A stretch of 64,000 nt of DNA, taken from the NCBI RefSeq assembly GCF_000263635.1, contig NZ_ADEV01000009.1, positions 1 to 64,000 on the forward strand, written 5' to 3'. How positions within the stretch are numbered: the first letter of the stretch is position 1; every line of letters starts with the position of its first letter. The notes under the pieces were generated by a model. That model did no database searches. It was not told the origin of the DNA and was given only the letters and a program-made list of their open reading frames with translations. The translations under genes and the position numbers were made by a program. This DNA comes from Gardnerella greenwoodii 00703Dmash. GTDB lineage: Bacteria > Actinomycetota > Actinomycetes > Actinomycetales > Bifidobacteriaceae. Below, piece after piece: positions 1 to 64,000 of this stretch.

Positions 1-2361
1 CACGGTTATGGTTAGAGTTACGGTGCCGGTTTTTCCTGCCGAGTCGGTTACCGTGAAGGTTAGCTTATGTGTGCCAACTTCCTTCGGCTGCATGTTCTTA
101 ACAGTAAGATCCAACACTTGTTCCTGATCAGTGTCAGTGGTTTTTGAAACACTCGCACGACCTTTAAGGATATCATCAGCTTGAAGCAGATTGGCGCTCG
201 TTAATGCCTGTATATAGTTGATTTTTTCAACCTTCACATCATCTTTAGCAACAATGTGAATCTTCAGATCTTGCCCAACTGCTACAGACGATGAAGTAGC
301 AGTAGCAGTGATAGTCGGGGCCTGGGTATCCTTAGGCTTGGTAGCTTGTTTTTTATCACTGTTTTCTGAAGTTAGGTCAAATCCTGGAATTGGTATTTTA
401 CCGCCAGGTGTCGTTCCAGGCTTCTTCGTGACAGTCGTTGTTGCATACACGTCGCCTTCAGGAATTCCATCATTAACAGTAATCTCCGCTTTACCATTGT
501 TAATTGTTGTAGTAGAGCCGATTTCCTTGTTGTCTTTATCAAACAGTTTAACTGTTGTAGTAGCATCCTTAGGAATGCCGCTTCCAACAGATACTGTTAC
601 TTTCTGCCCTTTCTTTCCAGCAAGATTAGTCAGATCATTGTCGATAACTGGCTTCTGTGGTTTAACATTGATGGTTACATTTGCTGTCTTTTTAGAGTCA
701 TCGGAGTATGTTCCAATAATACTAGAGGTGAATACGCCAACTGTATCAGTTTTTGGAGTAGTGCCGTTCCAGCTTAAGGTTGGCTGTTTTTCAAGATTTT
801 CGCCATTTTTAACAGTTACAAATTTGTCAATGTCTGTCAATGGCGGTAATGGTTCACCAACGGTAGTATCAATGGTTTTACCGGTAATAGGATGTTCTTT
901 AGAAAGTTTTGGCTTTTTAGTAACTTTGACTTTAACTTTGCGTGTGGTAACGTTGCCAGAGCCGTCCTCGGAAGTAATAGTTACTTCCTTTTTATCCATG
1001 TCATTAGTAACAGTGATGTCATCACCTGATGAAAGCGGTTCGTCTTCGCTTCCAACACCTTGCTTGGTTATAGGAGTGTCCGTTAAATCAGAAATGCTAA
1101 ACTTCTCAATATAACCTTTGTCATCGGTGGTAGTGAAGCTTAGTTTATCGCCTTCCTTGAGTTTAATGGTCTTAGTTTTGTCGGAGATTTCGGTTTTGCC
1201 ATTGTAATAAATTTTTGGCGCTATGCTGTCGGTTTTATTGCGCCCTAACTTACCATCTTTGTCTTCATCGTTTTCTGGATCTCTACCAGAAATAACTGTG
1301 TATGCAGAACTTGTAGTTGCTCCCCAAGAACCGCTGTTTGCCCATGTCCATGCGTTCTGAATGTTTGCATACTTGTCGTTATAATTGTCTGCGTTTTTAT
1401 TAATGGCTTCTGGACGAAGCTTTAATTCTGCATGCATATGATACGCAACATCGTCATACGGTTTAGCAACTGTTATACCCAAACCGTAATTTTTGTTATA
1501 CTTCTTACCATTAGTATAAGCATACATTGCTTGATCTGCAGCCATTCGGCTAATGAGTGGTTCATTTTGGTTTTTATGGAAGATTTGATCTAAATCGTCA
1601 TAAAGTTTATCACCAGGATTAAGTCCTATACCTACCTGATAAGTAGCATAACGATTTTTGCCAAAATACTGATCAGTTTGTCTCATGTTAGGTACAGAGA
1701 ATGATAGGGAATTATCTTTCTCAAAAGCTTCCGGATCCTGCGAAAGAATGTGACCTTCTTTTCCTTTTTTCGGTCTGTACGCATCGTATTTAAGATTAGT
1801 AACCGTATCAGATTTATATAACCCATCGGAACCCAAGTCTGCAACTGCATATGGTACCTGCCATAAGTACCATTGCTTGTTAGATTTATCTATCATTGAC
1901 TTAGCATTGTTGTTGAAGAAAATATCAAAAACAAGATAGTCAGAGTTGTCACGTGTTTCCACATGCGCATACATAGCTGTTTTATCATTAACAGTTCTCC
2001 AACCAGAATCATATCCTTCCACGTCTGATTTTATTTCTGTCGCATCGCTGTTTCTACCGCGTAATCTTCTAAATTCAAGAATATTTGGATACTGCAACCA
2101 AGGTTTCTTGTCGCTTAGTGGAACATATTCACGATTTTGAGACTCAGAACCGGCGGCTTTCGTAAGCTTTTTAGCTGTTGCAGTGTATGTTGTTGTAGGA
2201 ATTGTGGTTGTTGGAACAGCCATGGCAGGCTGGCTGCCTAAGCAGGTTGCTGCTGTCAACAAAGCAGCCATTGTTGCTAACGGAAGAGTGTGTACTTTGT
2301 GTGCAGAACGCTTTCCAGAAGGTTTTGATGATGTGTGCTTTGAAGGGTTAACCGTTGTCAT
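1..2361 (-). CDS. Rib/alpha-like secreted surface protein (3' end outside window)
   Basis: The frame is open from an ATG at 2361 to the left edge of the window (787 codons). It is preceded by a good ribosome site (AAGGAGAT). The N-terminus has a basic stretch and then a hydrophobic export signal, with a likely cleavage after AMA at about residue 50. Residues about 60-400 form a region I cannot assign, rich in aromatic and charged residues. From about 400 on come beta-sandwich-type repeats, among them a Rib/alpha-like module (about 560-650) rich in Thr/Lys and containing NDLTNLAGKKGQKV. This matches the cell-wall adhesins of Gardnerella and bifidobacteria, which usually end in more repeats and a sortase or membrane anchor. 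That end is not visible here. The role is inferred to be surface adhesion. Confidence 0.8.
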   Translation of the reverse strand, partial: MTTVNPSKHTSSKPSGKRSAHKVHTLPLATMAALLTAATCLGSQPAMAVPTTTIPTTTYTATAKKLTKAAGSESQNREYVPLSDKKPWLQYPNILEFRRLRGRNSDATEIKSDVEGYDSGWRTVNDKTAMYAHVETRDNSDYLVFDIFFNNNAKSMIDKSNKQWYLWQVPYAVADLGSDGLYKSDTVTNLKYDAYRPKKGKEGHILSQDPEAFEKDNSLSFSVPNMRQTDQYFGKNRYATYQVGIGLNPGDKLYDDLDQIFHKNQNEPLISRMAADQAMYAYTNGKKYNKNYGLGITVAKPYDDVAYHMHAELKLRPEAINKNADNYNDKYANIQNAWTWANSGSWGATTSSAYTVISGRDPENDEDKDGKLGRNKTDSIAPKIYYNGKTEISDKTKTIKLKEGDKLSFTTTDDKGYIEKFSISDLTDTPITKQGVGSEDEPLSSGDDITVTNDMDKKEVTITSEDGSGNVTTRKVKVKVTKKPKLSKEHPITGKTIDTTVGEPLPPLTDIDKFVTVKNGENLEKQPTLSWNGTTPKTDTVGVFTSSIIGTYSDDSKKTANVTINVKPQKPVIDNDLTNLAGKKGQKVTVSVGSGIPKDATTTVKLFDKDNKEIGSTTTINNGKAEITVNDGIPEGDVYATTTVTKKPGTTPGGKIPIPGFDLTSENSDKKQATKPKDTQAPTITATATSSSVAVGQDLKIHIVAKDDVKVEKINYIQALTSANLLQADDILKGRASVSKTTDTDQEQVLDLTVKNMQPKEVGTHKLTFTVTDSAGKTGTVTLTITV

Positions 2362-3043
2362 AACAATCTCCTTAATTTTCCCTAATCTTTAATGAATTTT
2401 TTTAAACAAATAAATAGAACGAATTCTATGACAAATCTCTCCAATGCCAGTAATAAAGCTCTCTATTTAAACGGGTACATTTAAAATTCTATCATTTTTT
2501 GTTATTTTCCATAATATTTTTCAGTTTGAACTTAGTTTAGACTGTAAAATTTCCTACGGGGGGGGGTGAACTAAATGAAAATTTTTTGCAAAATGTTATA
2601 ATAATATAATTTTTAATAAAATTTCTTATTATTTTCGTAATCTGTAATACGTCTTATGGTGTGTCGCAGATATGTGATTGGGTAATTTCTAAACAAATGT
2701 TGTAGTTTATTACCTCACTATAATTTTGATACTAAATCGTTTAGTGCTTTGTCGAATTCAGACATTTTGTTTTCTTGATTAAAGATAAAGAGCAAGAAAT
2801 CAGGCTCAAAACGTTCGAAAGAGCTGCGTCAAATAAGCGATGCTCAAAGTTAGCAAATAGCTATTATTTAAGTATTGTCAAAGTATTTTATGTGATTTTC
2901 TGTGAGTGTTCACAAAACGCCGTATAAATGCATTATGCGGTCACAATACATTGATACACTAGAGAAATGAATTGAGTTCTTTATTGTTTTTATTGCTAAA
3001 GCGCTCATGAAAAAGTAAACAGAAATAGAAATAGGTAGGCATT
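2362..3043. other. Long AT-rich divergent intergenic region
   Basis: About 680 bases between the surface-protein gene (minus) and pyk (plus). It holds the G9 tract and must contain both promoters. A half-site pair TGTGA-N4-TCACA lies at 2901-2914, about 130 nt upstream of pyk. It resembles an operator but is too short to assign. I see no small gene in it. Confidence 0.5.
2558..2566. repeat. Homopolymeric G9 (C9) tract
   Basis: Nine consecutive G on the plus strand, in otherwise very AT-rich intergenic DNA, about 200 nt upstream of the surface-protein ATG at 2361 and about 480 nt upstream of pyk. Such tracts are classic slipped-strand (phase-variation) sites. No clear promoter spacing around it could be established. 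Confidence 0.6.
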
Positions 3044-4483
3044 ATGCGTAAAGCCAAAATTGTTGATACCATTGGTCCAGCTACAGAATCGTTGGAAGGT
3101 ATTACCAAGCTTGTTGAAGCTGGTATGGATGTTGCTCGTTTGAACCGTTCTCACGGCACTCCTGAAGATCATTTGCGCGTTTACAACAATGTTCGTGCAG
3201 CTTCCAAGTCCACTGGCCGCAATGTTGCTGCTCTTGTTGATTTGCAGGGTCCAAAGATTCGCTGTGGTTGGTTCAAGAAGAACGCTGATGGTGAAGATAA
3301 GGTTTATTTGGAAGAAGGCCAGGAGTTCATCATTACTACTGATGATGTTGAAGGCGACGAGCATCGCACTTCCACAACCTTCAAGGGCTTGCCAGGAGAT
3401 TGCCACGCAGGCGATCCAATCCTTATTGATGATGGTAAGGTTCGCCTTGAGGTAACCAAGGTAGAAGGTAACGACGTTCACACTAAGGTTATTGTTGCTG
3501 GCCCAGTTTCCAGCCACAAGGGCATTAATCTTCCAGGCGTTGCAGTTTCTCTTCCAGCTTTGACTGAAAAAGATGAGTCTGATCTTCGTTGGGCTATTCG
3601 CACTGGCGCTGACATTATTGCTATGTCCTTCGTGCGTTTTGCTACCGATATTGATCGCGCTCACGAAATCATGGACGAAGAAGGTCGTCGTATTCCAATC
3701 GTTGCTAAGATTGAAAAGCCACAGGCTGTTGAAAACTTGGAAGAGATTGTTAAGACCTTCGACGGCATTATGGTTGCTCGTGGCGACATGGCTGTGGAAA
3801 TGCCTCTTGAAGAGGTTCCACTCGTTACCAAGCGCTGCATTGAGCTTTCTCGCCGTTACGCAAAGCCAGTTATCGTTGCTACTGAAGTTCTTGGCACAAT
3901 GGTTAACTCTCCAGTACCAACTCGTGCAGAAGCTTCTGATTGCGCTAACGCTGTTCTCGATGGTGCTGACGCAACAATGACTTCTAACGAAACTGCTGTC
4001 GGCAAGTATCCAGATGTTACCGTAAAGACTATGTCTCGCATTTCTCAGTATGCTACCGAGAATGGCTATGATCGTATTCCTGCTGTTGAGCTTGATATGT
4101 CTAGCACCGGCGCAGTTTCTTCTGCAGCTGTTGATTTGGCAGATAAGCTTAACGCTAAGGCTATTGTTGCCTACACTCAGACTGGTCGCACGGTTCATCG
4201 TATTTCCCGCGAACGCCCAACCGCTCCAATCTACGGCTTGACCAACAATGAGCACACTTATCACTGGTTGGCTTTGAGCTGGGGTACTGAAGGATTCTTG
4301 ATTAGTGAAGATTATCACGATATGAATCGTCGCGATTTGATGATTTTCACCGACAAGGTTCTTCGTGAGGCTGGTAAGGTTTCAGATGGTGACCAGATTG
4401 TTATCTTGAGCACTGCTCAGGGTGAGCGTCAGGCTGGCCGTACTGACTCCATCTACGTTCACACAGTTGGTGCTTGCGACTAA
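3044..4483 (+). CDS. pyk: Pyruvate kinase
   Basis: Transfers phosphate from phosphoenolpyruvate to ADP, the last ATP-forming step of glycolysis and of the lower bifid shunt; cytoplasmic. The 479-residue length is normal for the family. Family motifs are in order: an N-terminal KIVDTIGPA, RLNRSHG, LQGPKIR, the active-site VAKIEKP with its catalytic lysine, and ARGDMAVEMP. The conserved helix reads PTRAEASDCANAVLDGADA followed by TSNETAVGKYP. Several positions depart from the common consensus (RLNRSHG for RLNFSHG, ATEVLGTM for ATQMLESM), which I recall as the usual bifidobacterial form. Codons are biased towards a preferred set, as in a highly expressed gene. The start follows AGGTAGG. It stands alone between the surface protein and a tRNA gene. 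Confidence 0.95.
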   Translation: MRKAKIVDTIGPATESLEGITKLVEAGMDVARLNRSHGTPEDHLRVYNNVRAASKSTGRNVAALVDLQGPKIRCGWFKKNADGEDKVYLEEGQEFIITTDDVEGDEHRTSTTFKGLPGDCHAGDPILIDDGKVRLEVTKVEGNDVHTKVIVAGPVSSHKGINLPGVAVSLPALTEKDESDLRWAIRTGADIIAMSFVRFATDIDRAHEIMDEEGRRIPIVAKIEKPQAVENLEEIVKTFDGIMVARGDMAVEMPLEEVPLVTKRCIELSRRYAKPVIVATEVLGTMVNSPVPTRAEASDCANAVLDGADATMTSNETAVGKYPDVTVKTMSRISQYATENGYDRIPAVELDMSSTGAVSSAAVDLADKLNAKAIVAYTQTGRTVHRISRERPTAPIYGLTNNEHTYHWLALSWGTEGFLISEDYHDMNRRDLMIFTDKVLREAGKVSDGDQIVILSTAQGERQAGRTDSIYVHTVGACD

Positions 4484-4585
4484 TATTATGCGGTTTTACA
4501 CATGCGTTTAGTATGATTTAATTTTTAATTATTTACTTGCGTATGTGTAAGACATATAACGTGTAACGTATAAGTTGTGACTTGT

Positions 4586-4619
4586 AATGCGCGCTTCCTA
4601 TCTGTAGGTTGCGCGCATT
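4586..4619 (+). terminator. Hairpin downstream of pyk
   Basis: Perfect 9-bp stem AATGCGCGC/GCGCGCATT with a 16-nt loop, about 100 nt past the pyk stop. The following sequence is only moderately T-rich. Confidence 0.5.
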
Positions 4620-4676
4620 GCTTGTATTTAATCGCAATTATTCAATATTGCGACACGCGCAAAACGCCTTAACTAT

Positions 4677-4704
4677 TTGCATGCAGCTTAAAGTGTGCTA
4701 TAGT
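4677..4704 (+). promoter_or_regulatory. Promoter of tRNA-Leu(CAA)
   Basis: -35 TTGCAT, 16-nt spacer, -10 TATAGT. The predicted transcription start is about 30 nt before the tRNA gene. Confidence 0.6.
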
Positions 4705-4739
4705 CAACAAGTCGCAAAAAATTGCGAAAAATTGAAGAT

Positions 4740-4813
4740 GCCCCTGTATCCCAATTGGTAGAGGAAACAGCCTCAAAATCTGTGCAGTGTGAGTTCGAGT
4801 CTCACCGGGGGCA
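4740..4813 (+). tRNA. tRNA-Leu (anticodon CAA), short variable loop
   Basis: A 74-nt cloverleaf. The acceptor stem is GCCCCTG/CGGGGGC with discriminator A. The D loop contains TTGGTAGA. The anticodon loop is CTCAAAA, giving CAA. The variable loop is GCAGT, and the T arm is GTGAG-TTCGAGT-CTCAC. CCA is not encoded. The short variable loop is odd, because bacterial leucine tRNAs normally carry a long variable arm; tRNA-Leu(GAG) at 41164 in this window does. The call rests on the anticodon. Confidence 0.85.
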
Positions 4814-4820
4814 CGTGCAC

Positions 4821-4856
4821 AACGTCACTTAGCTTGCTGAGTGACGTTTTTTATTT
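4821..4856 (+). terminator. Intrinsic terminator of tRNA-Leu(CAA)
   Basis: Perfect 9-bp stem AACGTCACT/AGTGACGTT with loop TAGCTTGCTG, running into a T-rich tail. Confidence 0.85.
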
Positions 4857-4866
4857 CGTTTTAATA

Positions 4867-4894
4867 TTTAGACATAAGTAATAAAGCGTATAAT
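4867..4894 (+). promoter_or_regulatory. Promoter of the alpha-amylase gene
   Basis: TTTAGA, 16-nt spacer, perfect TATAAT. It lies 63 nt before the chosen ATG at 4958. Confidence 0.55.
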
Positions 4895-4957
4895 AATAAA
4901 AGCATTTTCGCACAATAAAACAATGAATGTGCTGTACGTGATGTGAAAGGAACAAAG

Positions 4958-6625
4958 ATGATCCGCAGTGCAAAATTGCAACTAGGCAAGCGTAAAAAAA
5001 GTAATTATTCTGGCGAATTAATCAATAATTGCAAGCGCAATTTAATGTTTGTATTTGCGTCATTCGCTGCTGTAGCAACAATATTAATGTGTGTGTTTAC
5101 CATTGTTCCAAACTCTTCGGCATTTGCTTCAACTAAATCAACAAACGGCCTTCCACAAAAAGGCGTTATTGTTACCGCTTTTCAGCAAAACTGGAGGAGT
5201 ATTGCCAAGGAGTGCAAAGAAACGTACGGTCCTGAAGGTGTTAAGTACGTTCAAGTGTCTCCTCCGGAGGATCATATTAAAGGCAAAGCGTGGTGGACTT
5301 CTTACCAGCCTGTTAGTTACAATCTAAATTCTAAGCTTGGTACTGAAGCTGAGTTTAAGAATATGATTACTACGTGTAAAGCTGCGAAGGTTGGAATTAT
5401 TGTTGACGCTGTTATTAACCACATGACTGGTGCTGACAATAAAGATACTGTGGGAGTTGGCGGCAGTAAGTATGATGCGGCGAATCAGAGTTATCCAGAT
5501 GCTGGTTACACGAAAGATGATTTTCACCAAATAGATAAAGATATTTACACATATAAGGATGCGCAAGTAGTTTGGAATTATCGTTTAGTTGGTTTGCTTG
5601 ATTTGGATACTTCTAAGCCTCATGTGCAGCAAACTCTTGGTAATTATTTTGCAAAATTGCTAAAAATGGGTGTATCTGGCTTCCGTGTGGACGCTGTAAA
5701 GCATATTGCTCCAAACGAGATGAAAGCTATTAAGAAGGCTGCATCTGAGGCTAGTGGTGTTAAGCCTGAAAACATTTGGTGGATGCAGGAAACAATTGGG
5801 GATAGCAATGGTGCGAAAGAAAATCAGCCAGATAAGTATGTTGGAACTGGTGAAGTAGACGAGTTTGAGTACTCGTACCGTTTGCGAAATTATTTCTCTG
5901 GTTCAATCGACAATTTGAAGCATATTACAGATGGTCTTATTCCTAATAAGAGTGCTGCTATTTTTGTTACAAATTGGGATACTGAGCGAGATAATGCCAC
6001 AAGCGTTCTTACTTACAAAGATGGCAAATTATATGAGCTTGCGAACGCTTTTATGCTTAGCTATCCGTATGGTACGCCAAATATTTATTCCGGATACAAG
6101 TTTAGTGAGCGTGACGAAGGTGCGCCTTTTGCAACTGAAACGTCTGTTCCAGATGCAAGCTGTGGCAAGGATTCAAAGTGGCAGTGCACTCAACGCTGGA
6201 CTTCAATTCGAGGCATGATTGGTTTCTATAATGCTGTTAAAGGCACGAAAGTAACTAAGTGGCAGGATGATGAAAGCAATAATATTGCTTTTAGCCGCGG
6301 AAATAAGGGTTTCTTCGCTATTAATAATGACGATAAGCAAAATAATGTTAGTTACAATACTGATTTGCCAGATGGCGAGTATTGCAATGTTTATGCATCA
6401 AAGAATTGCGAAAAAACTGTAACTGTTAGTGGAGGAAAGGTTGAAACAACTATTCCTTCTCATTCTGCTGTAGCTTTGCATATTAAGGCTGTGAAGCACT
6501 TTGGTAGCAATTCTGCAATTAATAAAATACTTCTGGTATTTGTTGCTATTTTTGTAGCTTTGGTTGTTACTTTGGTTTTGCGATTTAAAAAAGACAAAGC
6601 TGATGTTGAAAGTGCAGCTAAGTAG
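4958..6625 (+). CDS. Membrane-anchored extracellular alpha-amylase (GH13_32-like)
   Basis: Endo-hydrolysis of alpha-1,4 links in starch or glycogen outside the cell. A GTG at 4943 is in frame, but AAAGGA is well placed for the ATG at 4958, giving 555 residues. A basic N-terminus and a signal helix (about 29-50) lead into one GH13 domain (about 65-510). A C-terminal membrane helix (about 520-545) with a Lys-rich tail anchors it. Catalytic residues visible are D245 (GFRVDAVKH), E278 (WWMQETIG) and D341. Region I is DAVINHM. Region IV reads FVTNWDTER, with Trp where GH13 enzymes normally have His before the Asp. The gene is a paralogue of the N-terminal half of the next gene. No carbohydrate-binding module and no LPXTG are present. 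Confidence 0.9.
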   Translation: MIRSAKLQLGKRKKSNYSGELINNCKRNLMFVFASFAAVATILMCVFTIVPNSSAFASTKSTNGLPQKGVIVTAFQQNWRSIAKECKETYGPEGVKYVQVSPPEDHIKGKAWWTSYQPVSYNLNSKLGTEAEFKNMITTCKAAKVGIIVDAVINHMTGADNKDTVGVGGSKYDAANQSYPDAGYTKDDFHQIDKDIYTYKDAQVVWNYRLVGLLDLDTSKPHVQQTLGNYFAKLLKMGVSGFRVDAVKHIAPNEMKAIKKAASEASGVKPENIWWMQETIGDSNGAKENQPDKYVGTGEVDEFEYSYRLRNYFSGSIDNLKHITDGLIPNKSAAIFVTNWDTERDNATSVLTYKDGKLYELANAFMLSYPYGTPNIYSGYKFSERDEGAPFATETSVPDASCGKDSKWQCTQRWTSIRGMIGFYNAVKGTKVTKWQDDESNNIAFSRGNKGFFAINNDDKQNNVSYNTDLPDGEYCNVYASKNCEKTVTVSGGKVETTIPSHSAVALHIKAVKHFGSNSAINKILLVFVAIFVALVVTLVLRFKKDKADVESAAK

Positions 6626-6679
6626 TACCAACACAACTGCAGTTTTTAATTGTTTATTGCAATATTGTCAATATGTCGG

Positions 6680-6688
6680 TGATATAAT
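6680..6688 (+). promoter_or_regulatory. Extended -10 promoter of the amylopullulanase gene
   Basis: TGATATAAT, an extended -10 element, about 130 nt before the start codon. No -35 box at normal spacing is convincing, as is usual for extended -10 promoters. Confidence 0.5.
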
Positions 6689-6715
6689 TGCCTCCGCTTA
6701 TATGCGCATTTATGC

Positions 6716-6744
6716 GTGGCTAGCAACATAGCCGTACTAGCCAC
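6716..6744 (+). other. 5'-leader hairpin of the amylopullulanase mRNA
   Basis: Perfect 8-bp stem GTGGCTAG/CTAGCCAC with a 13-nt loop, between the -10 element and the start codon. There is no T-run, so it is not an intrinsic terminator. Its role is unknown; mRNA stability or protein binding is possible. Confidence 0.4.
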
Positions 6745-6815
6745 CGTTTGCGTATTTAAGCTATTAGTGCGTCCAAAGAAGAAACGCGCTAATGCCAACG
6801 GAGGAAAGGAAACTG

Positions 6816-9800
6816 ATGAGTCATCGTCGACACTTTGCATCGAAGATGGTTGCTGTTGTTGCGTCTGTTGCAATGCTTGTAACTGGTTTTGCTGTTACAA
6901 TTAGCGCAAACGCTGCGACTAGCGGGGAGTCTAGCAATAGCAAAGAAACTTCTTCGAATGTAACTCTTAAAGGTAAAGGTGTTATTGTTACTGCATTCCA
7001 GCAGAATTGGAAGAGTATTGCTCAAGAATGCGAACAAACGTATGGTCCTGAAGGTGTGAAGTATGTGCAAATTTCGCCTTCTCAGGATCATATTAAAGGT
7101 AAAGCTTGGTGGACTTCGTATCAGCCTGTGAGCTATAAGCTTGATTCTAAACTTGGCACTGAAGCTGAGTTTAAAGATATGATTAAAACTTGCAAGGCAA
7201 AGGGCGTGGGGATTATTGCAGATGCTGTAATTAATCACATGGCTGGCGCTGATAATAAAGATAAAGTCGGTGTTGGTGGAAGTAAGTATGATGTGTCTAC
7301 TCAGACTTTTGAAGATGCTGGATATAAAAAGGATGATTTCCATCAAGATAATAGGAATATTGAGCATTATAACAATGCGGAGGAAGTGTGGAATCGCAGG
7401 CTTGTAGGCTTACTTGATTTGGATACTTCTAAGCCGCATGTTCAGCAAGTTTTAGGTAAGTATTTTGCAGATTTGTTGAAGCTTGGTGTTGCTGGTTTTC
7501 GTGTGGATGCTGTAAAACATATTTCTACAGAAGATATGAGGGGCATTAAAGCTTCTGCTATAAAGCAATACAACGAAAGTGTTGAAGATAGCAAAAAGAT
7601 TAATGACATCTGGTGGATGCAGGAAACTATTGGCAATCCTTCAGAAGCTCAACAAATTCAGCCAGCTGCGCATTTGAATGAAGGCGAAGTTAACGAGTTT
7701 GGCTACTCTTACCAGCTTATGCAAAGTTTCAAAGGCTCGCTGATGAAGGCAAGCAAGCCTCTGAACAAAATTCAAGACGGAATGGTTAAGAGCGATAAAG
7801 CTGCTATTTTCGTTACGAACTGGGATACAGAGCGCGGTAACAGCGTGCTTACGTATAAGGACGGTCGTCGTTACACTTTAGCAAACGCTTTCATGCTCGC
7901 GTGGCCATACGGCACTCCAAACGTGTATTCCGGATACAAGTTCGATAAGAATGATGATGGTGCTCCTGGTGCAACTGAAACGTCTATTCCGGAAGTAACT
8001 TGTGGTGCTAATTCAAAGTGGCAGTGCACTCAGCGTTGGACTTCTATTCGCGGAATGATTGGATTCTACAATGCTGTTCAAGGTGCGAAAGTCACAAATT
8101 GGCAGGATGATGGCGATAACAACATTGCTTTTAGCCGCGAAAAGAAGGGCTTCTTAGCAATCAACAATTCGCTTGACGAAAAAGAAGTTTCTTATAAGAC
8201 TGATTTGCCTGATGGTGAGTACTGCAATGTGTATGCTGCAGGTGACTGCTCTAAGACTGTTAAAGTTGAAAAAGGTGAAGTTAAAACCAAGATTGGCGCT
8301 CGCGAAGCAGTAGTATTGCACGTTGATGCAACAAAAGCTAATCATCCAAAAGGCTCTGCCACTGATCCATCTGATCCTAAATATGGTGAAGAAAAGCCTG
8401 ATGCAGGTATGCCAGAAGATCCTACAACAACTATTTACTTTAAGCCAGATGAAAAGTTTAAAGATAAAAAAGTATATGTTCATTACGGCATAGGCTCAAG
8501 CTGGACTCAAGCTCCTGGCGATGAGATGAAGAAGGCTTGCGATGGTTGGTATAAGAAGACAATTAGAACCAATGGCAAAGCTTATGAAGCAGTGTTTAAC
8601 GATGGCAATGGTTACTGGTATCACGAAGGAGATAATAATAACTTTAAGATTCCAGCTCACACTGATTCGTATGTAGCTCAAGATCACAAGGGTAGCGTTG
8701 GAGTAAATCCTTGCCCAGTAGCATATAATCCAAAGACCACTGTTCGCATCCACTACGCACAAAAAGTGAGTGATACTCGCAATATTGGCGTTTATTTGTG
8801 GGGCAAAGACAAGGATGGTAAAGATTTACCTGGAGCTTGGCATGAGTTCAATGGCAGTGATAAATTCGGCAAAGTTTTTGAAACTACGGTTGATGGTTCT
8901 TTTGAAAACAAGTCACTTTCCTTTATTACTACTACAAAAGATTGGAATAAAGACGGTGGCGATCGTGCTATTGAAAACTGCGCAAGTGGTCTTGCTGAAG
9001 CTTGGGTAACAGGCGGAACGGGTACTACGCAGTTTGCTGCTCCAGACAATCTTAAGAAGAAGCCAAAAGAGCTAAAGGTAACAGTTCATTATCGCAGGAA
9101 TGCTGGCGATTATGAAGGCTGGAACATGTGGACTTGGAATGACGGAACCGGTGGTACTGCTCGTTACTTCACTTCGCATGACGATTATGGCAAAGTTGCA
9201 ACCTTCACTGCTAAGAATGATGCTGGTATTGACAGTGTTGGTTTCAAAGTTAGAAAGTCTACGCCAAATAATGCTTGGGATAAACAAGATCCTAGCGATC
9301 GCAGTATTCCAAACAACGCGATTAAGCTAGATCCAAATGATCCAAACAAGGGTAGCGTTGAAGTCTGGTTAATGCAAGATGACATGACAGTATACTTAAA
9401 CGCTACTATGCCACAACTTACAGCTCACGTAATGTCTGCTGATATTGCTGGCTTAAAGAAGTTAGCTGTAAAAGTATCTGGTGACGTGTCTTCTGTAAAA
9501 GACTCTGACGTAACGCTTTTGGATGCTAGTGAAAATCCTGCCAAGACTGTTGAGCTTAATTCTGTTAAAGCTAATGGTTCAGAGATTACTATTGAAACCA
9601 AGAATGAACTTAATATTAAACATAAGTATGAGTTGAGTATTAAGGGATTAGCTAAAGATATTAAGCTTTCTGCTTCCTCAAAAACTGGTGCTAGTGTAAT
9701 TCGTACCGATGAATTCGATAAGAAATATGCTTATACTGGCGATGATTTAGGTGCTGTGTATTCTGCTTCTTCAACTACTTTCAAGCTTTGGGCTCCAACA

Positions 9801-12593
9801 GCAACTGAAGTAAAGCTGATTACTTATAAGTCGACTGCTGAAAAAGCTGAAAAAGACAAAGAAACAGCTATGAAAGCAGAAGATCATGGTGTATGGTCTG
9901 TAAAGCTCGATGGTGATAAAGCTAATACAGCTTACGCATATGAAGTTCATTTTGCTGATGGCACAGTGAATGTTTCTGCTGATCCTTATGCGAAAGCTTC
10001 AGTAGTAAACGGTGAACGTTCTGTTGTATTAGCAGATAAAGACGCTGGTAGCGCTGGAAATCGTATGCCAAGCTTTACGAATCCAAGTGACGCAACAATT
10101 GCAGAAATGGATGTTCGTGACTTCTCAATCAATCCAAACTCTGGTATTAGCGATGCTCATCGTGGTAAGTATCTTGGCGTAATAGAAGCAGGTACGAAAA
10201 CTACAGATAAGCATAATGTTTCTGGGTTGGATTATTTGAAGTCTCTTGGTGTCACTCACGTGCAAATCATGCCAATGTATGATTTTGGTTCTGTGAATGA
10301 AACTGGTGACTTGAGCTATGGAAAGCAAGGTGCTCAAAACTGGGGGTATGATCCGCAAAACTACAATGTTCCTGAAGGGTCTTACTCTACGAATCCTGCT
10401 AATCCAACAGCGCGAGTTAAGGAAGCTAAGCAAATGATTGCTGGTCTTCATAAAGCTGGTTTGCGTGTGATTATGGATGTTGTTTACAACCATGTTTATA
10501 GCGCACAAAATCATTCGTTTAACAAGACGGTTCCTGGATACTACTTCCGTTATAAGGATGGCGCTCTGAATGGTAATTCTGGATGCGGTAACGATACTGC
10601 TTCTGAGCGTCAAATGATGCGCAAGTATATTTTAGATTCTGTAAAGTATTGGGCTACGCATTACAACCTTGACGGCTTCCGATTTGATTTGATGGGCTTA
10701 ATTGACCTGAAGACTATGCAGGAAGTGCGTGCTGAGCTTAATAAGATTGATCCTTCAATTATTGTGCTCGGTGAAGGCTGGGATATGAATGAACTGCTTC
10801 CTAAGAGTGATTCTACTATTCAGCCAAATGGCTATAAGATTCCAGGAGTAGCGTTCTTTAACGATTCCTTCCGTGATTCTGTAAAAGGTTCTGTGTTTGG
10901 TGATGCGTCTACTGGTTTTGTAAATGGCAATACAGATAAAGGTGTTAAGGCTTTGCTTGAGCATAATTTGCTTGGTTGCCAATTTGGCACGAGTACTGTT
11001 AAGTGCTCGAATAGTAATGCTGAAACGCACTTTGCTGATGCAGGACAAGTAGTTCAGTATGTTGAAGCTCACGATAACTTGTCGTTGTACGATAAGCTAA
11101 AGGTTTCTGCGCCTAAAGACACTGAAGACGTACGATTGAGGCGAGTAAAGCTTGCAAATTCAATGATTTTGCTTTCTCGTGGCATGCCGTTTATTCAGCT
11201 TGGTCAGGAATTCTTAAGAAGCAAGAACGGTAATTCTAATAGCTACAATGCTGGCGATAAAGACAATGCTCTTGATTGGAATCGTGCTGCTGACAAATCT
11301 GATTCCGTGAACTATTTCAAGGGATTGTTGAAGCTACGCAAGAGCATTAAATCTCTTCGTGATTTTGATTATGCAACAATTAACAAGAACATGAAGATGA
11401 TTGATGGCACTCCTGATGGTGTAATTGCTTACACGCTTAAAGATGCAGATAAGCAGTACGTTGTAGTGTTCAATGCTAATAATGCTGAAACTCAAGTAAA
11501 GATTCCAGCAGGAAAGTATTCTGCTCTTGTTGCTAATGGCAAAGTTAATGATGGTGCTCAAGAGGCTAATGTTTCTGCTGACGGAACATATAAGGTTGCT
11601 GCTCTTTCGACTGCTGTGTTGCTTAATGCTGAAAAGAAGAGTGAGCCTGTGACTCCTGTAACTCCTACACCTCAACCGCCTGCTCCAGGCCCACAGCCTC
11701 AGCCTCAGCCAGCTCCTGGTCCTGTAAATCCTCAGCCGGCGCCTCAGCCAGCTCCTGTAAATCCTCAGCCTGCTCCGGTGAATCCTCAGCCTGCTCCGGT
11801 GAATCCTCAGTCTGGTTCTGGAACTCAACATGGATCGCAGCAACCTTCTGTAGAAACTCATAATACTCAGCAAGGTAATCCTCAGACGGAGAATACTCAG
11901 CAAGGAAATACGCAGCCTTCAGTTAAAAATAAGCATGAGTCTGCTCCTGCTAATAAGACTCCAGAGCATGTTAATTCTGAAGATACTGCTAAATCCGAAA
12001 ACACTGGAAAGACTGGAAAAACTGAGAAGCCTGCTCAGGTTGAGAATCATGCTCAAAAGGCTGAGACTTCCACTTCAGCACCAGATCCATCTGCTCCAGC
12101 TCCTGAAGCTCCTGTAACTGTTAAGCAGCTTAAGCCAGAATTAAAGGGCACGCTTACTGTAGGTAGCAATGATGTTGCAACAGCCGGTGTTGTGAACAAT
12201 GTGAGTATTCATGTTGTAAACAGTGAATTTACCGAACGATTGAAGAAAGACGGTGTAGTTTATGCATACGCATACATTTACTCCTCTCCTCGCTTACTTA
12301 AGAGCGCAAATGGTTCTAAGTATGTAACTGTTCGAATGGTAAATGGTGTTCCTCAGTTTGACGCAATCTTCCCAGCAGGATATTCCGGAAAGCATACAGT
12401 TGTGTTGATTGATGATCATGGTAATCAAGTTGCATGGACGTACATAACCGTTCTAAATAACGATATTGTTAAAAAATCGCAAGAATTAAGCGCTACAGGT
12501 AGCAGCATAATTCAGATTGTATTTATTTGTGCAATATTGTTGGTCGTGGCTAGTGCGTCCTTTATTAAAGTAAAGCGAAATAAGAATATATAA
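6816..12593 (+). CDS. Cell-surface amylopullulanase (GH13_32 + CBMs + GH13_14)
   Basis: A 1,925-residue secreted enzyme predicted to cut both alpha-1,4 and alpha-1,6 links of glycogen, starch and pullulan. The ATG at 6816 is chosen because GGAGGAAAGG lies just before it, while the in-frame ATG at 6792 has no ribosome site. Order of parts: signal peptide (1-36); amylase domain (about 50-510) with D231, E270 and D337; CBM25/26-like (535-630); two CBM41-like modules (636-745, 752-865); an Ig-like region; CBM48 (971-1080); pullulanase domain with NWGYDP near 1174, D1291, E1320 and D1420; a Pro/Gln then Lys/Glu-rich linker; a beta domain; LSATGS; membrane helix; basic tail. The two-catalytic-domain plan matches bifidobacterial ApuB. 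As in the upstream amylase, the amylase half has NWD in region IV, while the pullulanase half keeps AHD. Confidence 0.93.
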   Translation: MSHRRHFASKMVAVVASVAMLVTGFAVTISANAATSGESSNSKETSSNVTLKGKGVIVTAFQQNWKSIAQECEQTYGPEGVKYVQISPSQDHIKGKAWWTSYQPVSYKLDSKLGTEAEFKDMIKTCKAKGVGIIADAVINHMAGADNKDKVGVGGSKYDVSTQTFEDAGYKKDDFHQDNRNIEHYNNAEEVWNRRLVGLLDLDTSKPHVQQVLGKYFADLLKLGVAGFRVDAVKHISTEDMRGIKASAIKQYNESVEDSKKINDIWWMQETIGNPSEAQQIQPAAHLNEGEVNEFGYSYQLMQSFKGSLMKASKPLNKIQDGMVKSDKAAIFVTNWDTERGNSVLTYKDGRRYTLANAFMLAWPYGTPNVYSGYKFDKNDDGAPGATETSIPEVTCGANSKWQCTQRWTSIRGMIGFYNAVQGAKVTNWQDDGDNNIAFSREKKGFLAINNSLDEKEVSYKTDLPDGEYCNVYAAGDCSKTVKVEKGEVKTKIGAREAVVLHVDATKANHPKGSATDPSDPKYGEEKPDAGMPEDPTTTIYFKPDEKFKDKKVYVHYGIGSSWTQAPGDEMKKACDGWYKKTIRTNGKAYEAVFNDGNGYWYHEGDNNNFKIPAHTDSYVAQDHKGSVGVNPCPVAYNPKTTVRIHYAQKVSDTRNIGVYLWGKDKDGKDLPGAWHEFNGSDKFGKVFETTVDGSFENKSLSFITTTKDWNKDGGDRAIENCASGLAEAWVTGGTGTTQFAAPDNLKKKPKELKVTVHYRRNAGDYEGWNMWTWNDGTGGTARYFTSHDDYGKVATFTAKNDAGIDSVGFKVRKSTPNNAWDKQDPSDRSIPNNAIKLDPNDPNKGSVEVWLMQDDMTVYLNATMPQLTAHVMSADIAGLKKLAVKVSGDVSSVKDSDVTLLDASENPAKTVELNSVKANGSEITIETKNELNIKHKYELSIKGLAKDIKLSASSKTGASVIRTDEFDKKYAYTGDDLGAVYSASSTTFKLWAPTATEVKLITYKSTAEKAEKDKETAMKAEDHGVWSVKLDGDKANTAYAYEVHFADGTVNVSADPYAKASVVNGERSVVLADKDAGSAGNRMPSFTNPSDATIAEMDVRDFSINPNSGISDAHRGKYLGVIEAGTKTTDKHNVSGLDYLKSLGVTHVQIMPMYDFGSVNETGDLSYGKQGAQNWGYDPQNYNVPEGSYSTNPANPTARVKEAKQMIAGLHKAGLRVIMDVVYNHVYSAQNHSFNKTVPGYYFRYKDGALNGNSGCGNDTASERQMMRKYILDSVKYWATHYNLDGFRFDLMGLIDLKTMQEVRAELNKIDPSIIVLGEGWDMNELLPKSDSTIQPNGYKIPGVAFFNDSFRDSVKGSVFGDASTGFVNGNTDKGVKALLEHNLLGCQFGTSTVKCSNSNAETHFADAGQVVQYVEAHDNLSLYDKLKVSAPKDTEDVRLRRVKLANSMILLSRGMPFIQLGQEFLRSKNGNSNSYNAGDKDNALDWNRAADKSDSVNYFKGLLKLRKSIKSLRDFDYATINKNMKMIDGTPDGVIAYTLKDADKQYVVVFNANNAETQVKIPAGKYSALVANGKVNDGAQEANVSADGTYKVAALSTAVLLNAEKKSEPVTPVTPTPQPPAPGPQPQPQPAPGPVNPQPAPQPAPVNPQPAPVNPQPAPVNPQSGSGTQHGSQQPSVETHNTQQGNPQTENTQQGNTQPSVKNKHESAPANKTPEHVNSEDTAKSENTGKTGKTEKPAQVENHAQKAETSTSAPDPSAPAPEAPVTVKQLKPELKGTLTVGSNDVATAGVVNNVSIHVVNSEFTERLKKDGVVYAYAYIYSSPRLLKSANGSKYVTVRMVNGVPQFDAIFPAGYSGKHTVVLIDDHGNQVAWTYITVLNNDIVKKSQELSATGSSIIQIVFICAILLVVASASFIKVKRNKNI
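11722..11812 (+). repeat. In-frame Pro-Gln-Pro-Ala-Pro tandem repeats in the linker
   Basis: Imperfect 21-bp units encode repeated PQPAPVN, followed by ENTQQGN repeats. They form the extended linker between the pullulanase domain and the C-terminal anchor. Copy number is likely to vary between strains. Confidence 0.6.
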
Positions 12594-12633
12594 AAGAAGG
12601 TATAGAATCAAAAAGTATATTAAGCTTGAGCTA

Positions 12634-12655
12634 ATTATGCAAGTACTTGCATAAT
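12634..12655. promoter_or_regulatory. 22-bp perfect palindrome, candidate operator
   Basis: ATTATGCAAG-TA-CTTGCATAAT, perfectly self-complementary, lies 21 nt before the ATG at 12676 in the 82-nt gap after the amylopullulanase gene. With no loop it is better read as a dimeric protein site than as a hairpin. The cognate regulator is unknown. Confidence 0.45.
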
Positions 12656-12675
12656 GCTGTGAGAAAGAAGAACGT

Positions 12676-14421
12676 ATGTTTTGCATCAACTGTGGAGCTT
12701 TAATTAAGGATAATACACGGTTCTGTTCTCGTTGTGGAGCAGCTGTTAATGCTTCTGCAGAAAATGATCAGCAGAACAATACGCAGAATCAGCAGAGTTC
12801 TCAGAATCAGCAGAGTTCTCAGAATCAGCAAAGTATGCGTAACAACATGCCTCAAGCTTACAAAGCTGAGCCGTATAATGCTAATGCTGCAGCATCAGCC
12901 ACTTATACGGCATCAGCTATTCCTTCGTCTTCTCGCGGTGGCGGCCTATTTTCTGGATTTGATGTTTTTTCAAATGAGGAATTAAAGGATAAAAGAAATA
13001 TAGTTCTTTCTATTACAATAGTTATATCTTTTATTCTTTCTTGTATTTTTGGCTGCTTAATTTGGGATTTTATTCATCCGGGTCAAATTCCTTATTCAAA
13101 GCTTCGCAGTGAGCTTACTCAATCGCACAAGTATGAAGATTATACGCTAAAAATTGTTAATTCCGACGTTTCTCAATATCCGCACGTTAAATTGTACTTT
13201 TCTCTTACGGATAGCAGTGGAAAAGCGCTTGAAATTGACTCTCCAACTGCTGCAATTCGCGAAAAAATTGGTGGCGGCAAAGAAGTAGAACGCCTTATTC
13301 ATAAGGTTGAGCGAATTAAAGACAATCAAGGTGTTAATTACGAGATTCTTCTTGATAAATCTGGCTCAATGGATTCTTCAATCGACACTATGAAGAAAAC
13401 AATGAGTGATTTTGTGCGCAATCTCAACTATAAGGTTGGAGATAAAGGAGAGCTTATATCTTTCGATAGCTACCTCATGTATATGGCAACATACACAAAC
13501 GATAAAAATCGACTTCTTACAGGTATCGATAATATGACACCTTACGGAATGACTGCCTTGTATGATGCTCTATACACTGGTGTTACTAATGCTTCAAACC
13601 ATCCAGGCTTTAACTGTGTTATTGCTTTTACAGACGGTTTGGATAATGAAAGCACTCATACTGCGGATGAGGTTATTGCGCTCGCAAAAGAAAAGGGAAT
13701 ACCAGTTTATTTGATTGGTACAACTGATGCTGATTCTAGCGTATTGCAAAATATTGCAAACGAAACAAACGGCTACTTCTGGGATATTAATTCTATTTCA
13801 GATATGAAAGATGTAATGAATAGAATTAGAGTTAATCAAGATAATGTTTATTGCCTTGAATACGATTCTGATTCCTCAACAAATCCTTATGTTGATCGTG
13901 TAGTTTCTGCTTTGCTTGCAGATTCGAAGAATCATAAGTCTGGTGGAATTGGTGACGATTTAGCGTTTAAGCCAGTGAAGAGGAAGACTTATAAGAAGAG
14001 TGGTTCTCGTTTTGTTCTTCATAAGGGAGATGTAACTTGGACCGAAGCTAATAGTGCATGCATGCAAGATGGCGGATACTTAGTAACTCTTACAGACAAG
14101 AGTAAGGAAACTAAGGTTATAAATATGGCTAAGAAGGAAGGTGTCAAGTATGTGTGGATTGGCGGTTACACCTCTCAGCGCGAAAATGGTGACGTGTATG
14201 CACACTGGGTTACTGGTGAAAAAGTAAAGTATCAAAATTGGTTGCCGGGTGAGCCAAGTCGAAATGATAAAGATGGTGAACCTGAGTTTTATCTTATGCT
14301 TTGGAGATTAAATGACGAATGGTCTTGGAACGATCAGCGCGACAACCTATTTACAAATCCTACACTGCGCAAAACATTTAGCGGTAAGACAGGCTACGTG
14401 TGCGAAGTGAATAAATACTAA
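12676..14421 (+). CDS. Zinc-ribbon / TM / von Willebrand A / C-type lectin protein
   Basis: A 581-residue predicted membrane protein of unknown function. An N-terminal zinc ribbon has two CxxC knuckles (C3/C6 and C17/C20). A Gln/Asn/Ser-rich linker with tandem SSQNQQ repeats follows, then a membrane helix (about 107-131). The C-terminal part would lie outside the membrane. It has a vWA domain (about 215-400) with the metal-site motif DKSGS near 226, a downstream Thr in GMTALYD and FTDGLDNE. A C-type lectin-like domain (about 450-581) carries WIGG, NWLPGEPS and WND. A cytoplasmic zinc ribbon tied to an external ligand-binding tip suggests sensing or adhesion, but this is inference. The start follows GAAAGAAGAACGT. 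Its neighbours are the amylopullulanase and a GH3 enzyme. Confidence 0.8.
   Translation: MFCINCGALIKDNTRFCSRCGAAVNASAENDQQNNTQNQQSSQNQQSSQNQQSMRNNMPQAYKAEPYNANAAASATYTASAIPSSSRGGGLFSGFDVFSNEELKDKRNIVLSITIVISFILSCIFGCLIWDFIHPGQIPYSKLRSELTQSHKYEDYTLKIVNSDVSQYPHVKLYFSLTDSSGKALEIDSPTAAIREKIGGGKEVERLIHKVERIKDNQGVNYEILLDKSGSMDSSIDTMKKTMSDFVRNLNYKVGDKGELISFDSYLMYMATYTNDKNRLLTGIDNMTPYGMTALYDALYTGVTNASNHPGFNCVIAFTDGLDNESTHTADEVIALAKEKGIPVYLIGTTDADSSVLQNIANETNGYFWDINSISDMKDVMNRIRVNQDNVYCLEYDSDSSTNPYVDRVVSALLADSKNHKSGGIGDDLAFKPVKRKTYKKSGSRFVLHKGDVTWTEANSACMQDGGYLVTLTDKSKETKVINMAKKEGVKYVWIGGYTSQRENGDVYAHWVTGEKVKYQNWLPGEPSRNDKDGEPEFYLMLWRLNDEWSWNDQRDNLFTNPTLRKTFSGKTGYVCEVNKY
12781..12832 (+). repeat. In-frame 18-bp tandem repeat
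   Basis: The unit CAGAATCAGCAGAGTTCT occurs about three times in a row and encodes NQQSSQ repeats in the cytoplasmic linker of the zinc-ribbon/vWA protein. Confidence 0.6.
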
Positions 14422-14470
14422 TAAATAATTTCAATAGTATTTTTATTATTAGTGAATTAGGGGAAAGCTT

Positions 14471-15871
14471 ATGCGTAAGCAACAGCCGCGTAAATTGCAA
14501 AGCGTGCCGCATACTGTAACTGGTCGCACAGTACAGTATAGGGGTGCATTGCATAATCAGCGAGTAGAAAAAGTTGCGTCGAGGAATCATTTCGCTTCTA
14601 TTTTTGCGATTATTATTGCGGTTGCTTTAATAGCAGTGTCTATGTGTGCTGCAGTACATGTTATGCGCTCGCAATTCTTTAGCCATTCTAATAGAACTGC
14701 TATTAAGAGTCCTAAAGAGTTAGCAATAGAAGCAGAAAAGCGCGAGGCTTTAATTAAAGCTCATAAAAAGCTGGCTCGTAGGGGAGTTGATTCCAATAGC
14801 GCAGAAGTTAGAAGCGTGCTTTCAAAAATGTCTCTTGAAGATAAAGTTGCGCAAATGTTTGTTGTAAAACCTGAGGAATTAGTTGGCATAAACTGGACTG
14901 TAACTTCTTCTGGAGCACAAATGCAGCAGACTTTTAACTCCTTGCCTGTTGGCGGAATAATGTATACGAGAGAAAATATTCAAAGTCCTGAACAGACTAA
15001 AAGTATGATTTCTAAATTGCAAGAAATGAGTAATGCTCGTGTATCATTGCCTGCAATTGTCAGCGTTGATGAAGAGGGTGGAACTGTTGCAAGAGTTAGT
15101 TCTAATCCTCAAATGGGAGTGAATACTTCTCCTAATATGAGAGATATTGGCGTTACTAAGAAAATGCGTAAAGCTTATAAAGCTGGAGCATATATTGGTA
15201 AATATCTCCATGATTTTGGCTTTAATGTTGATTTTGCCCCTGTTGCAGATGTGCTAACTAATCCAGATAATAATCTTATGAAAAAGCGCTCATTTGGTTC
15301 TAGCCCAAAGCTTGTGGCTAGTATGACTGACGCGTTTACGGATGGTTTGCAAGAAAATCATGTTTTTGCTACGTATAAGCATTTTCCTGGTCATGGCTCA
15401 ACTTTTGAAGATTCTCACAAAGGTACTACAGTTTCGAATCAAACTCCATTTTCTTTAAGAAAAGTAGATTTAGTTCCATTCAAAGATGCTGTAGATACTG
15501 GCGTTAAGTTTATTATGGTTAGTCATGTGTCGTATCCGAAGATTACGGGAGATGATACTCCAGCTAGTATGTCGGAAATGATTGTTACAGGTTTAGCTCG
15601 TAAAAAGCTTGGCTATAACGGTATTCTGATTTCTGATTCTTTAGGAATGGGAGCAATATCTTTACGTTATGCTCCTTCAAGCGCTGCAATTACTGGGATT
15701 AAAGCAGGTCTTGATATGTTACTTTCTCCTGCAAATTTGCGTCAGGCTTACTATTCTGTTGTTAATGCTGTTCGTAGAGGAGAAATCCCTGAGTCTAGAA
15801 TTGATGATTCTGTAAAACGAATTATTGCTGTAAAATTGCAGATTGCTAAATATCAAAAACTTTCTAAATAG
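14471..15871 (+). CDS. GH3 beta-N-acetylhexosaminidase (NagZ-like), membrane-anchored
   Basis: Predicted to release N-acetylglucosamine from peptidoglycan or glycan fragments. The 466-residue protein has a basic N-terminus and one membrane helix (about 38-62), so the catalytic domain (about 110-455) faces outwards. The GH3 NagZ signatures are present: KHFPGHGSTFEDSH near 303, whose His acts in the general acid/base pair of this subgroup, and ISDSLGMGAI with the nucleophile D389. The single-domain length fits NagZ rather than a two-domain beta-glucosidase. It starts 50 nt after the vWA/lectin gene, on the same strand and with no terminator between them, so the two may be co-transcribed. The ribosome site is AGGGGAAAG. 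Confidence 0.85.
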   Translation: MRKQQPRKLQSVPHTVTGRTVQYRGALHNQRVEKVASRNHFASIFAIIIAVALIAVSMCAAVHVMRSQFFSHSNRTAIKSPKELAIEAEKREALIKAHKKLARRGVDSNSAEVRSVLSKMSLEDKVAQMFVVKPEELVGINWTVTSSGAQMQQTFNSLPVGGIMYTRENIQSPEQTKSMISKLQEMSNARVSLPAIVSVDEEGGTVARVSSNPQMGVNTSPNMRDIGVTKKMRKAYKAGAYIGKYLHDFGFNVDFAPVADVLTNPDNNLMKKRSFGSSPKLVASMTDAFTDGLQENHVFATYKHFPGHGSTFEDSHKGTTVSNQTPFSLRKVDLVPFKDAVDTGVKFIMVSHVSYPKITGDDTPASMSEMIVTGLARKKLGYNGILISDSLGMGAISLRYAPSSAAITGIKAGLDMLLSPANLRQAYYSVVNAVRRGEIPESRIDDSVKRIIAVKLQIAKYQKLSK

Positions 15872-15955
15872 CAAACGAATTACTGATAATTACCGATAAT
15901 TACTAAGAATAACTAAGAATTCTAATAATATTTTCCGTTTGTGCGCGTGTTGTGT

Positions 15956-15984
15956 TTGCATTTGTACTTTCATGGTGTTAGCAT
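15956..15984 (+). promoter_or_regulatory. Promoter of the Trp-leader/ECF transporter operon
   Basis: -35 TTGCAT, 17-nt spacer, -10 TAGCAT, about 85 nt before the leader-peptide ATG. Just upstream (15885-15930) the DNA carries short direct repeats of GATAATTAC type that I cannot interpret. Confidence 0.55.
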
Positions 15985-16070
15985 CATTTCAACACAAACG
16001 AATATCGAATATTTCGGTTGAGGTTTGTGCGTTAACCACAGCTAGTTAATGAGTTTAGGAGGCAGTCATC

Positions 16071-16175
16071 ATGCGTAACATGAACATGAATGCTGAATCT
16101 ATGAATACTCTTAACGCTGCTCGTATGTGGTGGTGGCAGTCTTCTCTTTGGCGTGAGTTTACTCTGAAGTTTTAG
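16071..16175 (+). CDS. Tryptophan-rich attenuation leader peptide
   Basis: A 34-residue peptide with an AGGAGG ribosome site. It contains three adjacent Trp codons at 16128-16136 within ARMWWWQ, and a fourth Trp at 16149. It ends 25 nt before a strong terminator hairpin. This is the plan of a trp-type transcription attenuator: a ribosome stalled at the Trp run when charged tRNA-Trp is scarce prevents terminator formation. A segment just after the Trp codons (16139-16145, GTCTTCT) is complementary to 16197-16203, which overlaps the left arm of the terminator and could form the antiterminator. Another small hairpin, AAGCT/AGCTT, lies at 16176-16194. The downstream gene is a transporter rather than a biosynthetic operon. 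Confidence 0.88.
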   Translation: MRNMNMNAESMNTLNAARMWWWQSSLWREFTLKF

Positions 16176-16200
16176 AAGCTGCATATAAAAGCTTGTAGAA

Positions 16201-16230
16201 GACCTCCGGGGTAAGCCCGGGGGTCTTTTT
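16201..16230 (+). terminator. Attenuator terminator
   Basis: 10-bp stem GACCTCCGGG/CCCGGGGGTC with one G-T wobble, loop GTAAG and five T. It lies between the Trp leader peptide and the ECF S-component gene. Confidence 0.9.
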
Positions 16231-16338
16231 GTATACAAGCTTAAATTTAAAAAATAACCAAGTCACAAATCACAAACCACAACAAAATATTCGATAGCTT
16301 TATATGAATAATATAAAGCCCAAATAAGGAGAGAAATC

Positions 16339-16965
16339 ATGGCTCAAGAAATTAACGAAACCGTTAAGGAAGCTTATAACAATGGTGCAAACGCAACTAC
16401 AGATGCTGCAGCTGTAATGATGCAAAATGTAAAAGTTAAGAATCACGCATTAGATATTACTTCGTTAGTTTTAGTTGCAGTACTTTTTGCAGCAGGATGT
16501 ATTCTTGACTTTACTGTTGCAAAATCTCTTTCTATTGGAAATATTCAGCCTGAGTTTGTTATTGCTTCGTTCTGCTTGTCAATTTTGCTCGTTAGGCCGA
16601 AGATTTACCAGGGAGCTATTATTGGTGCTCTTGCAGCAACATTAATTCAATTTAATACTTCAATTCCATTCCTTGAGTATGCTTGCGATATTCCAGCTGC
16701 AATCATTATGACTGCAATATTAATTGGTTATATTCGCGTGTTCCCAAAGGATGCAGCTCGTAAAGTAAGCGTATTCCCATTCATCTCTACTTTTATTACG
16801 ACTGTAATTTCTGGTTGCATTTTTGCTCTTATTGCTGCTTTCTTCATTCTTCACTCTCCAAATATGGTAATGGTGATGCTTCCAATTATTTTGGGTACAG
16901 CAGTATTTAATGCGATTGTTGTTGAAGTACTTTACACTCCGTTGAAGATTGTATTGCATAAGTAA
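16339..16965 (+). CDS. ECF transporter S component, predicted tryptophan-specific
   Basis: A substrate-binding membrane subunit for an energy-coupling-factor importer. The 208 residues include a polar N-terminus of about 40 residues and then about five to six hydrophobic helices, the size and layout of S components. The start follows AAGGAG. Specificity is inferred from context: the gene lies directly behind a leader peptide with a WWW run and a terminator, so it should be expressed when tryptophan is scarce. A dedicated double ATPase and EcfT follow. The protein contains no tryptophan. Bacterial TrpP-type transporters are the likely functional counterpart, but I cannot confirm homology by eye. 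Confidence 0.75.
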   Translation: MAQEINETVKEAYNNGANATTDAAAVMMQNVKVKNHALDITSLVLVAVLFAAGCILDFTVAKSLSIGNIQPEFVIASFCLSILLVRPKIYQGAIIGALAATLIQFNTSIPFLEYACDIPAAIIMTAILIGYIRVFPKDAARKVSVFPFISTFITTVISGCIFALIAAFFILHSPNMVMVMLPIILGTAVFNAIVVEVLYTPLKIVLHK

Positions 16966-17063
16966 ATCAATTTTTATACAAATTATTTTGCATAAAATGT
17001 GTTTTTATTGCACTTAGTATGCATGAATGATTGCAGTGTATAGAAAAATAAAGGTATAAAAGT

Positions 17064-17100
17064 AAGTTGATGCCAGTCGTATTGCGATTGGCATCAACTT
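17064..17100. other. 16-bp stem-loop between S component and ATPase genes
   Basis: Arms 17064-17079 and 17085-17100 pair along 16 bp with one wobble; the loop is TATTG. There is no T-run on the plus strand. It may terminate weakly, protect the upstream mRNA end or set subunit ratios. It is the only notable element in the 178-nt gap. Confidence 0.55.
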
Positions 17101-17143
17101 GCATGTTGGTAAATAGTTTGAGTTTGATTGGTGTGTTACAGTT

Positions 17144-19084
17144 ATGGATGGTACGCATCAGCAAAACGAACTTATTGCTGGCAGAAAATTAGTTGAACAA
17201 GCCCAACAACGAAACATAAAGAGCCTTATGAAAAAACCTAATGATTCCCACTTAGAAGAGCCGCTACTTGAATTGAAGAATGTGTCTTTTCAATACGGTA
17301 CAAATCGTAGTGAAAATACTTCAAGCGTTGAAGATAATACGTATGCGCTTAATCGAGTAAATCTTAAAATTTACCCTGGTGAATTTGTTGGAATTATTGG
17401 ACCTTCTGGCTCTGGTAAAACAACTCTTGCTTCGCTTTTTTCTGGTGCTATTCCTCACCATTATTCGGGAAACTTTTGTGGAACTGTAAGTATTGCTGGT
17501 CATGACACTACAACTCTTGAACTAACTAATATTGCTTGCTTAATAGGTTCAGTTATTCAAGATATTGATGCTCAAATGGTTGCTGCGAACGTGGAAGATG
17601 AGCTGCTTTTTGGATTGGAAAATTTTGGTGTTCCTCACGATGAAATCCCTAATCGTATAGTTAGCTCTTTAGAAACTGTTGGCATTAGCGATTTGCGCAA
17701 TCGAGATCTAGATACACTGTCTGGCGGTCAGAAGCAGAAAGTTGCTATTGCTGCAATTTTGGCGCTGAAACCTAAAGTTTTAGTGCTGGATGAACCAACA
17801 TGTGCGTTGGATCCTGTATCTTCCCGCATGATTTTTTCTATTCTTCAAAATCTTAATAAAAAATTTGGTATTACTATTGTTGTTATCGAGCAAAAAGTTG
17901 CTTTATTAAGCGAATATTGTAAACGTCTTATAGTGCTTTCTAAAGGTGAGCTCGTTCTTGATGCTCCTGTTTCTTTAGCTCTTAAAGACATTGATTTACT
18001 TCGTAAAGTTGGTATTAACTATCCTCGTACTACTCACTTAATTAAGCAGTTGCAAGATGAGCAAATTTGTAATCCTTCTGAACTTACTGTTGGCGTGGAA
18101 GAAACTGTAAATACTATTGTTAAAACATTACGTACGGATTATTCTAAACTTTCTAATTCAAATAACTCGAATAATGCAGAATCTTCTTTAGAGTCCAGTA
18201 AAGAAACTTTTATAAAAGCTAATAATTTAGATAATTCTAACAAGCCATGCCTTTCAATAAATAATGTGAGTTTTGCTTATGCGAATGGCGTTAAAGCTCT
18301 AAAAGATGTTTCATTTAATGCAAATAGCGGTGAATTAATTGCTTTAATTGGAAGAAACGGTGCTGGAAAAACAACAATTACAAAGATTATTAATGGCTTA
18401 TTAAGACCTACAGAAGGTAGTGTGGAAATAGATGGTATCGATACTAAGTCGCTTCGCATTAGTCAAATAGCAAAATATGTATCTACCTTATTCCAAAATC
18501 CTGATCGTCAACTTTGTAAAAGAACTGTTCTTGAAGAAGTAGCTTTTAGCTGTGAATTAATCGGTGAAGATCCTAGCCAAGCTCAAGAGCATGCAATGCA
18601 GATTATTGAAAAGCTTAATCTTAACCCGAAAGATATTCCATTTATGCTTTCTAGAGGTCAGCGTCAAATGGTTGCTTTGGCTGCAACTGTTGTAACGCGT
18701 CCTAAAATTCTTGTTCTTGATGAGCCTACATGCGGACTTGACTACAATGAGTGCATGAAAATTATGCAAGTAGTTAAAGATTTGAGAGATCACGGTTGCT
18801 GCGTGATTATGGTTTGTCACGATATGGAAGTTGTTCTTGATTATGCAACACGATTGATAGTTATTAATGACGGAAAGCTTATTATTGACGGATTGGCAAA
18901 AGATGTGTTTGAAAAACCAGAAGTTTGCGATGCTGCTGCATTGTATCCGCCATTATTGTGTTCTGTTTCTCAAGGCTTAGTTGCGAATGGTTTTGAAAAT
19001 TGTAGGGGATTGTACATTAGATCTCTATTAGTGCAAGCGTTGAGTGGTAAAAATAGTACGCAAAATGAGCAGAAACAAAGGTAA
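17144..19084 (+). CDS. ECF transporter double ATPase (EcfA-EcfA' fusion)
   Basis: Hydrolyses ATP to drive the ECF importer from the cytoplasmic face. Two ABC domains are fused. The first (about 40-280) has Walker A GPSGSGKTT near 86, signature LSGGQ near 192 and Walker B VLVLDEPT. The second (about 360-600) has GRNGAGKTT near 403, a variant signature LSRGQ near 502 and ILVLDEPTCG. They are joined by a Ser/Asn-rich linker (about 325-355). The 646 residues contain no tryptophan. No good ribosome site precedes the ATG at 17144, and an ATG at 17228 is a possible alternative. EcfT begins 12 nt after the stop, so the two genes are certainly coupled. Confidence 0.88.
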   Translation: MDGTHQQNELIAGRKLVEQAQQRNIKSLMKKPNDSHLEEPLLELKNVSFQYGTNRSENTSSVEDNTYALNRVNLKIYPGEFVGIIGPSGSGKTTLASLFSGAIPHHYSGNFCGTVSIAGHDTTTLELTNIACLIGSVIQDIDAQMVAANVEDELLFGLENFGVPHDEIPNRIVSSLETVGISDLRNRDLDTLSGGQKQKVAIAAILALKPKVLVLDEPTCALDPVSSRMIFSILQNLNKKFGITIVVIEQKVALLSEYCKRLIVLSKGELVLDAPVSLALKDIDLLRKVGINYPRTTHLIKQLQDEQICNPSELTVGVEETVNTIVKTLRTDYSKLSNSNNSNNAESSLESSKETFIKANNLDNSNKPCLSINNVSFAYANGVKALKDVSFNANSGELIALIGRNGAGKTTITKIINGLLRPTEGSVEIDGIDTKSLRISQIAKYVSTLFQNPDRQLCKRTVLEEVAFSCELIGEDPSQAQEHAMQIIEKLNLNPKDIPFMLSRGQRQMVALAATVVTRPKILVLDEPTCGLDYNECMKIMQVVKDLRDHGCCVIMVCHDMEVVLDYATRLIVINDGKLIIDGLAKDVFEKPEVCDAAALYPPLLCSVSQGLVANGFENCRGLYIRSLLVQALSGKNSTQNEQKQR

Positions 19085-19096
19085 AGGTAGGTTGGC

Positions 19097-19870
19097 ATGC
19101 AAACAAAACTTTTAACTTATCAACATGGCAATACCATATTTCATAAAGCTAATCCTATTGCAAAGCTTATTCTTGCTGCCAGTGTTGTAATAAGCGTTTT
19201 TATTGCAAAACAGTACACTGTGCTTATTGCTCTTGCTGTACTTATTCTTATTGCAATGGCTTGTGCTCATGTTGTAAAAGCTTTATTAAACCTTATTAAA
19301 GCAATGATAATAATTGCTTGTGTTATGTTTGTTATGCAAACAGTTATTGCTCAAAAAGGTCATTATATTTTCCTGTGGTTTACTCAAAACGGTATGGATA
19401 TTGGTGCAAAAGCAGCTTTGCGACTCTTCTGTTTTGCTCTTCCGCTAGTAAGCGTGCTAATGGTTACTAAATTAAACGATCTTGCAAACGCAGTAGTTCA
19501 ATATTTGCATGTGCCATACTGCTACGCTTTTACTATTACTACTGCAGTCCGTTTTGTGCCTATTTTTTCTTACGAAATGACACAAATTACAGAAGCGCAA
19601 ATGGCGCGTGGTGTTGAGTACGATACTAAAAATCCTTTTAAGAAATTACAGTTGATGATGCCACTTATTGTGCCACTTTTAGTAACTTCAGTTCGTAAGG
19701 CGGACAGTTGTGCGCTCGCTGCTGAAGAACGTGGTTTTTATTTACGCACCCGCAAATCTTCTTACTATAGTTATCCTTTTGGGTGGAGAGGATTTGTTTT
19801 TATATTTATTTCCGCACTTATTATTGCTTTGCCAATAGTTACTTCAATCTTTTTGCCTAATCTTGTATGA
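19097..19870 (+). CDS. ecfT: ECF transporter transmembrane component EcfT
   Basis: A 257-residue membrane scaffold that links the ATPases to the S component. It has several hydrophobic helices (about 20-130 and 225-250) and the two Ala-Arg-Gly-type coupling motifs of the family: MARGVEYD near 170 and AAEERGF near 210. The sequence between them, KADSCALAAEERG, is typical. It has only two Trp. The start follows AAAGGTAGG, 12 nt after the ATPase gene. With the S component and ATPase it forms a complete dedicated ECF transporter. Confidence 0.88.
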   Translation: MQTKLLTYQHGNTIFHKANPIAKLILAASVVISVFIAKQYTVLIALAVLILIAMACAHVVKALLNLIKAMIIIACVMFVMQTVIAQKGHYIFLWFTQNGMDIGAKAALRLFCFALPLVSVLMVTKLNDLANAVVQYLHVPYCYAFTITTAVRFVPIFSYEMTQITEAQMARGVEYDTKNPFKKLQLMMPLIVPLLVTSVRKADSCALAAEERGFYLRTRKSSYYSYPFGWRGFVFIFISALIIALPIVTSIFLPNLV

Positions 19871-19909
19871 AGCATTTATGTAATTAGCAAATAGTTTAAG
19901 AGGCTAATA

Positions 19910-20998
19910 ATGAAAAGTGTAAAAGTTTGGATTAAAGGTGCAAGAATTTACACTCTGCCAATAGGCTTAGTTCCTGTTGTTATGGCATTCGCGATTTCTC
20001 TTAGAATGATGCGTTTTTCGCATTTTGAGAAACCAATTATTAGTTTTGTGCAATGTTTTATACAATTTTTTCTATGCTGTGCGGTTGCAGTATTTATGCA
20101 GATTGCTGTTAATTATGCGAATGATTATTGTGACGGCTTGAATGGCTTAGACGAGAATCGTAAGTTTCGCCCTGTGAGTAAAAGTAAAAATTCTAAGCCG
20201 TTATGCGATGTATCGTGGCGTCTTGCGGATGCTGGTATTAAGTCAGAATCTGTGCTTAAAGCGGTAATAGTTTCTGCTTTGATTTCTTGCATTGCGGGCT
20301 TGCTTATTGTTTTTAGCACGGGAATATTGTGGTTTATTCCACTTGGAATTGCCTGCATTGCTGCAGCGTGGTTTTATGCAGGAGGAAAGCATCCTTATGG
20401 TTATAAAGGTTTTGGAGAATTAAGCGCTTTTGTGTTTTTTGGCCCTGTTCCTTTTATTGGATCTTTATGTGCAATAACGCATGGCATAGGTGTTCAAGCC
20501 AACAATATTTTTATTAATAGTCCATTAATGATTTTGGCTTGTGTTTTAATGTCATTTATTCCTGGAGCTTATTCTGCATGCTTAATGATGGTGAACAATC
20601 TTCGAGATATTGCAAGTGATAAAGAGCATGGAAAAATAACTGTGATGATAAGGCTTGGAGAGCAAAGCGGTAGACGTTTATGTGCTGCAGCGAGTATTGT
20701 TGCGGCTCTTTTGTTGTTAGCGTATTCGGTTTCAATTATTGTTTTTCCTTTTGAAGTTCCTTCAATATGGAGCTTTTATAGTTCTGAAGTTTTCTTCAGT
20801 TTTAGTGAGTTTATACGCAATATTTCATTGCACCTATTTTTTGCTATTTTTCAGTGGTTTATATTGGTAGCTCTTGTAATAAAAGCGTATAAATTTGCCA
20901 AATGTATACTTAAAGGTGACTATAAGAATTCTTTTGCGCTTTGCGTTGCTCAAGCCATTTTTGCATCTGCAGTAGTACTGTTGTCTGCGATTATATAA
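19910..20998 (+). CDS. UbiA-family prenyltransferase, MenA-like
   Basis: A polyprenyl transferase of the UbiA superfamily. MenA members attach the isoprenoid tail to 1,4-dihydroxy-2-naphthoate in menaquinone synthesis. The 362-residue membrane protein has about eight to nine hydrophobic helices. Two Asp-rich Mg-diphosphate motifs are visible: NDYCDGLNGLDENR near 69 and NNLRDIASDKEHGK near 229. RLGEQSGRR after the second motif is also MenA-like. It starts 40 nt after ecfT and may be transcribed with it, although no functional link is obvious. No other menaquinone gene occurs in the window. The substrate could be scavenged naphthoate or something else. Confidence 0.72.
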   Translation: MKSVKVWIKGARIYTLPIGLVPVVMAFAISLRMMRFSHFEKPIISFVQCFIQFFLCCAVAVFMQIAVNYANDYCDGLNGLDENRKFRPVSKSKNSKPLCDVSWRLADAGIKSESVLKAVIVSALISCIAGLLIVFSTGILWFIPLGIACIAAAWFYAGGKHPYGYKGFGELSAFVFFGPVPFIGSLCAITHGIGVQANNIFINSPLMILACVLMSFIPGAYSACLMMVNNLRDIASDKEHGKITVMIRLGEQSGRRLCAAASIVAALLLLAYSVSIIVFPFEVPSIWSFYSSEVFFSFSEFIRNISLHLFFAIFQWFILVALVIKAYKFAKCILKGDYKNSFALCVAQAIFASAVVLLSAII

Positions 20999-21223
20999 AT
21001 AAGCAAAATAGCGCGAATTTGTGCATTCTTTCGCGAGTCTCGTGAATCTTATGGTATCATTGATTGACACAAACATTGGGCGCGTGCGGTTTTAGTGACA
21101 TGCAAATCGCGTTATGATGCGTGATTCTACTGGTGTTTGTGAACGTGCTGTTGCGTAGTCGTCATGTTAAAGATGCATGGCGGTGTTGCCCTGTTTATGC
21201 GGCAATGAAATGAGGTTGTGAAT

Positions 21224-22012
21224 ATGCCAGTTACGAAAAGGAATGAAGGGACAGAGCAAACGATGCCTGAAATACTTACTGATGATGAGCTTCGTAAGGC
21301 TGCTGATGCAGAAGCTGCGAAGAACGAGTCTGAAGATAAGAAATCTAACAATATTCGCACTGTTGTTGTTGCAGAAGATGAATCTGTTAATCGCATGGAT
21401 TTAGTAGCTATGCTTGAAGATAACGGTTATCAGGTTGTAGGTCAGGCAGCTAATGGTCAGGAAGCTATTGAGTTGACTCGTGAGCATCATCCTGATGTTG
21501 TGTGCATGGACGTTAAGATGCCTGTTATGGATGGTATTACTGCTGCAGCAACTATTTGTGATGAAAACATTGCGCCAGTTGTTATGCTCACTGCTTTTTC
21601 GCAGGCAGATTTAGTAAAACAAGCAACAGGCGCCGGTGCAATGGCGTACGTAACTAAGCCATATGAAGAATCTAAGCTTCTTCCAGCTTTGGAAGTTGCT
21701 ATGGGTCGTTTTAGCGAGATCAACGATTTATTAGATAGCGTTGAGCGCACAGAAAATAGATTGCACGATACGGAAGATCAGCTAAAAAAGGCGGAAGAAA
21801 AGCTTAAGAAAGCTGAAGATACATTAGAAGAACGCAAGCTGGTAGATCGAGCTAAGGGTCTTCTTATGGATAAGGCCGGGTTCTCAGAGCAGGGTGCATT
21901 CCGTTGGATTCAAAAAACTTCTATGGATCAGCGTATTCCTAAGAAGCGTCTTGCTTTGGCTATTATTTCAAAGTATAGCGATGATAAAATAGACTCAGAT
22001 TCTGAGGATTAA
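21224..22012 (+). CDS. ANTAR-domain response regulator (PdtaR-like)
   Basis: A two-component regulator with an RNA-binding output, acting on transcription antitermination. A receiver domain (about 42-165) has the phosphate-accepting D96 in CMDVKMPVMDG and the conserved Thr and Lys (MLTAFS, YVTKPYE). A charged coiled coil (about 165-205) follows, then the ANTAR domain (about 205-255) with LVDRAKGLLMDKAG. The N-terminal 40 residues are a polar extension. I chose the ATG at 21224; the GTG two codons earlier and an ATG at 21263 are alternatives. No histidine kinase lies beside it. polA follows, an order I recall in mycobacteria, where pdtaR also lies near polA. Confidence 0.9.
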   Translation: MPVTKRNEGTEQTMPEILTDDELRKAADAEAAKNESEDKKSNNIRTVVVAEDESVNRMDLVAMLEDNGYQVVGQAANGQEAIELTREHHPDVVCMDVKMPVMDGITAAATICDENIAPVVMLTAFSQADLVKQATGAGAMAYVTKPYEESKLLPALEVAMGRFSEINDLLDSVERTENRLHDTEDQLKKAEEKLKKAEDTLEERKLVDRAKGLLMDKAGFSEQGAFRWIQKTSMDQRIPKKRLALAIISKYSDDKIDSDSED

Positions 22013-22119
22013 TAATATTAATCTTAAAAATCTTAAATTTATTAAATCATAACGCTTGTTGTGCTGAATACTATTAGCATAATTTGTAATAATTACGGAA
22101 CGTGGGTGAGTAATCAACA

Positions 22120-25100
22120 GTGGATACCAGCATCGTCGAAGAACATTCTTCTGATTTTAAGAATGAGAAAGGAACGTTGTTGGTCGTTGATGGCCATTCT
22201 CTTGCGTTCCGTGCTTTTTTTGCAGTTTCTGCGGATAATTTTTCTACTCGCTATGGTCAAGCAACCAATTCTGTTTGGGGCTTTATCACTATGCTTTCGC
22301 AAGTGGTAAGAAAAGAAAATCCTGACCGTTTAGCTATTGCTTTTGACGTTAAAGGTGGCACTTTTAGAAATAAGATGCTTCCTCAGTATAAGGGTACGCG
22401 TGAAGCTGCTCCTCAAGAGCTTCTTTCTCAATTGCCTCTTATTCAGCAGATGCTTCGTTTTCTAGATATTACTTATATTGAAAAACCCGGTTATGAGGGT
22501 GATGACGTTATTGGAACACTTGCAACAATGGGCGCTGATTCGGGGTATAGAACTTTAGTTCTTTCTGGAGATCGAGACGCCTTCCAGCTTATTGACGACA
22601 ATATTACAGTTCTTTATCCGGGGCAGCATTTCAAAGATTTGAAACAAATGGATTCTGCTGCCGTTTTAGAAAAATATAATGTTACTCCTAAGCAATATCC
22701 TGATTTAGCTGCTTTAAGAGGCGAAACTGCAGATAATATTCCTGGTGTTCCTGGTGTTGGAGATGGCTATGCTGCCAAATGGATTAACCAGTTCGGCAGC
22801 TTGGAAGATATTATTTCTCATGCAGGTGAGATTACAGGTAAAAAGGGTGAAGCTTTACGAGAAAATATTGATCAGGTTCGTTTGAACCGTCGAGTTAATG
22901 CTTTGGTTCGTGACTTAGATCTTGGTATTAGTGTTGATAATTTGCGTTTTGGTGAAGATATTAATGCTAAGAAATTGGGAGAGTTGTTATCTCAACTTGA
23001 GTTTGGTGAATTAAAAAAGCGTAAGATTCTTAAAGCTTTTAGCCGCACAAATCAGCAATTGCTTGATAACAATATGCGAATTATGCTTTCTTCAACGTAT
23101 GAAGGAAATGTCGAAATAGAGCATTTAAACAGCGGCGAGCAATCAACTTCTGATTCTGAAGATCTTCAAGATGTACTAGAAAATACTAAAGTAAGTCATA
23201 TTAAATCTTTAGAAGATTTACGCGAGTGGGAAACTAGCGTATCTACCTTCCTAGAAGAAGACAATACGAAAGATTCTTCGCGAGATGATTCTTCTTTAGA
23301 TGCAGAAAAACTTATTGATAATGAGCAAAAATGTGCAGATTTAATATTAAATAATCGCGAATTAGTTGTATATGCTCATGAAAGTAGCTGCCAGTCAAAG
23401 CATCGTTTTGGTTTAAAAGCAGACTGTTTATTGCTGCTTGTTAAGGGTAGTGCAGCGCTAATTTATGCTTCAGACTTGCATGTAGAGGGAAATTCATTAC
23501 TTGAAGCGTTAAGAGAATTTTTGCAAAAATATGCTTCTTCAATAGTTTTGCACGATTATAAAAAGCATTTAGGATTGTTGTCATCTTTGAAATTAGTTGA
23601 TTGCGAAGATCCTAGTATTACGCCTCTTCTTGACACAAGATTGGCTTCATATTTGCTTGAGCCTGATTTTCGCGCTGAAACGCTTGAAAATATGGCAGAA
23701 CATTATTTAGATATTTCAAGCGATGATGAAGATTTGGATAATCAGGAAGCTAAGCAGGGTGAGCTTGATCTTTTACTTGATGATTCGTCAGCTTTAGATG
23801 AAGCTAAAACAAGTGAAGAAGAAACGCAAAAATTTGAAGGTAAAATTTTAAGAACTGCTGTTCTTACGCGTCTTTTAGCTATTCAATTTGCGCCAAAATT
23901 GGATTCTAGAAAACAAACAGGTTTGATGTCAAACTTGGAAATGCCTATTTCAAGAGTTTTGCGAGGATTAGAAGATGTTGGTGCTGCTGTAGATATGCAG
24001 CGTTTAAGTAGCATGTTCCAGCAATTTTCTTCCGATGCTGAATTTGCTCAGAATATGGCTTGGCAGGCTGCGGGAAATCGTGTGAATTTGCAAAGTCCTA
24101 AGCAATTGCAGCAAATACTGTTTGATCATTTTGCTCTTAAACCAACTAGGCGCACAAAAAACGGTTCTTACACTACTAATGCTGAAGCTTTGCAAGCAAT
24201 GTATGCGAAACTTGATCCTGAAGAACCTGCAAGCCAATTTTTGGGTGCTCTGCTTAGTCATCGTGAGAAAAATAAGTTAAAGCAAATAGTGCAAAGCTTA
24301 ATTGATGCTGCTCATTATGACGATAAACGTATTCATACAAGATTTGAGCAGACTATTGCTGCAACAGGCAGATTAAGTTCTGCAGATCCGAATTTGCAAA
24401 ATATTCCTAATCGTAATGCTGCTGGTCGTGAAATCCGTGCAGCGTTTGTTCCAGGTGAAGATTTTGAATATTTAATGAGCTGTGATTATTCTCAAGTTGA
24501 GTTGCGTATTATGGCTCATGCTTCTCATGATGAAACTCTTATTAAAGCGTTCTGCTCTGGTGCGGATTTTCATAAATATGTGGCAAGTCTGGTTTATCAA
24601 ATACCTGTAGATCAAGTTAGTAGTGACCAGCGTTCTCACGTAAAAGCTATGAGCTACGGTTTGGCGTACGGATTGAGCACTTATGGTTTGGCAAAACAAC
24701 TTTCTATTACGCCGTCTGCTGCTGAAGTATTGAAAAATAAGTATTTTGATACTTTTGGAAAAGTTCATGATTACTTGGAGTCTTTGGTTTTAAAAGCTAA
24801 AGAACTTGGGTATACAGAAACAATGTTTGGTAGGCGTAGGTATTTCCCACAGTTGTCGTCAAATAATCGTGCAGCTCGCGAAGCTGCCGAGCGTGGAGCT
24901 TTAAATGCTCCAATTCAAGGAACTGCAGCCGATATTATGAAGCTTGCAATGATACGTGTTGATAAAGGTTTACGAAATTCTAAATTGGCAAGTCGCGTAA
25001 TTTTACAAATTCACGATGAATTAATTTTGGAAATTGCGCACGGAGAAAAAGATAGCGTAGAAAATATTGTGCGAGAAGCTATGGAACATGCAGTTAATTT

Positions 25101-25161
25101 AGATGTTCCGCTTAATGTATCAACTGGCGTTGGTGTTGATTGGCAATTAGCAGCTCATTAA
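22120..25161 (+). CDS. polA: DNA polymerase I
   Basis: Repairs DNA and removes Okazaki primers. The 5'-nuclease domain (1-300) carries VVDGHSLAFRAFFA, the metal-binding GYEGDDVIGTLA and SGDRDAFQLID. The polymerase domain (about 600-1013) carries motif A DYSQVELRIMAH, motif B RSHVKAMSYGLAYG and motif C QIHDELILE. The middle proofreading domain is degenerate, as in other actinobacteria, with two acidic Ser/Asp-rich stretches (about 345-430 and 540-575). These make the protein longer (1,013) than the usual 880-930. The GTG at 22120 lacks a strong ribosome site. A TTG at 22177 just before LVVDGHS, with GAGAAAGGA upstream, is a possible alternative start. Confidence 0.95.
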   Translation: MDTSIVEEHSSDFKNEKGTLLVVDGHSLAFRAFFAVSADNFSTRYGQATNSVWGFITMLSQVVRKENPDRLAIAFDVKGGTFRNKMLPQYKGTREAAPQELLSQLPLIQQMLRFLDITYIEKPGYEGDDVIGTLATMGADSGYRTLVLSGDRDAFQLIDDNITVLYPGQHFKDLKQMDSAAVLEKYNVTPKQYPDLAALRGETADNIPGVPGVGDGYAAKWINQFGSLEDIISHAGEITGKKGEALRENIDQVRLNRRVNALVRDLDLGISVDNLRFGEDINAKKLGELLSQLEFGELKKRKILKAFSRTNQQLLDNNMRIMLSSTYEGNVEIEHLNSGEQSTSDSEDLQDVLENTKVSHIKSLEDLREWETSVSTFLEEDNTKDSSRDDSSLDAEKLIDNEQKCADLILNNRELVVYAHESSCQSKHRFGLKADCLLLLVKGSAALIYASDLHVEGNSLLEALREFLQKYASSIVLHDYKKHLGLLSSLKLVDCEDPSITPLLDTRLASYLLEPDFRAETLENMAEHYLDISSDDEDLDNQEAKQGELDLLLDDSSALDEAKTSEEETQKFEGKILRTAVLTRLLAIQFAPKLDSRKQTGLMSNLEMPISRVLRGLEDVGAAVDMQRLSSMFQQFSSDAEFAQNMAWQAAGNRVNLQSPKQLQQILFDHFALKPTRRTKNGSYTTNAEALQAMYAKLDPEEPASQFLGALLSHREKNKLKQIVQSLIDAAHYDDKRIHTRFEQTIAATGRLSSADPNLQNIPNRNAAGREIRAAFVPGEDFEYLMSCDYSQVELRIMAHASHDETLIKAFCSGADFHKYVASLVYQIPVDQVSSDQRSHVKAMSYGLAYGLSTYGLAKQLSITPSAAEVLKNKYFDTFGKVHDYLESLVLKAKELGYTETMFGRRRYFPQLSSNNRAAREAAERGALNAPIQGTAADIMKLAMIRVDKGLRNSKLASRVILQIHDELILEIAHGEKDSVENIVREAMEHAVNLDVPLNVSTGVGVDWQLAAH

Positions 25162-25249
25162 ATTTTGCATACATTTGAATAAATTTGTATAAATTTTCAT
25201 CTTTTTTCAAATAAAAGCAACATAGCGTGAAAAGTGCGCAAATATATGA

Positions 25250-25255
25250 GATACT
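25250..25255 (+). promoter_or_regulatory. Candidate -10 of glgX (leaderless mRNA)
   Basis: GATACT lies six bases before the glgX ATG. No Shine-Dalgarno-like sequence precedes that ATG, so transcription may start at or next to the start codon. Confidence 0.35.
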
Positions 25256-25261
25256 TATATT

Positions 25262-27391
25262 ATGCATATAAGACCAGGTTCCATGTATCCGCTTGGTGCC
25301 AATTATGATGGCGCCGGCGTTAATTTTGCGCTGTTTTCCGAAGTCGCAAAGCGCGTTGAATTATGCTTGTTTGACGAGAATGATAATGAAACACGTATTG
25401 ATATGACCGAACAGAACTCATACGTTTGGCATAACTATGTATCAGGTATTCAACCTGGCCAACGTTATGGGTATCGTGTTCATGGTCCTTACGATCCTTC
25501 GCACGGATTGTGGTGCAATCCGCATAAGCTTCTTTTAGACCCATATGCAAAAGCAATTGAAGGCAATATTGACGGTGATGAGAGCCTGTTTTCTTACTGG
25601 TTTGATAATCCGGATGATATTTCTGCAATGAATACTTTGGATTCTGCATCTCACACAATGAAAGCTGCTGTTATTAACCCATATTTTGATTGGGGTAATG
25701 ATCAGCATCCTATGATTCCATACCATGATTCTGTTATTTATGAAGCTCATGTTCGCGGTATGACTAATCTTGATAGCCGTGTTCCTGCAGATATTCGCGG
25801 AACTTACGCAGGTCTTGCACATCCAAGCGTTATTTCTTATTTGAAGAAGCTTGGTGTTACGGCGATTGAGCTTATGCCAATTCATCAGTTTGTAAATGAT
25901 TCATTCTTACAAAATAAGGGATTGAGCAACTATTGGGGTTACAATACCATTGGTTTCTTCGCTCCGCAAAATTCTTACTCAAGTTCTGGTCAGCGCGGTG
26001 AGCAAGTTAATGAGTTTAAGTCAATGGTTAAGGCTTATCATGCTGCTGGCATGGAAGTTATTCTTGACGTAGTTTATAACCACACTGCTGAAGGAAACGA
26101 TAGAGGCCCAACTTTAAGCTTCCGTGGAATTGATAATCGCGCATACTATCGTCTCGTAGACAACGATCAGCGTCATTATTTTGATACTACTGGTACTGGT
26201 AATTCTTTGCTTATGCGCTCGCCGAAAGCATTGCGATTGATTACGGACAGCTTGCGCTATTGGGTGACTGAAATGCACGTTGATGGCTTCCGCTTCGACT
26301 TAGCTGCAACTCTTGCTCGCCAGTTCCAAGAAGTAGATAAACTTTCTGCATTCTTTGACATTATTGAGCAAGACCCTATTATCTCTAGCGTAAAGCTTAT
26401 TGCAGAGCCTTGGGATATTGGTGTTGGTGGCTACCAGGTTGGTGGATTCCCTCCAAGCTGGTCCGAATGGAATGGCAGGTATAGGGATTGCGTTCGTGAC
26501 TTTTGGCGCTCGCAGCCTTCTACTTTGCCTGAGTTTGCAAGTAGGCTTATGGGAAGTTCTGATTTGTATGAGCAAAATGGACGTAAGCCTGTTGCTTCTG
26601 TGAACTTCATCACAGCTCATGACGGCTTTACTATGAACGATTTAGTAAGCTATAACGAAAAGCATAATGAGGCGAATAAAGAAGGAAATAACGACGGCGC
26701 AAACGACAATCGTTCTTGGAATTGCGGTGTAGAAGGTCCTACTAGTATTCACGATGTTAATGAGCTGCGCGAGAGGCAAATACGTAACCTGTTCTCAACA
26801 TTGCTTATGAGTCAGGGTATTCCTATGATTTGCGCAGGCGACGAAGTGATGCGTACACAGCACGGCAATAATAATGCTTACTGTCAAGATAACGCTATTT
26901 CTTGGATGAGCTGGGATTATAACGAAACTCAACGTGATATGTTTGATTTCGTTTCCAAGCTTATTCATTTGCGTCTTCATCACCCTGTTTTGCATCGTCG
27001 TCGCTTCTTTACTGGGCGTTCAAGCAATGATGACGTTTGCGATATTCCACAGGTTGAATGGCTTGATCATAACGGAACTGTTATGGACATGGAAGATTGG
27101 TCAAATACTCACGCGCTTTCCGTGATGATTTATTTGAATGGATCCGACATTCCAGAAACAGACTGGTATGGAACAAGAATGGTCGATAACGACTTTATTC
27201 TTATATTTAATGCTCATTATGAACCTATTACTTTTACATTGCCAGACAAGCGTTATGGTGAAAAGTGGAAGCTTATTGTAGACACTTACAATCCAAAAGG
27301 CCCTGAGCTTTTATATGAGGCAGGATTTAATATTGTGGCTCAATCTCGCAGCTTCTTGCTACTTATGAGCGAACATAAGCCAGAACATTAA
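25262..27391 (+). CDS. glgX: Glycogen debranching enzyme GlgX (GH13_11)
   Basis: Hydrolyses alpha-1,6 branch links in intracellular glycogen or limit dextrins left by phosphorylase. The 709-residue protein has no signal peptide. A CBM48-like domain (about 8-110) is followed by the GH13 barrel. Catalytic residues are D346 (DGFRFDLAATLA), E382 (LIAEPWD) and D454 (FITAHDGFT); region I is DVVYNHTAEG. The length and GlgX/TreX-like motifs favour an isoamylase-type debrancher over pullulanase. It complements the secreted amylopullulanase at 6816. The mRNA may be leaderless. Confidence 0.93.
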   Translation: MHIRPGSMYPLGANYDGAGVNFALFSEVAKRVELCLFDENDNETRIDMTEQNSYVWHNYVSGIQPGQRYGYRVHGPYDPSHGLWCNPHKLLLDPYAKAIEGNIDGDESLFSYWFDNPDDISAMNTLDSASHTMKAAVINPYFDWGNDQHPMIPYHDSVIYEAHVRGMTNLDSRVPADIRGTYAGLAHPSVISYLKKLGVTAIELMPIHQFVNDSFLQNKGLSNYWGYNTIGFFAPQNSYSSSGQRGEQVNEFKSMVKAYHAAGMEVILDVVYNHTAEGNDRGPTLSFRGIDNRAYYRLVDNDQRHYFDTTGTGNSLLMRSPKALRLITDSLRYWVTEMHVDGFRFDLAATLARQFQEVDKLSAFFDIIEQDPIISSVKLIAEPWDIGVGGYQVGGFPPSWSEWNGRYRDCVRDFWRSQPSTLPEFASRLMGSSDLYEQNGRKPVASVNFITAHDGFTMNDLVSYNEKHNEANKEGNNDGANDNRSWNCGVEGPTSIHDVNELRERQIRNLFSTLLMSQGIPMICAGDEVMRTQHGNNNAYCQDNAISWMSWDYNETQRDMFDFVSKLIHLRLHHPVLHRRRFFTGRSSNDDVCDIPQVEWLDHNGTVMDMEDWSNTHALSVMIYLNGSDIPETDWYGTRMVDNDFILIFNAHYEPITFTLPDKRYGEKWKLIVDTYNPKGPELLYEAGFNIVAQSRSFLLLMSEHKPEH

Positions 27392-27449
27392 ATAAGATTC
27401 GAATAAAAATAATTTAATCGCAAATAATTTTATAATTTCATAAGATTGA

Positions 27450-27482
27450 AGCAGCGTAGGGAATTTAGTTTCCTGCGCTGCT
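27450..27482. terminator. Hairpin between convergent glgX and membrane-protein genes
   Basis: 11-bp stem AGCAGCGTAGG/CCTGCGCTGCT with one wobble and an 11-nt loop. It overlaps the last codons of the minus-strand gene. T-runs are weak on both sides. Confidence 0.5.
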
Positions 27483-28559
27483 ATTTGCTATAATAGCCTG
27501 ATTAATTTTTGATTGAAGACGGTCAGTTTGCATAGCTGCAACCTGCCTTGAAAAAACAATAATCCATCCTAGAAATAGCAGGCAAGATAATGCTTCAACA
27601 TTAGTAAGAGTATTGTGACCGTGCATCCACTGATTTCCAGCCCAAGCTGTAAGAACAACAGCTAAATCAGAAGCTACATAAAATGTGCGAGAAAGGCGAG
27701 GAGCTAACCAAGGCAAGCATACAAGCATTGTGCAAATTAATCCAGTTACGCCTCTAGCGCACAAGTCATGAAGAAAAGGATGAGGGGTATAGCGGAAAGT
27801 TCCTATGCCAATAAAAGCAATACCGCCTAAAATAAGCAAAGTAGCCATAATAGTTGTGCGAGTTCTAAAATGACGCGTGCGCTCTTCATTATTGTGCTGC
27901 AATATTTCGCGTTGGGTTGCAACAAATTCTGTAATAGCAAAGTAGCTTGTTATGATAATACAAATTCCAGATAGTACAAGCGTTGCGTTAAACATGCTGG
28001 CTGCAAAAGTGGTTCTGTCGCCAAGCTGAGAAAAATTATTGTTATACCAGTAAGGGTCATCCGTGGTAAGACCTGCAGTTGCGGCGCCCGAAATAACGAA
28101 TAGTGGAAGCAGGGAAGCTACAGTTTTAGCTTCAAGAAGCTCAGCTTGAATAAGTGTTGCGTAACCAACAATTCCAGATAATGCTGAACATAATACCGGC
28201 AAGTAATTGTTCATTGCAGATTTGCCAATAATACTGTTTATGATGGAAAGCAAAGCAAAAGACATAAGAAACATTGTTGCGCCATAAATTGTAGAAAGCG
28301 CTGTAATTTCAAAAGTATGTTTTACTATGCGAATCAGATGGTGTCCGGTAAATTTTTTATTAGTACGCAAATAGCCAATAATAAAAGCGCCAATGCTGCA
28401 CAAAGCCACAATTCCTGAGGCTGTAAGGAAAAGTCTTTGGCTAATTTGCCAAAATGCTGGCATAACCAACATGTACATAGACATAGTAACCATTGCGAAT
28501 GATGCGCATACAAGAAACGCTATTAATCCCATTGCTTCAGTTCGCTGGAAACGTCCCAT
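27465..28559 (-). CDS. Multi-pass membrane protein, unknown function
   Basis: A 364-residue protein with about nine to ten hydrophobic helices, joined by short loops and a basic stretch near residue 225 (EERTRHFRTRTT). The longest polar loop, near 165-185, contains TDDPYWYNNNFSQLGDRTTF. The layout resembles DUF998-type integral membrane proteins, but I could not confirm this. It is convergent with glgX. A ribosome site AAAGGGGC precedes the ATG. A likely promoter upstream is TTGACT-18-TGTAAT. No function is proposed. Confidence 0.7.
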   Translation of the reverse strand: MGRFQRTEAMGLIAFLVCASFAMVTMSMYMLVMPAFWQISQRLFLTASGIVALCSIGAFIIGYLRTNKKFTGHHLIRIVKHTFEITALSTIYGATMFLMSFALLSIINSIIGKSAMNNYLPVLCSALSGIVGYATLIQAELLEAKTVASLLPLFVISGAATAGLTTDDPYWYNNNFSQLGDRTTFAASMFNATLVLSGICIIITSYFAITEFVATQREILQHNNEERTRHFRTRTTIMATLLILGGIAFIGIGTFRYTPHPFLHDLCARGVTGLICTMLVCLPWLAPRLSRTFYVASDLAVVLTAWAGNQWMHGHNTLTNVEALSCLLFLGWIIVFSRQVAAMQTDRLQSKINQAIIANSSAGN

Positions 28560-28656
28560 ACTTTAGCCCCTTTATCTTGTTAACTAATTACATTGTACAG
28601 TTTGCACTAAAGTCAAGCACGCATAAAATTTTATACACGCCACGTGTGTCGAAAAT

Positions 28657-28685
28657 TTGCATTTGTCGGCAAAGTGCGCTATTGT
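28657..28685 (+). promoter_or_regulatory. Promoter of tRNA-Pro
   Basis: -35 TTGCAT, 17-nt spacer, -10 TATTGT, about 40 nt before the tRNA gene. Confidence 0.6.
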
Positions 28686-28725
28686 ATTTGATTGTGCTTG
28701 GAGCTGGTTAACAGTTCAAAAGCCT

Positions 28726-28799
28726 CGGGGTGTAGCGCAGTTTGGTAGCGCGCCTGCTTTGGGAGCAGGATGTCGCAGGTTCGAATCCTGTCACCCCGA
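28726..28799 (+). tRNA. tRNA-Pro (anticodon TGG)
   Basis: A 74-nt cloverleaf. Acceptor CGGGGTG/CACCCCG with discriminator A, anticodon stem-loop CCTGC-TTTGGGA-GCAGG, T arm GCAGG-TTCGAAT-CCTGT. CCA is not encoded. The aroA ATG lies 89 nt downstream. Confidence 0.97.
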
Positions 28800-28887
28800 C
28801 TTTTTTATATCTAGTGAAATATTTTATTCAGCTCGCAACAATTATCTGTGCACGTATCCGTACATATTAATAGATAGTATTCATATT

Positions 28888-30255
28888 ATGAGTGATATTA
28901 ACGATACTGTGGATTGTGCTACTTGTTGGGAAGCACCGTATTCTAATCATCAATTAAAAGCTTGTGTTGAGGTCCCTGGTAGTAAGTCCCTGTCAAATCG
29001 TTATTTAATATTGGCAGCAATAGGTACAAAACCTGTAGTTTTACAAGGATTGTTACGCTCTAGAGACACTGAGCTCATGATTAACGCGTTATCTACATTC
29101 GGAGTTAAATGTGAATCTCTAAATGAAGAGGGCACGAAACTGCGCGTAATTCCTCCAGAAGACGGAATTTTTAGAGTTGAAGATAATGCTGAAGTATATT
29201 GCGGACTAGCTGGAACTGTAATGCGTTTTGTTTCTGCTCTAGCATTGTTTGCGAATAAACCTGTGCGCTTTGATGGAGATAAGCAAGCCTATGCTCGCCC
29301 TATGAAGCCAGTTCTTGACGCTTTAGAACAGCTTGGTGCTCACGTGGAGTATCACGGCGAAACTGGTTTTTTGCCGTACACGATTACTCCTCCTAAATCA
29401 TTAGAACTTAAAACTCGCAATGTGGAAAATATTGTTTGCATTGATTCCTCTGCATCGTCACAATTCATTTCAGCATTATTGCTAATTGGTTCTCGCATAC
29501 CTAACGGTTTGTATATTGAACATATTGGTAAAAATTTGCCGAGCATGCCGCATATTTTAATGACAATAGATGATGTGAAAAAGTCTGGTGGCACAGTCCA
29601 AATGATAGAGCCTATTAGTTGGGCTGTTTTGGAATCAAAATTAGTTTTGCCAAATACTGTAGTTATTGAACCAGATTTGTCTAACGCTGCGCCATTTTTA
29701 GGGGCTGCTTTAATCTCAGGAGGCATAGTTAGAGTTCCAAACTGGCCTAAGCGCACGACTCAACCTGGCGGATTGTTGCCGGCCATACTTGAACGTATGG
29801 GTGCTGTTGTTAATTTTGAAGAGAACGATACAAACACTGGGTCTGGAGTTCTTTGTGTAAAAGGAAATGGCCGTATTCATGCAATTCCTTCTTTAGATTT
29901 AAGTAAAGCGGGGGAGATTGCTCCAAGCATTGCAGCTATTCTTGCTTTTGCGGATGGAGTAAGTCAGTTGCACGGTATTGCTCATTTACGTGGCCATGAA
30001 ACTAATCGTTTAGAAGCTTTAGTTAAAGAATTAAATAGAGTCGGTATTGGTGCTAAAGAGCTTGAAGATGGCATCAGTATTGAGCCAAGTGATTATGTGC
30101 ATGGGGAAGTTATGGAAACTTATGCAGATCATCGTATGGCAACGTTTGCTGCAATGCTTGGACTGCGCATAGAAAATGTAAGAATCAAAAATATTTCTAC
30201 TACTCGCAAAACGATTCCTGATTTTCCAGGCATGTGGCATAAAATGCTTGAATAA
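28888..30255 (+). CDS. aroA: 3-phosphoshikimate 1-carboxyvinyltransferase (EPSP synthase)
   Basis: Condenses shikimate-3-phosphate with phosphoenolpyruvate in the shikimate pathway towards chorismate and the aromatic amino acids. The 455-residue length is normal. Motifs include PGSKSLSNRYLILAA near 33, CGLAGTVMRFV, YARPMKPVLDAL, SSASSQFISALLL and ETYADHRMATFAAMLGL near the end. The open frame extends upstream through the tRNA-Pro gene, so I start at the ATG at 28888. It has no clear ribosome site but a TAGTAT box eight bases upstream, so a leaderless message is possible. It is convergent with ackA. Confidence 0.93.
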   Translation: MSDINDTVDCATCWEAPYSNHQLKACVEVPGSKSLSNRYLILAAIGTKPVVLQGLLRSRDTELMINALSTFGVKCESLNEEGTKLRVIPPEDGIFRVEDNAEVYCGLAGTVMRFVSALALFANKPVRFDGDKQAYARPMKPVLDALEQLGAHVEYHGETGFLPYTITPPKSLELKTRNVENIVCIDSSASSQFISALLLIGSRIPNGLYIEHIGKNLPSMPHILMTIDDVKKSGGTVQMIEPISWAVLESKLVLPNTVVIEPDLSNAAPFLGAALISGGIVRVPNWPKRTTQPGGLLPAILERMGAVVNFEENDTNTGSGVLCVKGNGRIHAIPSLDLSKAGEIAPSIAAILAFADGVSQLHGIAHLRGHETNRLEALVKELNRVGIGAKELEDGISIEPSDYVHGEVMETYADHRMATFAAMLGLRIENVRIKNISTTRKTIPDFPGMWHKMLE

Positions 30256-30257
30256 TA

Positions 30258-30290
30258 AATAATCCCGAGCCTTTTTGACTCGGGATTATT
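30258..30290. terminator. Bidirectional terminator between aroA and ackA
   Basis: Perfect 12-bp stem AATAATCCCGAG/CTCGGGATTATT with loop CCTTTTTGA and T-rich flanks, between convergent genes. Confidence 0.88.
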
Positions 30291-30329
30291 TATATCTATT
30301 TATTTTCTGCGCCATTAAGCGCAAACAAT

Positions 30330-31559
30330 TTAGTGCTTGAACTTGTTGCCGTAGCTATCTTCGCCAGCTTCAGCAATAGCTGCAGCCTTGCGTGCAATAG
30401 CCAGCTCTTCGTTCGTTGGAATTACAGCAATAATTACAGAGCTGTCTGGAGTGGAAATAACGCGTGGCTCCTTAGAGCGAACCAAGTTCTTTTCCTTGTC
30501 GAGCTTAACGCCGAATGGCTCAAGCTTTTCGCATACTTTAGCGCGCACGATTTCGTCGTTTTCACCAACGCCTGCTGTGAATGTAATGACGTCAACGCCA
30601 CCCATTTGGGCAGTGTAGTTACCAATGTAGCCAACAATACGGTGTACGTATACGCCGAGAGCAAGCTTAGCGTTTTCGTCGCCTTCTGCAATGAGCTTAT
30701 GAATATCGCGCAAATCGCCGTGGCCAGTCATACCCATCATGCCGGAACGCTTGTTGAAGAGAGTATCAAGTTCGTCCACGTTCATGTGAGCGTTACGAAT
30801 AAGGTGGAAGACTACTGCTGGATCAATATCGCCAGTGCGTCCGCCCATCATTAAGCCTTCGAGTGGGGTTAAGCCCATGGAAGTTTCAACTGGCTTGCCA
30901 GAAATCTGTGCAGAAGCAGAAGCACCATTACCAATGTGCAAAACAATCTGCTTCAAACCTTCTGCAGGCTTACCAACAACGCTTGGAACAACAGAACCAA
31001 TGTATTCGTGAGAAGTGCCGTGAGCGCCGTAGCGACGAATATGATAGCGGTCTGCAATTTCCTTGTTCAAGGCATAAGTTGCTGCAACCTGTGGCAAAGC
31101 ATGGAAGAAGGAAGAATCGAATACCATAATCTGCGGAACGTCTGGCAAAAGTTCAGTCATGACTTCAGCGCCAACAGCCTCTGGGCCGTTGTGAAGTGGA
31201 GCCAAAACTGCCAAATCCTTAACCTTGTTGATTGTCTTCTCATTGACTAATGCAGGCTTAGGGAAGGTCAAGCCACCCTGAACAACGCGGTGTCCAACTG
31301 CCACAATGCCGGATTCCGAAAGCTTTGGACCATATTCTTCGAAGAAACCGAGTACGCGCTTTAAGCCCTGCTCGTGGTCGTGAACTGGCTCGTCGAACTC
31401 ATGCTTTTCGCCATTGAATACGTGCTTGTAGTGGCCGTCAACTGGCTCGCCAATCTTCTCAACGATGCCGGAAGCGATACCTTCACCGCTTTCCAAGTCA
31501 ACGAGCTGATACTTAATCGAACTGGAACCAGAATTGATAACAAGAACGGTTTTTGCCAT
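30330..31559 (-). CDS. ackA: Acetate kinase
   Basis: Converts acetyl phosphate and ADP to acetate and ATP, the energy-yielding end of the bifid shunt. The ATG at 31559 is chosen, giving 409 residues: GGAGG lies eight bases upstream, and the family N-terminus VLVINSGSSSIKY starts there. The 15 codons before it are not needed. Further motifs are VGHRVVQGG, FDSSFFHALP, RRYGAHGTSHEY and GHGDLRDIHK. pta lies upstream on the same strand. The 170-nt gap holds no obvious terminator, so co-transcription is possible. Codon bias is strong. Confidence 0.95.
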   Translation of the reverse strand: MAKTVLVINSGSSSIKYQLVDLESGEGIASGIVEKIGEPVDGHYKHVFNGEKHEFDEPVHDHEQGLKRVLGFFEEYGPKLSESGIVAVGHRVVQGGLTFPKPALVNEKTINKVKDLAVLAPLHNGPEAVGAEVMTELLPDVPQIMVFDSSFFHALPQVAATYALNKEIADRYHIRRYGAHGTSHEYIGSVVPSVVGKPAEGLKQIVLHIGNGASASAQISGKPVETSMGLTPLEGLMMGGRTGDIDPAVVFHLIRNAHMNVDELDTLFNKRSGMMGMTGHGDLRDIHKLIAEGDENAKLALGVYVHRIVGYIGNYTAQMGGVDVITFTAGVGENDEIVRAKVCEKLEPFGVKLDKEKNLVRSKEPRVISTPDSSVIIAVIPTNEELAIARKAAAIAEAGEDSYGNKFKH

Positions 31560-31732
31560 TGGGGCATCCTCCATAAAGTATTGATAAGGCTTGTAAATTG
31601 CCACGCTCTATTTTACCGTTAAGTTCATACAATACGGAGAGTTATTTTGTGTCATAACAATCTAAAATATGTGAAGAACATTTAACAGTTTATTTTTGTT
31701 GATTTTATAGCTTTCTGCACAAAATCTTATTC

Positions 31733-33433
31733 TCACTGAGCTTCAATAGCTGTTAAAGCAACAGTATTAATAATATCTTGTACTAAAGCTCCTCTAGATA
31801 AGTCGTTTACAGGCTTATTTAGACCTTGTAAAATAGGGCCAACTGCCAGTGCTCCGCTTGAGCGTTGTACTGCTTTATACGCAATATTTCCTGCGCATAA
31901 ATCAGGGAACACAAATACATTCACGTGACCTGCAATAGGATTATCTTTTGCTTTTGCTGCAGCAACTGTAGGAGACCAAGCTGCATCAAACTGAATAGAA
32001 CCAACTACGGCTAAATCTGGAGCTTTTTCTTTTACTATTCGCGTCGCTTCTTCTACAATGTCAACATCTGGGCCTTTACCAGATCCTAACGTTGAATAAG
32101 AAAGCATTCCAACTTTAGGATCTAGTCCGAATGCTGCAGCAGTATTCGCAGACTGAATCGCAATATCTGCTAGCTGTTCTGCATTCGGGTTTGTGTTAAT
32201 AGCGCAATCTGCAAAGACTGCTACGTGATCTTTAAAACACATAAGAAATGCGCCAGAAACCAGCTTAGAGCCGGCTTTTGTTTTTATTACTTGTAATGCT
32301 GGTCGCACAGTATTTGCAGTGGAATTAACAGATCCAGACACAAGACCATCTGCTTGTCCAAGCACAACTAGCATAGTGCCAAAATAGCTTGCGTCGTTAA
32401 GTTGTTCTCTTGCTTGTGATTCAGTCATTCCTTTCTTTGCTCTTAATTCGCAAAGTTTTGTAATCATATGGCTAAGCATTGCTTCATCGCTAATAGATTG
32501 GAAACTTGCTTTGCAAACTGAATTAAGATTTAACTCTTCAGCACGTTTCAATATTGATTCGCGCTCTCCAACAATAATAAGATTCACAATATCTCGTTCA
32601 AGCAAGTAATCTGCCGCTTTTAATATGCGATCTTCTTCTCCTTCTGGAAGAACAATTGTTTTCTTCTGTTCTTTTGCTTTTCCTAAAAGACTGTATTGAA
32701 AAGCGTATGGGGTAGTTGGTACATTGAATGGCTGGTGCAGCGCATTAAGAATATCTTTTTCTCTAATGCAGTTTACGAATATTTCTAACGAACTATTTTT
32801 GTTTTCTTCGTTTATTTGAGGCAGCACCCATAATGGTGTTTGGCTTACTCGAGTTTCTTTTTCGCTAGAATTTGCACAATTTCTAGCTGTGTAATCTTTC
32901 ATTACTTCAGCGCCAAGTTCCTCAGAACAGTCAGTAACAAAAACGCCCAAAATTTGCGTGCAAGCCTTCATAATACAAGCGTTGGCAGTATTAATAGTTT
33001 GTAAGATTTGCTCTGAGCTTCGTCCCTTTGCGCAAACGGTTAGAAAAACAGGCGAAGCTAAGTCTGCTGCAACAGTTGCGTCAAAAGCAAATAAATCTGG
33101 ATCATATACAGGGCTTGCGTCGCTTGAAACAATAACAGAAGCTTGGGCGGATGTTGATTGTAGTACTTCATTGTATCTTGCAACAATATCTCCGCGCACT
33201 GTGTCTTTATTTGTTCTGACTATTTCTGGAGTGGATGCAATAACTTGCTCTAATTTTGCTGAAGTATTTGCAATACCCAAAAGTTGTTTAGTGAAAGCGT
33301 CATTGGTTTGAGCGCATGGGCGAAAAATAGTAGTGCTGTAGTTGTTAGACAGAATATGTGTTATTCCGAGTGCAACAGCGTTTCTGCCGTACATATCTTC
33401 GTTGCCAATAATTGTTACATTAATATGTGACAC
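31733..33433 (-). CDS. pta: Phosphate acetyltransferase
   Basis: Interconverts acetyl-CoA and acetyl phosphate, linking CoA metabolism to phosphoketolase and acetate kinase. The 566-residue protein has an N-terminal regulatory part (about 1-245), related to the P-loop/DRTGG region of long Pta proteins but without a clear P-loop. The catalytic PTA_PTB domain (about 250-560) carries TIVLPEGEEDRILKAA, GMTESQAREQL, ADGLVSGSVNSTANTVRPAL and FPDLCAGNIAYKAVQR. The start is a GTG at 33433 with AAAGGAG eight bases upstream. It lies between xfp and ackA, all on the minus strand. Confidence 0.93.
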   Translation of the reverse strand: MSHINVTIIGNEDMYGRNAVALGITHILSNNYSTTIFRPCAQTNDAFTKQLLGIANTSAKLEQVIASTPEIVRTNKDTVRGDIVARYNEVLQSTSAQASVIVSSDASPVYDPDLFAFDATVAADLASPVFLTVCAKGRSSEQILQTINTANACIMKACTQILGVFVTDCSEELGAEVMKDYTARNCANSSEKETRVSQTPLWVLPQINEENKNSSLEIFVNCIREKDILNALHQPFNVPTTPYAFQYSLLGKAKEQKKTIVLPEGEEDRILKAADYLLERDIVNLIIVGERESILKRAEELNLNSVCKASFQSISDEAMLSHMITKLCELRAKKGMTESQAREQLNDASYFGTMLVVLGQADGLVSGSVNSTANTVRPALQVIKTKAGSKLVSGAFLMCFKDHVAVFADCAINTNPNAEQLADIAIQSANTAAAFGLDPKVGMLSYSTLGSGKGPDVDIVEEATRIVKEKAPDLAVVGSIQFDAAWSPTVAAAKAKDNPIAGHVNVFVFPDLCAGNIAYKAVQRSSGALAVGPILQGLNKPVNDLSRGALVQDIINTVALTAIEAQ

Positions 33434-33641
33434 GATGCGTTCTCCTTTGATACTATTCGTGTTGTGCTGTTAGGTTTCATATTGTAAAAATTAAATTACT
33501 TAAGTTTTGCAATATAGCCAAGCTTGTTCTATTGTACGGCTTTTTGTTTTTATACACGCACATAGTAGTAATTCTGCAATATAAATTTTGATTCGTTTTT
33601 TTTTATTTAGTTTACATGCAAATTTATTTTTATATACAAAA

Positions 33642-33669
33642 CGGGAGTCAACCTTTCGATTGACTCCCG
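33642..33669 (-). terminator. Intrinsic terminator of xfp
   Basis: 10-bp stem CGGGAGTCAA/TTGACTCCCG with an 8-nt loop; read on the minus strand it is followed by TTTTG and further T-rich sequence. It separates xfp from pta. Confidence 0.85.
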
Positions 33670-33711
33670 AATTGTTTTTAGCTAACCAGTTTTAGCTTTA
33701 TGAGCTTAAAA

Positions 33712-36189
33712 CTACTCGTTATCGCCAGCGGTTGCAGCGGTAGCGGTGACAGCGCCTGGCTTGTCGGTCTTAACGCCTGGCCATACCCAATCGGTGTAAT
33801 CTGGGTGATCAAGACCCTTGTCGACTGCATACTGGAAGGCTTCGAGGCGGAAGTCCTCGAGCTTCTTGATTTCGTCGGCATACTTGGCGGCGTCAACCAT
33901 ACGCAAAGCTTCAGCGGTAAGCTCGTAACGATCCATGTCGTTCACGCGAACCATGTCGTATGGCGTGGTGGTGGAGCCCTGCTCCTTGTAGCCATGGACG
34001 TTGAAGTTGTCGTGGTTTGGACGATCGTAAATCAAGCCGCGAACGTCATGTGCATAGGAGTGATAAGCGAAGAGAACTGGCTTGTCAGCGGTGAAGAGAT
34101 CGGTGAACTCTTCGTCAGTCAAAGCTTCGTTGTTTTCCTTAGCGGACTGCAACTTGAGCAAGTCAACAACGTTAACAACCTTGAACTTAACGCCAAGCTT
34201 GTTCAACTTGTCGGCAGCGGCCATCAATTCCTGCTGTGGAACATCGCCAACACCAGCGAGAACAACCTGAACTTCGTCGTTGTTCTTAGCGTTGGAAGCC
34301 CACTTCCACTCTGCAGCGCCCTTTTCGAGCTCTTCGCGAGCTTCGTCGAGGGTCAACCAAGTGGCGGCTGGCTGCTTACCAGCGAAGATGGCGTTAATCA
34401 TGTTGGTGGACTTGTAAGCCTTTTCAGCAACAGCGAGCAACATGTTGGAATCTACTGGGAAGTAGATGCCGATTACATGATCGTTGTTGAAGGTCTTGTT
34501 CAAGAGCACGGAGGTTACGCCTGGATCCTGGTGCGAGAAGCCGTTGTGATCCTGACGCCATACGTGAGAGGATACCAACAAGTTCACGGAGGAGATTGGC
34601 TTACGCCATGGAATCTCGCGAACGGTAGCCTCAAGCCACTTTGCGTGCTGGTTCAACATGGAGTCGATAACGTGTACGAAGGACTCGTAAGAGCTCCAGA
34701 TGCCGTGACGACCGGTGAGCAAGTAACCCTCGAGGAAGCCTTCCATCTGGTGCTCGGAAAGCTGCTCGGTGACCTGGCCGGTAACAGCCATGTGCTCATC
34801 GACTAAGCCAGAAAGGTAGCCAGCATCCCACTGCTTGTTGGTTACTTCGTAAGCAGCCTGCAAACGGTTGGAAGCGGTCTCATCTGGGCCGAAGATACGG
34901 AAGGAATCTGGGTTGTTCTTGATGATGTCACGAGTGTAAACACCAAGGCGACGGGTAGCTTCGAGCTGACCCCAGCCGTGACCGAATTCCTTAACTTCCT
35001 TGACTTCGTAATCATCGAGCTTTGGAAGCTTCAAATCTTCACGAATACGACCACCGTTGGCGTTTGGATTTTCGCCAATACGGAGTTCGCCCTTTGGCAT
35101 GAAGGAAAGAACGTCTTCCTTCACAGCGCCCTTTTCATCGAAGAGCTCTTCAGGCTTGTAGGACTTCATCCAGTTCTTCAAAACCTCGAAGTGAGCTTCG
35201 GTATCGCGAGCGGAAGCCAGTGGAACCTGGTGTGCACGCCAAGAGCCTTCGGTCTTCTTGCCGTCGATGAACTTCGGGCAAGTCCAACCCTTTGGAGTGC
35301 GGAAGATGATCATTGGGTAGTAAGGGCGAGTTACGTCGTTAGTCTGAGCCTCAGCCTTAATATCGCAAATCTCGTCGAAGATGGTTTCGAACATATCGGC
35401 GAAGCGACGGTGGATGGACATGTGATCCTCATCGTCGAAGCCAGCAACGAACTCGTATGGCTCGTAGCCCATGCCGTGGAAGAACTCATGAAGCTCTTCG
35501 TCGGAAATGCGGGAAAGAATAGTTGGGTTAGCAATCTTATAACCGTTCAAGTGCAAGATTGGAAGCACGATACCGTCGGTACGTGGGTTCACAAGCTTGT
35601 TGGACTGCCAACCGGTGGCCAAAGGACCAGTTTCAGCTTCGCCATCGCCGACGATTGCTGGAACGAACAAGCTTGGGTTGTTCATAACAGCGCCGTAAGC
35701 GTGGGAGAGTGCATAACCAAGCTCGCCACCTTCGTGGATGGAGCCTGGGGTTTCAGGAGCGAAGTGAGAAGGAATACCGCCTGGGTAAGAGAACTGGCGG
35801 AAGAACTTCTGCAAACCAGCTTCGTCCTTTGTAATCTTTGGATAGTACTCAGTGTAAGTACCGTCGAGGTAGGACTGAGCAGTACCAGCTGGGCCGCCGT
35901 GGCCTGGACCCATGATAATCACGGTATTCTGCTGGTGGTCAGCAATGAAACGGTTGATGTGGCCAATAAGGAAGTTAAGACCTGGAGTGGTGCCCCAGTG
36001 GCCCACCAGACGATGCTTAACATCTTCGCGAGTGAACGGCTCCTTCATTAGAGGGTTGCTACGAAGATAAATTTGGCCGATTGCAAGATAGTTGGCAACA
36101 CGCCAGTACTTGTCTACGCCTTCGATAGCTGCCTCGGAAACTGGAGCGTTGAGCTTCTTCCAAGGTGTGCCAATAACAGGACTCGTCAT
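33712..36189 (-). CDS. xfp: Xylulose-5-phosphate/fructose-6-phosphate phosphoketolase
   Basis: Key thiamine-diphosphate enzyme of the bifid shunt. It splits fructose-6-phosphate or xylulose-5-phosphate with phosphate into acetyl phosphate and erythrose-4-phosphate or glyceraldehyde-3-phosphate. I start at the ATG at 36189 (825 residues), preceded by AGGAG; the family begins [16 protein letters not shown]. Phosphoketolase signatures include [14 protein letters not shown], the ThDP/Mg site [51 protein letters not shown] and [20 protein letters not shown]. The protein looks nearly identical to Bifidobacterium Xfp. Codon use is strongly biased and more GC-rich than in the neighbours, fitting very high expression. 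It has its own terminator. Confidence 0.97.
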
Positions 36190-36590
36190 GTGTACTCCTG
36201 TACTCAAGCACTTTTCAGTGCAATTTGATCATTACCATTTGGTTATAGAGTCTGGAAAACAAATGTATTACAGCTCTTTTTCCATCCGTTTCAGTATAGT
36301 GCCAGCGTCTGACTTTTGTTCGTTTGGTTACTTCTTCGTGCATTTATGTTGAAAAAATGTGTGATTATGTGCGCAAAAAATTAGCCATTTGTATAGATTA
36401 TGTTATATTTGATGTTCGTTTTTTGCTTTGTTATTCAGCGTTTCGCACAAAAATTTATCAAAGCTATTTATTGATTTAGAATTATTAATGTAACTTTTAT
36501 ATCTAATTTCGGCGTTTTGTAATTACGCAACGTCTCAAAGCTTCACTATTATGAATTGAATCGTATTAGAACTTATATATAAGGAGAATC
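36190..36590. other. Divergent intergenic region xfp/guaA
   Basis: About 400 AT-rich bases. A TATACT box on the minus strand near 36294-36299 is a plausible -10 for xfp. I see no clear riboswitch or hairpin before guaA. Confidence 0.4.
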
Positions 36591-38153
36591 ATGGCAAAAG
36601 GACCAGTGCTTGTCGTTGATTTTGGCGCTCAATACGCTCAGCTTATTGCTCGTCGAGTGCGAGAGGCTAATGTGTATTCAGAGCTTGTTCCGCACTCTAT
36701 GCCAGTTGACGAAATGTTAGCTAAAGATCCTCAAGCTATTATTCTTTCGGGTGGTCCTGCTTCTGTTTATGAACCGGGTGCTCCAGATATTGATCCAAAG
36801 ATTTTTGAAGCGGGCGTTCCAGTTCTTGGCATTTGCTATGGCTTCCAAGTAATGGCTCATGAACTTGGTGGAGATGTAGATAAAGCTGCTCTTGGTGAGT
36901 ATGGTAAAACTTCCGCAACTATTGATGATTCTGAAGGCCTGCTTGCAGATTCTCCTGTTGAGCAAAATACTTGGATGAGCCACGGTGTTGCTGTTAAGCG
37001 CGCTCCAGAAGGTTTTAAGGTGTTGGCGCACACAGATGGTGCTCCTGTTGCTGCAATGCAAGATGAAAGTCGCAAACTTTATGGAGTTCAGTGGCATCCA
37101 GAAGTAAAGCACACTCCATTGGGTCAGGAACTTATTTCTACATTCTTACATAAGTGTGCAGGGTTAGATAACAATTGGAATCCTTCTAACATTATTGAGG
37201 ATCAGGTTGCTAAGATTCGCGCCGAAGTTGGGGATGCGCAAGTTATTTGTGGTCTTTCTGGTGGAGTTGATTCAGCGGTTGCTGCAGCTTTGGTGCATAA
37301 AGCAATTGGTGATCAGCTTACTTGCGTTTTTGTTGACCACGGTTTGCTTCGTAAAGGCGAAGTTGAGCAGGTTAAACATGATTTCGTTAAAGCTACAGGC
37401 ATTAAGCTTATTGCGGTAGATGCAGAAGACGATTTTTTGGATGCACTTAAAGGCATAAGTGAACCAGAGTGCAAGCGCAAGATTATTGGCGAAAAGTTCA
37501 TTCGTACTTTTGAAAAAGCTCAGCGTCAGGTTATTGAAGAAGCTGGTAAAACTGGAGCTGAAGTTAAGTTCCTTGTGCAGGGAACTCTTTACCCAGATGT
37601 TGTAGAATCTGGCGGCGGAGACGGTGCTGCAAACATTAAGTCGCATCACAACGTTGGTGGTTTGCCAAAAGATTTGAAGTTTAAGCTTATTGAGCCTTTG
37701 CGCACGCTGTTTAAGGATGAAGTTCGCGCTATTGGTACTGAGCTTGGGCTTCCGGATGAAATCGTGTGGCGTCAGCCTTTCCCTGGTCCAGGCTTAGGTA
37801 TTCGCATTGTTGGTGAGATTACACGCGAGCGTTTGGCTGTTCTTCGCGAAGCAGATGCAATTGCTAGGGAAGAGCTTTCTAAAGCTGGTCTTGACCGCGA
37901 CATTTGGCAATGCCCAGTTGTATTGCTTGCTGACGTTCATTCTGTTGGTGTTCAGGGCGATGAGCGCACATATGGTTCTACAATTGTTTTGCGCCCTGTG
38001 AGCTCTGAGGATGCTATGACAGCTGATTGGTCTCGCGTTCCTTACGATGTGTTGGCGAAGATTTCTACTCGAATCACAAACGAGTGCCGTCAAATCAATC
38101 GCGTTGTGCTCGACGTAACTTCTAAGCCGCCTGCCACTATTGAGTGGGAGTGA
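36591..38153 (+). CDS. guaA: GMP synthase (glutamine-hydrolysing)
   Basis: Converts XMP to GMP using glutamine and ATP. The 520-residue protein has the class I glutamine amidotransferase domain (1-195) with nucleophile C82 in LGICYGFQ and the His/Glu pair in QWHPEVKH. The ATP-pyrophosphatase domain (about 205-390) has the P-loop [12 protein letters not shown]. The C-terminal dimerisation domain ends in KPPATIEWE, as is usual. The ATG is preceded by AAGGAGAATC. It stands alone, closed by two hairpins downstream. Confidence 0.96.
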
Positions 38154-38183
38154 CAGTTTTTGATGAGAATTATCGACTGAAAT

Positions 38184-38219
38184 ATAAACATATGCTTATA
38201 CAGTAAAACATATGTTTAT
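38184..38219. repeat. 11-bp inverted repeat after guaA
   Basis: ATAAACATATG (38184-38194) and CATATGTTTAT (38209-38219) are perfect inverted copies with a 14-nt spacer. This is either an AT-rich hairpin or an operator. Confidence 0.45.
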
Positions 38220-38255
38220 TTTCATTAAAAACTGTAATAATTACTGTTTTTTATA

Positions 38256-38286
38256 AAGCACTTCGTGAAAATGGAGTGCTTTTTTC
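38256..38286 (+). terminator. Intrinsic terminator of guaA
   Basis: 7-bp stem AAGCACT/AGTGCTT with a 12-nt loop and a run of six T. Just upstream (38226-38252) is an imperfect A/T-rich hairpin with its own T-run, so termination may be double. Confidence 0.8.
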
Positions 38287-38672
38287 TGTATATCGGTGTG
38301 TCGAATTTTCTAAAAACAGGTAAATTTTCGAATTTTATCGATATTTAATGAATATTGTAGTAGTAAATACTGTTGTTTCTAATTGTTTATAATGTTTAAA
38401 CGATATAATGAATTTTACATGAAACAACAGTATGAGCTGTAACAGTAGTTGTTGGCTGGGTGTAAAAACTACTGCTCGTAGTAGCTCTTACTACTTTGCT
38501 TCATTGCGGAACCGTGAATTTTGTAAGTGTAGTTTTACTGTGCTACGAAACTAATCGTGTATCTCGAATAGTTTCGCCTACGGTATCGTTTGCGAAGTTT
38601 GTAAGATATTTTGCCGCCAATAATTGCGTAAGCCGCTCAAACTATATCGATTAATATGGTAAGGAGAGTTAC
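38287..38672. promoter_or_regulatory. Regulatory region upstream of the PTS IIC gene
   Basis: About 390 bases without a gene. It contains ACTACT (38468-38473), GTAGTAG (38478-38484) and ACTACT (38490-38495), plus an 8-bp inverted repeat CGAAACTA/TAGTTTCG (38546-38576). These are candidate operators for the GntR regulator encoded at 40276. No assignment is possible by eye. Confidence 0.35.
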
Positions 38673-40061
38673 GTGGACGGAATTCTGTCAGTACTGCTCG
38701 ATATTTTCAGACAGCCATCTGTTATAGTTGCGCTTATTTCTTTTATTGGGCTTGCAGTGCAAAGAAAGAGATTCTCGGATATTTTGCAAGGATCAATCCG
38801 TACTCTTGTTGGTTTTCTTGTTTTAGCAGCTGGTTCTGGAGTTATTACTGAAGCGTTGAACCCATTTGGCAAAATGTTTCAATATGCATTTCATGTGCAA
38901 GGCGTAGTTCCGAATAATGAAGCAATTATTGGAACTGTTTTATTGAAATATGGCTCTGAATCTGCGATTATTTTCTTCTTTGGAATGATTGTTAATATTA
39001 TTCTTTCTATTACTTCTCGTTTTAAATTTATCTATTTAACGGGTCACGTAGCTTTCTATATGGCAAGTATGCTTGCAGTTATATTTAATGTTGCAGGATT
39101 TAGCATGTGGGAAGTTCTTTTATGGGGCTCAATTGCTCAAGGATTGTTTACGACAATTTCTCCAGCACTGGTGCAGCCGTTTATGAAAAAAGCTTCAGGC
39201 AAAGATGATGTTGCTTTAGGTCATCCTGCTGGTACTGGTGTTGCTTTAGGTGCGTTAATTGCAAAAATTACTGCTTCAAAAAAGCGTCCTTCTAAGTCAA
39301 CTGAGGATATTAAATTCCCAGCAGCATTGGGATTCTTGCGTGATACAACAGTTCTTATCACGCTTTCTATGGCTGTTATTTATATAGTAGTGGCACTTTT
39401 TGCTGGATCTTCGTATGTCGAAACACATTTATCTAATGGTCAAAACTTCATTGTTTTCGTTATGTTGAAGGCTGCAACTTTTGCTGCAGGTGTTTATATT
39501 ATTCTTGCAGGCGTGCAGATTGTTCTTGACGAAATTGTTCCAGCTTTTAAGGGAATATCGGAAAAGCTTGTTAAAAATGCTCGTCCTGCTTTAGATGCAC
39601 CAATGACTTTTGGCTTTGCTCCTAATGCTGTTCTTATTGGTTTCTTAGCTAGTTTCTTTGGCGGTTTGCTTGGAATGACGCTTATGGCGATTTTGGGAAC
39701 GACAATTATTATTCCTGGAATTGTTGCGCATTTCATGGCTGGTGGTGCTGCAGGAGTATTCGGTAATGGTCAAGGTGGAATACGTGGTTGCTTGACTGCA
39801 TCATTTATTAATGGTCTTTTTATTACCTTCCTTCCTTTGTTCCTTTTGCCAGTGCTTGGCGATTTGGGAAGCGCAAATTCTACATATTCTGATGCGGATT
39901 ATGGCGTATTTGGTGTAATACTTGGTCACGTAAATATTGTTGGCGGACGTACTGTTCTAATTTCTGTAATACTTATTGCGCTAATATTGTTCTACTCTGT
40001 CTCAATATTTATGAATAAACGCGATTCTAATAATTTTGAAAAAGTTGAAGAAATAAAATAA
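38673..40061 (+). CDS. PTS ascorbate-type IIC permease (UlaA/SgaT-like)
   Basis: Membrane permease of the phosphoenolpyruvate phosphotransferase system, ascorbate family. The 462-residue protein has about 11 hydrophobic helices. SgaT-like features include GSGVITEALNPFGKMF near 53 and GFAPNAVLIGFLASFFGG near 310, followed by FMAGGAAGVFGNGQGG. The start is a GTG with AAGGAGAG seven bases upstream. The usual partners, IIB (UlaB) and IIA (UlaC), are not adjacent and not in the window. The substrate may be ascorbate or another sugar acid or pentitol. A GntR regulator follows after a hairpin. Confidence 0.85.
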   Translation: MDGILSVLLDIFRQPSVIVALISFIGLAVQRKRFSDILQGSIRTLVGFLVLAAGSGVITEALNPFGKMFQYAFHVQGVVPNNEAIIGTVLLKYGSESAIIFFFGMIVNIILSITSRFKFIYLTGHVAFYMASMLAVIFNVAGFSMWEVLLWGSIAQGLFTTISPALVQPFMKKASGKDDVALGHPAGTGVALGALIAKITASKKRPSKSTEDIKFPAALGFLRDTTVLITLSMAVIYIVVALFAGSSYVETHLSNGQNFIVFVMLKAATFAAGVYIILAGVQIVLDEIVPAFKGISEKLVKNARPALDAPMTFGFAPNAVLIGFLASFFGGLLGMTLMAILGTTIIIPGIVAHFMAGGAAGVFGNGQGGIRGCLTASFINGLFITFLPLFLLPVLGDLGSANSTYSDADYGVFGVILGHVNIVGGRTVLISVILIALILFYSVSIFMNKRDSNNFEKVEEIK

Positions 40062-40194
40062 GTAAGGAAAATAAAAGCACAATTAAATAATTGTGTAGAC
40101 ATATAAAAATTAAAAATTTTTTTACTCATTTTCTTATTTATTTGTACATTTTATTGTATGACTGGTAGGATAACAGAGTTATTAGTTTTGCATG

Positions 40195-40244
40195 AGCCGT
40201 TGTTACTATGCTGTGTTTTACACAAACTAGTATCAACGGCTTTT
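40195..40244 (+). terminator. Hairpin between PTS IIC and gntR genes
   Basis: 14-bp stem (40195-40208/40228-40241) with one mismatch, an inner TGTGT/ACACA stem in the loop, and four T. It could terminate the IIC transcript. It also lies about 30 nt before gntR and might act in autoregulation. Confidence 0.6.
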
Positions 40245-40275
40245 CATGTTATCGTTTAGCTAGGGGAGAGTGATA

Positions 40276-41004
40276 ATGGTCGAAGGTGTGCCTAAATACA
40301 TTGCTGTGCGAGATAATCTTCGCGCTCGCATTGATTCTATGGAAGCAAACGAACAATTGCCTCCCGAAATTGAATTGTGCAAGCAGTACAACGTTAGTCG
40401 CATTACGTTGAGGCATGCTGTAGACACACTTATTGCAGAAGGCTTGTTGGTGCGAGAACAAGGTAGGGGCACGTTCCGCGCATCTGAAATTATTAATAGT
40501 AGAAATCGAGATATGATTTCTGACAGGGCACAAGGATTTTATGAGCAAGAATATGCTGATTATGCTGAAGTTCGCATTAAAGTTTTAGAAAATGACGTTG
40601 TTCATGATGAAGATGCTGCTGGGCGATTAGGCTTAAAGCCAACGGATGAGCTTATTTGCTTAAAGCGTTTGCGATACATAGACGGAGTATTATCGCGTTA
40701 CAGCGTGCTGTATTTATCTGCTTCTCGTTTTCCTAAAGTGCTAACTCATGATTTTTCTAATGAATCTTTAGCTGATTTCTTATTGCATGCTTACGCGGTT
40801 CAGCTTGTGGAAAATGAAGTATCTATTTATGTAGAAAACTTATGTGACAGTCTTGCAACAGTAATGAACGTTCCTGTTGGAACTGCAGTAATTGCTGCTC
40901 AATCTACTGTAAAAGATAATTTTGGTTCTAAAATTGCGTTTGGTGCAGCAGTGTATACGCCAAATTCTGGCGAGATTCGCTTCCATTTACACGCAAATTC
41001 ATAA
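40276..41004 (+). CDS. GntR-family (HutC/UTRA) transcriptional regulator
   Basis: A DNA-binding repressor or activator with a small-molecule sensor. A winged helix-turn-helix (about 5-75) contains IELCKQYNVSRITLRHAVDTL and GLLVREQGRGTF, the GntR signature. A UTRA domain (about 90-240) follows, with GLKPTDELICLKRLRYIDG. The ATG at 40276 is preferred to the GTG at 40270 because GGGGAG lies at the right distance. Its place directly after the PTS IIC gene makes that gene the likely target. Confidence 0.9.
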   Translation: MVEGVPKYIAVRDNLRARIDSMEANEQLPPEIELCKQYNVSRITLRHAVDTLIAEGLLVREQGRGTFRASEIINSRNRDMISDRAQGFYEQEYADYAEVRIKVLENDVVHDEDAAGRLGLKPTDELICLKRLRYIDGVLSRYSVLYLSASRFPKVLTHDFSNESLADFLLHAYAVQLVENEVSIYVENLCDSLATVMNVPVGTAVIAAQSTVKDNFGSKIAFGAAVYTPNSGEIRFHLHANS

Positions 41005-41034
41005 AATTTTCACTGTGTGAGAATGAAGTTTTGT

Positions 41035-41066
41035 AATTGCCTGTAGAATTTTCTGCAGGCAATTTT
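41035..41066 (+). terminator. Intrinsic terminator of gntR
   Basis: 12-bp stem built on AATTGCCTG/CAGGCAATT with one wobble, then TTTTC. Confidence 0.75.
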
Positions 41067-41124
41067 CGTATAAGCTATTTGTGTTTGGTTTTCAGTCTTA
41101 TAGTCTGACGGTTGTTTTACAAAA

Positions 41125-41157
41125 CAAAAAAGTCTTGCTGATTTCTCAGCAAGACTT
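41125..41157 (-). terminator. Intrinsic terminator of tRNA-Leu(GAG)
   Basis: 12-bp perfect stem AAGTCTTGCTGA/TCAGCAAGACTT with a 4-nt loop. On the minus strand it is followed by a six-T run. Confidence 0.9.
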
Positions 41158-41163
41158 ATTTCG

Positions 41164-41250
41164 TGTCCGGAGCGGGACTTGAACCCGCACGCCTGTACAA
41201 ATAGGCACTAGCACCTCAAGCTAGCGCGTCTACCATTCCGCCACCCGGAC
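41164..41250 (-). tRNA. tRNA-Leu (anticodon GAG)
   Basis: An 87-nt class II tRNA. Acceptor GTCCGGG/TCCGGAC, anticodon stem-loop GCTAG-CTTGAGG-TGCTAG, a long variable arm built on TGCCTATTTGTACAGGCG, T arm GCGGG-TTCAAGT-CCCGC. CCA is not encoded. Confidence 0.97.
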
Positions 41251-41364
41251 AGGTGTTTTAGACAACAGATAAGACTATAACATCTTTTTTGAGTCTTTGC
41301 TTCGGCGTGTTGAAAAATTTATGCTTTTTTGTTCTAATAAAGCATAAATTGCCTTATATATGCC

Positions 41365-43317
41365 TTATATTAAGCCATTCTTCGCTGCAAAATTTACGTC
41401 GCTACTTGGTTGAAAATCAAGAATATTAACCTGTTTATTTGTTGTATTTCCTTTTAAATCAACGAATGAATGCTGTGGAATAGTGGAAGTGTCATGGTTT
41501 GGGTAGTCTCTTCTAAAGAATGATCCGCGTGACTCATGCCTACAAAGCGATGCCTTTAATACGGCTTGTGCAAGCGTTGACATATTGCTTATTTCCCATA
41601 TTGCTGTAAGTTCTTGATTAAAAATCAAATCTTTACTATGAAGCTTTAAATTTTTTATTTTCGGAAGTAATGACGTTTGTATTTCTTGTAAAGCTGATTT
41701 AAGTGACTTTTCATCACAAGATATTGCAGCAGCTTTTTCCATAATTGTTCCAAGTTTTGAAAATAGTGAATAAGGATTATTTCCTTCGCTTGTATCTGCA
41801 GAGTTACTTAAGGCATTTATATTATTTTCGATACCATCTTGCTCAGAATTATCTTCTTTAGTAAGCGTTTTAATCTCAAAATTTTTTTGATTATATAATT
41901 TTTCTAGTTCTGTGCATGTTTCGTTGCACTCACTATTTTTGTTGCACTCGTTATTTTCGTCGCATTCGCATTTGCTGCTAGAAATAATATCGCTAAGTTC
42001 TTTTGCCATTGCAACGCCAGCGCGTTTTCCAAAAAGGCAAGCGTCAAGCAAAGAATTTCCTCCCAAGCGATTAGCTCCATGAACTCCAACACAAGAACAT
42101 TCACCAGCTGCGTATAGTCCTTTAATAATAGTTCTATTATTGTTGTGCCACTTGTAAACTTCGCCATTTAAAGTAATAGGTATTCCGCCCATTGTGTAGT
42201 GAGCTGTTGGACGAATAGGAACTAAATCTTTAGAAGGGTCAATATTAGCGTATTGTTCTATTGTTTCGTTAACTTGCGGCAAAACTTCTTTAATGCGGTC
42301 TTTGCCAATATTTGTCATATCTAGCCAAATGCAATCGCATTTTGAGTCAGCATTACAATCGCTTGTAGTATCTTTAACACCGCGGCCTTCGCGAATTTCA
42401 TTTTCAATAGCTCGAGAAACAATATCTCGCGGGGCTAAATCTTTATGAATTGAATCATAATTTTTCATAAATGATTCGCCATTGGAATTTTTTAATACTC
42501 CACCTTCTGCTCTAGCTGCTTCAGAAAGTAGCATTCCAGTATGTCCAAGACCAGTAGGGTGGAATTGTATAAACTCGCAATCTTCAATCTGCAAGCCTGC
42601 TTTCAAAGCTAATGACATTCCGTCGCCTGTTAAATCCCAAGAATTTGATGTTGTAGAAAATAATCTTCCAGCGCCGCCTGTAGCAATAAGAACTAACTTT
42701 GCGCGCATAGAGCGCAATTTACCTTTTGTAAGATCAAAAGCTACAATGCCTTCAACTTTTTGCGTTTCTTGATTTATTGCAATATCTGTAACATATAAAT
42801 CTTCAATAAAAGAGATATTTTCAGCAACGCATTTTTGCCAAAGACTATACAAAATTTGATGACCGATTCTATCTGCAGCAAAAGCAGCACGCGCAACTGG
42901 TTGCTTACCAAAATTGGCAGTATGACCGCCAAAGCGACGCTGGTTAATATGACCATCTTTTGTGCGAGAAAAAGCTACGCCATCATGTTCAAGCTGAATA
43001 ACTGTTTCGTAAGCCTCTTTTGCAAGCAGCTTAGCCGAATCCTGGTCGCTTAGCCAATCTCCACCATGAACAGTGTCATAATAATGCCACTGCCAAGTAT
43101 CGTGTTCAACATTTCCGAGGCTTGCAGCAATTCCACCTTCTGCTGATCCGGTATGAGATCTTAAAGAAGGTAGTTTAGAAATCACTTTTATTGAAGGAGA
43201 TTTTCCTTGTTTTTTCAATGCCTTGTATTCGCAAGATTGAACCAACCCAAGTGCTGCAGACAGTCCTGCTGCTCCGGCTCCAATAATAATTGCATCGTAG
43301 TATTCGCTTGATTGCAT
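41365..43317 (-). CDS. Succinate dehydrogenase/fumarate reductase-type flavoprotein with Cys-rich insertion
   Basis: An FAD enzyme related to SdhA/FrdA. The Rossmann motif IIIGAGAAGLSAAL is at residue 10. HTGSAEGGIAASLGN near 55 holds the His that binds FAD covalently in the family. Substrate-site motifs are EFIQFHPTGL and PTAHYTMGGI, and GLYAAGECSCVGVHGANRLG also fits. A 650-residue protein is slightly long because of an insertion at about 448-515, with tandem CECDENNECNKNSECNETC, then acidic Asn/Ser-rich sequence. A smaller Cys patch (DCNADSKCDC) lies near 315. No iron-sulfur or membrane-anchor subunit gene is present. It is the last gene of the yraN-comM-dprA cluster, 40 nt after dprA. L-aspartate oxidase is a less likely alternative. 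Confidence 0.8.
   Translation of the reverse strand: MQSSEYYDAIIIGAGAAGLSAALGLVQSCEYKALKKQGKSPSIKVISKLPSLRSHTGSAEGGIAASLGNVEHDTWQWHYYDTVHGGDWLSDQDSAKLLAKEAYETVIQLEHDGVAFSRTKDGHINQRRFGGHTANFGKQPVARAAFAADRIGHQILYSLWQKCVAENISFIEDLYVTDIAINQETQKVEGIVAFDLTKGKLRSMRAKLVLIATGGAGRLFSTTSNSWDLTGDGMSLALKAGLQIEDCEFIQFHPTGLGHTGMLLSEAARAEGGVLKNSNGESFMKNYDSIHKDLAPRDIVSRAIENEIREGRGVKDTTSDCNADSKCDCIWLDMTNIGKDRIKEVLPQVNETIEQYANIDPSKDLVPIRPTAHYTMGGIPITLNGEVYKWHNNNRTIIKGLYAAGECSCVGVHGANRLGGNSLLDACLFGKRAGVAMAKELSDIISSSKCECDENNECNKNSECNETCTELEKLYNQKNFEIKTLTKEDNSEQDGIENNINALSNSADTSEGNNPYSLFSKLGTIMEKAAAISCDEKSLKSALQEIQTSLLPKIKNLKLHSKDLIFNQELTAIWEISNMSTLAQAVLKASLCRHESRGSFFRRDYPNHDTSTIPQHSFVDLKGNTTNKQVNILDFQPSSDVNFAAKNGLI
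41923..41976 (-). repeat. Three imperfect 18-bp tandem repeats inside the flavoprotein gene
   Basis: The units at 41923-41940, 41941-41958 and 41959-41976 encode repeated (S/N)ECN(E/K)N-like hexapeptides. Confidence 0.7.
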
Positions 43318-43357
43318 ACTCTTATTTTCTCATAAGCATAGTCTTGCGGAATGCGTG

Positions 43358-45013
43358 TTACGCCACTTTTTGCTGCTTTATAATAAAATCTTCATTTTTT
43401 CTAAATATTGTTCCCTCCAACTCTAAAAGCGCAATCGCTCCGGAAACTTCTGCAATAGACGGAATTGTGCCTAATTTTTCTTTCTCGTACGAAAGCTTAA
43501 TAATTTCATAAATGCTATCAATGTTTGCATTTTCACGTTTGCGCTTGCATGTAAGAATCGCATTAATAATATGCTGTTGTATTTCAGCATAATTTTCTGA
43601 TTCGCTTGAATTTAAGACTTGCTTTTCCTGAATATTGTAAGTTTTATTACTAGTAGCAGAGTTGTTAAAAGAGTTGCTTTCCGCTGTTGTTTTACTAATA
43701 GCAGTTTTATTCAAAGCTCCAGCTATGTAATGGTGAGATTGTGGGAAAAGAATATCAGCATCTTGTTGGCTGCACACCATTATTGCTTGTGAATCGTGAA
43801 TAATTTTATTGCACCCAGCGTTATGCGGTCGATTGATGTCTCCTGGGATTGCATACAACTCGCGGTTTAAGTCTGTGGCCCATGTTGCAGTATTCAAAGC
43901 TCCTGATTGTAGTCTCGCTTGTGCTACAAGAACTTTTGAAGATAATGCTGCAATAATTCGGTTTCGTAGTAGGAATCTGTGCCCGACTGGAGTTGTGTCA
44001 GGGCACAATTCGCTTATGCAAGCACCGCCCTTTTCTATAATTTCATCAAAAAGCTGAGAATTGCTTTGTGGACCCATATGGTTCAATCCGCCTGCAAAAA
44101 CTGCAATTGTTCTTCCGATTGGTTTGTTTTCTCCGGCGTCTGTTTGAGCGTCAATTGCACCCCAGTGAGCTGCTGCATCAATTCCATAAGCGCCGCCAGA
44201 AATAATAGTATGCCCTTTTGAAGCGCAGTCGTACGCAAAACGATACGCTAATTCTCTTCCGTAATCTGTGCAAGATCTAGATCCCACAATTGCAAGCGGA
44301 TTATGGCATTGAATAAGTGCTTGAGGGTTTCCAATACCCCACAGGCATAATGGTGGAGAAAAGTGGCTGTGAAAAGCCAGGTCTTGTAATTGCTTTGGCC
44401 AATACTTACTGTGAGGCGCAATAATCCACTGCTTTCCTGAATTAGTGAACCAGTTACATAATGCGTTTGGCTCCCAAGTTGGTAGATGTGTTAGTCTAAC
44501 ACACCATTTTGCAAGAGTGTGGTGTAGTGCTTCTAAAGTTTGCGTATTGTTGTTGTCTCTGTACCCCCATGACTTTAATCCCTTATTAAAATACGATTCT
44601 AAAGTTGTTATTGAGTGGTGTTTGCTTATGTGCTTCCACATAGTAGATGTTAACTGTTGGCTTTTGCTGCGCTTGTCTTTAGACAAGCTAATATTATCCG
44701 CGTTTTCTTTAATAGCTTCTTCAATACTTTCTTGACCGGTTTCTTCGCAAGTTTCTTCACTAATAATAGGAAGTTGCATTTGTTGAGCAGAAGATTCTTG
44801 CTGTTGAGCTAGGAAACTTTTAACAATAGGATGCAGAAGCTTTACAATATCGTTAGCATGCTGCGCTCCAAGTAAAAGCGTATACATAATAGCGTCTGCT
44901 CCTTCTAAGCAGAACGTTAGTATTGCGCGAGAAAGTGTTTCCTCGTCAATTTCAATAACATTATCAATGCTATTTTCGCAATTTTTATTATTTACATTAT
45001 TAAGATTGCTCAT
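43358..45013 (-). CDS. dprA: DNA processing protein DprA
   Basis: Binds incoming single-stranded DNA and loads RecA during natural transformation. The Rossmann-type core (about 235-460) shows LAIVGSRSCTDYGRELA, ISGGAYGIDAAAHWGA, GGLNHMGPQSN, RFLLRNRIIAALS and ARLQSGALNTATWA. The 551-residue protein is longer than the usual 300-400, with an N-terminal extension containing a Gln/Glu-rich stretch and an Asn/Ser-rich segment before the C-terminal winged-helix-like end. Its ATG overlaps the comM stop by ATGA, showing translational coupling. Confidence 0.92.
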   Translation of the reverse strand: MSNLNNVNNKNCENSIDNVIEIDEETLSRAILTFCLEGADAIMYTLLLGAQHANDIVKLLHPIVKSFLAQQQESSAQQMQLPIISEETCEETGQESIEEAIKENADNISLSKDKRSKSQQLTSTMWKHISKHHSITTLESYFNKGLKSWGYRDNNNTQTLEALHHTLAKWCVRLTHLPTWEPNALCNWFTNSGKQWIIAPHSKYWPKQLQDLAFHSHFSPPLCLWGIGNPQALIQCHNPLAIVGSRSCTDYGRELAYRFAYDCASKGHTIISGGAYGIDAAAHWGAIDAQTDAGENKPIGRTIAVFAGGLNHMGPQSNSQLFDEIIEKGGACISELCPDTTPVGHRFLLRNRIIAALSSKVLVAQARLQSGALNTATWATDLNRELYAIPGDINRPHNAGCNKIIHDSQAIMVCSQQDADILFPQSHHYIAGALNKTAISKTTAESNSFNNSATSNKTYNIQEKQVLNSSESENYAEIQQHIINAILTCKRKRENANIDSIYEIIKLSYEKEKLGTIPSIAEVSGAIALLELEGTIFRKNEDFIIKQQKVA

Positions 45014-46653
45014 ATTCGTGTCCTTAAACTAATAGCCTGAGCCATGTCTGTCATGTCTGGGGAAGTATGTCCAGAAAGATCTGCTAACGTCCAAGCAAGT
45101 CGCAACGCTCTATCCGCTCCTCTTAAACTCAATTGGTGTTTTTCTAATGCTCTATTAATAAGCCCAACAGCCTGTTTAGAAGTGTATTTTCGAAGCCATG
45201 TTCCGGAAGCTTGAGCATTGCAATCCCAACCTTGCTTACTGAAACGAGTCCTAGCTACTTGACGTGCTTCTGTTACATTATTGCGCATCATTTCACTTGT
45301 AAGAGTTGTGCTTGATTCTTCACTCGGTCCGTGAACTTGATTGTTTTGGTTTGGTATAACAATTCTTTCCACAGGTGGAACATCCATTTGAATGTCAATG
45401 CGATCAAGAATAGGGCCGGAAAGTCTAGAAAAGTATCTAGCGCGTTCTCGCTCTTTGCACGTGCATCGCTCTCCGTTTCCATACGCGTAGCCGCAAGGAC
45501 AAGGATTTGCTGCAATAACAAGCTGGAATTTAGCAGGATAAAGCGTAGTTCCTTTTGAGCGTGAAATAGCAATATGTCCGGATTCTAGTGGCTCTCGAAG
45601 TGTTTGCAAAACTCTTGGTGAAAATTCTGGAGCTTCGTCCATAAACAGCACTCCGCAGTGTGCGCGAGTGATAATACCAGGTTTTGCAACTCCTGTTCCG
45701 CCTCCAATAAGAGAAGCTGCTGAAGCTGTATGATGCGGTGCTTCAAATGGTGGAATGTCACTAATGCCGTAGTAGGGTAGAGTTCCGCATAGCGAACGTA
45801 TTGAAGCAACTTCAAGCTGTTCTTGTTCATTAAGAGGACACATAATGCTTGGTATTCGAGATGCGAGCATGGTTTTTCCGGATCCTGGAGGGCCAATCAT
45901 CATAACGTGATGCCCTCCGGCTGCAGCAACTTGAAGAGCCCACTTTGTGTGTTCTTGCCCAATAACTTCGCACATGTCTCCAATCTCATATTTTGAATTA
46001 ACTTGTAATGGTGAAGCACTTTGATCTTCTAATATTTCAGAATGCTCATTATTGGTATTGTCTTTCCCATTTCGTTCTAAAACTTGCATGTGCTTATAAA
46101 CTGGGTCTTCTTCAATGAGTTTTAGTGACTCTTCTTGCAAAGTTCCATGCAATTCGGTTACTAAATCATAAATATGATGTATTCCAATAGTCTCAATACC
46201 TTCTACTAATTGCGCTTCCGCAAGATTTTCTTGAGGAATAATCATGCGCTTAAAATGCTTCTTTTTTGCGTAAAGAGCAATAGGAAGCATTCCTTGTATT
46301 GGAAGAACTGTGCCATCAAGATTTAGTTCTCCTAAAATAACGGTATTTTCAAGTTCAGAAAGTGGAATATATTTTTCGGCGCTTAAAATACTTGCTGCAA
46401 TAGCAAGATCGTATGAAGATCCACTTTTAGGCATTGAAGCAGGAGATAAGTTTACTGTTACTCTACCTTCTGGCCATTTGCAGTGTAAAGCATGATGAGC
46501 TGACTTTACTCGTTCTCTAGCTTCGCTTAGAGAAGTGTCTGGAAGTCCTATTATTGAAAAGTTTGGCATATTGCCAGACATAAATGCTTGAAGTTTAATC
46601 GTAAAAGCTTTAAGTCCAATAAGTCCAACTGATAATGCGTTTCCAATACTCAT
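45010..46653 (-). CDS. comM: ComM / Mg-chelatase-like AAA+ ATPase (YifB family)
   Basis: A hexameric helicase that promotes branch migration during transformation and recombination. The 547 residues comprise the N-terminal LonC-like domain (about 1-170), an inserted polar linker (about 185-215) and the AAA+ domain with Walker A MIGPPGSGKTMLA and Walker B GVLFMDEAPEF. ANPCPCGYAYG, RCTC and SGPILDRIDI follow, then the C-terminal helical domain. The start ATG shares one base with the yraN stop (TAATG) and the end overlaps dprA, so yraN, comM and dprA form one operon. Confidence 0.93.
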   Translation of the reverse strand: MSIGNALSVGLIGLKAFTIKLQAFMSGNMPNFSIIGLPDTSLSEARERVKSAHHALHCKWPEGRVTVNLSPASMPKSGSSYDLAIAASILSAEKYIPLSELENTVILGELNLDGTVLPIQGMLPIALYAKKKHFKRMIIPQENLAEAQLVEGIETIGIHHIYDLVTELHGTLQEESLKLIEEDPVYKHMQVLERNGKDNTNNEHSEILEDQSASPLQVNSKYEIGDMCEVIGQEHTKWALQVAAAGGHHVMMIGPPGSGKTMLASRIPSIMCPLNEQEQLEVASIRSLCGTLPYYGISDIPPFEAPHHTASAASLIGGGTGVAKPGIITRAHCGVLFMDEAPEFSPRVLQTLREPLESGHIAISRSKGTTLYPAKFQLVIAANPCPCGYAYGNGERCTCKERERARYFSRLSGPILDRIDIQMDVPPVERIVIPNQNNQVHGPSEESSTTLTSEMMRNNVTEARQVARTRFSKQGWDCNAQASGTWLRKYTSKQAVGLINRALEKHQLSLRGADRALRLAWTLADLSGHTSPDMTDMAQAISLRTRI

Positions 46654-47264
46654 TAGAATGCTCCTGGAATATGCGTGAATTGAATATTGCTGTTGTTATC
46701 TATTTCTTCTAGCGCTTGAATCATGCATGCAGAATCGCTATACGTGTATTTGTTTATAACAAGAATTGATACTGCATCAAAACGAATACGGTATCTAGGT
46801 ATGTCGGTGCCGAATTTTTCTATCCACTGCATGCCTGCTTTACGCAATTTACTACGTTTATCTTGGTTGATTGCTTCAAGAGGTGTGCCATATTGGACGC
46901 TTCGTCTAGTTTTGACTTCCACAAAAACTAACTTTTGTTCCGGTGTAATCATAACTAAATCTAATTCTCCTTGACGCGAATGCCAGTTCCTGTCAATAAC
47001 ATGCCAACCTTGTTGCATTAGGCGCAAAGCGGCGTATGTTTCTCCCAGTTTTCCAAGCTCTTTGCTGTCAACAGAGTCTGATTGAAGATCTTGCGAGACT
47101 TGCTCAAGTTTTGAGTGCAACAATTCTTGTGCCGTCTCATAGTCTTCAATGTATTCCATTGGAATAATTTCGTTGTCAATAATTTGTTTTTTAATAGCCA
47201 TATAGCCATTTTCATAACTTGTTTTAATGTAATCCAGATTTTTATTCCATTGTGGATAAAACAT
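46653..47264 (-). CDS. YraN family (UPF0102) nuclease-like protein
   Basis: A small protein with a restriction-endonuclease-like fold that usually sits with comM and dprA. Its role is unproven, probably in DNA processing. The core (about 68-200) carries GKLGETYAALRLMQQGW, the active-site-like RQGELDLV and FVEVKTRRS (E-x-K), and the family end RIRFDAVSIL. The first 65 residues are an extension beyond the usual 115-130 residues. An internal ATG such as the one at residue 36 could be the real start, since the ribosome site at 47264 is weak. Confidence 0.85.
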   Translation of the reverse strand: MFYPQWNKNLDYIKTSYENGYMAIKKQIIDNEIIPMEYIEDYETAQELLHSKLEQVSQDLQSDSVDSKELGKLGETYAALRLMQQGWHVIDRNWHSRQGELDLVMITPEQKLVFVEVKTRRSVQYGTPLEAINQDKRSKLRKAGMQWIEKFGTDIPRYRIRFDAVSILVINKYTYSDSACMIQALEEIDNNSNIQFTHIPGAF

Positions 47265-47492
47265 TTTCTCTGCGTGTTTATTTAGTTTATAAAATGTATT
47301 TCTAGAAAATTGTTATTTAGATAGTGCTTAAATATTTAGAAAATTTCTATATCATACTTAAGTATTACTTGCAGTGTTTTTTATTAAAAGTTCAATCTTA
47401 CGTACGATGGTAATCAGCTGTATTTTTCCGTAAATTTAAGTATTAGCAGTAGATAACTATGCGATTACTACTTTTTAAGAAAAGGAGCAGTT

Positions 47493-48332
47493 ATGAACAG
47501 TCCGTACGAAACAAGCTCATATGAGCAAGAAAATGCTTTAGATTTTAGAGCAGATTTTAATCAAAACTTGATTGGCGAAACTGCGGTTGCAGCTTTGCAT
47601 GTTGTTAAAGATTTTGGCAAGGGTGCAGGAATTGTTCACGCTTTGCGAGATGTAAGCGTAAGTTTTGAGCGCGGCAAGTTTACGGCGATTATGGGTCCTT
47701 CTGGTTCTGGAAAGTCAACTTTAATGCATTCCTTGGCTGGTCTTGACAGTGTTAATTCTGGAAAAGTTTTGGTTGATGGCCTTGATATTACAGGCATGAG
47801 CGATAAGCAGCTTACACTTATGCGTCGCGAAATGGTTGGGTTTATTTTCCAAAGTTTTAATCTTCTTCCAATGTTTAGCGCTGAGCAAAATATTCTCATG
47901 CCTCTTACTTTGGCGGGCAAAAAGCCAGATAAGCAATGGTTTAATACTTTGGTTAATACTCTTGGCTTGCAAAATCGCTTAAAGCATAGGCCTGCTGAGC
48001 TTTCTGGTGGCCAGCGCCAACGCGTTGCAATCGCTCGAGCTTTAATCTCTAAGCCTTCCGTAGTTTTTGCAGACGAGCCTACCGGAAATCTTGACTCTGC
48101 TTCCAGCTCAGAAGTTTTGCATTTCTTGAAGAAGTCCGTAACTGAGCTTGGTCAAACTGTGATTATGGTTACGCATGATGCTGTTGCAGCCTCTTATTCT
48201 GATCGAGCAATCGTGTTTGCAGATGGTCAAATCGTTGAAGATGTGCAAAATCCTACTGCAGAAGGCATGAGCAAGATGCTTATGGAACGCAGTGAGGCTG
48301 GTATTAGTAATCAGTCTGCTCAATTGCAATAA
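47493..48332 (+). CDS. ABC transporter ATPase (MacB/LolD type)
   Basis: Nucleotide-binding subunit for the permease that follows. The 279-residue protein has a polar extension of about 30 residues, then Walker A GPSGSGKST near 67, a Q-loop FQSFN, signature LSGGQRQRVAIARAL, Walker B VVFADEPTGNLD and the H-loop THD. These are typical of LolD/MacB-type ATPases that drive FtsX-fold permeases by mechanotransmission. The start follows AAAGGAGC. The gene lies 17 nt before the permease gene. Confidence 0.93.
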   Translation: MNSPYETSSYEQENALDFRADFNQNLIGETAVAALHVVKDFGKGAGIVHALRDVSVSFERGKFTAIMGPSGSGKSTLMHSLAGLDSVNSGKVLVDGLDITGMSDKQLTLMRREMVGFIFQSFNLLPMFSAEQNILMPLTLAGKKPDKQWFNTLVNTLGLQNRLKHRPAELSGGQRQRVAIARALISKPSVVFADEPTGNLDSASSSEVLHFLKKSVTELGQTVIMVTHDAVAASYSDRAIVFADGQIVEDVQNPTAEGMSKMLMERSEAGISNQSAQLQ

Positions 48333-48349
48333 AAGGTGGTGAAGTTAGA

Positions 48350-51043
48350 ATGTGGAAAATCGCGCTAAAACTTATGCGTAAAAGCGTGCGCATGCTAATC
48401 GCCTCTGGAATTGCAATTCTTATAGGCAGCATGTTTATGAGCGCTACTTTGCTTTTTGTAAACAGTGTTGACGACTTGATGGTTCGCAATGCAACGGAAG
48501 AATTCCATAGCGCAAATTATGCAATCTCATCTAAAAGCTCTAACAGTTCTCCGAATAGTGGAATTCATTATAAAGACCTTCATTTAGACGAAATATCGAA
48601 GATGCCTGGTGTCAACGGTATTCGTAGTAACGATGCGACTGCGCTTGTAAGAGTAGAAAAAGGTGATAAATCAGTTACGAGCGCTGCTTGGTCTAGTGGT
48701 TTGTATGGAAATCTTCCTGTGTATAAATCAACAGAAGGTAGAGATCCGCAAAAAATAGGCGAAATTACGCTTATTAAAAGTATTGCTAAATCCATACATG
48801 CAAACATTGGCGATACTATAACTTTGGTTAAAGTAGATGACACTGGCGGAAATAAAGAAAAATCGTACGATGTTCGTGTGGTTGGTCTTGTTGACGATGG
48901 AGAACATTCTCAAATACCATTTTCAAATCGCGGCATATATCTTGGCGGCGTAACGAACGATTTTTGTGCAAAACTCAACAATCTTAAGAATTTTGATGAT
49001 CAAGTTGTGCAAAGCAAAGTGTATATGAGCATCGATGAATCTAAAATAAACGATTTATCTCCTAAGATTAGTGCTTTGCTTCCAGAGCAATTTTCTCTTA
49101 TGTCTAGGCATGATGTTGGTGTAAGAGCTGTTCGAAATGTGTCCAACGGCACTAATTTTGTGACTATGTTCTTGCTATCTTTTGGTGTTCTAGCATTGCT
49201 TATTTCTTCGCTTGTTATAGCAAACACATTCCAAGTGTTGGTCGCTCAACGCAGACGAACTCTTGCACTTTTGCGCGTAATTGGCGCACAATCGCACCAG
49301 CTTTATGCGGCAGTTTTGCTTGAAGCTGCAATACTTGGAGTTATTTCTGCGGCTGTTGGCGTGCTTTGCGCAATCGGATTTATGGGCGCAATTAGTAACT
49401 TGAATATTAATTCTGGGCCATTATCTAAGATTCCTTTGATTGTTTCGCTTCCAGCGGTTGTGTGGCCAATAGTAATTGGCGCGATTGTAACAGTTCTTGC
49501 ATCTATGGGTGCTGCGCGATCTGCTACAAAAGTAACGCCTATGGAAGCGTTGCGACCAATGGATTTGATTAAAGATAAGCGTGCAAGCATTCTTCGCTCT
49601 GTTTTTGGCGTTCTATTTATTGTTGTAGGTATTTTATTTACGGCTTTAAGTGCTACTTCTTTGGCAAGCATGATTGCTCAGCAGTCGCCTAATGCTGGTG
49701 CTGACTCTTGGAGAACTTTGCTTGTGGCAGTTTTTGGATGCGCGCTTGTGTTTATTGGAATTATTATTACAGCAACATTCTGGATGCCGTTTGCTATGAA
49801 GGCAACTGGCGCAGTTATGGCACTTTGTGGGCCTGCTTCTAAAGTTGCCAACGCAAACGTGCAAAGAAATCCTAGAAGAGTTGCTGCAACTGGAACGGCT
49901 TTGCTTATTGGTGTAACGCTTGTTTCTACGGTAGTAACTGGCGCAATCTGCGGTAAAGCAACTCTTAAAGGTGTTGTTGATGACCGTTACAGTGTTGACA
50001 TTATTATTCAAGGCAAGAATGTTGACGAGTTTTTAGCTGCCGATATTTCAAAGATTAGTGGAATAAAGCATGCTGAGTTGCTTCCTGCAGTTCCTATGAC
50101 TTTTAAGAACGCTAAGGGCAAAACTGAGTATGCTATGACAGCTGGAGTTGATAATGTAGATCAGCTTCGAAATGTAATGCACACTGACCTTGATGGCGTT
50201 AACATAAACAAGGATTCTGTGCTTTTGCCTAAGTTTAATGATGAAGGTGGAGAGCCTTTTGACCTTAAAAAAGGAAACCTTAATCTGCAAGCTTACGTAG
50301 AAAAGTACAGTTCTGGTGAAACAGACAGCAATAATATTACGCCATTTACCGGCATGAATACAGACCCGAGTAATAACGATAAGAGCATTACTGTAAAGCA
50401 AGTTCAGTTTAAGACTTATAGAAATGTTGGTGTGTATTCAAATAATACTGCTTTTGTGAGCAAATCCTACTTCAATAACTACCTTAAGCCTACAACGCAT
50501 ATGCTGCTTATTTCGGTAGACTCTAGCAAAGCTAATCTTGTAGATATTGCTAAAAACATTCAAAATGTTACATCTAGCTATGCGGAGGTTATGGCTACTG
50601 GAAGCGTGTTTGAGCGAGCAAAGTGGGAGAGTGCTATCGACGCAATGATGATGGTACTTGTTGGCTTAATAGCAGTAGCTGTTGTGATTGCTTTAATAGG
50701 CGTTGCAAACACATTAAGCTTGTCTGTTATTGAGCGAACCAAAGAATCTGCAACTTTGCGCGCAATAGGCATGACAAGGGGACAGGTTAGAAGGTCTCTT
50801 GCGTTGGAGGCAACGTTGATTTCCTTAACAAGTACTGTTTCGGGCTTGATTGTTGGAACAGCGTTTGGATGGATTGGATCCTACATGGTGTTTAGCGTAA
50901 TTGGCAAAGTTCCGTTTGTAGTTGATTGGACTATTTACGCGGTTCTTGCTTTAATCGCTTTGCTTGCAGCTCTTCTTTCCAGCGTGCTTCCAGCTCGTAG
51001 AGCAGTGAAGTCTTCGCCAGTAGCTGCGCTCGCGGAGGACTAA
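48350..51043 (+). CDS. FtsX-family ABC permease
   Basis: An 897-residue permease of the MacB/LolCE superfamily. One N-terminal helix (about 15-38) is followed by a large extracytoplasmic domain (to about 265). Then come helices of a first FtsX domain (about 270-390), further helices around 425-500, a second external domain (about 530-755), and a C-terminal FtsX domain (about 765-890) ending in LPARRAVKSSPVAALAED. This duplicated plan is usual in Gram-positive bacteria, where such systems export peptides, lipids or antibiotics or sense envelope stress. The substrate is unknown. No two-component genes are adjacent. Confidence 0.9.
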   Translation: MWKIALKLMRKSVRMLIASGIAILIGSMFMSATLLFVNSVDDLMVRNATEEFHSANYAISSKSSNSSPNSGIHYKDLHLDEISKMPGVNGIRSNDATALVRVEKGDKSVTSAAWSSGLYGNLPVYKSTEGRDPQKIGEITLIKSIAKSIHANIGDTITLVKVDDTGGNKEKSYDVRVVGLVDDGEHSQIPFSNRGIYLGGVTNDFCAKLNNLKNFDDQVVQSKVYMSIDESKINDLSPKISALLPEQFSLMSRHDVGVRAVRNVSNGTNFVTMFLLSFGVLALLISSLVIANTFQVLVAQRRRTLALLRVIGAQSHQLYAAVLLEAAILGVISAAVGVLCAIGFMGAISNLNINSGPLSKIPLIVSLPAVVWPIVIGAIVTVLASMGAARSATKVTPMEALRPMDLIKDKRASILRSVFGVLFIVVGILFTALSATSLASMIAQQSPNAGADSWRTLLVAVFGCALVFIGIIITATFWMPFAMKATGAVMALCGPASKVANANVQRNPRRVAATGTALLIGVTLVSTVVTGAICGKATLKGVVDDRYSVDIIIQGKNVDEFLAADISKISGIKHAELLPAVPMTFKNAKGKTEYAMTAGVDNVDQLRNVMHTDLDGVNINKDSVLLPKFNDEGGEPFDLKKGNLNLQAYVEKYSSGETDSNNITPFTGMNTDPSNNDKSITVKQVQFKTYRNVGVYSNNTAFVSKSYFNNYLKPTTHMLLISVDSSKANLVDIAKNIQNVTSSYAEVMATGSVFERAKWESAIDAMMMVLVGLIAVAVVIALIGVANTLSLSVIERTKESATLRAIGMTRGQVRRSLALEATLISLTSTVSGLIVGTAFGWIGSYMVFSVIGKVPFVVDWTIYAVLALIALLAALLSSVLPARRAVKSSPVAALAED

Positions 51044-51101
51044 ATTTCGCAAAAACTATATGTGAAAGATAGTTTGTAGAAGTTAATTTGCAGAAAAATA
51101 A

Positions 51102-51147
51102 AGATAATGCCGGTGTGTAAATTTTACGTGTCGGCATTATCTTTTTT
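51102..51147 (+). terminator. Terminator of the ABC exporter operon
   Basis: 11-bp stem AGATAATGCCG/CGGCATTATCT with a 19-nt loop and a run of six T. Confidence 0.85.
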
Positions 51148-51337
51148 CTAAGCGTTTTTCGACACGCAGAAAAAATTTGTATTATCGTTATTATTTTTTT
51201 ATTAAAATGTACGCATAATTATGCGAAGATTATAATATTATGTATAAAAATAGCATTTTTTATTAGAGATATTCAAAAATAATACGATTATTATTCATAA
51301 TGACAAGTTTTGCCGGAAATTTTCCGAATAAATAGCG

Positions 51338-51367
51338 TTGAAAATGTATTTATTTCTTTGTTATGCT
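51338..51367 (+). promoter_or_regulatory. Promoter of the coiled-coil surface protein gene
   Basis: TTGAAA, 18-nt spacer, TATGCT, 60 nt before the ATG. A weaker candidate, TTCGAC-16-TATTAT, lies at 51158-51185. Apart from these and the terminator at 51102, the gap 51044-51426 holds nothing I recognise. Confidence 0.5.
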
Positions 51368-51426
51368 CAAAATGACTGCTGACGTAAGTTAGACATGAAG
51401 GCCGCTACGAGCAAGGAGTAGAAAAT

Positions 51427-53316
51427 ATGGTAACGGTCAATAAAAAATCTGCCGCAGCAATTGCAGGAATCTTATTGTTAATGCAAAGCCCAATGCCAGC
51501 GTGGGCGCAAGATGCTGCTGATGAAGTACAGAGTGTACCAGCTCAAACAGAGGCGACTAAAAAAGCGTCTACTGAAGAAGCAATTGAAAAAGCTGAAGAG
51601 CAAGTTCAGCAATTAGAAGATCAAATTGAAGCGTATAAGAAAAAAGTCGAAGAATTTGACAATCTTTTAAATAAAATCTCTGAAACTGAAAAAACACTTG
51701 AAAACGCTGAGAAAGATAAAGCAAAGGAACTTTCAGAAGCTGAGAATGCATTAAAAATGGATTCCGAAGCTGCAAAAGCAAAGGTTGCAGAATTTGAAAA
51801 ATCCAAAAAAGAAAAAGAGAGTAATCTTACTGGATTAAAAGCAGCATATGAATTTTTAAAAGAGCAATATGATAATGCAAAATTAGCTCTTGACGATTTG
51901 CAAAATAATGAAGAAGAAAAAAGTGAAACAACAAAAAGAGCTGCAGCTAACATAAAACAATATGAATCACAGATTTCCGATCTTCACAAAGAAGTAGATT
52001 CTCTTAAGGAATCTATTGCAAGTGATTCTGCTCAAGTTAAAGAGCATGAAACAAAAATGACTGATTTAGAATCTGCGTTAGAAAAAGCTGTTAAAGAAAA
52101 TAGTGGTGATATTGATTCTATAAATAATCAGCTTAAAAAAGTTTCTGATGATCAAAATTTGCTTTTTAAAAAAATAGAAGGGAATAGGCAATCTGTTGCT
52201 GCTAAAGAAAAAACTGTGAAACAATTAGAGACCCTTTTCAAAGCAGCAAAGCAAGAATTTGAAAAAGCAGATGAAGAACTTAAAAAGATTAAAGATCAAA
52301 TTGATAAGTCTAAGAAAGATGTAGCCAATAAGCTTGAAGCTTCTAATACTAAAGATTCTGAAGCAAAGAAAGCAGAGTCTGAAATAAAGCTTCTTAATAA
52401 TATTATTGAGAACTATAAGTTAGTTGGCAAAGATAATGAGCTAAGCCAAAAAATTAACTCCTTAAAAAATGGTGTCGAGGGTGCTAAAGCAGCTAAGAAA
52501 AATCAGATTGATGAGAGAACTGAGAAAAGTGATTTAAAGAATAAAGCTGAAGATTCTTTAAAGGAAGCAGAAAAGAATCTTGAGGCAGCTAGAATTAAAG
52601 TTACTACTCTCAAAGCTCAATTGGAACAGGAAAAAGCTCAAAAGAATCAGCAAAATAGCAGCAGTTCTGCTGGCAATAATGATGCCAAAGAATCTGAAAA
52701 ACAGACTGCTCCTATTGCGCCAGCACCTTCTGAGTCTGAATCTAAAGAGCATGTTTCTCCAGTACCAGCACCTCCAGTAGTATCTGCTCCGAAAGTAGCT
52801 GCTCCTGCTCCTGCAGTACCTGAAGCTAAGATTCCAGCTCCGTCTGTTAACGCACCAGCTATGCCACCTGCTTCTGTTGTTCCATCAGCATCTGTTGCTC
52901 CTGCAAACCCAGTAGTGCCAGCAGTTCAAGTTGAAGATAATTCAGCTCCTGCTGTTTCTGAAGATGCTGCAGATAAGCAGTCAAAGCCTGTTGAAAGCAA
53001 GACTGTTGAATCTGCAAAGCCTTCTGCAAAGCCTTCTGAATCTAATGTTGCTAAAGAAAACGCTAAAACTGCAGAAAGTGCTGAAACTGCCGAAAATGAT
53101 GATGTTCAGGATCGTCCTGCTAACGAAACTGACGAAAAGATTTCGGATACTGAAAGCGAAAAGCCACAAGCTCAAGCTAGCGCTACAGCCGAGAACAAGT
53201 CTTCTGGCAATATGCTTAGCACTATAATGTTGGGTGTTTTGGGTGTGCTAACCATTTCTGGTGCATCTGCTGCAGGCGTAACATTTATGCGTCACCGCCG
53301 TGCTCCTAAGGCCTAA
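51427..53316 (+). CDS. Secreted, membrane-anchored coiled-coil protein
   Basis: A 629-residue surface protein of unknown function. The signal peptide (1-28) ends in PMPAWAQ. Residues about 45-405 form a long heptad-type coiled coil rich in Glu, Lys and Ala. A Pro/Ala/Val-rich stretch (about 425-510) and a Ser/Glu/Lys-rich stretch (510-590) would span the cell wall. A single membrane helix (about 598-620) with RHRR ends it. There is no LPXTG motif. The layout recalls streptococcal M-like proteins and other wall-spanning rods. The start follows AAGGAGTAG. The gene has its own promoter and terminator. Its role is inferred as adhesion or a structural surface spike. Confidence 0.8.
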   Translation: MVTVNKKSAAAIAGILLLMQSPMPAWAQDAADEVQSVPAQTEATKKASTEEAIEKAEEQVQQLEDQIEAYKKKVEEFDNLLNKISETEKTLENAEKDKAKELSEAENALKMDSEAAKAKVAEFEKSKKEKESNLTGLKAAYEFLKEQYDNAKLALDDLQNNEEEKSETTKRAAANIKQYESQISDLHKEVDSLKESIASDSAQVKEHETKMTDLESALEKAVKENSGDIDSINNQLKKVSDDQNLLFKKIEGNRQSVAAKEKTVKQLETLFKAAKQEFEKADEELKKIKDQIDKSKKDVANKLEASNTKDSEAKKAESEIKLLNNIIENYKLVGKDNELSQKINSLKNGVEGAKAAKKNQIDERTEKSDLKNKAEDSLKEAEKNLEAARIKVTTLKAQLEQEKAQKNQQNSSSSAGNNDAKESEKQTAPIAPAPSESESKEHVSPVPAPPVVSAPKVAAPAPAVPEAKIPAPSVNAPAMPPASVVPSASVAPANPVVPAVQVEDNSAPAVSEDAADKQSKPVESKTVESAKPSAKPSESNVAKENAKTAESAETAENDDVQDRPANETDEKISDTESEKPQAQASATAENKSSGNMLSTIMLGVLGVLTISGASAAGVTFMRHRRAPKA

Positions 53317-53369
53317 AGCTTGTAAAAAATACTAGATAATTTAAATCTAATAAGATAATAATCTAAATT

Positions 53370-53409
53370 TGCGGCTATTAATGCATAATGCACGAATAGC
53401 CGCATTTTT
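53370..53409 (+). terminator. Terminator of the coiled-coil protein gene
   Basis: 10-bp stem TGCGGCTATT/AATAGCCGCA, with a possible inner GCAT/ATGC pairing, and five T. It lies between convergent genes. Confidence 0.85.
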
Positions 53410-53428
53410 ATATGTTTTGGCTCATTCA

Positions 53429-54220
53429 TTACGGCTTAACTAAGCCATTTTCGTAAGCAAAAACTACAGCCTGCACGCGGTCTCGAGCATCGATTTTTCC
53501 TAAAATATGCGCAACATGAGTTTTAACTGTTGGTAAGCTAATAAATAGTTTGTCAGCAATTTCCTGATTTGAAAGTCCGTGAGCAATTTCAACAAGAACT
53601 TCGCGTTCTCTATCAGTAAGTTCTGGAATAGCAGAATTCTCGCACGCGCAGCTTTGTGTTTCTTGTGCAGTTGAATTTACTTGTGTAGCAGAATTTGCTT
53701 GTGCAGCCGAACTTTCTTGCGCATTGTAATTTGCAGCTCTATTTGCTGTAATATTTGTTGCTACTTTGCCTTGCTGAATCATATTTTCAATCAAACGCTT
53801 CGTAGCAGTCGGAGCAATAATTGCGTTTCCTTGATACACCGTTCGTATTGAATTAAGCAAGGTTTCAGGTTCAGTATCTTTCAAAAGGAATCCGGAAGCG
53901 CCCGCATGAATTGCAGCCATAACATATTCATCAAGGTCGAAAGTTGTTAGAATAATAATTCGAGTATTTTCGTTAGTTTTTTGCTGCAGAATCTTGCGAG
54001 TTGCCTCCAAACCGTCCATTACTGGCATGCGAACGTCCATAAGAATAATGTCTGGATTCTGGCTTTTAGAAAGCTCCACAATTTGTGATCCGTTAGAAGC
54101 CTGAGATACAACTTGCATATCTTGCTGTGAGTTAATTACCATGGTAAAGCCTGCGCGCACAAGCTCTTGATCGTCTGCTATAGCGACTCTAATTACTTCA
54201 TTGTTCTCCATATTTTCCAT
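53429..54220 (-). CDS. NarL/LuxR-family response regulator
   Basis: DNA-binding partner of the kinase just upstream. The receiver domain (about 8-125) has the phosphate acceptor in ILMDVRMPVMDG and the conserved Thr/Lys (ILTTFD, LLKDTEP). An unusual Ala/Gln/Ser/Thr linker (about 170-195) follows. The C-terminal helix-turn-helix is LTDREREVLVEIAHGLSNQE with LFISLPTVKTHV. It starts 12 nt after the kinase stop, so the pair is one operon. The ATG at 54220 is used; a second ATG three codons later is possible. Confidence 0.93.
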   Translation of the reverse strand: MENMENNEVIRVAIADDQELVRAGFTMVINSQQDMQVVSQASNGSQIVELSKSQNPDIILMDVRMPVMDGLEATRKILQQKTNENTRIIILTTFDLDEYVMAAIHAGASGFLLKDTEPETLLNSIRTVYQGNAIIAPTATKRLIENMIQQGKVATNITANRAANYNAQESSAAQANSATQVNSTAQETQSCACENSAIPELTDREREVLVEIAHGLSNQEIADKLFISLPTVKTHVAHILGKIDARDRVQAVVFAYENGLVKP

Positions 54221-54232
54221 AGTATCAACTTA

Positions 54233-56785
54233 CTATTGCTTATTTATAGCGTTGTGTTGAATTTGTTCATCAAGTGGGGCAGCAGGGCGAATAGCAATCT
54301 CAGCTACATTTGCAGTATTATTTGCTGAATGAACGCTTGAACCTGTTTCTCGCAAAACTCCAAGCAATTTTCGCATATATTTCAGTGCCGAACGACCTTC
54401 ATCTCCAATATTTTTGAAAGCTTTACTAATTTCTTCACTTTGCTCTTGTGGCTTCTCCGTTTCTGTTGACTCTGTATTTTCTGCATTACTATTTGTTTTT
54501 TCGTATTTATTTAGCATATCAATTCCGCTATTTGCGGCATCGATTACTTTATGCAATGTAATAGCAACTTTTTGCTGAATATTTGAGCTAAGTCGTTGCC
54601 TTTCTGCGTTAGCTGCAAGCACTTCTAGCTGTTTTTGCTCTTGCTCAAGTTCTGTTCTGCGCGCTTTTAGAAGCAGCAAATTATTGTCATCATTTCTGCG
54701 GTAATAAGCAAACGCAATAACTGTAAAACAAATTATTGCAACTATGAAACCAAAAACTAATCCAACGGACGCAAATTGCATAAAGTCATAAAAATTGGTT
54801 GTGGCAATATTTGATGTAAAGAATCGTATTGGAGTTTCAGTTTGTGGAATATTTTTTGTAGCAATACCAATTTTTACGGCGAAAATAGCAGATTCGGCAA
54901 GCACTACTGCGCTAACCCATTGCCATGCGCGTTTTTTACCGTAGAGCACAGCAGCGTAAATAATGTTCGGTATGAAAAAATTAGCGAATAAAATATCAGG
55001 CAAGAGTATAAGCTGTATTGCAGAAAATACTGCTGCAACAATTGCGCATGCGGTTGGAGCTTTTCTGCGAAACATGAATGGCACCATGGTTGTAAGAGTA
55101 AATACTTTATAAAGTATTTGTAATGAAAGCGAGTTGGAATATTGTGAAGACATTCCAACTCCAACAATAAAATCGTAGGTTGGCAGAAAGAGCATCATAA
55201 CAACCCAAGGTGATGCATAAATAATGTCTCCAATAAGCCAATGTTGTTCAAACCATTGTGATACTTTCTCAATTCTATTTTTTGAAGTATTTGCTTCTGG
55301 TAAAACGTATGGCAAAACGTTTGATGAGGTTGGAACATTTACATCTGCTGGTTTCACATTTGCCGGTTCTGCTTGCGCCGCCGATTCATTATTAACTTTT
55401 GCATTCTTATGAGTAACGTTATGAATACTATTTAATACAGAAGCAGTACTGTTCGACTGGTCTGCGCTGTAGGAATATGGAATAAAAGCAACAATACTAA
55501 ACGTTCCATCATTCATTTTTCCATAATCAAGCGTTCCCTGAAGATTTTCAATTCGCTCTTTCATGCCAATCAAACCATAACCGTTTTTATGTGGCGCACC
55601 GCTATTTTGCTCTTGATTAGCTTCGATTTTGTGTATTTCATTTGTAATTTTTAGTGTTAAGCCTTGGTTGTTCCACTCTTCATGAATGTTTACTTTAACG
55701 CATTCGCCTGCATGCTTTCGAATATTAGTAAGTGCTTCTTGAATAATTCTATATGCTACAGTTTGCGCATTTTTGTTGAGTTTATTAGAAGAATTTATGC
55801 CATCAACAGTGTGCCAAAAAATATTTTTAGGAGATGCAATTTTTGCTTGCTCAATAAGAGAAGGCACATGATTGAAGTCCAATTTACCCGATGGAGCATC
55901 TGTTAAAGCTTCTAGAAGTCGGCGCATGTCGTGAACGGCGCGCTCGGCTTCGTTTTTAATAATATGCATTGTTTTTTTAGCAAGCGAAATATCTTTGGTT
56001 GCTGCATAACGACCACCATCTGCTTGCACAATAATAATAGAAAGCGTGTGAGCAACAATATCGTGCATGTCTCTGGCAATTCTTGCGCGTTCTGCAGTAA
56101 CAGCAATATGCTGAGCTTTCTTTCTGTACGCGCGAATAGCATTATTGTGATCTTGTAAAAGTTGAATAGTATGCACGTGAGTGCGCTGCCAGTAGCCAAT
56201 AATAACCGTAATAGTGGTAATAATAATCGCAAAAATTATTGAAGGAATTGCAAAATTAAGTATATTTGAAACGCAATTTTTTATGTTACTGCTATTTATA
56301 TTTCGTACACTGCAAGTATAACTAGATTTCGAATGATTATTGCCATATATTGGTCCCATTACAGCATTCCACGATATTATTGCGCAAGATAATACTGTTG
56401 TTACGTAGGCTGCAATAACAAAAGCTTTTGAATGTTCTGGATTTCCTCGCGCAATAGCGTTAACAAGCAGTACGAAACCAAAGAAATCAGCAAAAAGTTG
56501 AGTAGGACCAAATATTACTTGCACAATGCAAATAACAATAAAAATAGTAGCCGCTTGTTCAGGCCATAGTTTTCGTACTGAAAGTAGTAATGCAACAACA
56601 ATATTTGTAAGCGCTACTGTAATTAAAGAACTTTGTGTCAAAAAGCCATCAACGTTGCTTATAACATAGCGATTGCTTGAAAGTATAAAAAGAATAAATG
56701 GAATAATACCCCATAATATATCGTTTATCGTAAGCTCGGTGCGTAAGCGTTGTATAACGCTGCAAAACATATGAGATATTTTCAT
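54233..56785 (-). CDS. HisKA_3-type sensor histidine kinase with a second, degenerate kinase module
   Basis: Membrane sensor for the response regulator downstream. From the ATG at 56785 it has 850 residues. The longer frame to 56920 would overlap the divergent peptidase gene. Module 1: helices (about 25-205), HisKA_3 helix with H241 in RARIARDMHDIVAH, ATPase motifs EALTNIRKHA and GYGLIGMKERIENLQG. Residues about 420-510 are a low-complexity linker. Module 2 repeats the plan: five to six helices (about 520-690) and a dimerisation-like helix, RQRLSSNIQQKVAITL, where the phospho-accepting His is replaced by Gln (Q737). It also has SALKYMRKLLGVLRE, matching AVHDMRRLLEALTD of module 1, but no ATPase domain. 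A normal family member is half this length. Confidence 0.85.
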   Translation of the reverse strand: MKISHMFCSVIQRLRTELTINDILWGIIPFILFILSSNRYVISNVDGFLTQSSLITVALTNIVVALLLSVRKLWPEQAATIFIVICIVQVIFGPTQLFADFFGFVLLVNAIARGNPEHSKAFVIAAYVTTVLSCAIISWNAVMGPIYGNNHSKSSYTCSVRNINSSNIKNCVSNILNFAIPSIIFAIIITTITVIIGYWQRTHVHTIQLLQDHNNAIRAYRKKAQHIAVTAERARIARDMHDIVAHTLSIIIVQADGGRYAATKDISLAKKTMHIIKNEAERAVHDMRRLLEALTDAPSGKLDFNHVPSLIEQAKIASPKNIFWHTVDGINSSNKLNKNAQTVAYRIIQEALTNIRKHAGECVKVNIHEEWNNQGLTLKITNEIHKIEANQEQNSGAPHKNGYGLIGMKERIENLQGTLDYGKMNDGTFSIVAFIPYSYSADQSNSTASVLNSIHNVTHKNAKVNNESAAQAEPANVKPADVNVPTSSNVLPYVLPEANTSKNRIEKVSQWFEQHWLIGDIIYASPWVVMMLFLPTYDFIVGVGMSSQYSNSLSLQILYKVFTLTTMVPFMFRRKAPTACAIVAAVFSAIQLILLPDILFANFFIPNIIYAAVLYGKKRAWQWVSAVVLAESAIFAVKIGIATKNIPQTETPIRFFTSNIATTNFYDFMQFASVGLVFGFIVAIICFTVIAFAYYRRNDDNNLLLLKARRTELEQEQKQLEVLAANAERQRLSSNIQQKVAITLHKVIDAANSGIDMLNKYEKTNSNAENTESTETEKPQEQSEEISKAFKNIGDEGRSALKYMRKLLGVLRETGSSVHSANNTANVAEIAIRPAAPLDEQIQHNAINKQ

Positions 56786-56913
56786 ATTTACTAGGCTAGT
56801 GCATAGTACTTTATAGAACAATCGAACTTGAGTATGATTTATAAATAGAGTGTGTGATTGATAGTTGCAATGTAGCACGCAAATAAAGAAATATAGAATG
56901 GAAAGGAATACGC

Positions 56914-58296
56914 ATGGCATTACTTAATACTTATTATGTTCCTGGATTGCATGTTGAAGAGCGTGCGATTGACGTTCCGCTTGATTGGGAAGGAAATACT
57001 CCTGGCGGAGCTATTAAAGGCGAAAAAATTCGATTGTTCTGTAGAGTAGTTTGCTCTCCTGAACATGTACATGACGATTTACCGTTGCTGGTCTTTTTGC
57101 AAGGCGGACCTGGTGGGCAGTGTCCTCGTCCGCTTTCACCTTCTAGCGATGGTTGGATCCAAGAGGCTATTAAGCATTTTCGCGTAGTTTTGCCAGATCA
57201 GCGTGGTGTTGGGCGTTCTTCAAGAGTAGATGCTTCAACTATGAAGCGAATGGCAGACGACGGTGTAAGTGTTGAGAGACAAGCCTGGTATTTGAAGCGT
57301 TTCCTGGCTGATTCTATTATTCGTGATTTTGAGCATTTGCGTCTTACTGAGTTTGATGCTAAGCCGTGGGTTTCTTTAGGGCAAAGTTATGGCGGATTTT
57401 TAACGCTTACTTATTTGTCGCTTTTCCCACAAGGCTTGATTGCAAGCTTTACAACTGGTGGTATTCCTCATGTTCCAGCAAATGCGCGTGAAGTATACGA
57501 GCATACTTTCCCACGCATGGCTCGAAAAACAGAGCAATTCTATGAGCGTTATCCGCAGGATGTTGCTCGTGCTGCTGCTATTGCAGATCGTATTGCGCAG
57601 GGTGATGTTGTGCTTCCAAATGGCGAGAAGCTTACGGTTGAACGATTCCAAATGTTGGGCTCTTCCTTTGGTATGAAACCAAGTTTTGAGCGAGTGCACT
57701 GGCTTCTTGATTCTGCGTTTGCAGATGGTGATGGTTCTTTGAAAGCGTTTAAGCATGGTGGTGGAGCTTCTGCTGGAAGTTTAAGCGACGAGTTTGTGTA
57801 CGGTGTAATGGATTCAACGGCTTCAAGCCCGCTTTATTGGCCTCTGCAAGAATTTATTTATGCTGACGGTGAATTAGAGCACCCAATTTTGTGGGCTGCC
57901 CAGCAGGTTAGGGAAACAATGCCAGAGTTTTCTGGTTCTGCACGTCCGCTTCTTTTTACGGGCGAAGCTATGTTTCCTTGGATGTTTGATCAAGAAAAAG
58001 CTTTGCAGCCATTCTTGCCAGCAGTTGACTGCTTAATGAGCGACAAGCAGTTTGGCAAGATTTATGATCAAGAGCAGCTTGCTAATAATGAAGTTCCATT
58101 ACAGTCTGCAGTCTACTTTGACGACATGTATGTTGATTCTGGTCTTCAGTTAGATACGCTTTCTCGTATTGCAAACTCACATTATTGGACAACGAATGAG
58201 TTTGAGCATGATGGTTTGCATGGAGATGTAGTATTCCGTCATCTATTTGATGAGGCTTTAAATCGCGGTGATTTAGAGGGAATTTACAAGCGTTAA
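56914..58296 (+). CDS. Alpha/beta-hydrolase, prolyl aminopeptidase-like (S33)
   Basis: Predicted cytoplasmic peptidase that removes N-terminal proline or related residues. The 460-residue protein shows the oxyanion motif LQGGPGGQCPRPL, DQRGVGRSS, and the nucleophile S158 in the elbow GQSYGGF. The C-terminal His is likely in EHDGLHGD. The length matches the larger S33 proline iminopeptidases of actinobacteria. There is no signal peptide. The start follows GAAAGGAA. It is divergent from the kinase gene. Confidence 0.88.
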   Translation: MALLNTYYVPGLHVEERAIDVPLDWEGNTPGGAIKGEKIRLFCRVVCSPEHVHDDLPLLVFLQGGPGGQCPRPLSPSSDGWIQEAIKHFRVVLPDQRGVGRSSRVDASTMKRMADDGVSVERQAWYLKRFLADSIIRDFEHLRLTEFDAKPWVSLGQSYGGFLTLTYLSLFPQGLIASFTTGGIPHVPANAREVYEHTFPRMARKTEQFYERYPQDVARAAAIADRIAQGDVVLPNGEKLTVERFQMLGSSFGMKPSFERVHWLLDSAFADGDGSLKAFKHGGGASAGSLSDEFVYGVMDSTASSPLYWPLQEFIYADGELEHPILWAAQQVRETMPEFSGSARPLLFTGEAMFPWMFDQEKALQPFLPAVDCLMSDKQFGKIYDQEQLANNEVPLQSAVYFDDMYVDSGLQLDTLSRIANSHYWTTNEFEHDGLHGDVVFRHLFDEALNRGDLEGIYKR

Positions 58297-58432
58297 TAAG
58301 CTGTAATTCTTAAAATTTGCGTGTTTGTATCGTCTAATATAGCACTATTTGATATGCTATACATCTGTTTGAGTAATAATTTGCGTAATAAATAGTGCTT
58401 TATTTATGAAATGCACCAAAAGGGGATTATGA

Positions 58433-59239
58433 ATGAGTAGTGGAACATTCGGTACTGTTGGCTTCATAGGCTACGGCAATATGGCACAAGCAATTGCTAA
58501 GGGTGCTGTAAATGCAGGCGTATTGCAAGGCGAAAATATTGTTGCATGTGCTCGTAATTTTGAAAAACTTGAGCGTAACACTTCGCTTATTGGCGCTCGC
58601 GCTATGCGCACTGCTAAAGAAGTATGTGAAGCAAGTGACGTCATTATTGTTGCTGTAAAACCTTATCAGATTTCTGAAGTTCTTAAACCTATTGCTGGTC
58701 TTATTGACGAACGTGGTACAGCTATTATTTCTGTTGCAGCCGGCTGGAATCTTGAGCGATACAAGGATTTGCTGGGCAATAATGTTCATGTGCAATGCAT
58801 TATTCCTAATACTCCTATTTCGGTAGGTCAAGGAGTTACTTTAGCTGAGTCGAATAACACTCTAACTGACTCTCAGCTTTCTATGTTTAACGCTTTATTT
58901 GAGCCAATTTCTTTAGTAGAGAGAGTGGATGGCGAAAATATGAATATTGCAATGTGCATTTCTAGCTGTGCTCCAGCTTTTACAGCAATGTACATGGAAG
59001 CGTTGGGAGATGCTGGAGTGAAGTACGGTTTGCAACGAGATTGTGCTTACCGTTTGGCTGCAAAAATGATTGAAGGAGTAGGCGCGTTATATATGAACGA
59101 GCGTACTCATCCAGGGATTATGAAAGATGCAGTGTGCTCTCCTGGAGGAACTACTATTCGTGGCGTTGCGCAGCTAGAATCTCGCGGATTTAGGGGAGAT
59201 GTAATTTCTGCAGTGGATGCCATAGAAAATATAAAGTAA
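58433..59239 (+). CDS. proC: Pyrroline-5-carboxylate reductase
   Basis: Final step of proline synthesis, reducing 1-pyrroline-5-carboxylate with NAD(P)H. The 268-residue length is standard. The N-terminal Rossmann motif is VGFIGYGNMAQAIAKG, IIPNTPISVGQG is in the middle, and the C-terminal signature contains PGIMKDAVCSPGGTTIRGV. The start follows AAGGGG. It lies after a peptidase that could release proline, though no operon is evident given the 136-nt gap. Confidence 0.94.
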   Translation: MSSGTFGTVGFIGYGNMAQAIAKGAVNAGVLQGENIVACARNFEKLERNTSLIGARAMRTAKEVCEASDVIIVAVKPYQISEVLKPIAGLIDERGTAIISVAAGWNLERYKDLLGNNVHVQCIIPNTPISVGQGVTLAESNNTLTDSQLSMFNALFEPISLVERVDGENMNIAMCISSCAPAFTAMYMEALGDAGVKYGLQRDCAYRLAAKMIEGVGALYMNERTHPGIMKDAVCSPGGTTIRGVAQLESRGFRGDVISAVDAIENIK

Positions 59240-59290
59240 ATAAAATCAAGTTGTGTCGGCTTTCCCGGCGCTGGTCTAAACTAGGTTAAT

Positions 59291-60379
59291 ATGTCTTTAA
59301 CTATTGGAATTGTTGGATTGCCAAACGTGGGCAAATCCACTATGTTTAATGCTTTAACTCGCAATAACGTTTTGGCGGAGAATTATCCGTTCGCAACTAT
59401 TGAACCAAATACTGGTATTGTTCCACTTCCGGATCGTCGACTTCCAGTGCTTGCAAAATTAGTTAATACCGAAAAGATTGTTCCAGCAACAGTTACTTTT
59501 GTTGATATTGCAGGCATTGTTAAGGGTGCTTCCGAGGGTGAAGGTTTGGGTAATAAGTTCCTTGCTAATATTCGCGAAGCAGACGCAATTTGTGAAGTTG
59601 TGCGCGCTTTCAACAATGACGATATCGTACACGTAAACGGAAAAGTTGATCCTGCTGACGATATTGACACTATTAATACTGAGCTTATTCTTGCCGATAT
59701 GCAAACTATTGAAAATGCTCTTCCGAAGTTGGAAAAGGATTTGCGTGGCAAGAAAGTTACGCAAGAATATGTTGATGCAGTGAATAAAGCTAAGGAAATT
59801 CTTGCTTCTGGCAAGACTATTGACCAGGCTCATAACGAAAAGCTTATTGATAAAAACGACGTGTATGATTTGCACTTGCTTACTGCTAAGCCGTTTATTT
59901 ACGTGTTTAACGTGGATGATTCGGAGTTGGCTGATGAAGATTTGAAGTCTAAACTTTCTGCATCTGTAGCTCCTGCAAAAGCAATCTTCTTGAATGCTCA
60001 GTTTGAGTCCGAGCTTACAGAGCTTGACGAAGCTGACGCTCGCGAAATGCTTGAGGATGCTGGTTTGAAGGAATCTGGTTTGGATCAGCTTGCGCGCGTG
60101 GGATTCGATATTTTAGGTCTTCAAACTTACTTAACAGCTGGTGTTAAAGAAGTTCACGCTTGGCAGATTCATAAAGGTTGGACTGCTCCTCAAGCTGCAG
60201 GCGTTATTCACACTGATTTTGAGCGCGGATTTATTAAAGCAGAAATCGTATCTTACGATGATTTCGTTGAGGCTCAAGGTTCTATGGCAAAAATTAAGGA
60301 AGAAGGCAAGCTTCGCCTTGAAGGCCGAGACTACGTTATGCAAGATGGAGATATTGTTGAATTTAAATTCAACGTGTGA
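59291..60379 (+). CDS. ychF: Redox/ribosome-associated ATPase YchF (Obg family)
   Basis: A conserved P-loop NTPase that binds ribosomes and prefers ATP. The 362-residue protein has G1 GLPNVGKSTMFNALT, the switch region ENYPFATIEPN and VDIAGIVKGASEGEGLG, an atypical specificity motif NVDD in place of NKxD, a coiled-coil insertion and the C-terminal TGS domain (EVHAWQIHKGWTAPQAAGVI). There is no Shine-Dalgarno sequence. A TAAACT box lies eight bases before the ATG, so the message may be leaderless. Confidence 0.95.
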   Translation: MSLTIGIVGLPNVGKSTMFNALTRNNVLAENYPFATIEPNTGIVPLPDRRLPVLAKLVNTEKIVPATVTFVDIAGIVKGASEGEGLGNKFLANIREADAICEVVRAFNNDDIVHVNGKVDPADDIDTINTELILADMQTIENALPKLEKDLRGKKVTQEYVDAVNKAKEILASGKTIDQAHNEKLIDKNDVYDLHLLTAKPFIYVFNVDDSELADEDLKSKLSASVAPAKAIFLNAQFESELTELDEADAREMLEDAGLKESGLDQLARVGFDILGLQTYLTAGVKEVHAWQIHKGWTAPQAAGVIHTDFERGFIKAEIVSYDDFVEAQGSMAKIKEEGKLRLEGRDYVMQDGDIVEFKFNV

Positions 60380-60416
60380 TATTTCTGCGAATTAAACGAA
60401 ATTTTGTTTTTCAAGC

Positions 60417-60462
60417 GTTGCTACTAGTAGTTTGCTGTTAAACTATTAGTAGCAACTTTTTT
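60417..60462 (+). terminator. Intrinsic terminator of ychF
   Basis: 17-bp stem (60417-60433/60440-60456) with one wobble, a 6-nt loop and six T. Confidence 0.92.
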
Positions 60463-60484
60463 ATTTTTATAACCGGAGATAGTG

Positions 60485-61258
60485 ATGCAATTTATTCGTG
60501 ACTTTGTTAGTGATATACGCAAATGTGCGCGATTTTTTGCAAAAATGCGCAGATGGTGGATTCGTAGTTCGAAAACTATGCGCTATATATCTGCGAGCAT
60601 ACTTGCAATATTGATAGTAATTTTCCTGTTATTTGTTGGTTTTGAAACATCAAATGTGCTTTCTACTACGTATCAATACGGTGTGCAAGCACGTAAAAAT
60701 GCGCTTATTGAAAAGATCAAGAATAATTGCGGCGGTAGTGAAAATAGCAGTAAGAGAAAAAATCTAAATAATATTTATAAGTATTGCAATAAAAATTCTT
60801 CTAAAAAAGCTAATGCTAAATCTGATTTTTGGAAGTATCCTACAGGGGGAGCGTACCCTAATCTTACTGGAATAAAGGTTTCTGACTTACATATTGATGT
60901 AAATCTTAAAAAGCAGCGCGTATATATTATTGCTAAAGGAAAAACTGTTTATTCAATGATTATGAGTTCTGGAATAAATGACTCTACTCCTCATGGCGAT
61001 TATCATATTAACGGCATGCGCAACAAGCATTTCTACAATCAGAATGAAAAAGTTGGCGCCGACTATTGGGTAGGTTTTATTGATGCAGAATACTTGTTCC
61101 ACTCTGTGCCAACTAACCATGAGTTTGGAAATTATATTAGGTCTGAAGGTATGAAGTTAGGAAAGCCTGCATCTCATGGTTGTGTGCGTTTAAGCGTTGC
61201 GGATGCAAAATGGTTTTATGAAAATATTCCTGACGGAACGTCTGTTCATATTGGATAA
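60485..61258 (+). CDS. L,D-transpeptidase (YkuD domain), membrane-anchored
   Basis: Forms 3-3 peptidoglycan cross-links or attaches proteins to the wall. The ATG at 60485 follows CCGGAGATAGTG; a GTG one codon earlier is possible. The 257 residues have a basic N-terminus, one membrane helix (about 38-58), a Lys/Asn/Ser-rich spacer and the YkuD domain (about 135-257). The domain's signature includes PHGDYHINGM and SHGCVRLSVADAKWFY, with the catalytic cysteine C233. The short form without extra substrate-binding domains fits a basic L,D-transpeptidase. Confidence 0.9.
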   Translation: MQFIRDFVSDIRKCARFFAKMRRWWIRSSKTMRYISASILAILIVIFLLFVGFETSNVLSTTYQYGVQARKNALIEKIKNNCGGSENSSKRKNLNNIYKYCNKNSSKKANAKSDFWKYPTGGAYPNLTGIKVSDLHIDVNLKKQRVYIIAKGKTVYSMIMSSGINDSTPHGDYHINGMRNKHFYNQNEKVGADYWVGFIDAEYLFHSVPTNHEFGNYIRSEGMKLGKPASHGCVRLSVADAKWFYENIPDGTSVHIG

Positions 61259-61333
61259 TCTTGCAAAAACTGTATAAACGCAATATTTAAGTAGTCTGAT
61301 TTAAGTAATTGTTTAAATGTTGCAAATAAAAAA

Positions 61334-61358
61334 GAGGGCCCTCGTTTGGAAGGCCCTC
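61334..61358 (-). terminator. Terminator of the YeiH-like gene (possibly bidirectional)
   Basis: GAGGGCC/GGCCCTC stem with an 11-nt loop; the minus strand continues into a T-run. The L,D-transpeptidase gene converges on it. Confidence 0.8.
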
Positions 61359-61399
61359 ACATATTCATTTTTTAGCAAACTATTCTTGAAATATTTTGT

Positions 61400-62461
61400 T
61401 TAGAAGAATAGTACAGCAGCCAAACAGGCTAATACTACCAAAACAATAGAAGCTAGGAAGCTTGCAAGGAAAGCAGTGCGACCCTGTTTGAAAATAACTT
61501 TGAAGTTTACGTTAATTCCAAGAGCTGCCATTGCCATTCCAAGGAAAACGTATCCTGCTTCTACAAGAGTTGATGCGTGAGCTGTTATGAAAGGAACGTA
61601 AGTTCCAATAACGGATGCTGCAATAAAGCCAAGCATAAACCATGGGAAGCTAATCTTATGCTTTCCGCCATTTTCAACTTTGCTGTGACGAGCATTCCAC
61701 CAGATTGCAATAAAGATTGATGCTGGAACGAGCATAAGAACTCGTGAAAGTTTCATGATTGTTGCAACATCGATACTATCGAATGCTCCGCCAGCTGCAA
61801 CAGCATGTGCGATTTCATGAAGTGAGGCACCTGCTGTAATGCCAAGCTGCTGCTTAGTCATGCCGAAGTGAGGAAGAATGAAGATTTCAGCAAGAGCGTA
61901 AATAGTGCCCATAATTGCAACTGTTGCAACGGCCATAACTTCGTTCTGCTCTTTTTCGTCTTCCTCTTCTGGAAGAACAGGCATTGATCCAGAAAGACCC
62001 ATAACTGCTGCAGCACCACAAATACTTGTGCCTCCTGCAGTAAGCATTGCGAGCTGAGGATTTACCTTCAAAAGTTTAGCAATGTTATAAGTTACGTAAA
62101 CCATTACTGCAACTAACACGGCTGCAATAGGCAAGCACTTAATGCCCTTGGTAAACAAATCGTGCAAATTCAGCTTAAAGCCGAGGAGAATAATGCCAAG
62201 ACGAAGAAGCTTGTTTGCAATCAAGCCGGCAGCGCTTTTAACGCCTGCGCGTCGTGAATCATTATTCTTTTTGTATGCGTGCAATGGCAGCTGCAGAGCC
62301 ATGCCAACGAGCAACGCAATAATAAGAGCACCCAGAAGTTTTAAGCCTGGGTATTGCTTAAGCCAGCTACCAATAAAGGAAGCTAGAAGCGTCAATACGG
62401 CAATAAGAGCCATATCGATGGTGCAGATTTTCTTTTTCCATGTATTAAAGAAATTAACCAT
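61400..62461 (-). CDS. YeiH/UPF0324-family membrane transporter
   Basis: A 353-residue membrane protein with about ten helices. Family features are LGIILLGFKLNLHDLF near 90, GGTSICGAAAVMGLSG near 143 and ITAGASLHEIAHAVAAGG near 210. Members are annotated as putative sulfate or sulfonate exporters, but the substrate is not firmly known. A charged EEEDEKEQ loop lies near 165. It is a single gene flanked by a terminator. Confidence 0.87.
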   Translation of the reverse strand: MVNFFNTWKKKICTIDMALIAVLTLLASFIGSWLKQYPGLKLLGALIIALLVGMALQLPLHAYKKNNDSRRAGVKSAAGLIANKLLRLGIILLGFKLNLHDLFTKGIKCLPIAAVLVAVMVYVTYNIAKLLKVNPQLAMLTAGGTSICGAAAVMGLSGSMPVLPEEEDEKEQNEVMAVATVAIMGTIYALAEIFILPHFGMTKQQLGITAGASLHEIAHAVAAGGAFDSIDVATIMKLSRVLMLVPASIFIAIWWNARHSKVENGGKHKISFPWFMLGFIAASVIGTYVPFITAHASTLVEAGYVFLGMAMAALGINVNFKVIFKQGRTAFLASFLASIVLVVLACLAAVLFF

Positions 62462-62623
62462 TTAGCTCATTATTCTCTCACAATCGGACAAAAGTGAACA
62501 TAAATTAAAAAATTAAGCAAATTTTATATAATTTTGCTGCAAATAAACGCGACACGCTGACATAAAATCACATAATCGAACATAACACACCGTTATCTAT
62601 CTTTAAGAGTGGTGCATTTGATA

Positions 62624-62651
62624 TTGCATTTTGAAAATACAATGCCATTAT
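62624..62651 (+). promoter_or_regulatory. Promoter of the DUF488 gene
   Basis: TTGCAT, 16-nt spacer, CATTAT, ending eight bases before the ATG at 62660. This implies a leaderless mRNA if that ATG is the start. Confidence 0.4.
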
Positions 62652-62659
62652 AGATATGT

Positions 62660-63043
62660 ATGGAAAAGGTGGCAGCTTTGAGTAAATATACGGTAAAGAT
62701 TAAGCGAATTTATGAAATAGCTGATGAACATGATGGTTTGCGAATCTTAGTGGATAGGCTGTGGCCTAGAGGGGTAAGCAAAGAGCGCGCTCAGGTTGAT
62801 GAGTGGTTCAAAGATATAGCGCCGAGCACTCAATTGCGAAAATGGTTTAATCACGATCCTGAACGTTTTGAAGAATTTGCGCATCGCTACGCCGAAGAAC
62901 TTGATGCAAACCGTGAAGCTGTCGATATGCTTACTGCTTTGTTTACTAAATACTCAACAGTGACTTTGTTGTATGCTGCTAAAGATCCAAAAGTGAATCA
63001 CGCGTTAGTTTTGCAAGAATATCTGCAAAACTTACTTGCGTGA
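62660..63043 (+). CDS. DUF488 family protein (YeaO-like)
   Basis: A 127-residue cytoplasmic protein of unproven function. It carries the family signature ILVDRLWPRGVSKERAQVDEW, KWFNHDPERFEEF and TLLYAAKDPKVNHALVL. The ATG at 62660 has no ribosome site. A TTG at 62678 with AAGGTGG just before it would give MSKYTVKIKRIYE and fits the family N-terminus equally well. The gene stands alone. Confidence 0.85.
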   Translation: MEKVAALSKYTVKIKRIYEIADEHDGLRILVDRLWPRGVSKERAQVDEWFKDIAPSTQLRKWFNHDPERFEEFAHRYAEELDANREAVDMLTALFTKYSTVTLLYAAKDPKVNHALVLQEYLQNLLA

Positions 63044-63175
63044 TTTTAGTTCTTTCTTAAACATAAGTGAGTAAGTGTAAACTTCGGTTGGTGCTTTTTG
63101 CGCTCTTTTCGACACACCGATTTTGCTTGATATTTCAACAAAAATAAAAAGTAGTTTTATGATTTTCTACTTATG

Positions 63176-63205
63176 TTCGACACATATCTTTTTGCGCGTT
63201 AGAAT
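63176..63205 (+). promoter_or_regulatory. Promoter of the uracil permease leader
   Basis: TTCGAC, 18-nt spacer, TAGAAT. The -10 matches well and the -35 poorly. It lies just before the structured leader. Confidence 0.45.
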
Positions 63206-63220
63206 TTCTCTTTGGCATAT

Positions 63221-63245
63221 GGGTCGGTGGTGTAATGGAGACCCC
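63221..63245 (+). promoter_or_regulatory. Structured leader of the uracil permease mRNA
   Basis: GGGTC (63221-63225) can pair with GACCC (63240-63244), ahead of the terminator at 63262. The terminator's position before the coding region suggests attenuation. I cannot assign a known riboswitch class. Confidence 0.35.
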
Positions 63246-63378
63246 CAGAAGCTGCCATCCCAGCGCTCGGCGAGTGCTTGTTTTTTTTTTAACGACACTC
63301 GTTTACATACCTCTTGCAGAACTTGTTTTTACGAGGAGAAGAAATGAATTCTTTGTTTACATGGCAGCGTCACGGTGA
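63235..63378 (+). CDS. Possible 47-codon leader ORF overlapping the terminator
   Basis: ATG at 63235 with GGTGG four bases upstream. The frame runs through the terminator hairpin and the T10 tract and ends 35 nt inside the permease gene in another frame. It resembles pyrBI-type leader ORFs in position, but coding potential is unproven. Confidence 0.25.
   Translation: METPRSCHPSARRVLVFFLTTLVYIPLAELVFTRRRNEFFVYMAASR
63262..63290 (+). terminator. Terminator-like hairpin in the permease leader
   Basis: 7-bp stem AGCGCTC/GAGTGCT with one wobble, loop GGC and ten T after two spacer bases. It lies 54 nt before the permease ATG. Confidence 0.7.
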
Positions 63379-64000
63379 CGGTAAGACTTTGCGTCCTGGC
63401 GAAGTAGTTGAGCCAGATGAACGCTTAACTTGGATTCGCACCGCTGGTATTGGTGCTCAGCATGTTATTGCAATGTTTGGCGCCACATTCTTAGTGCCTA
63501 TTTTAACGCACTTTGATCCGTCGACTACTTTGATGTTCACAGCTCTTTCGACGGCATTGTTCTTATTGATTAACGCAAATAAGCTTCCTAGTTATCTGGG
63601 AAGCTCTTTTGGTCTTATAGCACCTGTTATGGCTGTAGCTTCAGCTAATAAAGGCATTGCTGTTGCAAGCTTTGGCATTATGTGCACAGGTATTTTGCTT
63701 GCGCTTATTGGTGTGCTTGTTCATTTTGCGGGCGCTAAGTGGATTGACATTATTATGCCGCCTGTTGTAAATGGTGCAATCGTTGCAATTATTGGTTTTA
63801 ACTTAGGCCCAGCCGTTTGGAATAACTTCCAAAAGGCTCCAGATACGGCTTTGGTGACTTTGGTTGCAGTTATGCTTATTGCAGTAATCTTCCGCGGTCT
63901 TCTTGGACGATTGAATATTTTACTTGGCGTTCTTGTTGGCTACGCGTACGCATGCTGGCGCGGACAAGTTGATTTTAGTCAGATTGAGAATGCTTCTTGG
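63344..64000 (+). CDS. uraA: Uracil/xanthine permease, NCS2 family (3' end outside window)
   Basis: Takes up a nucleobase, most likely uracil, with protons. The 219 codons inside the window begin MNSLFTWQRHGDGK. The start follows GAGGAGAAGA. QHVIAMFGATFLVPIL (about 34-50) is the family's first helix. YLGSSFGLIAPVMAV near 85 and PPVVNGAIVAIIGFNLGP near 140 fit the UraA/PyrP branch, in which this region forms part of the base-binding site. The uracil assignment over xanthine rests on these motifs and the pyrimidine-like leader, so it is moderately sure. Confidence 0.85.
   Translation, partial: MNSLFTWQRHGDGKTLRPGEVVEPDERLTWIRTAGIGAQHVIAMFGATFLVPILTHFDPSTTLMFTALSTALFLLINANKLPSYLGSSFGLIAPVMAVASANKGIAVASFGIMCTGILLALIGVLVHFAGAKWIDIIMPPVVNGAIVAIIGFNLGPAVWNNFQKAPDTALVTLVAVMLIAVIFRGLLGRLNILLGVLVGYAYACWRGQVDFSQIENASW

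Follow-up and report, generated by a model that had tools for sequence, protein, structure and literature searches.

What does a short reading frame rich in tryptophan codons do ahead of a set of transport genes, and what do these genes carry? The locus that raises the question is flanked by a GH3 gene and a UbiA-family gene in the window, by which is meant the whole stretch of 64,000 nucleotides of Gardnerella greenwoodii 00703Dmash that was analysed; the initial annotation had described it as a trp attenuator in front of genes for an ECF S component, a fused double ATPase and EcfT. The switch found in the leader, the match of the S component to the tryptophan transporter family TrpP and the recurrence of the arrangement in a second class together point to ribosome-mediated transcription attenuation that couples a tryptophan ECF importer to the level of charged tRNA-Trp, a reading to which we assign a probability of about 0.88. 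Both a substrate and a control logic would thereby be assigned to an importer needed by a tryptophan-auxotrophic vaginal bacterium. The features are listed in Table 1.

Table 1. Features of the leader and of the importer genes (positions in the window).
Feature	Position	Strand	Remarks
Candidate promoter	15956..15984	+	TTGCAT, 17 nt, TAGCAT, TG before the -10; read by eye
Shine-Dalgarno AGGAGG of leader peptide	16057..16062	+	From sequence; GGAGG kept in leader alignment
Leader peptide ORF	16071..16175	+	34 codons, of which 20, 21, 22 and 27 encode Trp
Regulatory Trp codons TGG TGG TGG (WWW)	16128..16136	+	Predicted stall site
Protector hairpin (1:2)	16136..16182	+	16136-16145/16174-16182 plus inner helix 16146-16154/16161-16169
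Antiterminator 5' strand (region 2)	16157..16166	+	GTTTACTCTG; last leader codons
Intrinsic terminator	16197..16230	+	Stem 16197-16210/16216-16229; T-run 16226-16230
Antiterminator 3' strand (region 3)	16207..16216	+	CGGGGTAAGC; part of terminator 5' arm and loop
TrpP-like ECF S component	16339..16965	+	208 aa; AXXXA motif A47-A51; PF17099 match
Fused double ECF ATPase	17144..19084	+	646 aa; TIGR04520 415.8 bits, TIGR04521 408 bits, each above its cut-off
EcfT (CbiQ family) transmembrane component	19097..19870	+	257 aa; PF02361 83.8 bits, cut-off 25

The leader and its competing structures

Inspection of the sequence and of its translation, MRNMNMNAESMNTLNAARMWWWQSSLWREFTLKF, showed the leader with three adjacent Trp codons and the AGGAGG as first described, the latter lying eight bases 5' of the ATG; a fourth Trp codon occupies 16149-16151 and the stop codon 16173-16175. 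The WWW codons did not vary in any Gardnerella leader. From MWWW to the stop codon the 11 Gardnerella leaders compared were 96% identical, with 97% identity at third codon positions versus 54% at those of the S gene. The stretch 15955-15985, which may hold the promoter of the leader, was 93% identical over the same number of leaders; the candidate promoter was not reported by a consensus promoter scan. A covariance model of the leader, R1, matched in 12 of the 112 genomes of the GTDB genus, exactly those in which a TrpP-type gene occurs. In each, a single match was strong (E 1e-19 or better), and it always lay before the S gene; the other eight matches were weak (E 4e-4 or worse), six of them falling on the reverse strand at the same site.

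Short ATG reading frames containing WWW numbered two in the 64 kb, versus a mean of 0.1 in shuffled sequences. The other one, at 33960-34004, runs antisense to a phosphoketolase gene and was rejected as a second leader, being attributed to chance. The leader itself could by the same token be a chance frame next to an unrelated terminator, but this is contradicted by its conservation, its co-occurrence with the TrpP-type gene and its recurrence in another class, and we give the idea practically no weight.

Folding of 16040-16240 yielded -69.9 kcal/mol (z -3.8), and none of 200 shuffles was equally good. The GC-rich terminator that had been placed 3' of the leader was present by folding and by comparison, its extent being 16197-16230 and not 16201-16230; it was not listed by a simple terminator scan. 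Three pairs of its stem have changes on both sides in the Gardnerella leader alignment. A leader frame with consecutive Trp codons and a terminator before the first structural gene, two hallmarks of a trp attenuator, are accordingly both found at the locus. Folding and alignment also indicated that the protector hairpin sequesters region 2 by default; the hairpin is nearly invariant, so that little covariation can be assessed in it.

The initial annotation had suggested looking for competing antiterminator and terminator forms. Folding was therefore restricted to the leader segment expected to stay accessible once the ribosome has stalled. Region 2 then paired with region 3, and the same antiterminator was predicted in all 12 leaders folded, at -16 to -22 kcal/mol. 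The pairing outdid between 946 and 997 of 1000 shuffles, and at least 980 for all but one of the 11 distinct leaders. In the alignment of the two regions 96% of the cells were paired, versus 20-59% when the partner was slid by one to three columns. A pairing of 16139-16145 with the terminator foot, first read by eye as the antiterminator, was discarded, since it falls within the stretch that a stalled ribosome would occupy; folding gave 16157-16166.

Comparison with the piotii lineage revealed that region 2 ends there in A, not G, that region 3 has T, not C, and that the terminator has changed from CCGGGG/CCCGG to CTAGGG/CCTAG or CCTGG with the pairs kept. Region 2, region 3 and the 3' arm of the terminator thus covary three ways, though in what is essentially one lineage split. 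The same lineage has a 1-nt deletion just before region 2, which turns the peptide from WREFTLKF into WRSLL and places the stop codon at the end of region 2. Region 2 is unchanged despite this frameshift except for the one covarying base, which argues that it is under selection as RNA and not as peptide. A conserved antiterminator predicted to exclude the terminator hence joins the leader frame and the terminator, and the layout of a trp attenuator that had been proposed agrees with every sequence feature examined.

We propose that, with enough tryptophan, the ribosome would pass WWW, proceed to the stop codon and cover region 2, so that the terminator would form. When tryptophan is scarce, the ribosome would stall on 16128-16136 and cover the 5' arm of the protector hairpin; region 2, freed in this way, would pair with 16207-16216, the terminator would be blocked and transcription would continue into the importer genes. 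Coverage of the protector 5' arm by a ribosome at WWW, and of region 2 by one at the stop codon, would be expected from known ribosome footprints.

A leader rich in tryptophan before a tryptophan-related operon might also recall TnaC, that is, free tryptophan would be sensed by stalling of the nascent peptide and would induce the operon. Three adjacent Trp codons, however, suit the sensing of tRNA, and the leader is followed by an intrinsic terminator. One lineage preserves the RNA although its peptide is out of frame beyond WR, and the leader peptides of the two classes have little in common beyond WWW; we regard a TnaC-like leader as very improbable.

Attenuation by the translating ribosome would liken the Gardnerella leader to the trp attenuators of Corynebacterium and Streptomyces (Seliverstov et al. 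2005, PMC1262725) and to E. coli trpL, which share with it a leader with two or three consecutive UGG codons, a competing antiterminator and a GC-rich terminator with a U-run. The Gardnerella leader differs from them in that it would control an importer and not biosynthesis, in genomes that lack the pathway, and no obvious relation of leader or RNA sequence was seen, as judged without alignment. The tryptophan T-box leaders of Firmicutes likewise read the charging of tRNA-Trp and control tryptophan genes by a terminator switch, whereas the sensor in the Gardnerella leader would be the translating ribosome. No match to the Rfam T-box was obtained in the window or in the scanned TrpP loci; two microRNA-family Rfam matches on one TrpP locus were taken as spurious.

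The S component and its likely substrate

The S component had been regarded as unassignable apart from its leader. On the contrary, the protein matched the tryptophan transporter family TrpP (PF17099) over its full length, residues 42-204 aligning with positions 4-166 of the 169 in the profile (24.0 bits, E 3.7e-5). This score is under the Pfam gathering score of 27.2, and eight copies in other Gardnerella are above it, at 27.6 to 33.4 bits. Identity to the window protein ranges from 73 to 97% among the relatives in the set, the nearest named ones being those of G. swidsinskii (97%), NR047 (96%) and G. vaginalis 1500E (94%). Residues A47 and A51 were invariant in 13 S sequences, and AXXXA in helix 1 is a motif of S components (PMC11109136). 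No PDB entry was matched by the S alignment in a sequence search, and the AlphaFold2 model, built on a shallow alignment, had a mean pLDDT of 44. Several Gardnerella carry a second S component, 74% identical, in tandem between the S and ATPase genes (4771-5349 in both L008 and L013, 4781-5359 in L016), while the window strain has one S gene; tandem S genes occur in the other class as well.

The match to TrpP gives tryptophan specificity a second basis, independent of the leader. TrpP (YhaG) is the only characterised tryptophan importer of Bacillus subtilis, is repressed through TRAP and has been tied to tryptophan and 5-fluorotryptophan (PMC13170310); trpP was deleted there among the S-protein genes tested, in a study that names tryptophan among ECF substrates (PMC11487621). 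PF17099, a role in tryptophan uptake (predicted in Gardnerella) and a place among the S proteins (PMC11487621) are the points of likeness. TRAP control of B. subtilis trpP acts at translation (PMC13170310), whereas the Gardnerella S gene would stand behind a ribosome attenuator, and it adjoins its own fused ATPase and EcfT.

Analysis of the pathway genes indicated that all 12 genomes with the leader system lack indole-glycerol-phosphate synthase (trpC) and trpA, both of which are present in two Bifidobacterium controls; no WWW leader was seen before the Bifidobacterium trp operons in two loci. TrpB is also absent from eight of the 12, the window's genome included. The four others keep trpB, which stands alone in both loci read (L057 9386-10579 and L058 9714-10907). 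Since the window genome has none of trpA, trpB and trpC, the strain must by gene content import tryptophan. In the vaginal niche tryptophan is removed by the host (IFN-gamma/Trp axis).

We asked whether the attenuator may be real and the S component nevertheless carry another compound, such as indole or a tryptophan-containing peptide, whose shortage lowers charged tRNA-Trp. TrpB without TrpA has already been noted in a reference strain, and indole salvage has been discussed for Gardnerella, in passages of PMC4042155; the trpB retained by four genomes could use indole, and the score of the S protein below the Pfam cut-off would likewise fit another cargo. Against this, indole would be unusable in the eight genomes without TrpB, that of the window among them, small molecules are the usual ligands of S components, and TrpP itself is tied to tryptophan and 5-fluorotryptophan (PMC13170310). 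Another cargo is therefore considered improbable; tryptophan, the substrate originally indicated, is favoured by the recurrence of the leader together with the family match.

TrpP loci in a second class

TrpP was confined to Gardnerella among the 189 genomes of the family and among 396 sampled from the order. It appeared again in 102 of the 298 genomes of a second class in this phylum, whose family make-up makes Coriobacteriia probable, and 80 of these loci were read (36 from family f56, 32 from f35 and 12 from f42). The search for the leader before homologous S components thus extended beyond the genus: a WWW frame lay upstream of the TrpP-type S gene in 68 of the 80 loci (36/36 in f56, 30/32 in f35 and 2/12 in f42), with opposite-strand counts of 8/36, 1/32 and 0/12. 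Each of these leaders had a Shine-Dalgarno-like site, and all but one were followed, about 50-67 nt after the stop codon, by a terminator-like hairpin with a T-run. In a pattern search the S gene was followed by a fused double ATPase at 36/36 f56, 31/32 f35 and 1/12 f42 loci. Ten of the 12 TrpP homologues of f42, mostly with an unfused ATPase, had no WWW leader; at L173-L176, L178-L180 and L182-L184 (the class of G752) an unfused ATPase was observed with neither a WWW leader nor an Rfam element. With the same arrangement recurring in dozens of gut-type bacteria distant from Gardnerella, tryptophan is the likely cargo, and dozens of species of this second class of Actinomycetota are predicted to have a tryptophan importer regulon.

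Both f35 loci without a leader belong to genomes that have indole-glycerol-phosphate synthase, and some leader-bearing genomes have the synthase too. In this class the synthase was absent from 90 of 102 genomes with TrpP versus 119 of 196 others (p 5e-7, a value that ignores kinship). Folding predicted an antiterminator in these leaders also; in the duplex test 17 of 30 f35 leaders reached p<=0.05 and only one of 23 f56 leaders beat the shuffles at that level, so we stop short of claiming the antiterminator as established in this class. The phylogenetic tree placed the Gardnerella sequences in one clade beside f35 and apart from most of f42, with long branches and modest support. Horizontal transfer is likely from this placement.

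No description of a tryptophan attenuator on an ECF tryptophan importer was found in a literature search that did not cover the 2015 survey of tryptophan attenuators in Actinobacteria (Korolev et al.), cited in a passage of PMC4833913. As far as the search went, the pairing of such control with an ECF importer in a tryptophan auxotroph is new, as is its recurrence in a second class.

Extent of control and the surroundings of the leader

Profile matches identified the genes 3' of the leader as S component, fused double ATPase and EcfT, in agreement with the initial annotation, and two ECF ATPases together with EcfT are what characterises an ECF transporter. The S and ATPase genes are separated by 178 nt that include a 16-bp hairpin at 17064-17100, and from this gap it could be argued that the attenuator governs the S gene only, the ATPase and EcfT having their own promoter and serving other S components too. 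The hairpin, however, is without a T-run, S gene and fused ATPase remain near each other in both classes, the gap between them often being shorter, and the genome encodes two more EcfT domains; we consider control of the S gene alone unlikely, though less so than a different cargo, and retain attenuation of the importer genes as a unit. The hairpin also occurs in L010 and, with altered sequence, in L011. The two further CbiQ/EcfT domains lie at C9:234822-235475 (L054) and C7:122485-123066 (L056), in long frames of 786 and 947 codons, where they may be joined to further ECF parts.

Complementarity links 16003-16029, in the untranslated 5' part, with 16271-16296, which lie beyond the terminator, and the read-through mRNA can thereby close a helix of about 25 bp around the whole leader. 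The fold of 15984-16345 had z -7.95, and none of 300 shuffles was as good in vaginalis-type leaders. The arms are conserved in vaginalis-type Gardnerella and weaker or absent in the piotii type, L011 has a matched double change in them, and the 16003-16029 strand can alternatively pair locally with 15993-15999. Tentatively, and with more doubt than belief, we suggest that the Gardnerella and probable Coriobacteriia leaders form a coherent class of Trp-codon attenuators, each tied to a fused-double-ATPase ECF tryptophan importer and sharing architecture but little RNA sequence, to which Gardnerella would have added the long-range helix as a second layer, perhaps setting the translation or stability of the S gene.

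Directly after the EcfT gene lies a gene for a UbiA/MenA-like prenyltransferase (19910-20998), and a protein with a zinc ribbon, a VWA domain and a C-type lectin domain is encoded at 12676-14421 of the window.
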